Shown here in pieces: positions 1 through 64,000 of a stretch of DNA of 64,000 nt. The DNA comes from Phoenix dactylifera. Lineage: Eukaryota; Streptophyta; Magnoliopsida; Arecales; Arecaceae. The stretch covers positions 1,228,843-1,292,842 of the forward strand of contig NC_052401.1 in assembly GCF_009389715.1 (NCBI RefSeq), given 5' to 3'. Position numbers and translations under genes: made by a program. The notes beneath the pieces were generated by a model. The model ran no database searches, had not been told where the DNA came from, and was given only the letters and a program-made list of their open reading frames with translations. Each line of letters starts with the position of its first letter. Within the stretch, counting starts at the first letter, position 1.

Positions 1-749
1 AGATGTTTTACGCATGCAAATAGATGCGGCAATTGGCCACGGGCCCACGAGTTTTTTTTCTTGGTCCACGAAGACCATAAGAAAGGAGCAGCCAATTCGC
101 CGGAAAACCACGCGGAAAATCGGGATCACCGTCGTAAGATCACGCGGATCAAAGGATCTCGACCGTTCAATCAGTGGGTTCATTAAGAGCGCAGTAAATT
201 AGGCTCCGCCGTGGCCCGTGGGCTCGGATCCGGTCAAAGAAGGCGCGTGGGAGTCAAAGCTGGAAACCGAGGCCGGATAAGCTCCGGCATCGAAAACGAC
301 CCCTCATCTCCGGCACGATTAATTAACGGTTCCGGTTGCATCTTTCGCGGGAAAGAATGATTGATCTTGTTTCGCGACGTAGTCCGTTAGATTATATTCG
401 GCACAGATCTCAAAACAATTTGAGCTCTCCAGTTATAAATCTGTTTTCCCTGATCACCACCGCTCGCCATTGGAAACGTTTCGTAGATGCAATCGACCGT
501 TGGTTATGCCCACGCCGGTCGCGTGAGTGTGCTGCAACAATTCTGTGGTCCTGGGCAGGTGCGCGAGACCACGTGCTTGGGGTTTGTAAACTCTGCTCTT
601 GTCTTGACACGTTGATACCGTGCTCTCGAGCCTCAACAGCACTTTTCGGCCAGGTCGCGCATAACACGTCATTTCCTTATAACACCCTCATCAAAACTGT
701 TATTAGTTACTATAACAGTTATAACCGCTTTTGCTTATATAAATACGCT
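1..749. other. Spacer, no gene recognised
   Basis: No coding region of a known family was seen. Open frames here, including one of 247 codons starting at 336, run through non-coding sequence and into the solo LTR at 750. The stretch at about 486-560 weakly resembles about 1424-1500, on the other side of that LTR. Confidence 0.5.
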
Positions 750-1328
750 TGTTGCTGGAAGTTGAACCAGGAGATGACCGCGGACCGAGAAGAAGGAGCT
801 CCGACTGGTGGTGCGGCAGCTGACGGCTATCTTCGGTGGACCTGCAAGAAGCCTATGGTCGGAGGTTCCGACACAGGCCCTCTGATGCTTAAGTTAGAGA
901 GAAATTTTTTTATGAAGAGAAGTAATGTAGCAATGTATTTTTGCCAGGGAGAAAGCCGAGAAACTTTTCTTTTGTGGAGGAGGAAGCCCCCTAATTGCGA
1001 TTGCGCATATTTCGGATTAAATAGATTACCTTTGATGGCATGGGCGTTCAAATTAGCTAGCAATTGGTTGAGATGGTAGGAATTCAAATTTTAATAGCTG
1101 TGGTGACAGAGACTGCGGAATTTGATCCCAAATATAGAGGATTTGATGCTCTCTTTTTTATGTGGGCGTTCCGCACTCGGCCTTCTGAGGTCGACCTTCG
1201 GAGCTCGATCTTCTGAGCTCGGCCTTCTAAGCTCATGCCTTCTGAGCTCGGCCTTCTGAGGTCAAACTTATTGTCGGATTTGGGTGTTTTAACCATATGT
1301 GTTGGTGATTCATTTTTACTCCCCAACA
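750..1328 (-). mobile_element. Degenerate solo LTR, Ty3/Gypsy-like
   Basis: On the plus strand this block starts TGTTGCTGG and ends CCCCAACA. Read on the minus strand, it starts TGTTGGGG and ends CCAGCAACA, the same termini as the better preserved LTR at 8260-9078. The interiors also correspond: CCTCGGA-like repeats lie in the 5' half, and a GC-rich segment with GGAGCTC and TGCAGGT lies near the 3' end. Flanking pentamers ACGCT (745-749) and GCGCT (1329-1333) are a probable target duplication with one difference. No internal retroelement region adjoins it, so it is a solo LTR. It is diverged from its relative and probably old. Confidence 0.72.
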
Positions 1329-1333
1329 GCGCT

Positions 1334-2470
1334 GATTTTATAATAAAAAACAATGGGTAATAATGAAAATATAACGATATTATCTTTTTAAAAAAAAGAT
1401 AAAATAGTATGTTTTCTGGCTGTAAGATCATTGGTTATTCCCATGCTGGTCACGTGACGGGGGGTGCACTGTGTTGCAGTAATTCCTTTCGGTAGGTCAT
1501 TTTCATGTGACTGGTACTCGCAAGGTGCCTTTACGCAAGGCCTTAAATGACCCGCTATCCCGTTGTAACGCCTCAACCGAAGCTTGTACTGATTATTACA
1601 ATATTTATAGTTGTCATTATTTATGTAAAAATATATTTTTATATATTTATTAATATTAAAATGGTTGCTGAAATAATGGATATTATTAAAAAATAATGGC
1701 ATTATTTTTTCTTCATGTTTTATCAAATAAAATAATTTAGTACAATCACCTTTTGAAAAGATACAAAAATAAATTCAAAAATTATTTTATTTAAAATAAA
1801 GTATAGATTAGAAAAAGACTGTTATTAATATTATAAGCATCCATTATAATAAAAATAATGAAAGACATTACTTATCATATTCTTCTATATTATTTATCTC
1901 AATAATATAACTAATGACTGTGAGCCATCCTTTGCCGGCCATTTATCATGCATGCTTTCCTATTACTCTGCGAACAATCCGATCTACTTGTCTGTAGCAT
2001 CGTATACAAGAGTATTCCTAAGGATGTCATTCCTATGCTTAGGATGGCTCTTAAGATTTAAAACTTGACATGGTTCATTGAAAAAAAATAATATATTTAG
2101 AGCGCGACAAAGTAATTCGTTCCATAGAAGAAAAAAAAACTGCAAACATCAATATATCTCCAGCATTTTTCTGCATCAAGAACCAGCGCAATTTACATGT
2201 CATGGCTTCACATAAGCCTCAAGTGCAAGGCACAACCCTCTAGTAATTTATTGGACTGCCTTGTTTTGTGCAGGCAAAGCTTGAAAAAGGGATGCATGAG
2301 CCACCAATATATCACTATCTCACACTTGAGGTGAATGATACCATTGCCCACCAATTTTTTCATACCTAAAAATGTCTTCCCTTTGGCTTCAATTTAGCTG
2401 TCTATGCTACTACTTATCTCTACATAAATCTTATGGTTAAAACCACTTTGTGAGCCAGATGTCACTGTGA
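1334..2470. other. AT-rich spacer, no gene seen
   Basis: AT-rich sequence with no recognisable coding segment or RNA gene. The part at about 1424-1600 looks like a decayed relative of about 486-660. Confidence 0.5.
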
Positions 2471-2759
2471 TTGTCCTATGGTTGTCATGATCTGACACTC
2501 CACGCCAAAAGATCCAGTTATCCATTTTTCTTCTTTTTTTTTTTTGCGTACAAGTGTCGAACAGTTATCCAACTTTCAAAGGGCGGTCTGGTCCAACTTC
2601 TTCTTCTTCTTTTTTTCCTTTCTTTTTTCGATACACGACACATCTTCTTTCTTCCTATCCTTTGGAGTCCCTCTTTCCCCAAATTAAAAGCCTCTGGTTT
2701 TTTCACCTTTTTTACCCCCAAAAAAAGAACCACCAAATTCTCCGGCTCCACTCCCCGAG

Positions 2760-2990
2760 TCATCCGCGGATTGCCCCCCACCCCCGGGCCACTACAAAAG
2801 ACGTCAAAAAGGAAAGGACACGTGGACACTCTCCATCGCCCGCGTTGCATCCCCACCAGCCAATCAAAAAATTCCTTTAATTCCTAATAAATACCCTTTC
2901 TTCTCATCCTTCTCCAAAATCTCCAGTTAATTAGAAAACGAGAACTAAAATCCCAAAAAAAAATCCATCAGCAAAGCATCATAATTAAAG
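2760..2990 (+). promoter_or_regulatory. Promoter-like segment
   Basis: Read on the plus strand, the stretch shows a G-box core (ACACGTGG, about 2818), a CCAAT box (about 2860) and a TATA-like AATAAATA (about 2886). A CT-rich leader ends in a donor-like AAAG-GTATTA at about 2988. It points toward, and lies just downstream of, the 3' end of the convergent Med26-like gene. No coding exon for a plus-strand transcript was found after it. It may drive a non-coding transcript, be a promoter fragment carried in by rearrangement, or be chance matches in CT-rich sequence. Confidence 0.3.
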
Positions 2991-3020
2991 GTATTACAGG
3001 CACCCGCCGGTCACCGGACT

Positions 3021-4792
3021 TCACCAGTGCTTCGCCTGGAAGCCGCCTTTATTCCGCGTGAAGGAATTTTTCGGTTTCGGTATCTCATGGATATCCATCA
3101 CCTGAATGGTCCGTTGCTTTTTCGCTTTTTCCCCCCACATTAAAAAAAAAGAAGAAGAATTTTAGTACATAATTAAACACCATAAAATTCCAATAGAAAA
3201 TAAAAAGAATAATCAAATACCGTTCTGAGCTTCCTGGTAGTTCTCATGGAGGCGTCTCCTCGCGGAAGCGAGTCTCTCGGGATCGAGCAGGCTGTCCTCC
3301 TTGGCCTTACGCGAATTACAAAATAATAATTAGAGAAATTTAAATAATTTCCATTTAAAATGGTTTGATAATAAACTGATTTCCTTACAGCTGGAGAGGG
3401 CGCAGAAGGCGGGGAGGAGTGGTTTGGCTTCGCTGCAGCTTCCTTCCGCGGGGCGGGCTTCGCCTTTGGCTCCATTAATTCCCCGCCATTTCTCTCAGAG
3501 CTCGCGTAACCATCTGCTTCAACCCCAACGATTAGCCTTCTTACCATATACTAATTTAAAAGGCAAAAAAAAAAAAAAACAGAATTCCATCACTTACTGT
3601 GAGGATTTGTTGAGAAACCGAATTCGGAAGCCTGCAATGACAGACAAAATAATTATAATAACAACAATTTAGATACCAGAAAAAGGAAATCAAAATTAGA
3701 AATTTCATAGAGAATTGAGTACCTGCTGGTGCCCGTTTTGATTGTTATTTTTTACAGGGATTTGCAGCGGCGAGTCTCCATCAGCTGCAATCGATCGGCA
3801 TAGGAAATTAGACACAGTTGGATGATACCAAGTTTTTTTTTCTGGATCGAGTTTGGTGACCTACTGATATATGCAGCGTCGCCGGCGGAATTCGATTTCA
3901 CCCACTCGTCCACGAGATCTTTCCACCTCCTGGGGACCAAATTGGAAAAGAGGATCAGAAGCCTAAGCCTTTCTTCTAAACTTCTTTCAAAGAAAAGAAG
4001 AGGATCATGGTCGTCACCTGACGAGTTGCTTAACCAATTGCCGTACTTCGAACGAGGGATGCTTACGGAAGCCGTTCACAATCCTTCCTATATCCGTTTC
4101 CTGGATGCAGAAAAAGAGAAGAAGTTTTAATAAAAAATGAGACGCTAAGCAAAAATTCTTGAAAAGAAAAAAAAAATTAGGATTTATTTTTATTACCTTG
4201 AGAGCCTGGAAAGTAATCTCCATGTCTGCAAGATTTTGCAGCAGGCTTACCAGAGAATCATCCGACTGTTCCAACCAAACAAAAATTCACTATAAAAAAT
4301 ATCCTCTTTCTTTTTATTGTTAAAGAAAATGCAAAGAAAAAGAAATATAGAAGGAAGGAGATGGACCTGATCGGGGTCATCCAGAAACTCTTTAATGGCC
4401 AAGATCTTGGTCTGCTCGTCGATCGGACGGCGATCATCCCTCGCATAGTCCTGTCCTTCTGTCTCCTCGCCGTTCATCGACGGCGGCGACGCCGTCTCCG
4501 CCCGCTTCCTGGCCGCTGGGCTCATGCTCCCCTTCCCCTCCACTCCCCCTCTCGCCTGGCTTGCCGCCTCCCGCCCCGCCGCCCCGCCGCCATTGCCGGC
4601 GGCGGGAGCGCAGTTCCCGCAGCGATCCGCCGCCCTCGGCCGCGTCGCGTAGAGCCGCTCCACGATCCCGTCCCGCCGCGCCCGCAGCTCCTTGCCATGA
4701 TCCGTGGCAGCTACATCGATCGCGGCCTCGATTAGAGCCCAGAGATCCACGCCCGTGCTCCTCATCACCCTTCTCAAATCTTCCGCATCCAT
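3021..4792 (-). CDS. MED26: Mediator of RNA polymerase II transcription subunit 26-like protein
   Basis: Predicted 350-aa nuclear protein. Nine exons join in frame: 4792-4367, 4265-4197, 4100-4018, 3929-3865, 3784-3723, 3631-3598, 3513-3389, 3305-3221 and 3124-3021. The start [10 protein letters not shown] is typical of plant Med26 proteins. A TFIIS N-terminal (LW-type) helical domain covers about residues 117-210, including [32 protein letters not shown] and [11 protein letters not shown] linker rich in Lys, Pro and Ala follows. The C-terminus [20 protein letters not shown] and the ending FQAKHW match the conserved family tail. By family knowledge it is a Mediator subunit linking activators and elongation factors to RNA polymerase II. 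Exon 4 uses a donor at GTAGGT, because the nearby GTCACC donor would break the frame. Exact isoform (26b or 26c) is not resolved. Confidence 0.92.
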
Positions 4793-5760
4793 CGCCCTCG
4801 CCCCCGATCGATCCCTCCGATCCTTTCCTCCTCCCCTCCTCCCCGGATCTGAAATCTTTTAACGCGGTTCCATTCCTCCCATCCAATCTTCCCAAATCCC
4901 AATCCTAAATTCCTAATACATCACCGTCCCATTCAATCTGAACTCGACCAAAAACGAACAAAAAACCAGATCCCTCACACAAACCGGAACAAAACGCTGA
5001 CAAAATCCATCAATAAATCCCCAAATTCCTCATCGAAAAGGCCATATATCTTTTTTCTCCTTTCTTGGATGGAGATAGATATGAGAGGAAGTAGCCAAAA
5101 GCCAGCAGAATATAGGATTCTAGACTGCAGGATATTTTAGTTTACATAAACCTCCTTTATTTTTTTGGTGGAGTTTTTATTATTATTATTTTCTGATTTT
5201 TTTTTCTATAATAAGAGGGCGAGGGGGGCGGGGCTGACCTCTCCTCTTTCTTTTTTTTCCCTTTTTTTTTTTTCCTTTTTTTCCCTCACTTTCTAGGCGG
5301 TGCTGTCTCCGCCCCGGAAGACGACAGAAGCGTCTTGGCTCGCCCTCCTCAGTCCTCCCCTTCCGGGAAACGGAGCGGAAAGTGGAGACGGAGAAAAAGT
5401 GGTCGGGGGGAGAGAGAGGGCAATTTAAGAGTCCTCGTGATTAATCTGTTTCTTTCCACTCTACGCTCGTTCGTGGGTCATATTCCGATGAATATTTTTT
5501 TGGTGCCCTTTTATGTGGCCTGTTTTGGGGCTCTGCTCCGCCGTTAAGTCCAGCCTTTGCGGCGTTGGAATCTCCCCCGTAAACGGACGGCATCGAATCG
5601 GTGGACTTTTTGAAGCGACACTTTCGGCCCGTTTACCGTGGTCTGTCTGGAGTCTGGATGAGGATGGGGAACAGGGGAAGGTGATGTCAAGCCAAGCGGC
5701 GGGCTCTCCTTTGAAACTGTTGATCGACCATCTGACGACTGTTACTGTCGGATAAATTCG
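4793..5760. promoter_or_regulatory. Upstream region of the Med26-like gene
   Basis: The 5' side of the minus-strand gene. It holds pyrimidine-rich tracts on the plus strand near the start codon and poly-T or CT runs at about 5180-5290. No convincing TATA box was fixed. Small open frames here (such as 5335-5547) match no family I recognise. Confidence 0.35.
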
Positions 5761-5934
5761 TAAGCCGGCAGTATCGGTTTTTATTGGATCATAGGCCTTT
5801 AGGGACCCGCCACCGGTCCTGATTCATCTCATGAAGTGTCTCCATTTGTTACCCCGTGATCAAACATTCGGTGAGGACCTTTCCGAGTAATTCAACAGGA
5901 TATTATTAGATTCGTAGATCGAGAAGCTCGTCGT

Positions 5935-6730
5935 TCTGTTATTGAAAGTATTCATCGGAGCCCCAGATCTTGGGAAGAGGGCATCTTCAGAGCATACCTA
6001 GCTTACTATATTTGGTTGGACAGAAATACTGACATTTTTGATGATAGGAGAATGTCACCAACGATGGTGGTTAATAGAGCTATATTACAGTCCGGAGAGG
6101 TTATTGCAGCCTCTGCGTTATTTATTGGTGAGATGGCCAGGGACATCTGGGGCACTTTACTCGCTGTCACAGCGCCCAGGTTCGCCCTCGTTTCTTGGGT
6201 GCCCCCACCCTTTGGTCATCTCAAAGTAAATTTCGACGGAAGCATGTTAGTGGATGGTGTATCTGGAGGGGTTGGATTTGTGATCAGAGACTCCTCGGGC
6301 AGGATGGTGGTAGCAAGAGGTCAACGCACGACGGGACTTATAGTTGTTGGGGCAGAGATTTGAGTTGCATGAGAGGGGTTGTCATTTACGAGGAGGGTCC
6401 TCGGAGCCGAGTGGGTGCTTCTCGAAGGGGACTCCTATGTGGTGGTTGACTGGATTCAGGGTATGGATAGATGGCCATCCCCTCATTAGAGAGACTCGGA
6501 GACTGGTTCAGGAGTTGGGTGGCTTCCAGGCAGCCCATATATTTCGGGAGGCGAACATGGCAGCAGACTGGGTCACCTCTTTTGTCGTCCGGCATTCCGA
6601 GGAGTTTCTTTGGACATCTATAGGAGATATTTCTCCCACTTTGTACTCTTTACTTTTTCGTGATCTGGCAAGATGTACTCATTTTAGAGCTATATAATAT
6701 GCCGTTTTGACCCAAAAAAAAAAAAAAAAA
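5935..6730 (+). mobile_element. 5'-truncated L1-type LINE, RNase H end
   Basis: The 3' end of a non-LTR retrotransposon, ending in an A17 tail at 6714-6730. The frame from about 5940 has the pre-RNase H motif FRAYLAYYIWLDRN, then HLKVNFDGSM and GGVGFVIRDSSGRMVVARG. It continues after a stop and frame changes with LLEGDSYVVVDWIQ and AHIFREANMAADWV. These fit the plant RVT_3-type RNase H, including the catalytic D of FDGS, the E-x-D segment and the FREAN motif. The flanks GAAGCTCGTCGT (5923-5934) and GAAGCTCGACGT (6731-6742) differ at one base and look like the target duplication. The copy is therefore 5'-truncated and coding-dead. Confidence 0.85.
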
Positions 6731-6742
6731 GAAGCTCGACGT

Positions 6743-8254
6743 GCGCTCCACCCTAATCCGAATTTTGAGGAAGGAATAAAATGACCTCCATGGCTTCTCT
6801 ATTACTAGAACTTAGAGGAGCCCTCAGGCTGGATGGGCTAAGAAGCTCTTTTTTTTTTAAGATATTCGTGCAGGAATATCCAGATACGTCATGAGCCGAA
6901 ATCAGGCATGGTATTGGTTGGAGTTTATATTTTTCAAAAAAAGATTTGTGGAATTAAACCTCATTTCCTTGCTTAAGTTTTATTGTTGAAATAATATTTC
7001 GTTTTTCTATTTAATGGTTCGGCATAATATGTCTATTTTCTATTGTCGACATGTTTGACGCACAATGCAAATGTGCCATTGTGATTGCTTTTAAGCTGGC
7101 GCTTAGTTTCGAACTAGTTTAAATATAAGAAATATTTAGCCCTATTCAACTGACATTCACAACTTGATTCAAATTTTAGATGTAGAGCATAATTTTCTAT
7201 AGCTTCACAAGATCATGTCCTTTTTCCCATCCAGCTGCTATTAGTCTTTGTGAATGCTCATTAGTTAAGTACGCCTAAGCATGGACCTTTTTTATAACGG
7301 TTTGAGTTTTTCTAATTTTTTCTCACAACACCACGCATATTATGTTAGTTCTTCCCCTTCTTGATATGTCTTTCGACATAAATTAAAGCGCCTATGCGGA
7401 AGTGCCCTAAAGTCTTTGTTATATATGCCAATATTATCTCAATATATTCCCCACTACTTTGTTTTTAGTTTGTGCTTCTCTTGCAACTCGCATCTATTTT
7501 TCACTTCAATCTTTACAAAGTTGCAAACAATCTATCTTAGTATTCTCATTTTTTATTATAGTAAAATTATTTTTTAGAATTTTTATTATTTTTCGTAGAA
7601 AAAACTTTTTTATTACTTAGTATTATAAATCATGCATCTTCCTTTCATTTTTATGAGTTTTTCCTTTAAATCATATTCCCAGTTGGTATTAGTCAAGTAT
7701 TAATCACATATTGAACTACCTACAATCTCATTGCCCATGTTTTGAACTATTTCTCCAATGTTACGTATTGTTGTGGGGTTTTTTGGACCCGCGCAATAGC
7801 ATAGTCCCAACCGAGCCGAGCAGAGAAAGAGACTGCGTCCCTCACAAGGTATTGTCTGCTTTGGGTGCTCCGGCCCGCGCGTCCAGCGCTACGGGGGGAG
7901 ACATTTTCGACCCGCACGTCTAGCGCTGACAGAGGGATATCCTCATGGTTTTGTCCTTCAAAAGACGCTTCAAGACGCTTCGGGAGGAAAGAGTTTCGCT
8001 TCCCCTACATAAATTTGTCACAAGCTCACTTGGTTCTACTCTTGGTAAACGTCAAACAATATTTGTTAATCAAGCACCCAATCCGAGAATCCGCTAGTCG
8101 CGTCTAAGCTCTGGTCGCAGGACACGTCTTCCAAACAAGCTGATCTAGCTTAATTTGCTCACACGGCACGATTGTGTATACGAAGTGGTCATACCATAAT
8201 AGAGCAAGGGTAGCCCCACTCGATCTGAATTGGACGTCATGATTTCCATTCACT
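6743..8254. other. AT-rich spacer with an unclassified GC-rich repeat
   Basis: AT-rich, no gene seen to about 7770. About 7770-8250 is less AT-rich and contains two related phrases around CGGCCCGCGCGTCCAGCGCT and GACCCGCACGTCTAGCGCT. It looks like repeat-derived sequence, but no termini were found and no family is assigned. Confidence 0.4.
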
Positions 8255-8259
8255 ATTAT

Positions 8260-9078
8260 TGTTGGGGTAATACATGTCGCCCCACATCATATGAGCATAT
8301 CACGAGGTATGTGATTAGGGGCGCCCGACTTCGGAACTCTCGACCTCGGATGCGTTCGACCTGGCGCCCGACCAGGTGCCCGACCTCAGAGCTTGCTACC
8401 TCGGGAGTCCAACCTCGCCACTCACCTACCGTGGTCACATTCTTCTGTAGCCCGATCAGAGATCATACCCTGCCACCGCCCCTAGCATTTAATACGCGTG
8501 GCCTCTGCAGATCTCCGGCTTACTCCACAATTAATGCGTACCTCCGGCTTCCTCCATAATTAATGCGTACCTCCGACTTACTCCACAATCAATGTGTATC
8601 TCCGGCTAACTCAACAATTAATGCGCATGGCGCCTGTTATCTACGGATCTCCAATCCTCCACGGCAAATCAGCTCGGCTACATCGAGTCGGCCGTGACAA
8701 CTCCTTGATTCCGACCTCATCCCCTATGGCAAGGCATTAATTCACTTGATCGTGCACCAATTCATGCAACGTGCTCAGTCGTATGGCAACCTCGCCCCAT
8801 CGCATCACAGGTAATCCAGCGCCCCTCTATAAAAGGAGAACCCTTCCACCTTAGAGGGGGCTGGAAGGCAAGAACTCTGGACACACATTATTTCTCCTCA
8901 TATACGCTTGCCCCCCTTTGACTTAGGCATCGGAGGGCCGGCGCCGGAAACTCCGGCCACCGGCTTTTTGCAGGTTCCCCAGAGGACGCCGCTCGTCGAC
9001 GGATCGCCGCCCGCCAGTGTTCGCCGGAGCTCCTCCTTCTCGGCTGACCGGTTGCCCCGGGTCCAATTTCCAGCAACA
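8260..9078 (+). mobile_element. Solo LTR, Ty3/Gypsy-like
   Basis: An 819-bp block starting TGTTGGGG and ending CCAGCAACA, with TGTTG/CAACA inverted termini. It is flanked on both sides by an identical 5-bp target duplication ATTAT (8255-8259 and 9079-9083). A TATA box (CTATAAAAGG, about 8826) is followed by a transcribed leader with the phrase TTAGGCATCGGAGG. The 5' half has repeated CGACCTCGGA-like phrases. No primer-binding site, polyprotein or second LTR adjoins it, so it is a solo LTR left by recombination. The exact duplication suggests it is younger than the relative at 750-1328. Confidence 0.87.
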
Positions 9079-9083
9079 ATTAT

Positions 9084-11388
9084 AATAGCTGGAGTCACGG
9101 AGATTTCAGTGTTCACTATAGTTGGATATAGGTTTGAGTTGTGACCGTCAGGAGACGGGTATGACAGAAAAATTTATCTGCTAAGGGAGGGTGGTAACAA
9201 GGTTGATGATTAAATTGAGCAATCATGCATGTAGATGTGCCACCGATATCTGGAAAGAGAATAACGAAAGAGGGATGATGATTATAGTTCCATTAACTAC
9301 TGGGATAGGTGTCACTGCTTAACTTTTGAAAGTTATTCTTTTTTGATTTGCATCAGGTAGATTACTATTTTTATGCATAATAGTTATCGTTCCTCCACTA
9401 TTTTTATATCCTGAGTAGTTGTACCACTATTTTTATGTTGTAAATAGCGATATAGATAGTGGTAAAATAGGTGTAACTATCTCACTTCTCCTATTTTTTG
9501 GGATAAAGATAAAGATATGATAAGTGTATCCATTTGTTGGTTTGTTCCACATGGCATAATATATTTTAGATAGCATTTTCATCCATGGACTAAGTAGTAC
9601 GAGCGGCTCATTAGCTACTTCTTGGCTTCCACTATATAAATAGCCTTGTCTTGGGCCAATGATTCTCACATTTTTCAATCTATACTATATTCACTTGATC
9701 TTGTACCTTTAATATCTCAGCCTACACCTTTAATATTTTGGTCTGCACCTTTCTTGGTATTTCATTATGTAGAACATAATTCGTATGATGTAAATAACAC
9801 CCATTACAAAATTATACAATCTCATGCAAAATGATGATGGAAAAATATCTAGTGACAAAATTTAAGCAAAAAACTATTATGGGATAAAACTCCAGTGTTT
9901 TCCCCCTTATTCTAGTTGTGCATCACAATCATTTTTCATGGAAAAGTTCGTGGTTGCTAATGGATTGTTTCAATTATTCCTTATTTTTTAATTTTTCTGA
10001 AGTATCTAATTTTGAAATATATCTCTACAATCACGCTAACCTATTTCATTTTCAAAGATAAAGTCATTATAATAGCATTACAGGCATAACTTCAAAAAGA
10101 ATGTATATGTATATTTCAAACTTAGATATTGCTAATGAATAAAAATATAGGTGGGAGATAGTAATACCCATTTCAATATTTTTATTCTCATGCAAAGATG
10201 AGGGAAAATTGTCTTGTGATAATAATATTTATACAAGCATTTGCCATGAAATGAAATTTTATAGGTTTTGTCCCTCATTACAGTTGTATATATCAATTGC
10301 TTTTAATTGTATCAATTATCCAATGTTGAATCACACTAACTTATTTCATTTCCAAAGATATCCTCGTTATAACAACATTGCAGGCACAACTTGAAAACAA
10401 TGCAATATATCCTGACTTTGCTAATAAATATGAACTCATATCATTATATTATTTTACTACAATGTTACAAGTTATAATAACCATTATTTGTTGAAACTAT
10501 AAAAATACAATGTTGCCATATCACAAGTATTTTAAATTCAGGAGCTACTATATCAAATATTTTTATATTATTATATTTGACTTAGTAAAAAATTTTAACA
10601 ATGAAGATGTTCGATGATTTACGGTTGTATTTGAATAAATTGTATAAAAACTGCTATCAAGATTGTTTGGTATCATTTTTATTTTTCTATTTTTAGAAAC
10701 AAAATAAATAAATATGTTTGGTATTGTGAAGTTTCTTACTTTATTTAAAATAAAATTTCTTGCTTTATTTTTTAAAAATAATAAAAATAACCTTTAAAAA
10801 TAAAAATAATATAATAAAATATATATTTTTATCTCGAATTTTATAATTTTATTTATGAAAATAATAAATAAAAAATAAAAAAATAAAAGAAATAACAAGT
10901 GTGGAATGTCTCATAATAACACAACAGCAACAACCTCGACCTAAAACGAAGGCTCGAGTAAAATAGATGGATCTGCATATTTGGCGCATGTTGGATATTT
11001 TAATATTGTTAGCTAACCTTATTCACTCACGAGGCAACATGGTAACAAATGTTACAACTTAAAGCCTATTTGGATATTCTTAAAGAATTGAACTGACAAT
11101 TTTATAGTATTCATAGATTAGGCCATCTATTTAAATATAATTATGAATATACCAAACACCATCCAATCCAAATTCGATATTTTTTTTTCTACAATCTAAA
11201 GGTTAAGATATGAGCTGAATTTAGATTTTTTTTAGAAAATACATGCTAGCAGGGTGAATAAATATAATTACTATAATATTTTTAGCTTAATTTTATATAA
11301 ATATCCACTATAAAGAAGTCCGTCAACTACTCCTCGTAGACAATCCGATGCTATGACGGCAAAACTACGAACAAAGACCTTTTTTGAA
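9084..11388. other. AT-rich spacer with a diverged direct repeat
   Basis: No gene recognised. About 9835-10130 and 10190-10435 are diverged direct copies. Both contain the order TTATTTCATTT-CAAAGATA, an ATTATAA/GTTATAA stretch, then CATT-CAGGCA-AACTT. About 10620-10900 is a very AT-rich low-complexity tract. Confidence 0.45.
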
Positions 11389-11395
11389 CCCCCCC

Positions 11396-11426
<31 letters not shown>

Positions 11427-11437
11427 AAAAAAAAAAA
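11389..11437. repeat. Homopolymer pair, C28 then A21
   Basis: An uninterrupted run of 28 C at 11389-11416 abuts an A run to 11437. Length is prone to sequencing and assembly error. Confidence 0.9.
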
Positions 11438-11639
11438 CAGGACCTTTTTGGCGCGGCAATCACGAGAAGTAAATAATTAACTACCAAGAAAACCGGCCGC
11501 TGGCGGCCGTGTCCATCCTAAACTCACCTGGAGTGACCTTACCTTCCTTTTACCTTGAGAAGCCGGGACATCAGGGGCGAAACGCAGCAAGCGCTCCGAA
11601 GAGTCACCTCCGCTGGGTTACCCCGTCGGTGACCAGAAT

Positions 11640-11999
11640 AGAAGGGCCCGGCCCGCTGTTTTCCATTTATGGCAACTTCTGAAGCCGCTTTCCGGTTTCT
11701 CGAAACCCCTAGGGTTTCATAAATTGCCGCTCGAGTCCCTCGTCTCCGAAGACCGGTCGCTGAATGAAGAAGGGCTCCTACTAGATGGTTCCATCGAGCG
11801 GCGCAAGAAGAGGAGAGAAAGAGAGAGGTTTGCCATCGAGAACCAAAACCCTAGGCCTGGAGACCCGGGGATGGCGTCGTCGAGGGTGATGCCGTCATCC
11901 TCGACGGCGAACTCGCGCACCACCCCTCTATATACTCCCTCTCCGCGAGACATCTTTCAGGCTATCCATATATTATGGAAGTCAAATAGAGCTTTTGAC
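11640..11999 (+). other. Possible 5' region of an unidentified gene
   Basis: A GC-rich segment with a telo-box-like CCTAGGGTTT (about 11709) and an open frame running to a stop at 12000-12002. Within it, an ATG at 11871 begins MASSRVMPSSSTANSRTTPL. The composition resembles a leader and first exon of a plant housekeeping gene. The Harbinger-like element starts at 12003. I do not recognise the protein and could not chain it securely to later exons. It could belong with the orphan exon-like segment at 17231-17338. Confidence 0.25.
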
Positions 12000-12002
12000 T
12001 GA

Positions 12003-13422
12003 GGCCCTGTTTGGAGGAGCTGTTGGCAGTAGAGCTGTTAGAAGTAGAGCTGTTGAAAGTAGAGCTGTCTGAAGTAGAGCTGTTATGAAAAGTTGTTTGC
12101 TGTTTGGTAACTACATTCGTAAAGTGCTGTGGTAGTTTATTTTGTATTTGGTAAACAAACTGAAAAAGTATTTTTGTATGACAAAATTACCGTAAAGGAC
12201 ATTGCATAGTATTATACAACAGAACATAATAAAATATAACATAAATTAATACATAAATATACGATATAGTATAATATTATTATAATATAAAATAATATTA
12301 TGTTAATATAGCATAATAGTAATATAATTATTAGAGTAAATAAATATTTGGTAATATAACATAATATTAAATTATTTAACATAACATGTTAATGTATTAT
12401 GATATAATGTAATATATATTATATTTATAGTATAATACAATAATAAAAGTATAGAATATTATAATTATCAGTATAAATTAATTTCTCATAATATAACATA
12501 ATATTAAATTATTTAAAATAACATATTAATGTATTATAATGTAATATAATATAATATAATATTTATAGTATAATACAATAATAAAGAGATAAAATATTGT
12601 AATTATTAGTATAAATTAATTTTTCATAATATAACATAATATTAAATTATTTAACATAACATATTAATGTATTATGATATAATATAATATGATATTATAT
12701 TTATAGTATAATACAAAAATAAAGATATAAAATATTATAATTATTAGTATAAATTAATTTTCCATAATATAACATAATATTAAATTATTTAACATAACAT
12801 ATTAATGTATTATGATATAATATAATATGATATTATATTTATAGTATAATACAAAAATAAAGGTATAAAATATTATAATTATTAGTATAAAATAATTTCC
12901 CACAATAATTTTTTATAATTTTTCATAAAATAATTTTCCGCGGTCCAGGGGCTCTTCTTCGTGGTCCACGCTCAAGGAGGACCTCAGCGTGGGTCGCGAG
13001 GTTGATGATAAAAAAAAAAACAATAGATTGATTTTGGAAGGTATGGAAAAGGATTAAAATTTTTTTCTTTTAAAATGTGGTTCAAGAGATGCATACAAAA
13101 ATTGAAAAGAAAAATACCTTTTCTTACGGAAGGGAGTTTGACGGCTAGGGTTCTTGGCTCCAGCAGATTTTTAGGTTTATAAAGGGACAAACTATGTAAT
13201 TATGTTATTTTAATATGAGCATTTTTGTCAAAAATACAGTTTTCCGAAAAAGCTGAAACAGCTTCCTCCCAAAAGCTCCAAATTGGAGCTTCCTCTCAAA
13301 AGCTATTTTCAGCTTCCCGCAAAAGCTGAAACAGCTTTTTGAAAAATTTACCAAATACAGTTTTTCATCTAAAAGTACTTTTGGTGCTTTCTGGCCCTCC
13401 AAAAGCTCCCCCAAACAGGACC
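12003..13422. mobile_element. Harbinger-like non-autonomous DNA transposon
   Basis: The ends are inverted repeats. The left starts GGCCCTGTTTGGAGGAGCT, and the right read in reverse starts GGTCCTGTTTGGGGGAGCT, with 21 of 24 positions matching. The 3-bp duplication TGA flanks it at 12000-12002 and 13423-13425, which fits the PIF/Harbinger class (3-bp targets). Just inside the left end are short repeats of AGTAGAGCTGTT. The right end has repeated AAAAGCT phrases. No transposase frame was seen. The middle is a tandem array (separate entry). Confidence 0.75.
12340..12915. repeat. About 138-bp tandem array, four copies
   Basis: The phrase AATATTAAATTATTTAA recurs at about 12363, 12500, 12638 and 12777, giving a period of 137-139 bp. 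Each unit also carries TTATAGTATAATACAA and TTAGTATAAATTAATTT-type segments. The array is almost pure AT and lies wholly inside the Harbinger-like element. Confidence 0.85.
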
Positions 13423-13801
13423 TGAGTCTCCTTCTTTACCACTCATCATTTTGAAGAGATTTTTTAAACCTACTTTGTATCTGTTTCTCCATCTCTATGG
13501 AGTATTTTATTTTTTGTAAAAAAAAAAATCTTGTCAGAAATTTGAGCATCTTTTTAGGTCATATTACATTATAGATGCAGGCCTTTGAATCCTTTCTCAT
13601 GCTCCCTGTCCAATTTTTCTGTGGACTTCGTGGAACATTAATGTAAGCTTGAGTCCAACAAGAACTTCCTTGCATATGCTGCCTACATCTAGGGATGTGA
13701 AGACCCACAGGCTTCATTTTTTTGTTATGTCCGATTGGCCCATTCAATATTTTCCACATCTTTTACTCAGAGTCTCAGACATACTTGGCCTGTTGACTTT
13801 A

Positions 13802-13930
13802 TCTGTTTTTTTTTTTTTTTTACCCGAAAAAAGAGGTAGAGGGGAGGAAGGGACAAGCCCATCCCCGCGTAGCAGCCCCCACTGGGCCTCCGCCCCGTTA
13901 GGAGAATGTTCGATGCGGGCAGAAAGCTCC
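13802..13930 (-). mobile_element. 3' end of an unclassified retroposon, copy 1
   Basis: A poly-T tract is followed by GAGGAAGGGACAAGCCCAT, CCGCGTAGCAGCCCC and GAGAATGTTCGATGCGGG. The same order follows a poly-T at 45968-46090. With the poly-T on the left, both are minus-strand copies with A-tails. No protein was recognised, so LINE or SINE origin is open. Confidence 0.55.
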
Positions 13931-15440
13931 GCCAGAAGAATGTTCGATACGGGCAGAAATATCCGCAATGATTTTATCTGGTTTCTCCACGATGATGAAA
14001 CACTTTGGTGGTGCTCAACAGCAGCACTATTGCTGGGCTTTTCTCCATATCCATCCATTATTTCCCTCAATTTTCCCACAAGGTTCTAATTTTCAATTTG
14101 TAGTCATGGTTGTTACTCATGTACCAAACAAGTGACACTTGTGAAGTTTGACCTAAGACCTGCATGTGCTAGAGGTGGTTGGACTGTTTTATAAACTGCA
14201 TAGCTGTCTTCCCTTGCTCAACTAATTAAAACACCTAGGGCTGAAAGTGAAGATAACCTAAGTTATAATATAAAGTGAAGATAAGCTGGATGGCTCATTC
14301 TTTGATGGTCAATGGGAAAGTTAAATTTTCTCATTGGCTAACTTTTCCATCTTCTCATGTGTTTCTAGATGAGTAAGTTTTTTTCCCATCATTTATCAAT
14401 GGAAAAGAGGAAAATTCTTGCCCACCTAAGAGGTCGGTAAGTCATTTTCCCATCGGCCGATAAAATAGTATTTTTATTTTTTTCCTAAAAAATCTTTAAC
14501 CCTATATAATATATTATATTATTACATAATATATTATTATTATTATGTAATACAATATAATATAATATCTTGCATAATATTTTATATATTATATTACTAT
14601 TGCATTATATAATAATAGAATAGAATATATATTAATATATTATATAATAATATTTATATAATAAAGCGTATTATGGAAATATGGATAAATTATAGCAACT
14701 TATTCAGAAAAGTAGGAAAGCAAGACAACATATTCTGAAGCCACTTTCCAATATATAAAAGAACATAGATAAATTATTCTCCTATCTCAATGCTGCCTCG
14801 GAAGCACTTCTCCAAGAAAATACATATTCGTAGGTAAGTCTTTTACCCTCCAAAGAATGGGCCCAAAATGCATTTTCTTCTTTGGATTTGCCATGTTACC
14901 ACCAAATGAGAATCGATATGTATAAGTTGCATCATGGGTTGAATAGAATTGCTGTTAAGTCTTAATAGGATTATATTTGCATCAGCAGTAAGGTGGCCTT
15001 GATGCTAATTAAATTTCTGTCAAACTTGTATTGTCCGCTCCATTTCAGCATATTTTGATGAAAGCATGCAATACCTACTTCTTACACTGAAGAGGCCATA
15101 TCAGGAATTTTGGCTAGCATATTGCTCTTGCATATCATTTTCCACATCAAAGTATGATGTTCCTGATGTGAGATTCCGAAGTGTCACGACTCTTGAGGGA
15201 TAACTGCACAAGAGTGGATAAATCATTCACATTTGATAGCATTCCAAACTTGGTGAACATATCTTGGGCCCATATTTTGTAGGTTTGGTCTTTTGGTGAA
15301 AAGGTCACATGATGCAGTGAGTTTGAACTTTGAAGCTTCAATTTGCAACCACTAAAGACATGTTTAGGATCTAAGCACAGCATTTGAGTCATCCTTCTTG
15401 AAGTGCCTTAGAATCATGTTCTATTATGTTCCTCTTTTTC
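13931..15440. other. Spacer, no gene recognised
   Basis: Mostly non-coding. About 14490-14670 is a TA-rich low-complexity tract. A minus-strand open frame at 15147-15392 (81 codons) matches no family known to me. Confidence 0.4.
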
Positions 15441-15452
15441 TTTGCTGGTGAG

Positions 15453-16809
15453 TTTTTTTTTTTGGTACAACAGCGACTCACACACAACGAATGTGGGTGC
15501 AACCCATAAAATTAGAGAGGATAAGAGAATACAAGGATGTCGGAACTACGGAGTGGTTGTCCCAAATAAAACCCTTAGAATGCTGGGCCGCAAAGGAAGC
15601 CACCTAATTAGCCACACTGTTTGCCTCTCTTTAAACATGAGTGGCTCGATAGAAGGTGCACTCACCCAAGAGTCGACGGATATCATGGATCAGTCGCATC
15701 CTGCTGCCAGGATCTCTTGAATTCTGAATGTACTCGATCACTGTAGCATAATCTTCCTCAAGGATGATACGATCCGTGCCTAGCACTCGCCTTGCGTAGG
15801 AGACACCCTTCCATGCAGCTCTGGCCTCCGCCCCGACCACAGTCCGTTCAAAGATCCATCGACCTCTGGCCACCACAAGTCTGGCCTCCTAATCTCTAAT
15901 GACAAACCCAGCACCTCTGCTGCTTCCTATCTTGCTGACACTATCATTGAAGTTCACCTTGAGAAAGCCAGAGGGTGGGAGCTCTCAGAAAATGGATATA
16001 GTCCTGGGCGCTACAAGAGCGGAATGAGAGCTCCAGATTTTCCTTACCAGCCCAAGGGATGACAAAGTGGCTATATCAAGGATCTCCGCCGCATGAGTGA
16101 GAGCCTGGTCCACCACCAACCTCTGATGCGCACCTGTTCTCAAAGACTCGGGCATTCCTACCTAGCCGGTAGTGATAAGCCAGATAAACTGTCCTAATCC
16201 CCTGCTCCATCCTGGCTGGCCTCCGAAAAGAAGTCCATAGGAAGGTCAGGAAGTCCTCAGTCGACACCCACTTTCATAGCGGACCGACGGAAGTTGCCAC
16301 ATACTCCCAAATCTGACTAGCCTGCTGGCATCTAAACAGAACATGGAAAATAGACTCCTCCACATCCAAACAAGTCCAACAGTCCGAAGGTACACCCACC
16401 CTCCACCGAGCCGGCACTTCTCTGGTAGACAAGGATCTCCAAGCCACTTTCCACACAAATAGGGCCACCCGGGGGTGGGTGCGCATCTGTCAGATCCACC
16501 CCCCCTCAAATTGTTTAGCCGGTGTCCTCCTAACCAGCTCCATGAGGTCCTTGGTCCTCACCTCCGACCTGCCCATCCAGCCCCATACCCTCCTGTCCTC
16601 AGCACCACCCACGGAGAGCAGCAGCGCCAAAACCTGCTCAGCCAACTGCTCGCCAAAGGCTCATCGAATGATAGACTCATCCCATCTCCTCGCACCTAGA
16701 ACCATCAGGTCACCTATAGTAAGGCCTTTTAGGCTTTAGCCCACCAGGGTCGAGCAAGCTAGGTCGGCCACCGGCGTAATGGTATATCTGCCACCCAACG
16801 ATCACCCAA
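15453..16809 (-). mobile_element. 5'-truncated L1-type LINE, zf-RVT plus RNase H
   Basis: The A-tail is the T run at 15453-15463. On the minus strand, from the 5' end, are DRWVADIPLRRWP, then a zf-RVT segment (about 16486-16290) with HPRVALFVWKVAWRSL and a CxxxxxSIFHVLFRC pattern. The linker IRTVYLAYHYRLGRNARVF and an RNase H part (15876-15640) with EARAAWKGVSYARRVL and LEEDYATVIEYIQN follow. Several stops and frame changes break the frame. TGCTGGTGA occurs at 15443-15451 and 16810-16818, a likely 9-bp target duplication. The RNase H end is the same lineage as the copies at 5935 and 47549. Confidence 0.85.
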
Positions 16810-17230
16810 TGCTGGTGATCTCTTCACATTGTAAGCTACTGAGTGCAATTTATCTGCCAATTTTTGGTTAGCAGAAGCATATTATTTCCTTTCCAAGAAC
16901 CTGTTTTATCGGTCATAGTTTTTCGATTGGTGCGTGCGTGTGTGTTAGGGGTGGGGGGTGATTCAAAAAAATATGTATTTCTTTGTATACTTTGTGATGT
17001 GATGAGCTGGATCCCTCATATCCACTAGAATGATTCTCAGAATACTTTGGCAACGCCGAGATATTCTGTTCCTTTGTTTGCTTGCATCTCTGTACGTGAA
17101 ACAGTATATTGTCCGGTTCGAGCATGAGCCTATTTTATCATTTTAGCTTGGCATTACTTTGTATAGGTATTTATACAAAGAAAGTGTAGGATTACGCTGG
17201 ACTAACTGATGGTCGTATGTTTTGCAGCTC

Positions 17231-17338
17231 CTGAAGTATCTGATCCCAGTTATCGAGAAGAAGAAACCACCACGTTCTCTGAGGAGAGCTCACTCCATGC
17301 AGTGGTACGATGAGTGCTCCAGACATCATAATTTATAG
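17231..17338 (+). other. Possible orphan terminal exon
   Basis: After an acceptor-like TTTTGCAG there is an open frame encoding LLKYLIPVIEKKKPPRSL, then RRAHSMQWYDECSRHHN and a stop. 3'-UTR-like sequence with T-rich stretches follows. The basic, charged peptide and the good acceptor look like the last exon of a gene. No partner exons were established and I do not recognise the protein. An upstream start near 11.7-11.9 kb, with mobile elements in the introns, is one possibility. Confidence 0.25.
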
Positions 17339-18479
17339 TGATCCTTTTTTTCCCCCTCTTATAGCTAGAAGAAGGGGACAAGGGCATATTTAGCACTTGT
17401 TTTCCTCCACCAGCAATCTTTGCCGACTGTTTCAGAAGAATACATTTGCGTGTACAAAACTCACAGCAGCGCAAACAAAATAGTTAGAGATGGTGGCATT
17501 TTAGATTGGACAAGGGAAGATGGTTGCCGTTCCAAGTTTTTTAGCAGGAAAAGTGCAACGGCATAGATTACAGTGATCATATCTCTGTTGGGTTGACCTA
17601 TGTATTTTTTCTTTTTTTTGTCAGTTATAAACGTTGCCACATAACGATACAAGTTCGAGCCTACTACTTATATATGTTTCTTTTTTTTTCAGCTGGTTCT
17701 CTCTTATCTTTGCTGATGAGACAGTTATGACCTGGACTATTTCCTTGTCATCATCCCAGTGTTTTAGCTATATATGTATTTTTCCCTTTTCTGTTTATGC
17801 TGATGAACGTCTTGTCATCTGGAATTTTTCCAGATTGGGTTTACGCAGGTCTGTGAGTCCAGCACCCGATCATGTGTTCATTCTTGCATGCCGAGATCTA
17901 TATTGTTCTCCCTCGATTTCAGTTCCAGGCCCATAAATTTTAATTGATGATGGCTTTAGTCATGGACGGTGCTCTCAACTGCCTAAATTGACTCATCGAA
18001 TTCCCCGCAGCATCACGTTTCGAGACTGATGCCGTATGCGTTGCATGGACCAAATGACAGAGAGATACAAACAAAAACTCTATCACGCCTCGCTGGACAA
18101 CGTCTTCGTCCTTTGTCTGGGAGACTGCTCTCTGAATTATTTTGGAGTTAATAAACGAGTAACCGCTCCCTGACCAAGGTGATTACTTTAGAATTTGCTT
18201 AGATTAAATTCATTTCCACCACTAAAAGCTATTAACTTTAAACTTCGGTTCCCAATATCGATGCCCGACTTTGCCTTTTACAGATTCCCTCTCGCTTTTT
18301 AACTGCTCGGTTTTCGGAGCCTTCTCTAACTCCAACGCCAAAGTCTGGCGACAGGCAACTTTCGCTCGTACAGAAAGCTTTCGTCTCGACACCGTCGGCT
18401 GATTCACGAGAAAGTAAGAGTATCTATAATTCAGACATCAGAGGCTCATACTTCCCCTGTTGTACCACAATCCAGCAGC

Positions 18480-19638
18480 ATGGGAGGAGCTCTCTCCATT
18501 TCCTTCCTCTTAATTCTCTCGCTTCTACTCTTCCTCCTCGCTCGGCCCTCTCAAGCCATGAATGCCGTTGTCATGGACGGCGTCGCCGAGTGGAAAGGCC
18601 TCACGGTTCGAGTTGGAGACTCTCTTGGTGAGTGCACGACCGTCATTGTTGAGCAATGCGCATCCCATTCTTCCTTTATTTCTCCGCGACTAATTTCACA
18701 GCTCCTCTCTGCTTCTTACCCCACTCTAGTGTTCAGGCACAAACACCATCTCCAAAATCTTTACCTCTTCCACAATAGAAGGGCGTTCGATCGCTGCAGC
18801 TTCTCCCAGGCTGCCCTCATCTACGACGGCAGCAACTCCACCCGTTTCACGGTACTCTCTTCTACTCTACTGTTAATACTCAACTCATATTACCTACTCA
18901 TGTCATGTCCTCTCTCACACACACGCGCACAGTGGCATGCTGCCCGCCCAGGCTATTACTACTTCTCCCCTAGGGACAGCTCTGGAAGGAGATGTGAGAA
19001 GGGCGAGAAGCTCCTCGTGAGGGTGATAACCCCTGACCTCGCCCCCAGCTTCCCTCCAACAGTCGTCGCCCCGTTCCCCATTGCCCTGCCGCCCACCGCG
19101 GGCGGGGATTTGCCCTCCCACGGTTGGCCCATTAGCTCCCCGAGTTCTACCCCCACGCCCGCGCCGGAGGCGGCTGCTCCTTCTTTTTCCGGCCCATTGG
19201 AGCCGAGCAACGGTCACGCCCCCGCGAACGCTCCATTGCCGGACTCCGGCGGTGGGATTCCGTTCATCAGTAGCAATCCGGCGGTTCCTCTTCCCAGCGA
19301 CGAGACGGATTCGGCTACCATTCTCCCTCTGCCCTCCCCTGGGAATGCGAACCAGGTGCGTTGTCTTCCTTCACCTTCCATCAACTTATTTTCCCCCCCT
19401 CCTCTCCGAAAAATGATGATTGAGAAAATGAGTAGTCCTTTTACTCTTTTTTTATTTCTTTCGCCATCTTTTTTTGTGTGCGTGCGTGCGTGTGCGTGCG
19501 TGTTTTTATTTTAATTGGCTGCAGGTGGTGGGACAGGGGTCTCTTCTCCGAGCTGGGACATCCTGGCTGATGGTGGTGATGATGGTCTTCTTTGGGCTCG
19601 CGGCAGAGCGCTATTTCCCTTTGGGGACTTGCTTTTAA
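18480..19638 (+). CDS. Early nodulin-like protein (phytocyanin family), GPI-anchored
   Basis: Four exons join in frame to 268 aa: 18480-18627, 18730-18851, 18933-19355 and 19525-19638. Residues 1-26 form a signal peptide ending ARPSQA. A plastocyanin-like domain follows, with VRVGDSLVFRHKHH, NRRAFDRCSFSQAAL, STRFTWHAARPGYYYF and CEKGEKLLVRV. The two Cys can form the family disulfide. The usual copper-ligand Cys-x-His set of blue copper phytocyanins is not seen, as in other ENODL proteins, so copper binding is unlikely. Residues about 131-230 are Pro/Ser/Ala-rich and arabinogalactan-like. A hydrophobic C-terminal tail, SWLMVVMMVFFGLAA, fits a GPI-anchor signal. The segment before VRVGDSL is shorter than usual and lacks the common VGG-x-x-GW start of the domain. 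Likely at the cell surface. Confidence 0.9.
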
Positions 19639-19689
19639 ACTGCTGAGTGCTGACAGCCAAACTACTCTGTACAAATACTAGAACAACCT

Positions 19690-22670
19690 TCGTGGAGATG
19701 TTAATTTGCAGCTGTTGCTCGCTTTTGTTCTAATTTTCAAGTTTAAGATCTTGTTTAAGGAAGATCAAACATTTGATCATAATAGAAAACTGTCATGTGG
19801 ATCAGCTGGGTGTCTTATTTTTCTGATACACATGAGGTCCATCAGGATGGCCTAGTTCATAACTCATATTTTTTTCAGAATATCTGTGACTTTTAGAATT
19901 TCCTGCACTCTAAATTTTGAGGATTTAATTCTTCAGGACCTTGGCTAATGTTGAAATAGCATCCTAATTGGTTGCAGCGATGCAATCAGGCCACCCTTAT
20001 TTCTGAAAAAGACTTGTTTCTTTATCTAAAAAGATAAGCTTGGACTCTGATTCAGGACCAATTCGATCATTTATGAGGTGTTGGAAATCTTGTTCCTTGA
20101 GTAGAACCTTCTCTAGATTTCCCTATCCAATTGTGCAGTTGGCATGCATGAAGCTTCCCTTTCATAATTAAGCATGCTTTCATTCTCGCAGTTGAAACTT
20201 CGCAGCTCACCCCTCTTCAAAACATATGAAGGGGAAGGCTTCGAGGACCACGCACTTAGAAATGTTGATGAGTCAGTTTCATGGATTTTTATCCTTTCTT
20301 ATAGATCCTCCCTCTAACTACCTTTCTTATAGAAATGATCAAAAGCTTGTCCCAAAAAAAAAAAAAAACTTGGGAAAAGGTTTTCCCACTTTCTCTGATT
20401 GCAGTATTGTTTCAAATGGAAAGGGTTTAAAGTCATTATATATGCGACCGCTGCCCAGGTTAAAGCAGGAATGGGGGTCAGAGGGTTAACTTCCCTGGTT
20501 TTCTTGATCTATCCATTGCCTTTCCTGCATACTTCTTAGATTCTCAATTTTTTCTATAAGATAAACTAGTTCTTGCACTTCACCATTGCTTGATTTTGCA
20601 TCAGTTTTATTTACAAACTTGAGGAACCATTGTAATGACTTACCACCATCCATGCACCAATCAACTACAGCATCCTGTACCAAAAGTGTGCGATTGAACT
20701 GGACTTCACATGAAGAGGACCAATTACCTTCCTCAGGTTCAACCACACTTCATGCTTAGTTTCTAGTCTATTGAATAATGAACTTTCAATTGAGGAGTGG
20801 TCAGATTCTTGCATGGTCTCAACAAGATAAAGTAAAAGAAAAGGAGAAAGCAAAAGATTTCTTTTGTGGAAAGAGAGAGAGAGAGAGAAATTGCCTTGTG
20901 ATTGGTTTGAAAAAAAAAATTAAGGGAACAGGAAAGCATGCAGATTTAGCGCCCTTAAGAGAAAAGCAAAAGTAGATAGAAAAGAGTACGGTGTCCAAGA
21001 GTTACTTCAGAAAAGTTGGCTTCGACACGAGAAAAGGTGGGACTTCTTGAAATCATCTTCAAAAATTATACCTTGCCAAAAGCCATAAAATTAAAATATA
21101 GCCTCATCATCCAAATTAGCTATTTGGAAACATCAATAATATTTCAGTCGTTTTAAAAAATTGCGAATAACACTATTTAGAATTTGGTCTTCTTATGAGA
21201 GAGATGAAGGAGAAGGAGGAGGCCAACGAAGAGGGAGCGAGAGAGTTAATATCCTGCGGTCCCTAAAAAATTAAGCAAATTACTTGCCATCTACATCATT
21301 AAGAGCAAGACTATGAAAACTATTTTGATCTATACATTCATCAAATAGACTGGAATCGAGATGCTCAAGTTCTCCGGAGGCACCCAATCTCTGAAAGGAT
21401 CTAAGTATATTGCAACTTTTGTTTTGTATAATTATTATATCTTACTGTACTATACGCCATACAGTACAATCCAGAAAAGGTATATGTGTATGCCTATGAG
21501 TTATTGTCCATTTATTTTCCCTACCAACCAGCACTTGATGCGCACCGTCCTTTAAAAAAGGTTATAGTCTATGTGTCCAATTTAGAGCCACTAGATTGTA
21601 CAAGATAATAAAATGAATTTATATGAGCTCCAAAAGTAAATTGTTTTTTGAGTAAAGCATCTTGCAAGCACTAGATCAGGCCTAAAAGCAAATTGAATTG
21701 ATTCAAGTCATGTATTTATGTCTAATACATATTAGATTTTAGATGCTAGTTTATTAAGTATAGCATTTATTTAATATGTGTGTATACATATGGGTATAAA
21801 TACCAAAAATACAATAATCTTGCTCCATGCATTAAAATCTGTTAAAAGTGACACAATTTAGTGATCTTTGTTCGATAATTTTATATGGCATCTGGCCAAA
21901 AAACCTACTTGTACATAATAGTGCAAGGATAACTACTCATCCTAGCAATAGAAATTTTATTTTTATTAGTTACCACATACATTAATTAGGGTGTTTATTC
22001 TCGTGCTAAACAATGATTCTACATATATTCACTCCTAAATCTACATAAATCACCGAGCATAGAATAACTATTCATGCATAGAAAAACTAGCACACGTACT
22101 TATCCTATCTCTATTCACCAACTAATTGTTTGATTATATGTCAATCACCTGAAAAAACAAAAAAGGATATTGTTACACCTGCAAATAATACAGTATTATA
22201 CCCTTATTTTTCCCATGCCTGGATTTACATTGCTCTCTACATTTTTAGCACGACTTCAAATCATGTGCTACATGTTATGATATAATATTTTATTAGAAAT
22301 TATAATTAACCAAAATAATATTTTTAGAAAAATAGATAAAGTCCGGCAAAATAAATTTTTATCAAAAAATGTAATTATTATTGAACATGGATATAGATGG
22401 AAGTTCATTATTGCTTCCAAATAATATGATCATGGGGATATGTAGACCGTCATCATGTCTAGCTCTAGTATGATAGATTTAGAAATAGTGGTTTTTAAAT
22501 TTGTTCATTGTATCTAAATGACCATCGCCTGATCTGTGTCACTAAAATATTAAAAATACCAGTCGTTAATATGTATCCGCTTTACTACTACCTGAAGTCT
22601 AAAGCCTAAGCATCCATTCATTGAGAAAACCAAATAGACGGTCAAGATTCGAATCATCACGGGTACAGTG
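19690..22670. other. Intergenic spacer, no gene recognised
   Basis: AT-rich sequence between the ENODL gene and the FAM135-like gene. A minus-strand frame at 20486-20746 gives an 86-aa charged peptide of unknown family. No repeat termini were found. Confidence 0.4.
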
Positions 22671-22689
22671 ATTTCACGGGAACCTTCTT

Positions 22690-23148
22690 TGGACGGTTGG
22701 GGATTCAGCAATCAATGCTCCCACCGAAGAAACAAACAAGCGAACTTTTAGAAACAAAAGAGATGCAAAAAAAAAAAAGAAGATCCCCCCTGGCCCTCTC
22801 CGTCCGAAAGAATCTCTCACGGCAAGAAGAGAAACCACCCCGGCTTCGCCGTCTCTTCCCCCGATCACGGCCAAAACCCTAGTTTCTCTGCTGGAGAAGA
22901 GGAGATAGAAACCCCATAACGGCCTTGTAATCCCGATCTCCGCTTCGAACCATTGGAATCCATCGATTAAGGGCAGGATCTGGTCCATTTATCGGCGGGA
23001 ATCGTCGTTCCGTTCCTCTTTCGGGCCGGGACTTAAGGACGCCGGAGAGGAAATGGCGGCGTTCTGAGACGGATTGGATCCAAGTTTCTTGAAAAAATTT
23101 AGGCGTAGGGATGCGAATCTCGAGGAGGACTTGGGGCGCTGATCACAC
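22690..23148 (+). promoter_or_regulatory. Probable promoter and 5' leader of the FAM135-like gene
   Basis: GC-rich compared with its surroundings. A telo-box motif AAACCCTAG lies at about 22875, common near transcription starts of plant housekeeping genes. No TATA box was fixed. The start codon at 23149 follows. Confidence 0.4.
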
Positions 23149-24169
23149 ATGTTTCGGCAGATGCGATGCCTCATCGGCCTGAATTCAAAAAGCCCACCGC
23201 CGAAGAGACTGCTTAATGCAAGACCTCCGACGTCGCAGCGGAGGGCTGTACGATTCAAGCCTCCAGATATGTTGGAGACCGTCCATGAGATCGCTATTTA
23301 TATCCATCGCTTCCACAATCTTGATCTCTTTCAACAAGGGTATTGAAATCTTTTCTAATTTTTAGAAACGTGAAGTTTTATTTGCTTGTAATTTTAAAGT
23401 CAAGATCTTCTAAACGTCCAGCCTTTATCAAAAAATTTCCCTTTGTTGATTACAAAGTTATGCAAAAATTGATCTTTTCGGATGTTCGAATCACTATTCT
23501 TGACGCATATCTGTTTGAATTGCAGATGGTATCAGATAAAGATAAGTGTAAGATGGGAGGACACTAACCAGGTATCTTGTGGTACTCCGGCGAGAGTTAT
23601 TCAGTATGAAGGTACTTATTTTGAATTGGTGAAGATAAATTGTAATATAGTGTGAAATTAGCTGATCATGGGTAAGGATTTTGTTACCATACGTATCATG
23701 ATGCCATTTTTAGATTTGAAGACTACAACGAAAAAAAAAAAATGTTTTAGATGCAAGGGATGTTTTTGGATCCCCATTTGCTAAGTCGAAATTGGAAGAG
23801 GTATTTACTGTGATCTCCATTGAATGTTTCAATATTGATGCATAAATATCATGGAGATATGGTTCAAGTTTTATTACAGAAGGAAGAAATCAGCTGCATG
23901 CTTGATATCTCTGCTTATTGCTGCATTTGCTAAAACCATCTGAAAATGATACAACCTGCTATCCATCCTCTACTTGCAGAATATTTGGATAGGAACGAGA
24001 AAGGCATCATGATTTCTTTCTTTTGGTTTAACTGTTGCCAAGTGTTTTGAAAATCTTTTTAATCTGCTGTTTGCTTTACAGTTTGAATATAAATTTTTTA
24101 TATTTTAACCCATGTAGTTTTGAGAGCAAATGCGTATTCTTCTTGTTTGTTTTCTTACCTTCTCACCCA

Positions 24170-24235
<66 letters not shown>

Positions 24236-24335
24236 CCTTAAATTATGAGACTGATTTTATTTTTATCCAATTAGCATTATTAGCTAGTGGAGAGATAAAA
24301 TTAAAAAAAAGAATAATTAGGCCTTCTCACCCATG

Positions 24336-24367
<32 letters not shown>

Positions 24368-27300
24368 CCTTAAATTATGAGACTGATTTTATTTTTATCC
24401 AATTAACATTATTAGCTAGTGGAGAGATAAAATTAAAAAAAAGAATAATTAGGAAGGTTTGAATGAGGTCTAGAAATTCCACCCAACACTCTTTTGTCTG
24501 CACTGATCTTTTACTATCTTGTACTTTTCTCCATAATTTGAACTTTAGCTAATAGGAAATGACATGCTAGGTGGGTTGTGCAGCTCCTGGTGTAGCCCCA
24601 GATGATATCTTTGGTGTTTGGAGGATAGATGATGCTGATCACAGTTTCTCTACGCAACCCTTCCGAGTCAAATATGCTAGACAGGATGTTCTTCTGTCTG
24701 TTATGGTCTCTTTTAATTTAACTACAGGCAAAGATGAGGTTGGCATGGTTTTTCTTCTTCTCCTTGGAGTTTATGTTAATTTTCTTGGTTAACAATGCTC
24801 CATGCATTTTGATTTCCAGAGCCCATTGACTTCTGCAGTAATACTAAAGTTTGAGCTCATGTATGCTCCAATATTAGAAAATGGGTGAGTGGAAAAGCTT
24901 AATCATGCTTTTTTGGTTTTCTCGAATAGTATCTCTGTCTTTCTTTCTATCTTCTATGTACGATTAATTATACATGCAATCACAGTGCAATTATGTCTGA
25001 ATCCTTTCTGGTTCATGTCACAGTCCTGAGATGCAGGCTTCTTTTGATGCAGTTTCAGCTGCATGCCATGAATTCAGGATTCCTCCCAAAGCACTTCTGG
25101 GTTTGCATTCATATTGTCCTGTTCATTTTGATGCTTTCCATGCAGTGCTTGTTGACCTCAGCATACATGTTGTTTTTCTGAAAGCGGGTACTTACACCCG
25201 TGCCCAGAAGGTATCCAGGTTTGTGATGGTTTCAGTTTTTAAGGTGGATTTTCTACCTGCTAGAACATATTTTATGTATACTTATTATTTTCATTGTCTT
25301 GTTGAACTTGAACATATCAGTACATCTCACATGGTGTTAAATCATGCTGATGAACATCATGAAGAAACCAATCAAGTACGTAACCATATCAAGTTCTTAT
25401 TCTTCTATGTGTTGCATGATGATTTATACATGGAATTGACATGCATCATAACATCATTATTATACATCATACATGTATAGAAAATAATGTAACTCGAGCG
25501 CGTGTCGATCAAATTATGGGCTGTTAGTTAATAATCAGATCAAATCCTACCTTTTGATGTGGAATTTTATGCTCACTCAAGTTTCAGTTTTGTTGGAGCT
25601 ATTTTCTCAAATATGATCATCATAGTTTACTCAAAAGTGGGATTTGGGCTGCTGTTAGCATGGTCTGAATCAGTCATGCACTGTTTCATGAATTTACCTA
25701 GTACAAATTAAAATTTGGTGTTTAGGACCACTTTCTTTCCCTCTTTGTAATCTCTTAGACAATGCCTTAACAAGAATTGGTGTCTTTTATATATCTACTT
25801 TTGTCAGAAAGTGGGACTGGAAATTCATGTGTTGATTGATTTTGTTTGCTTTTTTGTGGGGATTTGTGAAGGAGAAATAAATCAATATTTTTATTTTAAG
25901 GAAAATGGCAGGATAACATTTGTGTTGGGACATCAAAATAAGTTTTTTTTAATAATTTATATAATAAGAGCAGGATTCTTTGGGATCTTAAGGTATGCCT
26001 GATTTTTTTTTTTTTAATTCAAGATTTTTCTGGTATCTATGTATACATTATCCCTGTTCTTTTCCTCTTTCTTGTTTCTTTTCACTTCCTAATAGTTTTA
26101 AGAAATGTGTATATCAGAGTTGACCCGAAGCTCACTATTTACTCACCTCAGTATAGGGTAAAAGCTTAAGAAATTTTTTTATAGGTAGGGTAGCGATTTT
26201 GAATCAGGATCTACCTATCCACCCGAATCCACCCCAAATTAGTGGATTTGGGTGGGGAATTTCTATTGGTTGGATATGGGTTAGTCAAGACTAACCAAAC
26301 GTGAGACTGACCTGATTAGAAATGAATCAGGTAGGGTTCCAATCATCGACTTGGTGGGTCATATGGATTGAATAGACCTTTAGTATCCTACCAAAATTCT
26401 TCGGGTAGTGGTAATTGTGCAATGGGCTATGGCTTAGCCTAGGATTCTTTTAGATGATAGAAGGCTGCATAATTAAGGGTTAAGAGAATAAAAAACTCCA
26501 GGGAAAAGTGGAGACAACAATATGTTTAAAAATTACCATGTTTTTTTTTCCCACTTTAATTTGCTCTCCTTGCCTTTTACCTTTATTTGAATGCCAATCC
26601 TAAGTCCCTTTAATTTTGAACATATTTTATTTTCATTTACTATTGTAATAATGGAGATTAAAGTGTAAATTATGTTTTATAACCATGTTTTTAGAGCACA
26701 AATATCTGGTTGTCAACTCTTATGTAAGAATTTCTACATGCTCTCTATAACAGTAATACAATACAATACTCTTTCTAGTGCTTTGAGATCAGTTCAAGTC
26801 TTCTTATTGAAAGCTAATCAGTAATATTTTTTCTCAGCATGTTCACTGTAAAAGCTAAACTTTAATATGTTATGCTCAGATATTGGGTCAAGGGTGGATC
26901 TCGAGTGCAATTGAACTTATCAAGCTATTACTAGCTTCCCGTGAATATCTTCTTGAAGAACTCCAAAAGATCAGCAAAGCTATTGATGAAACAATTGATG
27001 ATTTAAATAATGCCGACTTGAATCTTGGTAGACTTGAATCAGTTAGCTCTTCAAGAACAGATTCTTCTACTGCCAGTTTGGACATTTCTGGAATGAATAT
27101 GGGTGTGGGGCAATTGGTTGGCATTCTATACAATATTCTGGAGGTATCCTCTTTTTGTAATATTATGTTCTCCATTCCATTACTTCCATGCAGAATTTTC
27201 TGGTGTTTCTTATTTTTTGCTACAAAATATCTGTATTGCGAACTTGCTGGTTAAGTGTTACTTCTCTTTGTGCTTATGCAGAAATCAAATGGTGTGGTTG

Positions 27301-30300
27301 AGTTTGGGAATGATGTCATGCTCTACACTCTATCCCAGGAAGAGCTGTTGGATGTATTTTTCACTGTGGGCAACCAACTTTCATTTATATGGAATGCATT
27401 TTTGAAGTTTCATAGGTGCAGTACATTCTCTCAGTGACTGTTACTTAGTCCTCCTTTTGTCATATTGGAGAGTTTTGTACGGCTTTTGTTTAAACAGAAG
27501 TTATTCTTTGTTCAGAATGAATTTTCTGGAAATTTTATTTTAAATTTATTTGAACATCCATTTTTTACCTACAGTGCGAAACAATGACTATCAGAGTTCC
27601 AATTTATATTTCATTGCATAATTTTGTATCTGAATTCATGATTAGAACAACTTGGCTGCTGTGCCTATGAAAAAAGATGTTTACATATATTCTACTGCGA
27701 GATCATGTTATTTTCTAATGAGAGTGATGTTATTTTCTAATGAGAGTGATGTCATTTTGTTGTGGATGTCAAATAAACATGTTTGATCTACAGTTCCTTT
27801 TCCACATGCCTCCTTTAGGAGGCATTATCTGTCTAAAATTTGGAAGTTTTTGCTCGGCCTTAGCGACTCCTGGACCATTGAATCATCCCATACTATTTCA
27901 GCTTCAAGTTTAATACAGCTAATTTATTATGATGATATACATATTGCCACTGGAACCAGCACTTGAGTCATGTCACTTTCACAACAATCACTGTCTGATT
28001 TTCAGTTTCACACACAAGACTCCTAATTCCTAACTATGCACTGGACTTGCTACAGGCTGCTACATATTGCGTCATTGAAACAATATGCTTTCTTGAATGA
28101 GATGACACCATGAAAACTTATCTCAGATATACTGTACACACATGAGCATGTGCACCCACACGCACCACCTGCCTAGCTACCCACAAGCGCTGCACTGGAA
28201 TTTAGATGTCATATTCGTTGTCAAGTACGCCTAAGACAAACTATCTCCATTTTGCAAATCCAGAATTTTACAGATGGAGATCTTGATTCATCATTTTTCA
28301 TATGGAGTATAGATATTATGGTCAGCTTTGTTTATATGACATTTTGATTTGGTGGAAGCACATGTCCACGTTCCATTGTTTGACATCTTCATTTGATCTG
28401 TATTGATGTTAGTACAGGGATGCTTAAGCCTTTTTGTGCAAGTTAATTAGCTCAACTTTGTTATCAAGGAGTTTAGATTGGTTAGAGAAATACCATAACA
28501 ATCATCTAGGTTTAGTAATTGAATGGGCATATTTAGGTTTGCTGAATGCTTTGTCAAGTAACTTTATTAAAGCAGTTTTACTTGAGGTTATCATGGTGAT
28601 GTGTCATGATGGTGTGAATGATGATGTTGATCACGATGTGTCCCCATTTGAGCATTCTTAAACCTATTTATGTTTGTTTTATAAGTATTATAGTCACTTT
28701 CCCCCTTATTTTACATATGAAGAGCCAGAGTTTGATTTAAATTCTAGTCTTTGTCCAATGTCCATATCCATTCGCCATTTAGATGTCTTAATGCTAAATC
28801 CTTTTCTGGATATGACAAATGCTCTGGATTCATGTCATACGGACATGTCTCATGGAGTTGGTCTTGGGCACTTTTATGACTAATTCTCCTCATATAATAA
28901 TGGATTTCAGGATACTGTTACACTTGCACTCATATGTATGGTTGTTTTGCACATAAATGCAGTGAGTAGCATATACACTTAATTACATGTCATGCTGCAT
29001 GCTATGGCGAGACAAACTTATACAACATCATAACAAGTGAAAGAAACTTTTAGTCTTTAATGTTACACTCTTGTTTTTAGGATTCTTGGTCATTGAGAAG
29101 GATTTAAGCGCTAATTTTTGCCTGAAATTAATATTTTAAGCTGATAAGAGCAAACAATAGAGCCTGGATATTGCTTTAAGATTTTAAGCTGCTTCTCAGT
29201 ACACTTGTGAGACTAGGAAGCTTTAATTGCTTGATTTTCACTTAATACATTTCTACTCTTGCCCAAGATGTCTGTCAATCTATTTTGTCTTGAATTGCTT
29301 AAGTTGCATGTTGACTCAAAATTTTTAGATGCATCCATGCATATTGCATATGACATCACTAAATAGATCTTACTGAGTTTGGCTTTTAAATTGAAACAGC
29401 TCTTATAATAGAAATTGCTCTGTTCCACTTCAGGATAAACAGGATTAGGATAATTGAGCATCTATATGATGCTTGGGCTTCTGATCGAAAAGCAGAATGG
29501 TCTATTTGGATGGTTCATTCGAAGATTGAAATTCCTCACCGCTATTTGAGAAGTGGAGTGAATGATTCTTCTCACCATAATGGACTTGGAAAAGTTGGAA
29601 CTCCACGAAAATCCAGTGAGGATGTAACTATGTCCCTGACCCCAAAACTTTCCTATCATTTTCCTGACATTAAATATTAAACTTATTTTCTGTATTTTCA
29701 AACTTCATAGAATTTCTTGTCAAATATTATGTGCAAGGTCATTTAACATTGATTAGTTTGGTTATTTGTGTTTGCAGCCTGCACAGAGTTCAATTATGCG
29801 AGCTGAACTGCATAGAAAAAGTATTGGACAAATGAAGGTGAGATATTTTTAAGGTTGGAAATGTTTTTAGCGGTCGAATATTTGATGTTTTCAGGGGATT
29901 CTAAAAATTGTAAGCTCTCTGCAGATTAACAATCGGTCTGTTCAAGACATGCAAATCTTTGGTGATCCTTCTCATGTTCCTGTCATTCTTGTAGAGCAAC
30001 AGATCATGAATGTTCCACTTCATGGATCTGCTGACAATTCACTCTTGCACTCTCTGGATCGTAATGTGACGGCTGCAATACCTACACGGATTGGAGAAAG
30101 GACAGCACCGAAACTTGGTTTTGGTGCCCAAAAAAACGGTCGCATACTAAAAGTTGTTGTCTTTGTGCATGGATTCCAGGCACGTGCTCCACCTTCAATG
30201 GCACTTTTTTATTTAATATGCTTCTCATGTTCTAGAGATTAGTGTGTTGCATAAAACCATGGAGTTATTTGATTGCTCCAGCATGACTTGCCCTATTTCT

Positions 30301-33300
30301 TTGACTTTGGATGACATTTCCAATTGATTATTGTTACCCTTACAATTATCTTGTCATCTGCATACATAGCATATAAAATAAAGTCCGAGTGACTCCTGTC
30401 CCCTGCCTGCATGTTCTTCCGCATGTCAGACATCTGATTAATTCACACATAGAGCTAAGCTAAAACGAGTTTGGAAAATCTGCATGCTTGGTCACAGCAC
30501 TCCTTTTCTTCTTTTACAGCTTCCATTATCTAATTTCTTTTCAGTTGTCTAAAACTTGATGGCTTGGCCCTTTGGTTGCTACTTTACTGCTCTGTCTGAC
30601 TTCTTTTATCCTAATTTTGTAGCTTGTTTTTTGAAGAATACTCGCATCTTTAATTCTGTTGTATTGATTTTCTTCATTTTTTCAGACATCTCCTTTTTTT
30701 TCGTTAAGAAAATGTCTTTAGTTACCAGTCATGGCACTCTGTTTTTATATCCTCCACAAATTAAAGACTTTTGCACATGACACACTTACAAATTCTTCTT
30801 TAAGAATCAATTGCATGATTAAATGTCCACCATCATGCCACACATACATAATATTGCTTTCCTTTGATGCCTTTTACCTGATATTATTCAAATTTTATTG
30901 CCTGATGTGAATCTGATTTGATTTACCAAATAAATTCGTGAATGAAGATTTCTCATATAATGTAAAAAATGGGGGGATCAGCATGCCGTTCGACCTTTAG
31001 TGAACCTGCTGCAAATAAATGTATTTTGTTGATACAGGACTATATCACAATTGGCTCTGAAAAACGTTTTTGTTGACGCACTTCCACATCTTTAATGATT
31101 CCTATATATTGTTTAATTGATTTCTTGTACTTGCTGCAGTTGTAGATAAAAGTTTAACCTTTATTGGTAGGGGAATTAGCATTCTAAATTTAAAGAATTT
31201 TTCAGTAATGGCAATCTGGTCAAGAAATTTGTTATTTTAAGTTCTGTTGAAGATCAGAAACTATCATACTCAATTTGTAGTCTTTTCCTTTTTCTTAAAA
31301 TCTTTTTTTTTTAGGATGGGAGTTTGATAATTTTTACTGGAATGATCATGGACCCATGATTTTATTGGCAGGCTTGAAATTAACTTTTTTTTTTTGCAGT
31401 ACATGTGTATGTTGACAAGTTTGAAGTTAATCTAACTGCTTGATATAAAGGATTATGCTATTTCTTCCTTATTAGTTGCACCTACTCCAAAACCTTTTAG
31501 TGGCGACAGCAATGAAAAAAGAAATCTGGTGAAGAAGATAAGTAGTAAATACTATTAAATTTGTTCCACTTATGCAACTATCACCACTTAAATATATATC
31601 AACTCTCTCCTTCTTACTATTATTTATTATTAATGTATAAATGACTCTGGTTAAAAGCTGTATTTTAATATCTCCTCGCTGACTGCTTTTAAAACTTGCA
31701 CATAATGATTTTACAATCCAAAACATGTCATACAACATTTGACTACATTAGTATCTTTTTGATAATTTAGTCCAAGAATTCTTTTATGTGGTCAGAAAAG
31801 CTTGCTGAGATGCTACAGAGATGCCCCAAGTAGTTAGTCAACAAAAAAAACTTCAAAGTAATTTTTTTTTTTTTTGAATTTCGGAGTAAATCAAACATGC
31901 TACAAAAACAGAATGAACCATATGGTGAATCATATTCCATATCAATTCTGACCTTTGGATAATTCTTCACTATTTCAACATATCCTAACTAAGACATGCT
32001 AGCCTGCCGATCCAGTCTATCCATGATCAAGATTTTGTTATCATAAACAGATTTCTTCTATACCAAGATGAAAAGAAAGAAGAAGCCTTGTCCTTCCTAC
32101 TTGAGATCTTTTTTACCATTGGTTCCCATCTAGTCAGCTTCTTGAAATGGAATATTTGTATAAATTCTGTTTAGTTATTGAATTTACTCTTATGCGGTCC
32201 TTCAGAAAGGATGATCTCTAAAATTTTTTAGCACGAAGTATGCAAGTTTTAGAGAAGTATTTTGAATGGCTTAGCTAAACAAAGAACTATAAGATCTATG
32301 CTCAGAACTCAGAATCATCTGCAGGGGAGTACAAAAGATGGTGCATATAATTCAGCCTTGATAAGATTTAATTGTGTGTGTTCATATTTTTATTGAACCC
32401 CAGTTTATTTCTATTTATGACCATGGTATCTGTGTATCTATTTATAGTGGTGGGTTAGTGAGAGAAGGCTTTCCATTTGTGAACATTAATATATCCACTG
32501 CATGTAGTGTGGCTAAGTTGACTCTTTTACTTAAATCTACATCAAAATAGGGACATCATCTGGATTTACGGCTTGTTCGGAATCAATGGCTTTTAATAGA
32601 TCCTGGAGTCGAGTGTCTCATGTCGGAGACTAATGAAGAAAAGACATCTGGAGATTTCAGAGAAATGGGAAGCCGGTTGGCTGAAGAAGTGATTGCATTT
32701 ATTAGAAGGAAAATGGATAAGCTTTCGAAGTATGGAGGCTGCAATGACATTAAGCTTAGCTTCGTCGGGCATTCCATTGGGAACATAATTATAAGAACTG
32801 CCTTAGCAGGTATTTGTTCATAACTTCTATGATATTCCTTCCACACACTATCCATATATCATTCTAATAGTTGTTTTTAAATTGACAGAGAGCATGATGG
32901 CGCCTTATCTAAAACACCTGCATACCTACATGTCAATATCTGGACCGCACTTGGGATATTGGTACAGCTCAAACTCTTTGTTCAATTCTGGGTTGTGGCT
33001 GCTGAAGAAACTCAAAGGAGCTCAGTGCATTCATCAGCTTACTTTCAGCGACAACCCAGATCTCCAAAATACCTTTTTTTACAAGCTCTGCAAGGTAATG
33101 CAACCAGATTGTTTATCAGAGGGTTGTGTTGGGATCTAGAGTATGGCACATGGTTGAACCAGTTTTTGTATAGTATTGTTTTCTGACTCACAAACTCTTT
33201 AGTGATATTGTTGAATCTACATTATATGAATACATAACTTAGAACTAATCCTTAAGTTTTATCTCTAGCAATGTTTATTTTCTTAAGCTGTCAAACCTTT

Positions 33301-36300
33301 AAACAGACAAATCATTTTCCTTCACGAGAGACTGTAAGTACTCTTCTGATGGTGCATTTTCTAGCTCATCATAATTATTCTAAACTCTAAAGATTGCTTG
33401 AACTATATTTCTCCTAAAAATTCTATTTTAGATAATTGCTTTCATTGCCCTTCACTACCACCATTTTAAAGGATCATTGTTTATGGCCTAATCTGCTTAT
33501 TTTGTTATTTATAGATGGTGATTTATGTGGTCTGCTATTAGCTGGTTCAATTGTGACTGCTAGTGATTTAGTATATTATGTGCATTTGTTATTTTTTTCT
33601 TTTTTGGGGGCTCATGGCAGTGTTGTAAAAATCAGTGTTGCTTCATACTGCTTGCTGGTCGTATAGTATGACCATAGCAACACAAGGTACAATCAATAAT
33701 GAGAGTCCAGAACAGAAAAGGTGTAAAAACCCGAGTAAGCTTACGTTGTGGTATAGGCTTGATTCAGGGTTGGTTCACTATTGAATCGGTTTTGAGGATC
33801 TACCATGTGCCAGTACCTAGAAGGTATGGTATGTATTGTCTGGTATGGGCTGGTACGACCAGTAATTGAGTCCTTTGCTCAAGGTAGTAGGAAAGGTATA
33901 TATATGGACATGTTTGGCTACATCTGGCTGGATAGGTTGGGATTGGAGTGCAGGGTGGAAGGGAGAGGAGAGGGAGAGTGCATAGTTTCACGCTCCTCCT
34001 GAGGTCTTCTTTTTAATCCCATGAGGAGCAGGCTAGGTGAACCTATGTGTTCCCTCTCCCTCTCCCATTCCCTCCCTGCCACCTCGCATTCTTCTAGCTC
34101 ATCCCATGGAATTTAGTCAAACAAGCCCTACGTTATGTGCATTGTTTTTCTTTTTTGGGGGCTCATAGCAATGTTGTAAAAATCAGTGTGGCTTCATACT
34201 GCTTGCTAATCGTATAGTATGACCATAGCAATGCAAGGTATGATCAATAATGAGAGTCCAGAACAGAAAAGGTGTAAAAACACCAATAAGCTTGATGCTG
34301 TGGTATAGGCTTGATTCAGGGTTGGTTCACTCATGAATCAGTTTTGAGCATCTGCCATGTGCCAGTACCTAGAAGGTATGGTATGTACTGTCTGATATGG
34401 GCTGGTACGACCAGTAATTGTGTTCTTTGCTCAGGGTAGTAGGAAAGGTACAATAGATGGACCTGTTTGGCTACATCTGGCAGGATAGGCTGGGATTGAA
34501 GTGTGCAGGGTGGAAGGGAGGGAGATGGAGAGGGAGAGTGCGGGGTTTCACGCTCCTCCTGAGGTTCACAACTATGCGTTCCCTCGCCCTCTCCCATTCC
34601 CTCCCTCCCTGCCACCCTGCATTCTTCCAGCCATCCCACAGAATTTAGCCAAACATGCCCTATGCTATGTGCATTTGTTTTTTTTCTTTTTGGGGGGCTC
34701 ATGGCAGTGTTGTAAAAATCATTGTGGCTTCATACTGCTTGCTGGTCATATAGTATGACCATAGCAACACAAGGTACGATCAATAATGAGAGTTTAGAAC
34801 AAAAAAGGTGTAAAGACACCATTAAACTTGATGTTGTGGTATAGGTTTGATTCAGTGTTGGTTCACTCATGAATCGGTTTTGAGGATCTGCCATGTGCTA
34901 GTACCTAGAAGGTATGGTATGTACTGTCCGGATGGGCTAGTACAAGCAGTAATCGAGTCTTTTGCTCAGGGTAGTAGGAAAGGTATAATATATGGACCTG
35001 TTTGGATACATCTGGCAGGATAGGCTGGGATTGGAGTGTGCGGGGTGGAAGGGAGGGAGAAGGAGAGGGAGAGTGCAGGGTTTCACGCTCCTCCTGAGGT
35101 CTTCTTTTTAATCCCACGAGGAGTAGGCTGGGTGAACAGAACCTATGCGTTCCCTCTCCCTGCCACCCCACATTCTTCCACCCCATTACACGGAATTTTG
35201 CCAAACAAGCCCTGTGTATTTTTCCCCTCAAAGGGTTGGATCCTTCCTCATTATTCCACTTGTTATGACTTATAAACTAGGGATTTTGATGCATTTAGGA
35301 GGAGGCTCTGCGGCAAGCCTATTGACCAATAAAAGAGCTGCACGAACTGATCATAGCTAATCTGCATCACCGAAAGGCTTAATGTTATCATTATTATTAC
35401 TCTTGGGTGGAAAATTATTTAGTTCTCATGAAAAACTTTATTATATAACTATGACAGTGGGCAGTCATTCTGTTGAAATGGTAATACTATGTTGCCTAAC
35501 TACCTCTCTGATATCAATCTCTAACCATTCATATCTCTGTTAAATTTCTCTCTTCCAATCCATTCCAACTGTTGATATGATTTGTATTTCCCCCTCCTTA
35601 AACATCCATTTGCACACCCTTGGATACTAGTTTATGTCTAAACAAGTTTGACCAAAGGATTACATATGTCTTGAGTACTGCTGATATATTATCAACATAA
35701 TTTTTGCTCAAAAATTAAAAAATTTCTTTTTGTTTTTCCTTTTTCAGCAGAACACATTGGCAAATTTTAAGAACATCATCCTATTATCTTCCCCACAGGT
35801 ATTACTTCTTCCTGCATTGATAAGAATGACTCTTCTTTCTCTTATAGTTTTAGTTTGTAGTGATAGAGATGGGATGATTATGTTGTTAACATACTCTTGA
35901 AGGCATGTCATCATGCATCCAAATATGATAAATCTGGAAATGTTCTCTTTTTATCACCTCTTTAATTTATTTCCTTTCCACATTGGGGACTCTTCACTTA
36001 TTTTCCTAATTAAATATAAACAAATTTGGATCGGAACTAAATATTTTTTCAATTTCTTTTGAACTCCCTTATTAAATGTTTGGGAAAATTACAATTTGCC
36101 CCCCTTAAGTTTGGGCAATTCCCATACACACCCTCCGATCTTTAAAATTTTCAAAGTGGCCTTTCAAATTTTCAAATCAATCCAAAGTGGTCCTGCTGTT
36201 TATCTTCGTTAACAGAGAGGTGGCACGTGACATCACGAAAATGCTCTTAGTATCTTATTGTTTGAGGTGAAAGTCCTTAACCTTCTTCATGGAGCCTTGG

Positions 36301-38709
36301 AGGGAGGCTGCCTATGTGTGCCGCTCCTCCGCCACACCGCCGCCTATCATCACCACCGGCTTCTCCCACCGCTGCTGCCGCATTCTCCCTCTACCACCAC
36401 CGGCTTTTTTTTCTACCACTGCCGGCTTCTCCCACCGCTGAATTTGCCAAACTTGCGTTACACATGATAGAAGGAGAAGAGGATGGTGGAGGAAAGGGAG
36501 GACGCCCAAGAAACACGAAATGGTCATTGTTGGCGGCATTGGAACAAGAGGAATAGAGATTAGAAAAGGGGAGGGGAAGGCAGTGACTATGAAAAATAGG
36601 TAGATAAATTGATTTTTAATTTTTACGAAAATTGAAAAAATGATATTCATTTGTAGCTTGTTTGGAATGTCGATAAATGCCTGGAAGGGAGGAAAGGAGC
36701 GGATGGTCTGAACAAAATGATAGAAATTGGGGGTAACAGAATGGACGTTCGAAGATGTCTGAAGAGGTTGAGGGCATTTTGGACATTTTAAATGGCGGGC
36801 TAACTGCATTGGCTGGTTGGTGAGTCAGAGAACCGCTTTTCATTGATTTGGAAACTAAAGGGTCACTTTGAAAATTTCTAAAGATGAGGGTTGTGTGTGA
36901 GAATCTCCCAAACTTGAGGAAGTTGAACTGTAATTTTCCCTAAATATTTTTAATCCGTTGTAAATAATCTAAATTAAAATGCATGTAATATTAAAAAATG
37001 CATATGATTGCTCAATCTGACATTAGCTTCTGTTGAAACTTAAGCATGTCTTTCACTTTTAAGACTGACTGCATTCTCTTATGTGTTCATAGTCTAATTT
37101 AAGATTTCTGCATTCTCTTTAATTTTCAAGGCTGTCTGCATTCTCTTACATGTTCATAGTCTAATTTAAAATTTCTGCTGCGGTTTGATAGTTACTTCTG
37201 TAGAAATGGCAACTAGATGTGCTAGATGCCTAGATATTATGATGTGCTAGAACAACACAAATAGATAAACTGGAAACTTCTGCTAGAGAAAATGTGTTGA
37301 TTCATATGAATTTGATGCAGCTCTTAAGTATGCCTTCATTTCTACTCTATATTAGTTACCCTTTTTTGTCGCCTAATCATGTACATAAAATAATAGTACC
37401 TGTACATGTCTATGAAATTGCCAAATGATTCTTCTACCCGGCTGACTTGGCTTCTGCATGGATAACAACCTATATATTTTTTTTGGTTTATTCTACTGTA
37501 GAATGATTTCATAGGGGAAAAACAATCTCCTACAGCACAATTCTTTTCCCCTACCTTTACGGTCTAACCTAGTAAACTGTTGTCATCTAATTAAGAAACA
37601 TCAAGCAACGTAAGAGTTACTAGGAATATAATTTGAGAACAGATATGATCTTGAAATAGGGTTCATATCAGTTTATCTTCTGGTAGCAACATATGCTATT
37701 TTTCAACATTATCTATTGGATGTTACTTCTATTGTGTCATTCATTTTTTGTGCTATAAATACAATTCTTTTAAGCCAAAAAAGTTTCCTGCTTTTCATTA
37801 GTAATATAAAATCATGTTATATCACATAGAGCCAGTTCACAAAATCTACTATTAAAAAGTCCAAACCCCACCTCCCCCACCCTATACTAATGCTTGGCAC
37901 CAGACATTACAGTATCCAAGCAACCATGGAAGGGAAAAGAGTGGCGGATACATTAGTAGGGGGAAGCGAGCCTTTTGTTTAAGTGCTAATGCAGATACTT
38001 CTTTTAGATTGTTCCCTGTTCATGTCAGTAACCCATCTTCCACCGTAGATGATTGCCATCACAAGTACTTACTATGTACAAAAGCCAGTTCTTCTGTTTG
38101 TTTGCATTTTCTTTGTAAATGTGAAATAAGTCTTGCTTCATGTTCTTTTTTTCTATTTTCTTTTTTTAAATGTTATGACCTCTCAAACTTCTGATTTTTG
38201 CTGAAGAGCTGATTCTTGTATTGCCAAATTTCCTTAAAACTATTCTCTCAGTAGCAGCAAATACGGTGCAAGATTAGCACTACTTGTTGCTGTGTTTGAC
38301 TTTTTCCCTTAATTTCTAAATATTATATATTTCGGTAAGCAATGCTTTACCATGAGTATAAAACATACTTTATGGCTTATTAGCACTTTTCCCCCACTAA
38401 ATTGCCTTCTTTTGCCAGGATGGTTATGTTCCTTATCATTCAGCCAGAATTGAGCTGTGCCAAGCATCGTCTTGGGATCAATCAAAGAAGGCACAAGTCT
38501 TCATGGAAATGCTGAACAACTGCTTGGATCAGATTCGTGCTCCCTCATCTCAAATGCGTGTTTTTATGCGCTGCGATGTGAACTTTGACCAGTCTGCTCA
38601 GGGAAGAAACTTGAATACGATCATCGGCCGGGCAGCACACATCGAGTTTCTGGAGACCGACATATTTGCTAAGTTCCTAATGTGGTCCTATCCAGAACTC
38701 TTCCTCTGA
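23149..38709 (+). CDS. FAM135-like putative serine esterase (DUF3657 and DUF676)
   Basis: Fifteen exons join in frame to 818 aa: 23149-23339, 23526-23611, 24584-24738, 24820-24884, 25024-25218, 25321-25375, 26880-27143, 27282-27415, 29434-29623, 29778-29837, 29925-30179, 32551-32809, 32889-33094, 35748-35798 and 38419-38709. The N-terminal DUF3657 part contains HEIAIYIHRFHNLDLFQQG and EFRIPPKALLGLHSYCPVH. The C-terminal DUF676 alpha/beta-hydrolase part starts VVVFVHGFQGHHLDLRLVRN. The nucleophile elbow GHSIGN gives Ser625. The likely acid is Asp723 in DGYVPYHSARIE and the base His796 in GRAAHIEFLE, so the triad is intact. The substrate is unknown; lipid or ester hydrolysis is inferred from the fold. 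The intron after 30179 appears to start GC. Introns 2, 13 and 14 carry repeats (separate entries). The start is supported by the plant family beginning MFR. Confidence 0.94.
24158..24452. repeat. Tandem duplication containing (CT)n, intron 2
   Basis: Two copies (24158-24320 and 24322-24452) of CCTTCTCACCC, a (CT)n tract, TGACTCCTTAAATTATGAG and a tail ending AATAATTAG. The CT tract is 24172-24230 in the first copy and shorter (24336-24362) in the second. The copies are otherwise nearly identical, so the duplication is recent. Confidence 0.9.
33578..35218. repeat. Three tandem copies of a 536-554-bp unit, intron 13
   Basis: Units at about 33578-34131, 34132-34667 and 34668-35218. Each begins TATGTGCATT, a T-rich run and GGGGGCTCATGGCAGTG-like sequence. 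Each continues with GTATAGTATGACCATAGCAA and GAGAGTCCAGAACA-type phrases, then a purine-rich block (GGAAGGGAG) and an inverted-looking pyrimidine block (CCCTCTCCC), ending AAACAAGCCCT or similar. Low divergence between copies implies recent amplification. No coding function. Confidence 0.88.
36082..36940. mobile_element. Mutator-type MITE, intron 14
   Basis: The left end GGGAAAATTACAATTTG and the reverse complement of the right end GGGAAAATTACAGTTCAA begin inverted repeats of about 83 bp. They share CTCAAGTTTGGG-like and TTTCAAAGTG phrases. Flanks TAAATGTTT (36073-36081) and TAAATATTT (36941-36949) match at 8 of 9 positions, the 9-bp target size of Mutator-like elements. No transposase is present. 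A GC-rich block at about 36290-36450 is unlike the AT-rich remainder and may be captured host DNA. The element sits in an intron, so it need not harm the host gene. Confidence 0.78.
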
Positions 38710-41700
38710 CCATCACCCAAGTTTTTGAGAGGTTGAATCTTCGCTCTATTGCCTGCAGCTGCTTTCCATATTAACATTAGGAGTAATCCATTTGCTGCTA
38801 AGAATGAGAAGTAACACATTCCTTAGCTATTTACTAGAAGGAACTGGGCGTAGCCTGATGCTGGAATTGAAGCATTCTCGGTGTATGTTGTAAATTATGC
38901 AGTTGGGAAGCTTTTGAACACAGAGATCGGTAATCATTTGTTAGCTTTAAGAAATGTAATTATGTATTTGTAAAGCTGCTGTTTATGTCTTTCCACCAGT
39001 ATGTTCACATCAAAGGCTAGAGGTGAAGTCTAGGAAGGTCATATATGCTGCTGAGAGAAATGAACTGATGCTAGAATAAGCATTTCACATTTTTCCTGAT
39101 ACCCTTTGTTCATTTGTATTACATGTATTGCATCATAATGCTGGAAAGAGAATATCCTTCTATACATCTTGTTATCCATTTACTCTTCACTTTTGTGCTT
39201 TTGAATTTATTCGGATAGCTATTAAATGGGTACTGCTGCTGGTTTTATACATGACGTTGCCTTGTGACTGGATGATTTTTTTTTTTGTAACTAGCTTACA
39301 AAATACTGACGAGTACATCATTGCAGAATTGCTTTCACAGCGTCCGGCTGTCAGCGATAGCAGAGGCTGCTACTTTATAAAGCCAGCCATCTTGATGCTT
39401 TAAATAAGTTATGCATCTGATTTTAAAATTCTATCTTATTAGGCTGTTGACCCTTAGGCCGATCAATGAGTTTAGACCCTCTTTGCTGTTTATTATTATT
39501 ATTATTATTATGATTGGGGTGGGGCTGGGGGTTGTTGATGAGTAAAAGTAGATAGAAATAGTTGCAGGTCGTTTTATTTACCCAGGATTCCCTAAGCCCG
39601 CAGGATCATACGCGAGCATTTATCCCTGGGATTTCTTCATAAAGCTGATCTGCGAGGAAGGCTCAGAATTTAGGAGACTTAACGGGCAGCCCTTGGTACA
39701 ATTTTCTATTTACTGGGCACCAAGCACGAAGATCTATCTGGTGGCGGTATTGGGAGAGCCTCATCTCTAAGTATGGTTATACCGTGAAGGTAACGGGTGT
39801 TTAGAAAACAAGGTGCGCTTTTCAACATCACCGCCATCCAAGTGAATTGGCCGCTATGATCCACTCTAACTCTAAAATGCAGTACAGCAATCTCGGTGCG
39901 TGTGATAATTTACAAAAAAGAACATCCCCCCCTAATGTAGACTCGGGATGGATTCCATCCCACCGACCCACCCCCTACCACCGAGCAAATTGAGCCCAGT
40001 GCTTGCGGAATCGAGGGATAATTTATCCCCTAATTGAGACTGGGGATGGATTCCATCCCACCTCCTACCACCGAGCAAATTTAGCCCAGTGCTTGCGGAA
40101 TCGAGGTACCACGTAAAGGGCTGAAAAAAAGAATCGACATCCTTCACAATCGAATCCCAAACACCGCCTTTACGTGGCAAGAGGTCGTATCATTCAAACT
40201 AAAATTCGGCAATGAACAGCTCATATATTAAACACCGATGGTTTTGAAGTCCTCTTGCATTCTGCAACCATCCCAATAGAACCAATCATGGTAGAACCAA
40301 TCTATACATTCGCAGCAGATTAAATGCTAATTTGCTGCTGCCAAATTACCAATTACCTAACAAGAGCTGTTGATTTGAGTGAAAGAAGGCTTCAGGTTGC
40401 TCAGAAGACCAATAAACTTTTAAGTTATTCCTTGTTACATGGACTTTTTGCCATTCATTGATAAGGCTGGCATTCCCGGCCAACCAAGCAAAACCAAGCT
40501 GGTTGCTTGGTCACGAGAACAACTTCTGCTAGTAGAGTATTGAGCTAGGTGAAGGCTTGTTAAAAAACCCACATATTATTTTAGAGTGTCGAGTGGATAC
40601 AGATGCATCTTTCATGGATGAGATATTGCAAATATAAACAAGTCCAAGCCGACAAACGCGAAGTATTACTGTTTCAAGCAGTTACTATTATCAATTCAGC
40701 CATTAAACTATTTCACACAGAAACTAGATGTGAAACTTTGAATGATGAGGCTACGAGCTGCTCGCTTTTTCTCAAAACCAAGAAAATTGATTAGCTTCAC
40801 AAATAAATTCTCTCTCCATAACTACTATATATTTTCGAATTGGTGATGACCATATGCTGTCCAGAACATTTATTTCAGACTCCGACGTGCACTATAAATT
40901 TTTGGAACTATGCAATACTTACCATCAAGGATGGAAGTCACAAAGCAACAAGATGACTTCAGGTTTCACCTGAATCAGAGAATAGAATAGAAATCTTAGG
41001 CCAGAAGAGGGTAGAATTAATGACACATCATTTATAATACCAGGAAAATTTCATGATTGAATCCCTAACTAATAAGAATTAATAAGCAATACTTGAGAGA
41101 TTGAAAAGATCATGATAACCAAGATAGTTGGGCCAAAACATGGAATCAGGTACATATAATTCCTCGTATGATATGCAAAATAAGAAAGATCTCTTGCTCC
41201 TAAATTCATCTTGGTTACTTTTCTGATTAATCAACCAGGTAAAATTCAGGAGACAGAACACTGTTAAACTCACTAATGTACTTTGATGAGATAAACTTAT
41301 AAAATATGGATTCCATTGATCATAATAAGTAATATGAAATGATACATTATTCTCAATATGATTAACAAGCAAACTGACTAGAAGCAAAAGAAGACAGAGG
41401 AAACCGACTAGAAGCAAGCCATGGTCAACTAGAACAGTAAACAAGAATGTAATCTCATAATTTGGAGGTTTCCCGTTCTACTCTGTCGTTGGTTCCTACC
41501 CAAACCCCACTCCAAAATAAAAAGGTTTCTAAATCCGCTTCACCCTTCACGTTGTATTTGAGATGGACTGTTCCTGCAGAAGCAATTAGCACATTCTACA
41601 GATGCCTGAACCTTGGAATCTTAAAAAATGCTATGCTCAATTATCACTAATAAGCTCTGTCACAGTTTAATGTTCTGCTCCATATGAATCATATTAATCT

Positions 41701-43964
41701 ACATTAAGTCTCAGTGGCAGTGAAAGTAGTTTGGTTGGGAAATCTCTGTATCGCTGTATTCCTAATACACATTATCAATTCCTCCCATGTGTGACAGAAA
41801 ATTTAATCCTGTACTCTGACAAGTTTTATGAAAAAGAAGCAGGCATAAATTCTAATTGTCATTAAATTTTAATTCTATGTACAGTAGGCTAAAACTATAA
41901 GAACAACCATAAAGTTATTTAAATTTCAAATCAACCTATCTAAATATGATCATTCTTCTCTGAAAAGTATTGCAAAATTTCTTATCTGAACAATGGGCCT
42001 TCATTAATTCCTTCAATACCATCAACTCCAATTTAAGGAACAACATCTAGCAAAGCTCAGCTTTCTTGAATCTCCTCTTACATCTTTGTTCCATGACATC
42101 TACGAGTGTGTTTACAGTTTACACACATGCTTACAATATTCAGCCATTCCTCTTAATAGCATTTGACAGTTTTTTGCGAAGTTTGACTTGTTTCATTATC
42201 TATAATAAAGAATTCACTAATAGATGCAATGCTTTTCTTCAATTTATTCATTATTCTCACCGACAAGATATGTAATTTGATCCCATAGATCCTTTAAAAG
42301 TTTTAGGTACTTCATCCCTTGTCAAGATTTTAACCTTATCAACACACGAATCTAAGAAATGGGTCGTCCAAGACCTTCACAATTTATAGGACTCCACACT
42401 GCTCCTGTAATCCTCCATAAACATTTCACAATCAAATCCTAAGTCCATCCTCCTACCACTTTAGCCTTAGTCCACTTCTTATGATTAGCTTGCCCATGTT
42501 GCATCATCTAATTGGGCATAACTCTTGACCCCAACTAAATATTCAACTAAAATATTTGGTAAACTGCTCCACAACTTCCACAATTTAATTTGATGCTTGA
42601 AATAAGAAAACATAAGAAATTTAAATAACACGAGCTGACTTATTGAAATGTAGCTTCTTTTTCCTCATTTCTTCTACTAGTTCATGTATTCAGATTACAT
42701 GGTCTTCTAGCAAATCAGATCAAGTAAAATTGTTTTCCTATCCAGATAACCATTAGCAAGAAGGAGATGAAGATATTAACAATATCCTAGAGCGAAAATG
42801 TTCTGGTTTCTTAGAGAAAAGCAAACATTCAAGTTGAGAAATCTAGGGTTCTCTTCATGAAACTGTCACACACATCATTTGAATCTAGAGGTTTACTGAA
42901 TTCACTGCCTAATTCATGTGCTATTTGGTGTATGAAAAGAAATGGTAACATTTGGAGGATAAGATCTGGAATTCTATTCAGATTCTCATCATTTTCTAGT
43001 TAACAATTGATGCTTAATATTTGTTTCTAAAAAAGCTTCACAAACTGCATTTATGAAAACGATGCATTTTTTAGACATTTTATTTCTTTTCCTACCATCT
43101 TGATACCACGAACAGGTTCTCCCCAGGTTTGCTTATGAATCAATTTAACTCAACCTCATCTAAATGGTTAACTTTTACAGGTAATAATATGTCCGCACAA
43201 ACCATTGCCAACTCCCTTTGTTAGACTACATCTATCCAGGCTCATATGCTGTTCTTTTAAACCTAATGATTTTACAAACTGAAGAAAGCATTCATTTGGG
43301 ATTGCATTTACAACCACAAATACAGTTTAGCATGAGACAGGAGCATGAATGGCCGAGAAAAATATTCTCACAAACATTAGAACTGCATTACTTTGTGATT
43401 AGATATGCACCCTATACAATGAAAATTAACCAGCACAAGCAGCACATTTCTTAATATTTTGGATTCAGGAGTAAACAGACCTGCCCATCTTTTAATCACT
43501 TTCCATTTAAACATTTTTATCACGTCAAACCTCCCTTCTCTGAATTAAAAATGAAATGCAAGATTCACAAAACAACTCACGCAATACAAAATTTCTTAAG
43601 GAAATGAAGTACAATTTTTTACAAGGTAAAAAAGCCGTCCTGCAATTGGCTATGTTCATGGAGGATCCAAGAACTCAGAAAATCAATGGAAGATTATATA
43701 GCAAAGACAGCAAAGCTAGACGTGGCATCATCGGTAACAGACATTTCAATCCCATCCTCCTTTTCTACAGAATGTATTTAAGGTAAATACACGAGCATTA
43801 CCTGCTTAACTTATTTGGGTGCTGAGACATTTGATTCTTCTCTTCCATCACTTCTCCCTCGATCGCCTCCCTCTCTGCCTAGCAACTAAACACACCCCAT
43901 GGAATTCAGAAACAATAATGGTGGCATCTTGATCACATTCTGAAGGAACCCCCAACTGGAGATT
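38710..43964. other. Spacer between the esterase and ROH1 genes
   Basis: Begins with the 3' UTR of the FAM135-like gene. A (TTA)n tract lies at about 39490-39512. An 85-bp tandem duplication is listed separately. From about 40200 to 43960 the sequence is AT-rich with no recognisable coding region; frames such as 41079-41444 (minus) match no known family. Confidence 0.4.
39934..40107. repeat. Tandem duplication, about 85 bp
   Basis: Two copies of GATGGATTCCATCCCACC, CCTACCACCGAGCAAAT and AGCCCAGTGCTTGCGGAATC in direct order, starting at about 39934 and 40030. Confidence 0.85.
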
Positions 43965-45194
43965 TCACTCAGGATTGTGAGACAAGCAATCAAGCCCCTC
44001 GGTTCGGTTGCATACAATCTTATGGAACACCTCTCTCACCTGGCGTTCCAGGGGGTCCAGCCCTCCCTTCATGGACTCGCAAACCTGGGCCAGCTCCTCC
44101 ACGCTGTGCCGTATCCCTACCTCTTTCTCCTCCGTCACTGGAAACTGGATTGCATCCATTAATTCCATCAGGTGATGAGCGCACTTCTCCATCTGATGGA
44201 TTTCCTGCAATAGACCGCTCGAATTCTTCCGGTCCTTTTTCTTGGACTCCTCGACGATCCGCTCGTGGAGCGACAGGATGGGGGCCGCCCACCGGTAGCT
44301 CCGGGGGATGGAGAAGTGGATACCAAGGCCACGGTCCTGGCAGGGGATCGCGGCAACAAGCACCCACATCACGAAGAGGAGCACCGAGCTCATGGTAAAG
44401 ACACCGACTGCGAGCCCGCTAGTGGCCAGGACCTCGTGGCCGCGGGGGGCGGCGAGGTTGTTCCCGATGGCCTGGAGCTGGCGGGCAGCGGACCATGAAC
44501 GGGAGACGCTCCAGGAGAGGGAGCGGAAGTGGCCGCCGGAGGAGCGGCGGTGGTGATGGTGGTCGCGGCTGGAGGAGCCGCTGCTGGAGGAGCCGCTGCT
44601 GCGGCCGAAGGAGCGGTTGCGGTGGGAGAGGACGGAGCCGGCGGCGTCCTTCTCATCGAGCATGAGGAGGGTGACGTCGGTGAGGGCCTTCCGGGCCCTT
44701 CGGAGCTGGCCCTCCCCGAGGGCCCCCCGCCGCTTATGCCGGGGGTCGGCAAGCGCGACGAGAACGATCTCCAAATGTTTCGACCACTGCCGGAGCTGAT
44801 CGATTCCGTCGCAGATGGCGTTGCAGACGTCGAGCGCCTTGACGCCGCGCTCCAAGAAGTCGGCGATCATCCGGTCGAGCGGCGGCCGGCCGACAGCGGC
44901 GCGGTGGTTGAAAAGGACGATACGGAACTCCTCCTGGCACACGAGGAAGGTATCCAGGAGCTTCCGGACCCACGAGACGGATAGGAGTTCATCGCCGCCG
45001 GCGGAGGCGGCGAGGTCTTGGAAGAGGACGGCGACACGGCGCTGGAAGGCATCGAGCTCCTGGTCCAGGCTGGCGTAGTGGTGTTGGCCGGCGTCCATAG
45101 CGTGGACCTGATCCCGCCGTCTGCTCAAGATCGAACGGCCAATAAACGAGAACGGCGCCGACGATCCCTGGTATTCGATGGCGGGCATTGTCAC
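43965..45194 (-). CDS. ROH1/BYPASS1-like protein (DUF793)
   Basis: Single exon of 409 codons; the second Met, at codon 3 ([19 protein letters not shown]), matches the usual family start and may be the true one. Conserved blocks include [46 protein letters not shown] and [16 protein letters not shown] Ser/His-rich low-complexity linker at about 190-222 precedes [20 protein letters not shown]. One strong hydrophobic segment (about 255-283) could span or insert into a membrane. ROH1 relatives bind the exocyst subunit EXO70A1 in Arabidopsis and BYPASS1 relatives affect root-derived signalling; the role here is inferred. The gene is strongly GC-rich, as many monocot single-exon genes are. The closest subfamily is not resolved. 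Confidence 0.9.
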
Positions 45195-45442
45195 ATCCCA
45201 AGAGCCCTAGCTCTCTCTCAACACTCCCCCTCCCCCCCGGCGAACCACCAACGGAATCCTAAAAAATTCGCCGGAACCACGGCAATACCGAATAAGAAAA
45301 CCCGGGAACACGATCGAAACCCTATGATCGGATCGAATTCGAGGAGGAAATGGAAGGAACCGTGGATGCGGATGGATCCAGAATCCCTAGGCAGAGCAGG
45401 GCTTTCATGAATCTCGGCCGACCGACTCTTCGAACAGCGAGA

Positions 45443-45450
45443 TATTTATA
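45443..45450 (-). promoter_or_regulatory. TATA box of the ROH1-like gene
   Basis: TATTTATA on the plus strand reads TATAAATA on the minus strand, about 250 bp upstream of the start codon. This places transcription initiation near 45410 with a leader of about 220 bp that includes a CT-rich stretch. Confidence 0.6.
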
Positions 45451-45967
45451 CCCCTTTTTAAGCAATTAATAAATAGTAAAAACAACTTCTAATTAAACAA
45501 GCTTTGATTAGACCGTGGGAATGACCGCGGTAGAGGAGAAAGAGCCGGGCGGACGCGGGCGAGACGCGATCGGGACGCGAGAGGGCACGTGGCTGAAGGA
45601 GGGAGCGGCCACCGCGGCGCACGCTTGCAGGTCTGGATGCCGGAGTCCCGGAGGCGGGGGGCCACACGTGTACGGGATAACCCGGGATGGGGAGGTGAAA
45701 GAGGACCGCGTCCGGGTCGCCGCTCGTGCGAGGAATGTTGTACGAGTTTATGACAACAATGCCCCCGCTGGCCGCAACCTGCCGGCCGGCACCGTGCTTT
45801 AAAATATCGCCGTTATATTACTGCTCGCTTACCGGTCTTGTAAGAACAAAGTTATTAGAAATAGGTTTGCTAATATAATTGCACCTTGCAATATTTTGTT
45901 CTAAAACTTCTTTGCAGCAATATAATAATATTAACTTCATTATTATTTTATTGTAGAGCTAAATTTT

Positions 45968-46090
45968 ATCTTTTTTTTTTTTGCTAAACAAAAGGGGAAG
46001 GGGGGAGGAAGAGACAAGCCCACCCCCGCGTAGCAGCCCCGACCACTGGACCCCCATCCCGCCAGGAGAATGTTCGATGCGGGTAGACCG
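45968..46090 (-). mobile_element. 3' end of an unclassified retroposon, copy 2
   Basis: A poly-T tract (45970-45981) is followed by the same phrases as the copy at 13802-13930: GAGGAAG-GACAAGCCCA, CCGCGTAGCAGCCCC and GAGAATGTTCGATGCGGG. The sequence to about 46240 may belong to the same insertion, but the boundary is unclear. Confidence 0.55.
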
Positions 46091-46249
46091 AGTCGTGTGT
46101 TGGGCACCCCGACCTATTTTACTCATACCTTCCCCATCCATGGGTCGGCTCGGTTACCCGATTCGACCCTCCATATGAGTACGTCACACCTGGCACCACC
46201 CAAGCTACCAGCCGATCAGTAGCGCTTCCAGACCCCGTGTCCAGATATG

Positions 46250-47540
46250 ATAATGCGCACCATATAAGTAGTTAAAAGCCATGCTTCCATATAAGTAGTT
46301 GATACATTCTCTCCCTACTTTAAAAAAAAATATATTTTATATTTATTTTAATAAAAAATTGTGTATTGATATCAGAGTTTGTAACGGTATTTTAATGGTA
46401 CAAAATTTTTTTGACATATCGAAAGATCAGTACACCATATGTATTGTTATTAGTACCAAAAATAGAGAATTGGTACAGTATATTTCGTACCGTTTGGCAT
46501 GATATAGTACGATATACTATAATTTTAATTTAAAAACATAAAAGATATAAGGTTATATCTGCGGTGATTCCGGAACATGTTCGCTATTCTCGTTTAAAAC
46601 CAGGAATAGTCGAAACTCCGGTCGCACGAGGGCAGTTTAGGAACAAAACAGTTTGGCTTCCGCGGTTAAGAAGAATAGAGGGCAGTCTACCATACCGTGT
46701 TCGCAGGCACCAACTCCAGGACCGGCGAACCGAATCCAACTCTGGACCACCGAGAGGACCACGGTAATAAGATTCGAGGTGCGGGGGCGCATGTTACCGA
46801 GTCTAGGTCCGTCCCCCCTAGTCCTGTCCTAAACTCCCACAAATAAGTAGGTCCACCCTGGCAAAAAAAAAAAAAGTAGGTCCTGACAGGCGCGGGGTCA
46901 ACCACGTCGGAATAGGGGAATAAAAGTAAGAATAAGATTATTAGAGCGGATGACCCCGGAGCGGATCAGAAAATATGGGTTCTTTGTTCCGTCTGACCGT
47001 CTGATCGTAGTGCGAGGGAAGCGAACGAGTCAACGGGAGTTTTCGGGTTGTATCAATCGCACGAAAGAAGAGCATTCAGAACATCATCATCCCTCCGTCT
47101 ACACAGATCTAAAAGCGGCTGCTGCGCGATCCAACGGTTCATTCATGCGACGGTGAATCTTTCCTTCGGGCGAAAGATAAAATCGCTGTCCTATTATTAT
47201 GGTGAGGAGTTTGAAATATAAGCTCGTTGAAGAGTGATAGGGTGTGCGTTCACATTGGAAGGACAATGATTGGCGTTTTCTTTCAAATTTCTTTTTTTAA
47301 TATAATATTATATAGTTAAACTTGGTAAAAAATGATCGCAAGAGTCACCAAGAGATGGCGACCATTTTTTTGTCAATTGAAAAAGATATGGGGCCCAATT
47401 TTTGTACCAAATGCTCTCTCCACAATTGGCACGACATGTGGCCTGCTGAGATTGATATTGGATCTCACGTCTTTCATCCACCTCCTCACAACTAGAAAGA
47501 GTTGGGGCCCAGGTTGAGTACTGGAATATTTCTTTTTTAT
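46250..47540. other. Spacer, no gene recognised
   Basis: AT-rich at 46300-46550, more GC-rich at 46560-47160. It has an A-run at about 46862-46874 and no recognised coding family. The upper part could be repeat-derived. Confidence 0.4.
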
Positions 47541-47548
47541 TATTATTA

Positions 47549-47935
47549 TTTTTTGGTATATCAACTGCTTACTGCCATTGGAGTTAAAAAAAAGTATGCA
47601 ACATACAGGGATAGGAGAATAGATACAAGATGGGTACAAAAAAAATTTACAGAATAGTGGGCGGCAAAGGAGGCCGCCCAATCTACAGCTTTGTTTGTCT
47701 CTCTATAGACATGCACAGCCTGAAAACCGCTACATCATTCAGTAGCCTTCTGATGTCCTCTAGAAGCAAGTGGTCTGCTCCTCCGCCCCTTCCGTAAAAT
47801 CTGCTCAATCACTTTCACTGAGTCCCCCTCAAGAATGATGTTGTCAGCCTGTAGTATTCGCCTCGCATAGGAGATTCCTTCCCATGCTGCCCTGAGTTCC
47901 GCTTCTGAAATTGAAGCCTCAAATGTTTTCTACTT
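47549..47935 (-). mobile_element. 5'-truncated LINE, RNase H fragment
   Basis: After a T-rich tract, the minus strand encodes an RNase H segment with EAELRAAWEGISYARRIL, ADNIILEGDSVKVIEQI and, in another frame, a tail including VDWAASFAAH. It is closely related to the RNase H parts at 15640-15876 and 5935-6730. The 5' break is near 47935; no clear target duplication was found. Confidence 0.75.
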
Positions 47936-50900
47936 TCTTAAATTGTCTTAAATTGTTTAGTAATTAGCCTTCTTTTAGATCTCCCCCTTTCCAGCTTCCC
48001 TTAATTATAAATCTCAAAAAATAAATATAAACTTGCTTAGAGGCCTGTCCATTGTTCACCAACTTGGAGGATTAGCATTCAGATTTTTAGGTCAATTTTT
48101 GGACACCGCAAGTGTAAAGATCTGGACACGAGAAAAAAAAATTTAAGGTCACGCATGAAATATTGACCTTTCATTTTTTTTTTCTTATCATCATCAAACA
48201 AATCTTCTAAGCTAAACACAGCATGATACCCTTCACATATAAGATCTAGTTTCCAAACTCACGACACCAACATATTTCCAAATTTTCACTCACAAAATAG
48301 CTGAGAGATAAAATAGACTCCTCAAACAAGTCAAGCAGGCAAAGAATATTTATTCAAAATAAACGTTATCATCTACTTCTAGAGGCACACAACACACTGA
48401 TAATATCATTGACTTGTGTATGAAGTCAAACAGATCATTCGCAGGTCAAATTTACATTAGGTTCCTAATAATGAACATATAAAAGTTAAATCTTGTGCAT
48501 ATATATGGAAGCTTTGCTGCTGAGATACGTCTGTTTAGCATTGTAGATATTATAATACTTTCTAGAAGTTTTGATTATGTGGGCGAGCTGGTCATGATGT
48601 CATATAGCAATGCCGGATAAGCCACATAATTGTAGACTTTTGTTGCGGGTTTCCATCATTTATACCATCCGCTTCTATATCACCATCATGTATCCATGTA
48701 TTCTAGAAGTTATCTTAGGTCTCAATGCATTTTTTTCTCAAGCTGGTTGGCATACGTTTGCATCAGGCACAAGTAAGCACAATGCAATCTAGTTCAAGAA
48801 TGTGCAAGTCAATATGGTTGGAGTTAGAAAAATAAATATCTAGTTTGGTTCGCTCACAATTCAATGCAATTTGGACATGGATTGCCATAGATGGCTTAGT
48901 TAGATGCGGTCAAATATCGAGTTTGGTTCGCCGACAATTCAATGCAATATGGGCATGGTTTGGCATAGGTGGCTTAGATGTCATTTAGTACAATTTAAGC
49001 ATTGTTTCGCATGGACCAACACTACAAAAACATTAGAGAAACTAATGGGCAAACAATATGCAATTTATGGATGAATATAGTTTGTATATTTATCAAATCT
49101 ATTACGAACATCTTAATAGATGGAACTATAATCATCTATCAGATGATCCTTGGATAAGCTACAAGATTGGCAGGCACCAAGATCCCTAACCTTCCAATTT
49201 CTTTGCCAAGTGATCTTAGCTTTGTGTGGTCACTCATATGAGGGCAGAAAACCCATACTTGTTGCTTTCTATTGAAGTCATGCTGGACCCACAATACAAT
49301 AATATGAAATCTATCTTGATCTTGATCAGAAAAATGATCATTTCTTCGGATCGCTGCCCAAACCCTCGCCTTGATTTAAAAACATCCTATTCACTGAATT
49401 TATTTTCGGTAGACATCCAATGCTTTTATTAAGTCGCCAAAAGTGGGCGAAGTGCCTTCTCCTTTCTCTGCTGTTTGATCTTAGCCATTCCTGAACTTGG
49501 CCAAGTTGCAGGAAAAAATGCTACAACTAACTAAATGCAAGTTGTTGTTGGCTTTGATAAGCAAATGGGCATGACCCGTTGAAATATGGAATACTCTTGA
49601 AAGCTAATCATGACCTCAGCCAGCCATTGAGATTCTCTGCTGGTGTCGAACTCCAAGACTGGTGATGCAGGCCATAAAGAGCTCATCTAAGTATTCCAAG
49701 TTGGAAGAAGGAGTTCAGACAATTACATCCACAGCCAGAACTACTCAATTTATGGTGATTGGGCTACTGTTGATGGACCACCTGTACAAGGAGTAAGGGG
49801 CATAGAGTGTATGGATTGTCCAAATAAGTTAGTGTTAATATGTCCAGTAGTATGAAGCACAAATTGAAGCAAACCATCATAGAAGGCAGGAGTTGCCATG
49901 AGAATAGTCTGCTAAAGAATGCATAAGCTAAACAATTTAGTGAATCAAAAGTATAAATGATACAAACAAGACATATAAACTACAAGCTAGAAGCAAAGTA
50001 GTTTAGTTTTCGAGCTAGAGCGGTGAAGTCGATAAACAAATTAATTCTTGGTGTAGTTTGTGCTAAATTACCTTGGTTTGGATCATTCCGATCACATCAG
50101 TCATTGCATTTCCATGCCTGCAGCCGCAGCAAAATTTTACTGCATCCGAACAATTGATTGAAAAATCTTTACTTGCTTTACCGACAAATGGCCTTTGACC
50201 TGATTTAGATGTTACTACACATACAAAACAAAGAAACTAAGTGACAAACTAACTTTGAAACCTACTTTTGTTGGTAAGAAGTATTATAGGAATAGGTTGG
50301 AAGTGTGAGCAGGAATGCTATAACAACATTTATGGTGGGGAAAGAAGCATTCTGTTAGCTATGCTTAAGTGGACTTAGACAAAATGAAATTGAAGGAAAT
50401 TGAGGGTTTGTGCGACTGAAAAATGGATCACCTATGCATGACTACATCTTAGGGCTTGTACAGCTTGTACTTAGCTAGAACTTGCAATGTCAGAAAAATA
50501 TGAACACAAATGCCTACAGATACCTGTAAATCGAGAGTTGACACCAAGTGGTTATGCAAGTTGATTGAAATCAACTAACGACATTCAAATTCAGGAACTT
50601 CATCGAACTCAACAATGGAATCGTCAATGCAACAACCATGATATTGAACATATGGTTCCAACTTGCAGGCCTAGGTTTCAAACTCATAAGAACAATAACC
50701 CAATGTCTTGTGATCCATGCAATTCTGACCAAGCGCCGGACAAAGTATTTCCTAACCTGTTTATTTCAGGGAACATGTGATAAGTCTGTTTGCTAACATG
50801 CATGGCTTTTATTAATTACTTCACCAACTACTACACATCATGACCATTCCAGCACAACCACATTAGTAATTTACTATGCTATCATCAATGACAAGGCTAT

Positions 50901-51560
50901 CTCTCGAGTCATCTCGAAGATGAAAGACACACAATTGTTCCCAAGTCTTTTTCTGTAGAAATTGGCAGAGCATCTGTTGTCTGACTCTTTATTTCATTCT
51001 CTAAGCTAATTATTTGAAAAATTATTAACAGCATGAAGTTATCCATAAATCCTGGCATTGGAAATGCTTGACCAAAATTATTCTTCCTGCTTCGATGTCA
51101 CATCTTCTAACAATGTCACATTTCAGATCCTGCGACATCATCCAGTTCATCTAAACTTTAAAATGTCTCCAATGACTCTTTTTTCAACAATCAATCAATA
51201 GATCATGATATAAAAGTCTCTTTTCCAATATTTCTCATGTCAATGTGTAACGAGAAGCAAATCAATCTTTCTTTTGCAATATAAAGACTGCAACTTATTC
51301 TCTTGAAATTGTTGATATTACTCGAGGAATAATAATTAGTCTAGATCAAGCATCCTATTCCTCTGAGAGCCTTTCGTCGCTAAGCAAAGGTGGTAAACCA
51401 AGATGCATACCCAACTATCGACCTACTAGATAACTGCATGGTCCCACCTAATCCGAAACCAAATAATGCTCAGCCTATCAACCAAACAACACAAATCAGT
51501 GTTTATTGCAATGAGTATGCCGATAAGAATCACAACATTACAGTTTGGATGATATGATGT
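47936..51560. other. AT-rich spacer, no gene recognised
   Basis: No recognisable coding region. A small tandem duplication is at 48834-48977, containing TAGTTTGGTTCGC and CAATTCAATGCAAT twice, about 77 bp apart. Frames of 60-75 codons here look like chance. Confidence 0.4.
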
Positions 51561-51567
51561 GTTGCCT

Positions 51568-51795
51568 ATAGTGGTTGGCATACAACCCTGCCAGCGGGTA
51601 ATAGTAGTTAGTTAGCATACGATCCTGCCAGTAGATAATAGTAGTTAGTTAGCATACAATCCTACCAGCGGGTAATAGTAGTTGGCATACGACCGTACCA
51701 ATGGGCAATAGTAGTTGGCATACGATCCTACCAGCGGGTAATAGTAGTTGGCATATAATCCTACCAACGGATAATAATAGTTGGCATTTGTCGAT
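51568..51795. repeat. Minisatellite, about 32-43-bp unit
   Basis: About six to seven imperfect copies of a unit like AATAGTAGTTGGCATACGAT followed by CCTACCAGCGGGT. Unit length varies because the phrase TAGTTAGT is sometimes repeated. Confidence 0.85.
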
Positions 51796-52251
51796 TACGG
51801 TTGGCGTAACCAAGGCCCTTTACGGGGTCGATCCATAACTGACTAGAAATTTGGATGGGTAGAAAATAGCAGGGTCTCGTTTTCTTCTAGAAAAAGAAGC
51901 CATAATTATGGTCACCATGCTATCACAATACAAGAAGTTCATTGTCTTTTTCTTCCCTTCAGCAAACAAGTCAATTGCTTATCGGAACACTACTGCATAT
52001 CACATTTTTTGAGCTGCTAATTTAAAGTTTAAATACTAAATTGCTGACTTATAAAAACCTCAAAAAACCTCATAGCTTTCAGCAGTCATTGATAGCTAAA
52101 TCTCTGATTTTTCACAACGAGCATCTTTGACATGCATGGAACATGATAGTGATGGTGATGGCGATGATGATCATGCTGATGATGTTGATAGCGGTGGAGA
52201 TGGTGGGCTGAGGTGGTGGTGATGATGATAGGATTAAAGCATGCAACCAGT

Positions 52252-52447
52252 CAAGAGCGGCCCAATGTATTTGGGGGCCTAAGGCCGTTTTGTGTTTGAG
52301 GCCTTCCCTACAGTGGGCCGGCCTAAGGCGAATTCACAGGAGGCCTTTTTTTTCCATTTTATCTTTGAGGCATTTCCTTCGGTGGGCCTTCTTTGGGCCG
52401 GGGCCTTAGGCGACCGCCTCAGTTGCCTAAGGGTTGGGCCGGCCCTG
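52252..52447. mobile_element. hAT-type MITE, 196 bp
   Basis: Starts CAAGAGCGGCCCAA; the reverse complement of its end reads CAGGGCCGGCCCAA. The 8-bp CAACCAGT flanks it exactly at 52244-52251 and 52448-52455, the target size of hAT elements. The interior is GC-rich with repeated GCCTAAGGC-like phrases and no coding capacity. An open frame crossing it is an artefact. Confidence 0.82.
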
Positions 52448-52761
52448 CAACCAGTGCTCAAAAGGAAAAACCAAGAAACCGCTCCAAAATCAATAAGTTT
52501 GCCATCACCGGGCATGATATGAATATCACCTCAAAAATGTTAAAAAATAAAAAATATTTAATGATAAGACGATTCAACTTTGTTGGCATTTAAAAAATAG
52601 AGATAGAAGTCTAATTTTATAAAACTTATGACTAGAGAGAGGACGAGGAAGAAACTTTACAGAACCCTAGTGTCGAGATGCGACTGTGTGTGTATATATA
52701 GAGGGAGCATCATCTTACAATTCCACATGATTTTATATTAATATCAAAATTGTATTGAGAA

Positions 52762-53070
52762 TTTTTTTTCTTTTTTTGGTAAATCAGAATTTATTAAACT
52801 AATTTAAAATAAATACATCCATAGCAATCAGAAAAAAAATAAAATATTTAACAATTGAGAACAAAATTTAGTCACAAACATCTACAGTATAGATCCTATA
52901 TGAGCATCAATATATGATTCCATTCAGTTTGCAACACTATTAGCTTCTCTAAAAATATATTTTGCTTCAAAAGATTGAACGGATGCATCTATTCTTAAAC
53001 AATTCTGAATTTTGAAGATGTTGAATCGGTCAGCGACATAATAATTGTCAAGAAATCTCCCTCCAGGATG
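52762..53070 (-). mobile_element. LINE 3' part, split by a CACTA element
   Basis: Starts with a T tract (52762-52778), the A-tail of a minus-strand LINE. Minus-strand translation gives the C-terminal half of an RNase H with the phrase AKYIFREANSVANW. It stops at the CACTA insertion, and the N-terminal half resumes beyond 57215. Confidence 0.82.
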
Positions 53071-53100
53071 CACTACCAGAAAACACGCGTATAGTGACGG
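53071..53100 (+). repeat. Left terminal inverted repeat of the CACTA element
   Basis: 30 bp, perfectly complementary to 57186-57215. Confidence 0.95.
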
Positions 53101-53769
53101 AAAATTAGTGACAGACCGTTATCAGTCACTATTTGTGACGGATTAGTGACCGACATAAATTTGGTCACCGTGGTGTAAACTTAGTGACAGATTAGTGACA
53201 GGCCGGTCACAGAATGCGCGGGTAGGATGGGCGCCAAAACTTAGTGACCATCGTAGTGACGGAGTATCTGTCAGCAAAATGATAACCGAAATTGCAACCA
53301 GATAGTGACAAATTCAGCCGTCACAAATATCGTAACCTAAGTGTTTATAAATTTTTAAAAGATTATTTTTGGCAGTGACGGGCTATTGACAAAAATTTCC
53401 GTTACCAAATTTAAATTTTAATTCCAAAAATATTAAAAATATTATTTTTGAGTAATTCTAAATTAAAAAAAGATAAAAGGAGGAAAATCCAAAATGAAAC
53501 TAAGTGTGTCCGCCGTCCCGCCTAAATTCCTTCGATAACCCAAATTTCAATCGTTCTCCAGAAAATTCAAATTTCTTCTTCTCATTTTCAAATCTCATGG
53601 TGCCGGTCATGACCTATTTGCACCCCTACTGCTGCTTTCCTGCAATGGGATTGGATTTTGGAAGAAGGTCTGGGATTTTTTTTTGTCCTCGTGAGTGGGG
53701 AGCTGGGAGACATCAAGTTCGGTGCAATCGGCCTTATAGATAAAAAATAGTTTGATATGAAATTTGGCT

Positions 53770-54400
53770 TGCAGACCGACTTACCTCATCACTTCCCCAT
53801 CAGCCCGGTCGAAGCACTTCCCCATCAGCCCGGTCGAACTTAAAACATTGGCTTCGTCCCGATTGGACGGTTAGGGCTTCTGGCATCGCCGCTTCCCCTT
53901 TCTTGTCTCCCCTCTCCTCTCCTCTCCTCGACCTCCGCCCTCTCCTCTCCGGCTCCTCCTTGCCGACCATTTGTGCCTCCCCGTCGACGGTGACCACGGC
54001 TACATCACGCCCCCCGATCGGCCGATCCAACTCTCACCCGGGACAAGATCATCACGGCTACATCACCCCGTCGACGCCCCCCTTCTTCTTGCTCGTCGGC
54101 TAGGGTTTTCAGAACCCACAACTGGTTCTTTCCCGAGCAAGGTAAACCCTAACCCCGTTTCTTTTTACCCCATGATAACAAAATAAAAGAAACGAAGAAG
54201 AGGAAGAGGAAGGGGGAAGGAACTTACCGAGGGTCTCCGCCTGTGGATCCAGCGCCGCGCTTGATCGCCGCCGTGGCCGCAGTTGTCAACGGCCGCGCTA
54301 GGGTTCTTCTTTCCCTCCTATCCGGGTTCTTTTCCTTCCCCTGCTGCAGGTAGGCAAGGCAGAGAGGGTCATTCCTCCCCCCTCTGCTGCGGGTAGTCCA
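53770..54400. other. GC-rich interior of the CACTA element
   Basis: Contains a 27-bp direct duplication (CACTTCCCCATCAGCCCGGT, at about 53790 and 53817) and CT-rich leader-like sequence with TAGGGTTT. A second TAGGGTT phrase is near 54300. It resembles the 5' leader of a gene, either the element's own or captured. No protein family was recognised in its frames. Confidence 0.4.
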
Positions 54401-55382
54401 GTCCCGATTGGCATTCTTCCTTCCCCTGTTGGTCGCGTTCTCTATGATGTTGAATTTTGTCCTCTCTCTCTCTCTCTCTCTTTCAGTATAGAGCTTATCC
54501 CTTCTTTTTCCTCTTGATTTTTGGGGTTTTCTTCGTTTTCTCCTGATATTATGTGGTAGATTTTATAATGGTGGTTAGGATTTGCGCTACAAGTACCAAG
54601 GTTAGGGTTTTGGGTTGCCCTGGTCTTGAAGTTGCCGGATCTGGCTATAGCTATATGAATAAAGAGAAGAGGGAAGAAAACTGGTCGGCTTGCTCTCCTT
54701 ATTGTTGGCAACCCGCTTACCAAGCTTCCCACATTAATTTGTTCTTAAAATGTAGCTTCCTATTTTATTCTTTTTTATTTTTTGTGAGAAGGGCAGAAGA
54801 AGGAGATGGTGCATGTGTTAGCCATTTTTAGAGGACCTTCTCACACATCAAGAGCTATCTATTTTCTTTGTTTTTTTAATGTTTTTATTAATTTTTCAAA
54901 GTGATGATATCTCGGCCATTATCCAGGCAAGCTGTTTTTTAATTGCTGCAGATTGTGTCATCAATGCCTACATCTGAGTCTTATTTTCTTTTAATCTGTC
55001 GCTCTATTGTTCCATGCTGTTCTCTATAATCTCTCTAATTACTTTTTTTGTTGTGTATTGCTATGAAACTTTTTGGCCCTCCTATGTTTTGGACTTCACA
55101 CCTAGGTGCAACCAGTTTGATTTGGGATTATGGCTGATATGCCACCCAAACAATAATGGATATTTTTCAGCTGTTAATTTATGTCTCCAGAAAATCAATA
55201 GTAACTTAACATATTCAATTTTACCATCAAATTAGAATGAGGTTGCAGAGCTTAATTACTGTAGAAAGAGCTTTATAAAGATTTTAAGTAGGTGATAGAT
55301 ATGTCTTTACCCTGTTGCTGATCATCATAAAGATTGAAAACATATGGTCCTGGTATTTTGGATTGGGCTTTCAATCTCAGGA

Positions 55383-55715
55383 TCGAAATGACACAAAGTC
55401 TTGTACTGTAGCAAATTCTTGTATTTTGGATTGAACAGCCTCATTACTTGCAGCGTTCGAAGCGGCAATTTCTTCTAGGCGCTTCCATACAACTTCACGT
55501 TTTGACTTAATCTCCTTTTCTTTAGATTCATCTTCTTCAAACTTCTTCAAGCACTCCATGAATAGCCCAGGATCATGATCAGAAAATATCTTACGAATAT
55601 TTAGCGTGAGGCTCTGAACAGCTTGGTTCCAGTGAGACTTTGTATTTCTCTCCAAAGCAGGGAAGATAATTGGTAAAATCGCCTTACAGTTTTGTTTTGT
55701 TTAGTCTTTATTAAC
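55383..55715 (-). pseudogene. Captured fragment of a PP2A B56-type regulatory subunit gene
   Basis: The minus strand encodes ILPIIFPALERNTKSHWNQA, then VQSLTLNIRKIFSDHDPGLF, ECLKKFEEDESKEKEIKSKR and WKRLEEIAASNAASNEAV. This is the C-terminal part of plant PP2A 56-kDa (B') regulatory subunits, which direct the PP2A catalytic core to substrates. The phrase QNKT in the next frame, just upstream, continues the family match, so a small frame change or shortened intron lies at about 55695. The rest of the gene, including almost all HEAT-like repeats, is absent. The fragment lies inside the CACTA element, so it is a transduplicated piece rather than a working gene. Confidence 0.82.
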
Positions 55716-55727
55716 ATCTTGTAAGGA

Positions 55728-56026
55728 CTGAATTTGCTTTTAGTATCGGTGGGCGGGTACTTGATAAGTATCGTAGTGCACTTAAACTGAATATTGCCGA
55801 GGCCTTGATTTGTACTCAAGATTGGGTGTTGGAAAAGAAAGGTATATGTTTTATTAATTATATTTCTATTATTTTTTGAATAATTTATTATTAATTATTG
55901 CAATATTTCAATGTAGATGTTGAGGATGCCAAGTTAGATGAGATTGTAGAAGATGTCATAAACTCAAGTTTCTACAATGAAACTCAATCAACTCAATGCT
56001 CGGCCAATGTTGAATCCAATTCATAG
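55728..56026 (+). pseudogene. 3' end of a hAT transposase gene, captured
   Basis: Two exon-like parts, 55728-55841 and 55917-56026, with donor GTATAT and acceptor TGTAG, join in frame. The first encodes FAFSIGGRVLDKYRSALK and EALICTQDWVLEKK, the C-terminal dimerisation motif of hAT transposases (family form SAFSTGGRVLD). The second encodes DVEDAKLDEIVEDVINSSF and ends at a stop. The N-terminal DNA-binding and catalytic parts are missing. It abuts the PP2A fragment in the opposite direction, inside the CACTA element. Confidence 0.78.
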
Positions 56027-56699
56027 TGAGATGAATCATGATCATGGGACACTCCCTTTTGGTTTTGGTTTAAATATGGATGTTGTTATAGTTTGGGACT
56101 TTTTTAGTTTTGCTTTGACTATGGATGTTGTCATTGGTTATTGTAATTTTGGTTAAAATTTCAGCTTCTCAGGTATGCCCTCATCTAATGTCACTCTTAA
56201 CTTTTGCTCATGTTTTTATATTTCTGTAAGTAACTATGAACTGAATTGTAATGCTTTCTTTTTAACTTCAGATGGGATATGCTTTGCTAAAGGAAACAGG
56301 TTAAGGGAAACAAAAGGGGCAATGCTCTCTCTCTCTCTCTATTTTTTTTTTGCCCCTCTGATGAATGGAATGAAACAGGTTAAAGGAAACAACAAGGGGC
56401 AATGCAAAAGCAAAGGGTCAAAGCATACTGCTGGCTTTCTATCTGAACGAGTACAAGTTCTTATTCCGACTCCTTCCCGGTTGACAGAGTTGAAGTCATT
56501 TATGTCAGTCCATTGGAATCATATACTGACGACATTTATATATGTCTCTTGTATTCTGGAAGGAGAGATGCTGAATGAAAAGCTTTCACCAGAACACTTC
56601 CATTGTTTTGTTTATGCATATGACTGGATGAGGCTCTAGCTTGTATTTTTCTTTTATTATGAGCCAATCAATGTACCAAAAATACCAGATTATTGGAAT

Positions 56700-57215
56700 G
56701 TGACCAGTGACCAAATTTGGTTACTGAATAGTTTACCAAGTATTGTGACGAGCTAATATAAACTTAGTGACAGGATTTTGGTTTCTAAAAATTGATTTTG
56801 CTCAGTGAGTCAGTAACGGAATTAGTGACAAATTTAGTGACAAAGTCTGTGACCATGTCTGTGACGACTAAATCTGTCACTGAAGGTTGTGAGAAATCCG
56901 TGACCAAATTTGTGACCGAATTCGGTGACAAAATCAGTGACCAAGTTATCTTCGTCACTAACTCAATGACTGGTTAGTGACGGGAAATACGTAATTTTTT
57001 AAATATTTAATTTTTGGATTTGTAACGGCTTAGTGACGGCGGTTCTGTCACGGAGTTTAGTGACGGAAATCGCCGCCGTCATTGAGAATTTAGTGACGCG
57101 TGTTTTTGTAACTAATTTCGTGACGGGAGCTCCGGTCACAAATTTCGTATTAGTAACCGGAAACACGGTATAGTGACGGGAATCTCCGTCACTATACGCG
57201 TGTTTTCTGGTAGTG
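56700..57215. repeat. Right subterminal GTGAC motif array and inverted repeat
   Basis: Many copies of TTAGTGAC, TGTGACCA, GTGACGG and GTCAC in about 500 bp, ending in the 30-bp inverted repeat at 57186-57215. The open frame at 56792-56977 is just this array read in one frame. Confidence 0.85.
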
Positions 57216-57218
57216 ATG

Positions 57219-59580
57219 ATTTGAGAGGCTTCCAAGATTTTAATTACAAATAGTATAACTGGTCACACAGCATGCAGCTCTGCCATAGGAACCATGTTGT
57301 CAAACAATCTAACTCCATATGCTGCCACTACTGCACCACTCGCATTTCTAATAACAAAGCTTACTCCTCTTAACTCACCTCTATTAAGGATACTACCGTC
57401 AAAGTTCTGCACAAGTGTCATGGCCTTGTGGGGACTGAATGGTAGTAATCTTGTTTTGATAGCATCCTGTAATAGATTTATGAAAAAACTTAATCTTTTT
57501 GTCTCCTTTCTTAAAGAATTCAATTCAAAATTTTTGTCTCTAGAAGATCTCCTGCATCTTTAAATTTTTATTATAATCTTTAATAGTAGCTGGTAGATTA
57601 ATGTGCTCAAGCTGAGATGACTGCCCTAACTATGCTTCCTTTGTTTGTAAATTCAATAGAGTTTAATATAATGCCTCTCCATTTTTGAAGTGCCAATTTG
57701 CTATTTTGCGGTAATAATGCTAACCGAACTCTTGGTGAGTGAGCTCCATGACAATGTTAGGCATGGTGTATTACTTGATGAATGCCTCGGCAAGATAACC
57801 AAAACTTCTCAAACCTAAAAGGTTTAGATCCAGAATTTTTATGGGCTATCATTTTGTTCCAAATGAGATAGTGGTTAGAGGCAAATCTAGGAAGATTGAG
57901 CACTACGGATTCAAGAAACTTGTATATCCAATCATTTGAGGCAAATGCCCTATCTAGTTTTTCCCAAACGCATGCAGAACCTTGCTGGTTATTACACCAT
58001 ATATATGAAGGCCCCTAAAATCCCAAATCTATAGAGCATTTGTTCTAACTAATTGGGAATATTCCCGAATATCCATGTTCATATTAAATTGTCTACGAAA
58101 TTTTTTATCAGAAATATTTAATATACAATTAAAATCCCCTGCTAGCAAAAGTGGTAGCCCTATAGATAACACTTCTGATGTTGATGTTCACACTAGATGA
58201 GAGTTGAGGGAAAGATTTTTTCATTTCCACTTTTTTGAATCTACATCATGTTTACAAATTTATACAAGTATCGCATAACCGATACAAGCTTGAACGAGTT
58301 TGAAATTCAAATTGTCAGCTGTTGTGACAGTTAAGAATTCCTAAGATCGGGCTCCTCCTTCGCTTAAGCAGCAGACAAGCTGAAACAAATTTGAATAAGT
58401 TTGAAATTCAAATTGTTAGCTATTGTGATAGTTAAGAATTCCTAGGATTGGGCTCCTCCTTTACTTGCATAGAAGACTCAGACTCTTCTAGCGAGTCCGT
58501 TCCAATACACACTGCCCGGCAGGAGAAACCATTGGTACTCGCATACAACCCCCTTAACACACATGAGGTTCCATTTAAAGGGTTTACAATACTATAGCTA
58601 GTTTCCCCACTGGTACCCTTGCCACACGTATCTAAGGTCCATATATTGGTTTTGGAGTACCTTCTACGGATGTAGGAGTACCCGGACAGGTCCGAGATAG
58701 ATGCCCCAAATGGCCACAAATATAACATAAGTCAGGCAAATCTTCATACACAAAGTCCTTTCAAATATCTCCATCTTCAGTCCTGATTGTAACTCCCAGG
58801 CAAATCCGTCGTGTTAGATCCAAACTGATACACAATTGTAGCTCTAGCTATAGTTGTTGTGCAATTATCTAAAAACAAAGGGATCCCTGCCTTGGTCACT
58901 ACAGTAGAATTTTATTTTTGTCCCACAGTTCAATTGATAAATCCGGCATATGCATCAACCAACAGATTAAGGAGAAAGTTCTCTTCCAGTACAATTTAAA
59001 GCTTAGTCGGGGTTAGGTTAGGTTACCTACCTGACTGACCCGAGAGCTCGAGATCTACTTTTACCTAGATACATAGAGCTTGCGTTACCACTATTTCAGA
59101 ACCGACGCCTCCTTTTCTGATAGAGGGGAGTGAGAAAGAGATTGATTTTCGGATCGCCTAATTAAATAGCTCAAAAATAGGTGGAGTTCGCCCTTTCAAG
59201 CATAGTGAAGTTTGGCTACAGGGCATTGCAGCTTGGAGGTAGCATCTCTACTTGGTTTAAATTTAGGCCTCCATTTCTAAAGGGCCAGGAGTTGGCCGGC
59301 CGGAGGCTCCCTCATCAAGACCTTCTTCAGCACCTCCTTTGATGATAATTTAAAGAGAAGCACCCCTTCAGAGAGCAGCATGATCTGACTTCATTTTCTA
59401 GGCCCCTCTTAGCTCTTTGTGAACAAAATCAAGCGGGAGATCATGGCCTAGAAAATTACCAATTAGTGCAGAACTCTAGCTCTAATTCCTTAATGGAGAA
59501 GGCAACAAGCTCAATGAGGGCGAAGTTGGAACCCTAGTTGCCTTCGCTTTCCTTTTGTCAGTCATTTTTTCTCTCCTTTA
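57219..59580 (-). mobile_element. LINE 5' part: ORF1, endonuclease, truncated RNase H
   Basis: Read on the minus strand from about 59530. ORF1 begins with a DUF4283-like stretch (GNFLGHDLPLDFVHKEL) and has a CCHC zinc knuckle, CYICGHLGHLSRTC, at about 58686-58727. An endonuclease segment at about 58130-57790 includes LLAGDFNCIL and, later, WEKLDRAFASNDW and LPRFASNHYLIW. Next comes the pre-RT linker IKFFHKSI at about 57480, then directly VQNFDGSILN of the RNase H at about 57405. The reverse transcriptase is therefore missing through an internal deletion. A tandem duplication of about 100 bp is at 58292-58460. The RNase H continues at 53070-52762 beyond the CACTA. Confidence 0.83.
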
Positions 59581-60820
59581 GTATATCTTCCATGGCCTTT
59601 GTTATTAGGTGGTGCTTCTTTTGAAACTAAAGGTAAAGGGCTTAGGAACGTCCAAAAATGGAACATGTTCTTCTACAACAAAGTTAGTGCCATGACTTTC
59701 TTTATTGTGCATGCCCCACATAATTCTTGGTAGTTTTAGGATATGCGTATATCGTGGCATCCATAACAATTTATGGAACCATGCATGAAAATGTTGCTTT
59801 AAGCTTTTGCATCTCCGCACACACAAACAGGGTAATTTGTACCTTTGTTTTGATAAGTCATTCTTAATTTACAATACCAATATCCGTGATGCACAGTTAT
59901 TGGCATAGATTAGGTTCTGACGTAGTACAACATTAAAATATTTTTTGATTTTAGTTTTTTTTCCCTTGGAATTACCAATTGTGTTTTTAAAGGGGCGAGC
60001 ATTTGTTTTTTTTTTAAAGAATTCTATATAAATTCTAAAACCATGAAACTGGAATTTCATATTTTTATTTGAATATTTCAAATTCATTTTTTTAGCTGTC
60101 CTCATCTTACATTTCTAGAGATAGAAATCAAGCAGCAAGTTCAAGGATTCGCAAAGGAAAGTGGTGGTTGGTGGTAAGGTTTTTCCTAGAGCTAGTCATA
60201 TCATTGTGATTTTTTATCATCAAAAATGTTATCAGCAAAAGATTTACCTTTCTATCATCTATATGATATCTAAACTGCTAGCCAAATTTCATGGTGAAAA
60301 AAAGAAAAAAAAAATGACAACTCGCGCTTGCATATAATAGTTCATATTTGTCTAGTAACAACACCCTTCTATTGGGAGGAAGGAGGCTTCATATTTAAAC
60401 TTCTGAGGTGCTTTCCTTGTGGTTGGCATGGTAATTCTTCATTCGTTTCTACAAATAATTGGAGTTGTTGCCACCTATAACTCAATTTTTTCCAAGAAAA
60501 ATGATTTAGGACACTTACGGCCATAGTAGATAAATAATCTCCGAAGTAGCTAAAATACCTTCTCCCTGCATTTCGGAGCAACACTCCATAGTTTCCTCAG
60601 TAACAACATTATCTTAATTTTATTAGGTGCTATCTTTTATTTGTTATATAATATCAGTGCAGTAGTTTTTCTCTCATTTTCTCCTGAGTTTTAGAGAAAG
60701 CCACAAAAGCGAACAAACTTGTATTATTGAATTATAGATGATGTGCAGATGACATGCCCACCATGTTCCTCTATGTGGCAAGACTAGAAAATGCTACTCT
60801 TTTTGTTCTTCTTCTTCTCT
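59581..60820. other. AT-rich spacer, no gene recognised
   Basis: No recognisable coding region or RNA gene. Minus-strand frames at 59605-59826 and 59869-60105 match no family known to me. Confidence 0.4.
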
Positions 60821-60821
60821 C

Positions 60822-61040
60822 TTTTTTTTTTTTTTTTTTTTTTGGCTAGATCGGGTGGTTCATACAATACGTATACAAACCGGACGCATTCAATAAAATC
60901 GAAAAACAGAATATCATGGAGCTCCCGAAACAGCTCTTCATCCTCTATTCATAGAGTACTATTGGAATGATTAGCCATATAGATAGTCACCCAATTCGCA
61001 ATTTTATTGGCTTCTCTAAACGCATACTTTATCTGAATAG
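60822..61040 (-). mobile_element. LINE 3' end, outer copy
   Basis: T tract at 60822-60843, then minus-strand LINE 3' sequence. The phrases TTTTATTGGCTTCTCTAAACGCATACTT and TAGCCATATAGATAGTCACCCAAT (given here as positions about 60966-61029) are repeated in diverged form in the next copy, whose A-tail begins at about 61041. The short length indicates 5' truncation or interruption. Confidence 0.65.
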
Positions 61041-61545
61041 TTTCTTTTTTTTTTCTTTTTTTTTTGCTAAAGACGGATTTTCATATAATACATATACGAA
61101 TATACTCAATAAAGTTAAAAAATACTAACTCACGGAGAGCCAGTGGCAGCTCCCTCTCCCCCACCCAAAGAGTGTATCCTGAATAATGAGCCGCGAAGGT
61201 AGCCACTCAATCGGCTGCCCCATTGGCTTCTCTAAATACATGCTTGGCTTGAACGGCCATCCCAACCCCACATATCATCTCTATATTCCGAACTAAGGGA
61301 TGTCTGTGCCCTCGCCCCTTAGCCTTTCCTGGATCCAACTAATAACTGTGGCCGAGTCGCCCTCCAAAACAATCGAGCTAGCCTGCAAAACATACCTCGC
61401 ATATCGAAGACCCACTCAGGCAGCTCATAATTCTGCTCCAAAAACTAACGTGCCAAATAACTGACAGCCATCTGCTGTCGCCCCTCGGATTCCGTATCAC
61501 AAAACAACTTCTTCGTTCCTCATCATCGTGCCCATACCTTTCTGA
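61041..61545 (-). mobile_element. LINE 3' end, second copy of the same family
   Basis: T-rich tract at 61041-61065 followed by sequence parallel to the copy at 60822: a CATATAATACATATACGAA phrase, TCAATAAAGTTAAAAAATAC, and ATTGGCTTCTCTAAATACAT. Further on, the minus strand encodes an RNase H-like part (LEGDSATVISW in reading from about 61375). It runs to the compound microsatellite near 61550. Both copies have the same orientation. Confidence 0.65.
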
Positions 61546-61554
61546 GCCGCCGCC

Positions 61555-61571
61555 GCCCCCCCCCCCCCCCC

Positions 61572-61637
<66 letters not shown>
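61555..61637. repeat. Compound microsatellite C-run, (CT)n, (TA)n
   Basis: A C tract (61555-61582) followed by (TC)n to about 61617 and (TA)n to 61637. Reads of this region are likely length-variable. Confidence 0.95.
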
Positions 61638-62430
61638 CCTCATATTTCTGCCTCGTGACTGCAGCCAAGTACTTTCAGCGAGAATGCCAATGAGGAGGAA
61701 GTGCTCGCCTCTGTGCCCCTGTCGAGGCATCAATGCAAACAACTCTTCCGTGGAGTCGGTGCATCTGCAGCTCGGTCCTTCTGAAGCAAACCGGCCTGCC
61801 GGGCATGGAAAGGACAGCTCAAGTGCTTTCTATGTGATGCTTCCTGGCAGCATCCCGTGGGCCTTCTTCACCAAATACACACAGAAAAAACAGAAGGAAA
61901 ACTTCGGGCATGGCAGATATGGAATCGATCCATGCTGAATTCTTGTCTTATTTTTGGTAGATTACATCTTGCATGCATGCATCATGCATGCAATTTAAAC
62001 AAGGCTTGTTCTGCAATGTGATGAGTCAGTAGACCTGCACGACTGAAGTATGTGTAATTTATGACATGCAATTAGGCTTGTTCATCATGTTTATGGAACA
62101 TGGACATGGACTAGCTGAACCCAAATTGATGGGATGGGAAAAAGTTCAAGTCATTTTCATCTGCGTTACGCTTGGAGGCTTTGAATTTTGATTTCAAAGT
62201 CATGAGCTTACCCTCTTTTTTTTCGAAGGACCAAAAAAAGGCACTGAAAACTTCCAGGCTCCAAGAGCAACATAGCTCATTTTAACCTTCAGCGAACAGT
62301 TTGGCTCCCAGAATTTTGAGGGCAGAAGCTAATGCTGTTTACCAACCGGTCATCACTACCATAGATCATGTGATCTAGCAACAGTCGCAAAGGTACCACC
62401 GTTAAAAACTCCAAACAACTGTATTGGTTT
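61638..62430. other. Spacer, no gene recognised
   Basis: A plus-strand frame at 61684-61938 (84 codons) has no family match known to me. The end of this stretch probably leads into the 3' UTR of the Tubby-like gene. Confidence 0.4.
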
Positions 62431-62662
62431 AAAGGGAGAAAAGATAGCGATGCAATGAGGAAATAATAAGAACCGCATCCAATGGAATATTTTCATACAG
62501 AACCTCGGAAAAGAGAGAGGTGAAGGGGGGAAATAAATGCTGCAACACAGAAGAAGGTTACAGTTGATGCATCAACCAGCTGCTATCGATAGCAAGCAAA
62601 CAGACACCAAGAATTTCTTCTAACCGTCATATTAGTTTTCCAGCATTCTTCTGACTGCTGCT

Positions 62663-63605
62663 CTATTCACAAGCCAGCTTGGTGTCGAAGCTACTCAAGC
62701 AGATGGCAAAAGCCTGGAAGGCTGACAGCGGATACCGAAAATCCATGGTGAACATGTCCTTCGCAACCTTCCCAAACTGCAGTAAGATCTTATCATGCTC
62801 GGGTGGTGCAGGCTGCGACGGTGTTGGAGCTCCAGCGGCGGGCTGCGTCGCAGCGATAAGCTGGAAGTTCTTGACTGATGCAACAGTCACCCGGCCTCGG
62901 AAGTTGAGGCACCAGCATTGCAACTGCTCGTGCCATCTCGGGGCCTTGTTCCGAAGGATCAGAGGCCTCTCTTTAGCCTCATCTTCCTCATCACCAATAC
63001 CCCTGGGTCCTCCGGCGATGTCACAGAAGCGAGAGCTGCTGAAATCCATGGACCGGTCCATGATGGATGACTTAGAGAAGGACATGCTGCCGAAGGAGTC
63101 ATCCAAAGAGCGGGGGAGCAGATGGTCAGGCTGACCAGGGACGGTCCCTCCGGCATCGAGGGCTGATGCAGGAATAGAATGCATGATACAGTGCATCCGC
63201 CTTGGGCCCCGGGTGCCCAGGACATTCAGCTCGTAGGTCACTTGCGCAATGACGTAGCTTCCAGACGGAACTTTAGGAGACACTTTCTTGGAGTAAAATC
63301 TCTTGCTTGTTTTCCCAGGTTGGGAGAGGGCTGCTCCGTTGTGTGCGGGTTGCGTGTCGTAGATTAGGAACTTAGTACCAAGAAAATTAGACCTGAGAAG
63401 AAAGTCAATCAGGTTTGTAGCTTTTTAAATTAACCCAAAATGAAAAGAGTTTTGAGTCTTCACAGTTGTAATCACCTTAGTTTTCCAATATAAGTGTTGC
63501 TTGATCTAGATATATTGTCAGCATCCATAGATATTATGTATTCTGTACAGGTTGTGCGGCGAGTTCTTTTTGCTGATAGGAGGAACTTCCCATTTTCAAC
63601 AAGTA
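62663..63605 (-). CDS. Tubby-like F-box protein, C-terminal part
   Basis: Two exons are visible: 63605-63476 and 63392-62663. The earlier exons, with the F-box, lie beyond the right edge. The first encodes [19 protein letters not shown], then [19 protein letters not shown]. The second encodes [35 protein letters not shown] and [19 protein letters not shown], a variable acidic and Ser-rich insert, and [20 protein letters not shown]. It ends [20 protein letters not shown] and a tail with FDTKLACE. This is the tubby domain, which binds phosphoinositides; in plant TULPs it is joined to an F-box that links to SCF ubiquitin ligases. The Arg of the junction is split AG-G across the intron, confirming the frame. 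The 3' UTR probably extends to about 62430. Confidence 0.94.
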
Positions 63606-64000
63606 CTGCTACAACAAGGGATCAAAGTGGATACAAATTAAAGGACATATCATAATCATCTCAAAAGCCCAATAAAACAAACCCTACCAACTCGATGACA
63701 TACACCGGAAACACCTAATGGTGAATCAGGTGCGCCCGATGTCCACAAAAAGAAAGAACCAAAATGGAAAAAAAATACAAAAGCAGGAAAGAGAGAAGAG
63801 AAAGAAAGGAAAAATATTGAAAATGCCAGGATAGGTAAGATACTGTACAAATGAGTATTGTTTAATGTGAGAGTACAATAGAAATGTAACTGCAACTGAT
63901 TTATAAACCACTGAAGCTGGAAAGATGATGGCCCATACAAAAACTATTCAACTTAGAATTGGAGAAACTCCAACACAGGCTGAATCACTACAAAATACGT
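63606..64000 (-). other. Intron of the Tubby-like gene, to the window edge
   Basis: Downstream of the acceptor TAGCAG at about 63611-63606 (minus strand), no tubby-domain or F-box coding was seen to 64000. It is most likely intronic. Confidence 0.6.

Follow-up and report, generated by a model that had tools for sequence, protein, structure and literature searches.

The stretch of Phoenix dactylifera DNA analyzed here, 64 kb in length and referred to below as the window, contains a CACTA element in which, according to the original prediction, two unrelated gene pieces lie head to head between positions 55383 and 56026: a C-terminal fragment of a PP2A B56-type subunit on the minus strand and the 3′-terminal part of a hAT transposase gene on the plus strand, the latter with an intron-like interval. 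The locus raises the question of what kind of element carries these pieces, how they came to lie side by side, and whether such a combination is out of the ordinary.

Boundaries and coding content of the element

Members of the CACTA (En/Spm) superfamily are recognized by terminal inverted repeats (TIRs) starting with CACTA, a 3-bp target-site duplication, and clustered subterminal repeats, with a transposase present in autonomous members only. The element spans positions 53071 to 57215 (4145 bp, unstranded) and ends in perfect inverted repeats starting CACTACCAG..., the 5′ TIR (53071 to 53101, plus strand) pairing with the 3′ TIR (57185 to 57215, minus strand) at 31/31 positions, i.e., with 100% complementarity over 31 nt. 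It is flanked by an ATG/ATG target-site duplication, located at 53068 to 53070 on the left and 57216 to 57218 on the right (both unstranded). The TAGTGAC motif occurs 22 times in the window, and 19 of these copies fall inside the element, where they form two subterminal clusters, with 9 copies no more than 330 bp from the left end and 10 no more than 530 bp from the right end. Exact matches to the first 15 nt were found in the window only at the element's own two ends, and tolerating 3 mismatches returned 3 further sites versus 2.15 matches expected by chance. A 30-nt stretch of the inverted repeat, used as a query, had no match in viral contigs. The region from 53071 to 57215 is thus a CACTA element on the basis of its TIRs, ATG duplication, and TAGTGAC motifs, and both gene pieces indeed lie within it.

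We then considered its coding content. The element contains 62 stop-to-stop open reading frames (ORFs) of at least 35 amino acids, 41 of which were scanned with Pfam, including all 40 of at least 45 amino acids; of the two hAT ORFs, only parts were covered. Apart from the hAT tail, no transposase family was found in the 41 of 62 ORFs scanned, and apart from the B56 fragment and the hAT tail, none of the scanned ORFs passed a curated Pfam cut-off. Matches to Pinin_SDK_memA (E = 0.0071), BORCS6 (0.037), DUF1539 (0.049), BIG2_C (0.056), and Cas_Csx8 (0.058) all scored under the curated cut-off of the respective family and were regarded as chance hits. Because no transposase of its own was present in the ORFs scanned, the element is most likely non-autonomous, a property that does not exclude it from the CACTA superfamily.

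Insertion site and surroundings

The empty site was rebuilt by removing the element together with one ATG, and the minus-strand reading was taken across the join. This reading matched the RNase-H-like family RVT_3 (PF13456; E = 9.4e-4) over residues 8 to 90, with the junction near residue 70, and neither half alone, kept in the same frame, had a Pfam match at E values up to 1. The score of 19.5 bits is below the Pfam cut-off of 21.6, and the reading contains stops (X). A further fragment of the same family lies on the minus strand at 47735 to 47929 (E = 6.1e-05). Since the RVT_3 match spans the junction and another RVT_3 piece is present in the window, the target of the insertion was probably a decayed retroelement or RNase-H-like gene, as judged from sequence similarity.

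Several other features were noted elsewhere in the window. An ORF of 413 amino acids, open throughout, encodes a ROH1-like protein (43965 to 45206, minus strand; PF05633, E = 3.4e-150), ROH1 being a plant family, and an ORF of the Tub family (62663 to 63424, minus strand; PF01167, E = 7.8e-76) may represent one exon of a tubby-like gene. Two tandem arrays were also detected, one with a 33-bp unit at 51568 to 51787 (6.4 copies, 81% matches) and one, AT rich, with a 138-bp unit at 12323 to 12898 (4.2 copies, 92% matches).

The B56 and hAT fragments

The minus-strand ORF at 55377 to 55700 matched the B56 family (PF01603) with an E value of 1.1e-22, its residues 2 to 79 (55464 to 55697) aligning with positions 336 to 413 of the 413-position profile. 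A phmmer search retrieved 8 distinct solved B56 chain sequences (best E value, 5.3e-15), all matches ending by residue 85. The predicted C-terminal B56 piece on the minus strand is therefore well founded, and since only the last 78 profile positions are covered, it is a fragment rather than a full domain. From about residue 86 down to position 55383, the tail of the ORF is without matched homology. The predicted span of 55383 to 56026 does hold both pieces, although its left border at 55383 is uncertain. The fragment is non-transposon coding DNA of the kind by which Pack-CACTA elements are defined. Its matched stretch is open over all 78 codons, although 33 of these are one step from a stop, and this suggests that decay has been limited. 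The B′ genes of tea consist of 2 to 4 exons in most cases and of 16 in one, according to passages of PMC12124296, too wide a spread for intron content to tell the origin of the B56 piece.

Relatives of the B56 fragment were also sought in contig collections. Three pattern-matching stretches were obtained from viral contigs, none of them confirmed, and 39 from genome contigs, of which one was confirmed (L001; 38% identity over query residues 38 to 92), with an E value of 6e-6 that is relative to the candidates. Judged by eye from 351 of its bases, this stretch is taken to encode an unrelated bacterial protein and was set aside.

On the plus strand, the hAT piece matched the C-terminal dimerization domain (PF05699) with E values of 1.1e-06 for the first exon (55721 to 55841; Pfam match, 55721 to 55828) and 1.8e-06 for the spliced reading, which covers the last 36 positions of the domain (profile positions 49 to 84 of 84). 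The predicted 3′ end of a hAT gene was hence recovered, as a fragment with an incomplete dimerization domain, and no other transposase family, such as would mark a catalytic part, was seen in the ORFs scanned. The intron-like interval is also borne out: positions 55842 to 55916 on the plus strand form a 75-nt GT-AG interval with an AT content of 88%, versus 61% in the flanking exons, and the unspliced frame runs into an early stop, whereas removal of the interval keeps the frame open to a TAG stop at 56026. The putative last exon (55917 to 56026, plus strand) is assigned by this continuity of frame, since by itself it has no Pfam match. Just past the hAT stop, at 56057 to 56139, are two 38-nt direct repeats (82% alike, 45 nt from start to start), which may belong to the 3′ untranslated region of the hAT gene.

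The B56 and hAT Pfam matches face each other with their 5′ sides across a gap of 23 bp (55698 to 55720), in agreement with the predicted head-to-head orientation. Given such proximity, the two pieces may already have been neighbors when they were captured, for instance as a decayed hAT element beside a B′ duplicate, so that a single uptake event would account for both; hAT elements are often found near plant genes, which also counts in favor of this scenario. We hold it to be a possible history, albeit not the favored one.

A probable snoRNA passenger

About 0.7 kb to the left of the B56 match, the same element contains a plus-strand match (54642 to 54736) to the H/ACA small nucleolar RNA (snoRNA) snoR109 (RF01206), which was part of neither predicted piece. 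The covariance model scored 37.3 bits, 3.3 bits above the gathering score of 34, corresponding to E values of 0.012 for the window and 7.5e-4 for the element. No other Rfam match in the 64-kb window reached its gathering score, and a tRNA search of the window returned none. Passages of PMC5122169 count snoR109 as an orphan snoRNA, one that could be assigned no target in rRNA or snRNA.

The narrow excess over the gathering score could mean that the match arose by chance and that no snoRNA was captured. The predicted fold agrees with such a reading, being no better than that of shuffled sequences (z = −0.66; 46/200 shuffles fold at least as well), as do promoter-like motifs, which occur at chance level. 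Two candidate signs of a snoRNA promoter were rejected in this way: the window has 2 telo-boxes, both located in the element, where chance predicts 1.13, and 54 site II motifs, where chance predicts 54.3. Nevertheless, the match is full-length (model positions 1 to 92), shows blocks of conservation at either end, and has an ACA box (54731 to 54733) placed 3 nt before the 3′ end; it is also the sole one in 64 kb to reach the gathering score. A chance match is accordingly rated as rather unlikely. The segment is probably a captured snoRNA copy, live or dead, to judge from its agreement with the model, and probably represents a third passenger, new beyond the B56 and hAT pieces.

Possible transcripts of the element

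Because the B56 fragment is oriented opposite to the hAT piece and the snoRNA match, which are both on the plus strand, a plus-strand transcript, if made, would hold B56 in antisense, as far as orientation goes. On the same grounds, the element could be transcribed from its plus strand into antisense RNA giving rise to small interfering RNAs that lower expression of the parent PP2A B′ gene, but we view such silencing as very improbable. Alternatively, plus-strand transcription could produce a chimeric spliced RNA with the captured pieces as exons, by analogy with Tgm-Express1 of soybean, which passages of PMC1947982 describe as transcribed and spliced. The GT-AG interval kept in the hAT piece would fit such an RNA; against it, no plus-strand ORF in the element exceeds 160 amino acids and none joins the pieces, which leaves this outcome doubtful. 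A combined scenario, in which the CACTA element would carry and spread an H/ACA snoRNA gene and a single plus-strand transcript would be the source of the snoRNA as well as of an arm antisense to the PP2A B56 gene, seems far-fetched to us.

Capture history and comparison with known elements

We consider it very likely that the element is a Pack-CACTA-like one, moved in trans and carrying at least two, probably three, unrelated passengers: on the minus strand, the 3′ part of the coding sequence of a PP2A B′ (B56) gene, and on the plus strand, the 3′ terminus of a hAT transposase gene along with, probably, a snoR109-like RNA. The transposase of an autonomous relative would recognize the inverted repeats and the TAGTGAC repeats and mobilize the element in trans. 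The passengers may have been taken up through neighboring insertions followed by aberrant excision, as in the model of tandem insertions put forward for Pack-CACTA elements in passages of PMC8903248 and PMC13317346, although ordinary break repair inside the element could equally have introduced them. Both the order of capture and the mobilization in trans are inferred here, and the passengers most likely have no protein function.

The element resembles the Pack-CACTA elements of maize and Arabidopsis, which, according to passages of PMC8903248, have CACTA termini, lack a transposase of their own, and carry coding DNA, in some cases from several loci per element; it differs from them in that one of its passengers derives from the gene of another transposon and a further one is a probable snoRNA. 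Tgm-Express1 similarly combines five unrelated gene fragments, with introns, in one CACTA element (passages of PMC1947982). However, Tgm-Express1 is inserted in an expressed host gene, within intron 2, whereas the element described here probably sits in decayed RNase-H-like sequence. Host gene fragments are likewise found inside the CACTA-like elements of Chenopodium, where they lie upstream of conserved transposon domains (passages of PMC8978399); in contrast, no CACTA transposase domain was present in the element ORFs scanned here.

The original prediction had also deemed unusual the combination of a phosphatase-targeting subunit with a transposase of another superfamily. This view finds no support, as both soybean (passages of PMC1947982) and maize are known to have CACTA elements that combine sequence from several loci, even if the cited passages do not name a PP2A-hAT pair. 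No title on CACTA capture of protein phosphatase 2A appeared among the literature matches listed, which does not imply its absence in print. A transposase fragment as a passenger would come as no surprise where transposons are common.

The probable snoRNA copy is the only less usual part of the element. No snoRNA in a CACTA element appeared by title among the literature matches listed, which again does not mean that none has been published, and in the passages of the Pack-MULE literature looked into, the word snoRNA occurs only in a reference list or a read filter.

The element adds to the documented habit of gene-fragment capture by CACTA elements and provides a cleanly bounded case of gene shuffling by a non-autonomous member, with a probable non-coding RNA beside pieces of protein genes. 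Should the snoRNA prove to be live, the element would be evidence that small RNA genes can be mobilized by Pack-type elements. Such passengers would escape annotation that relies on similarity to coding sequence; the packFinder pipeline, as passages of PMC8903248 describe it, uses BLAST against coding genes to sort elements.
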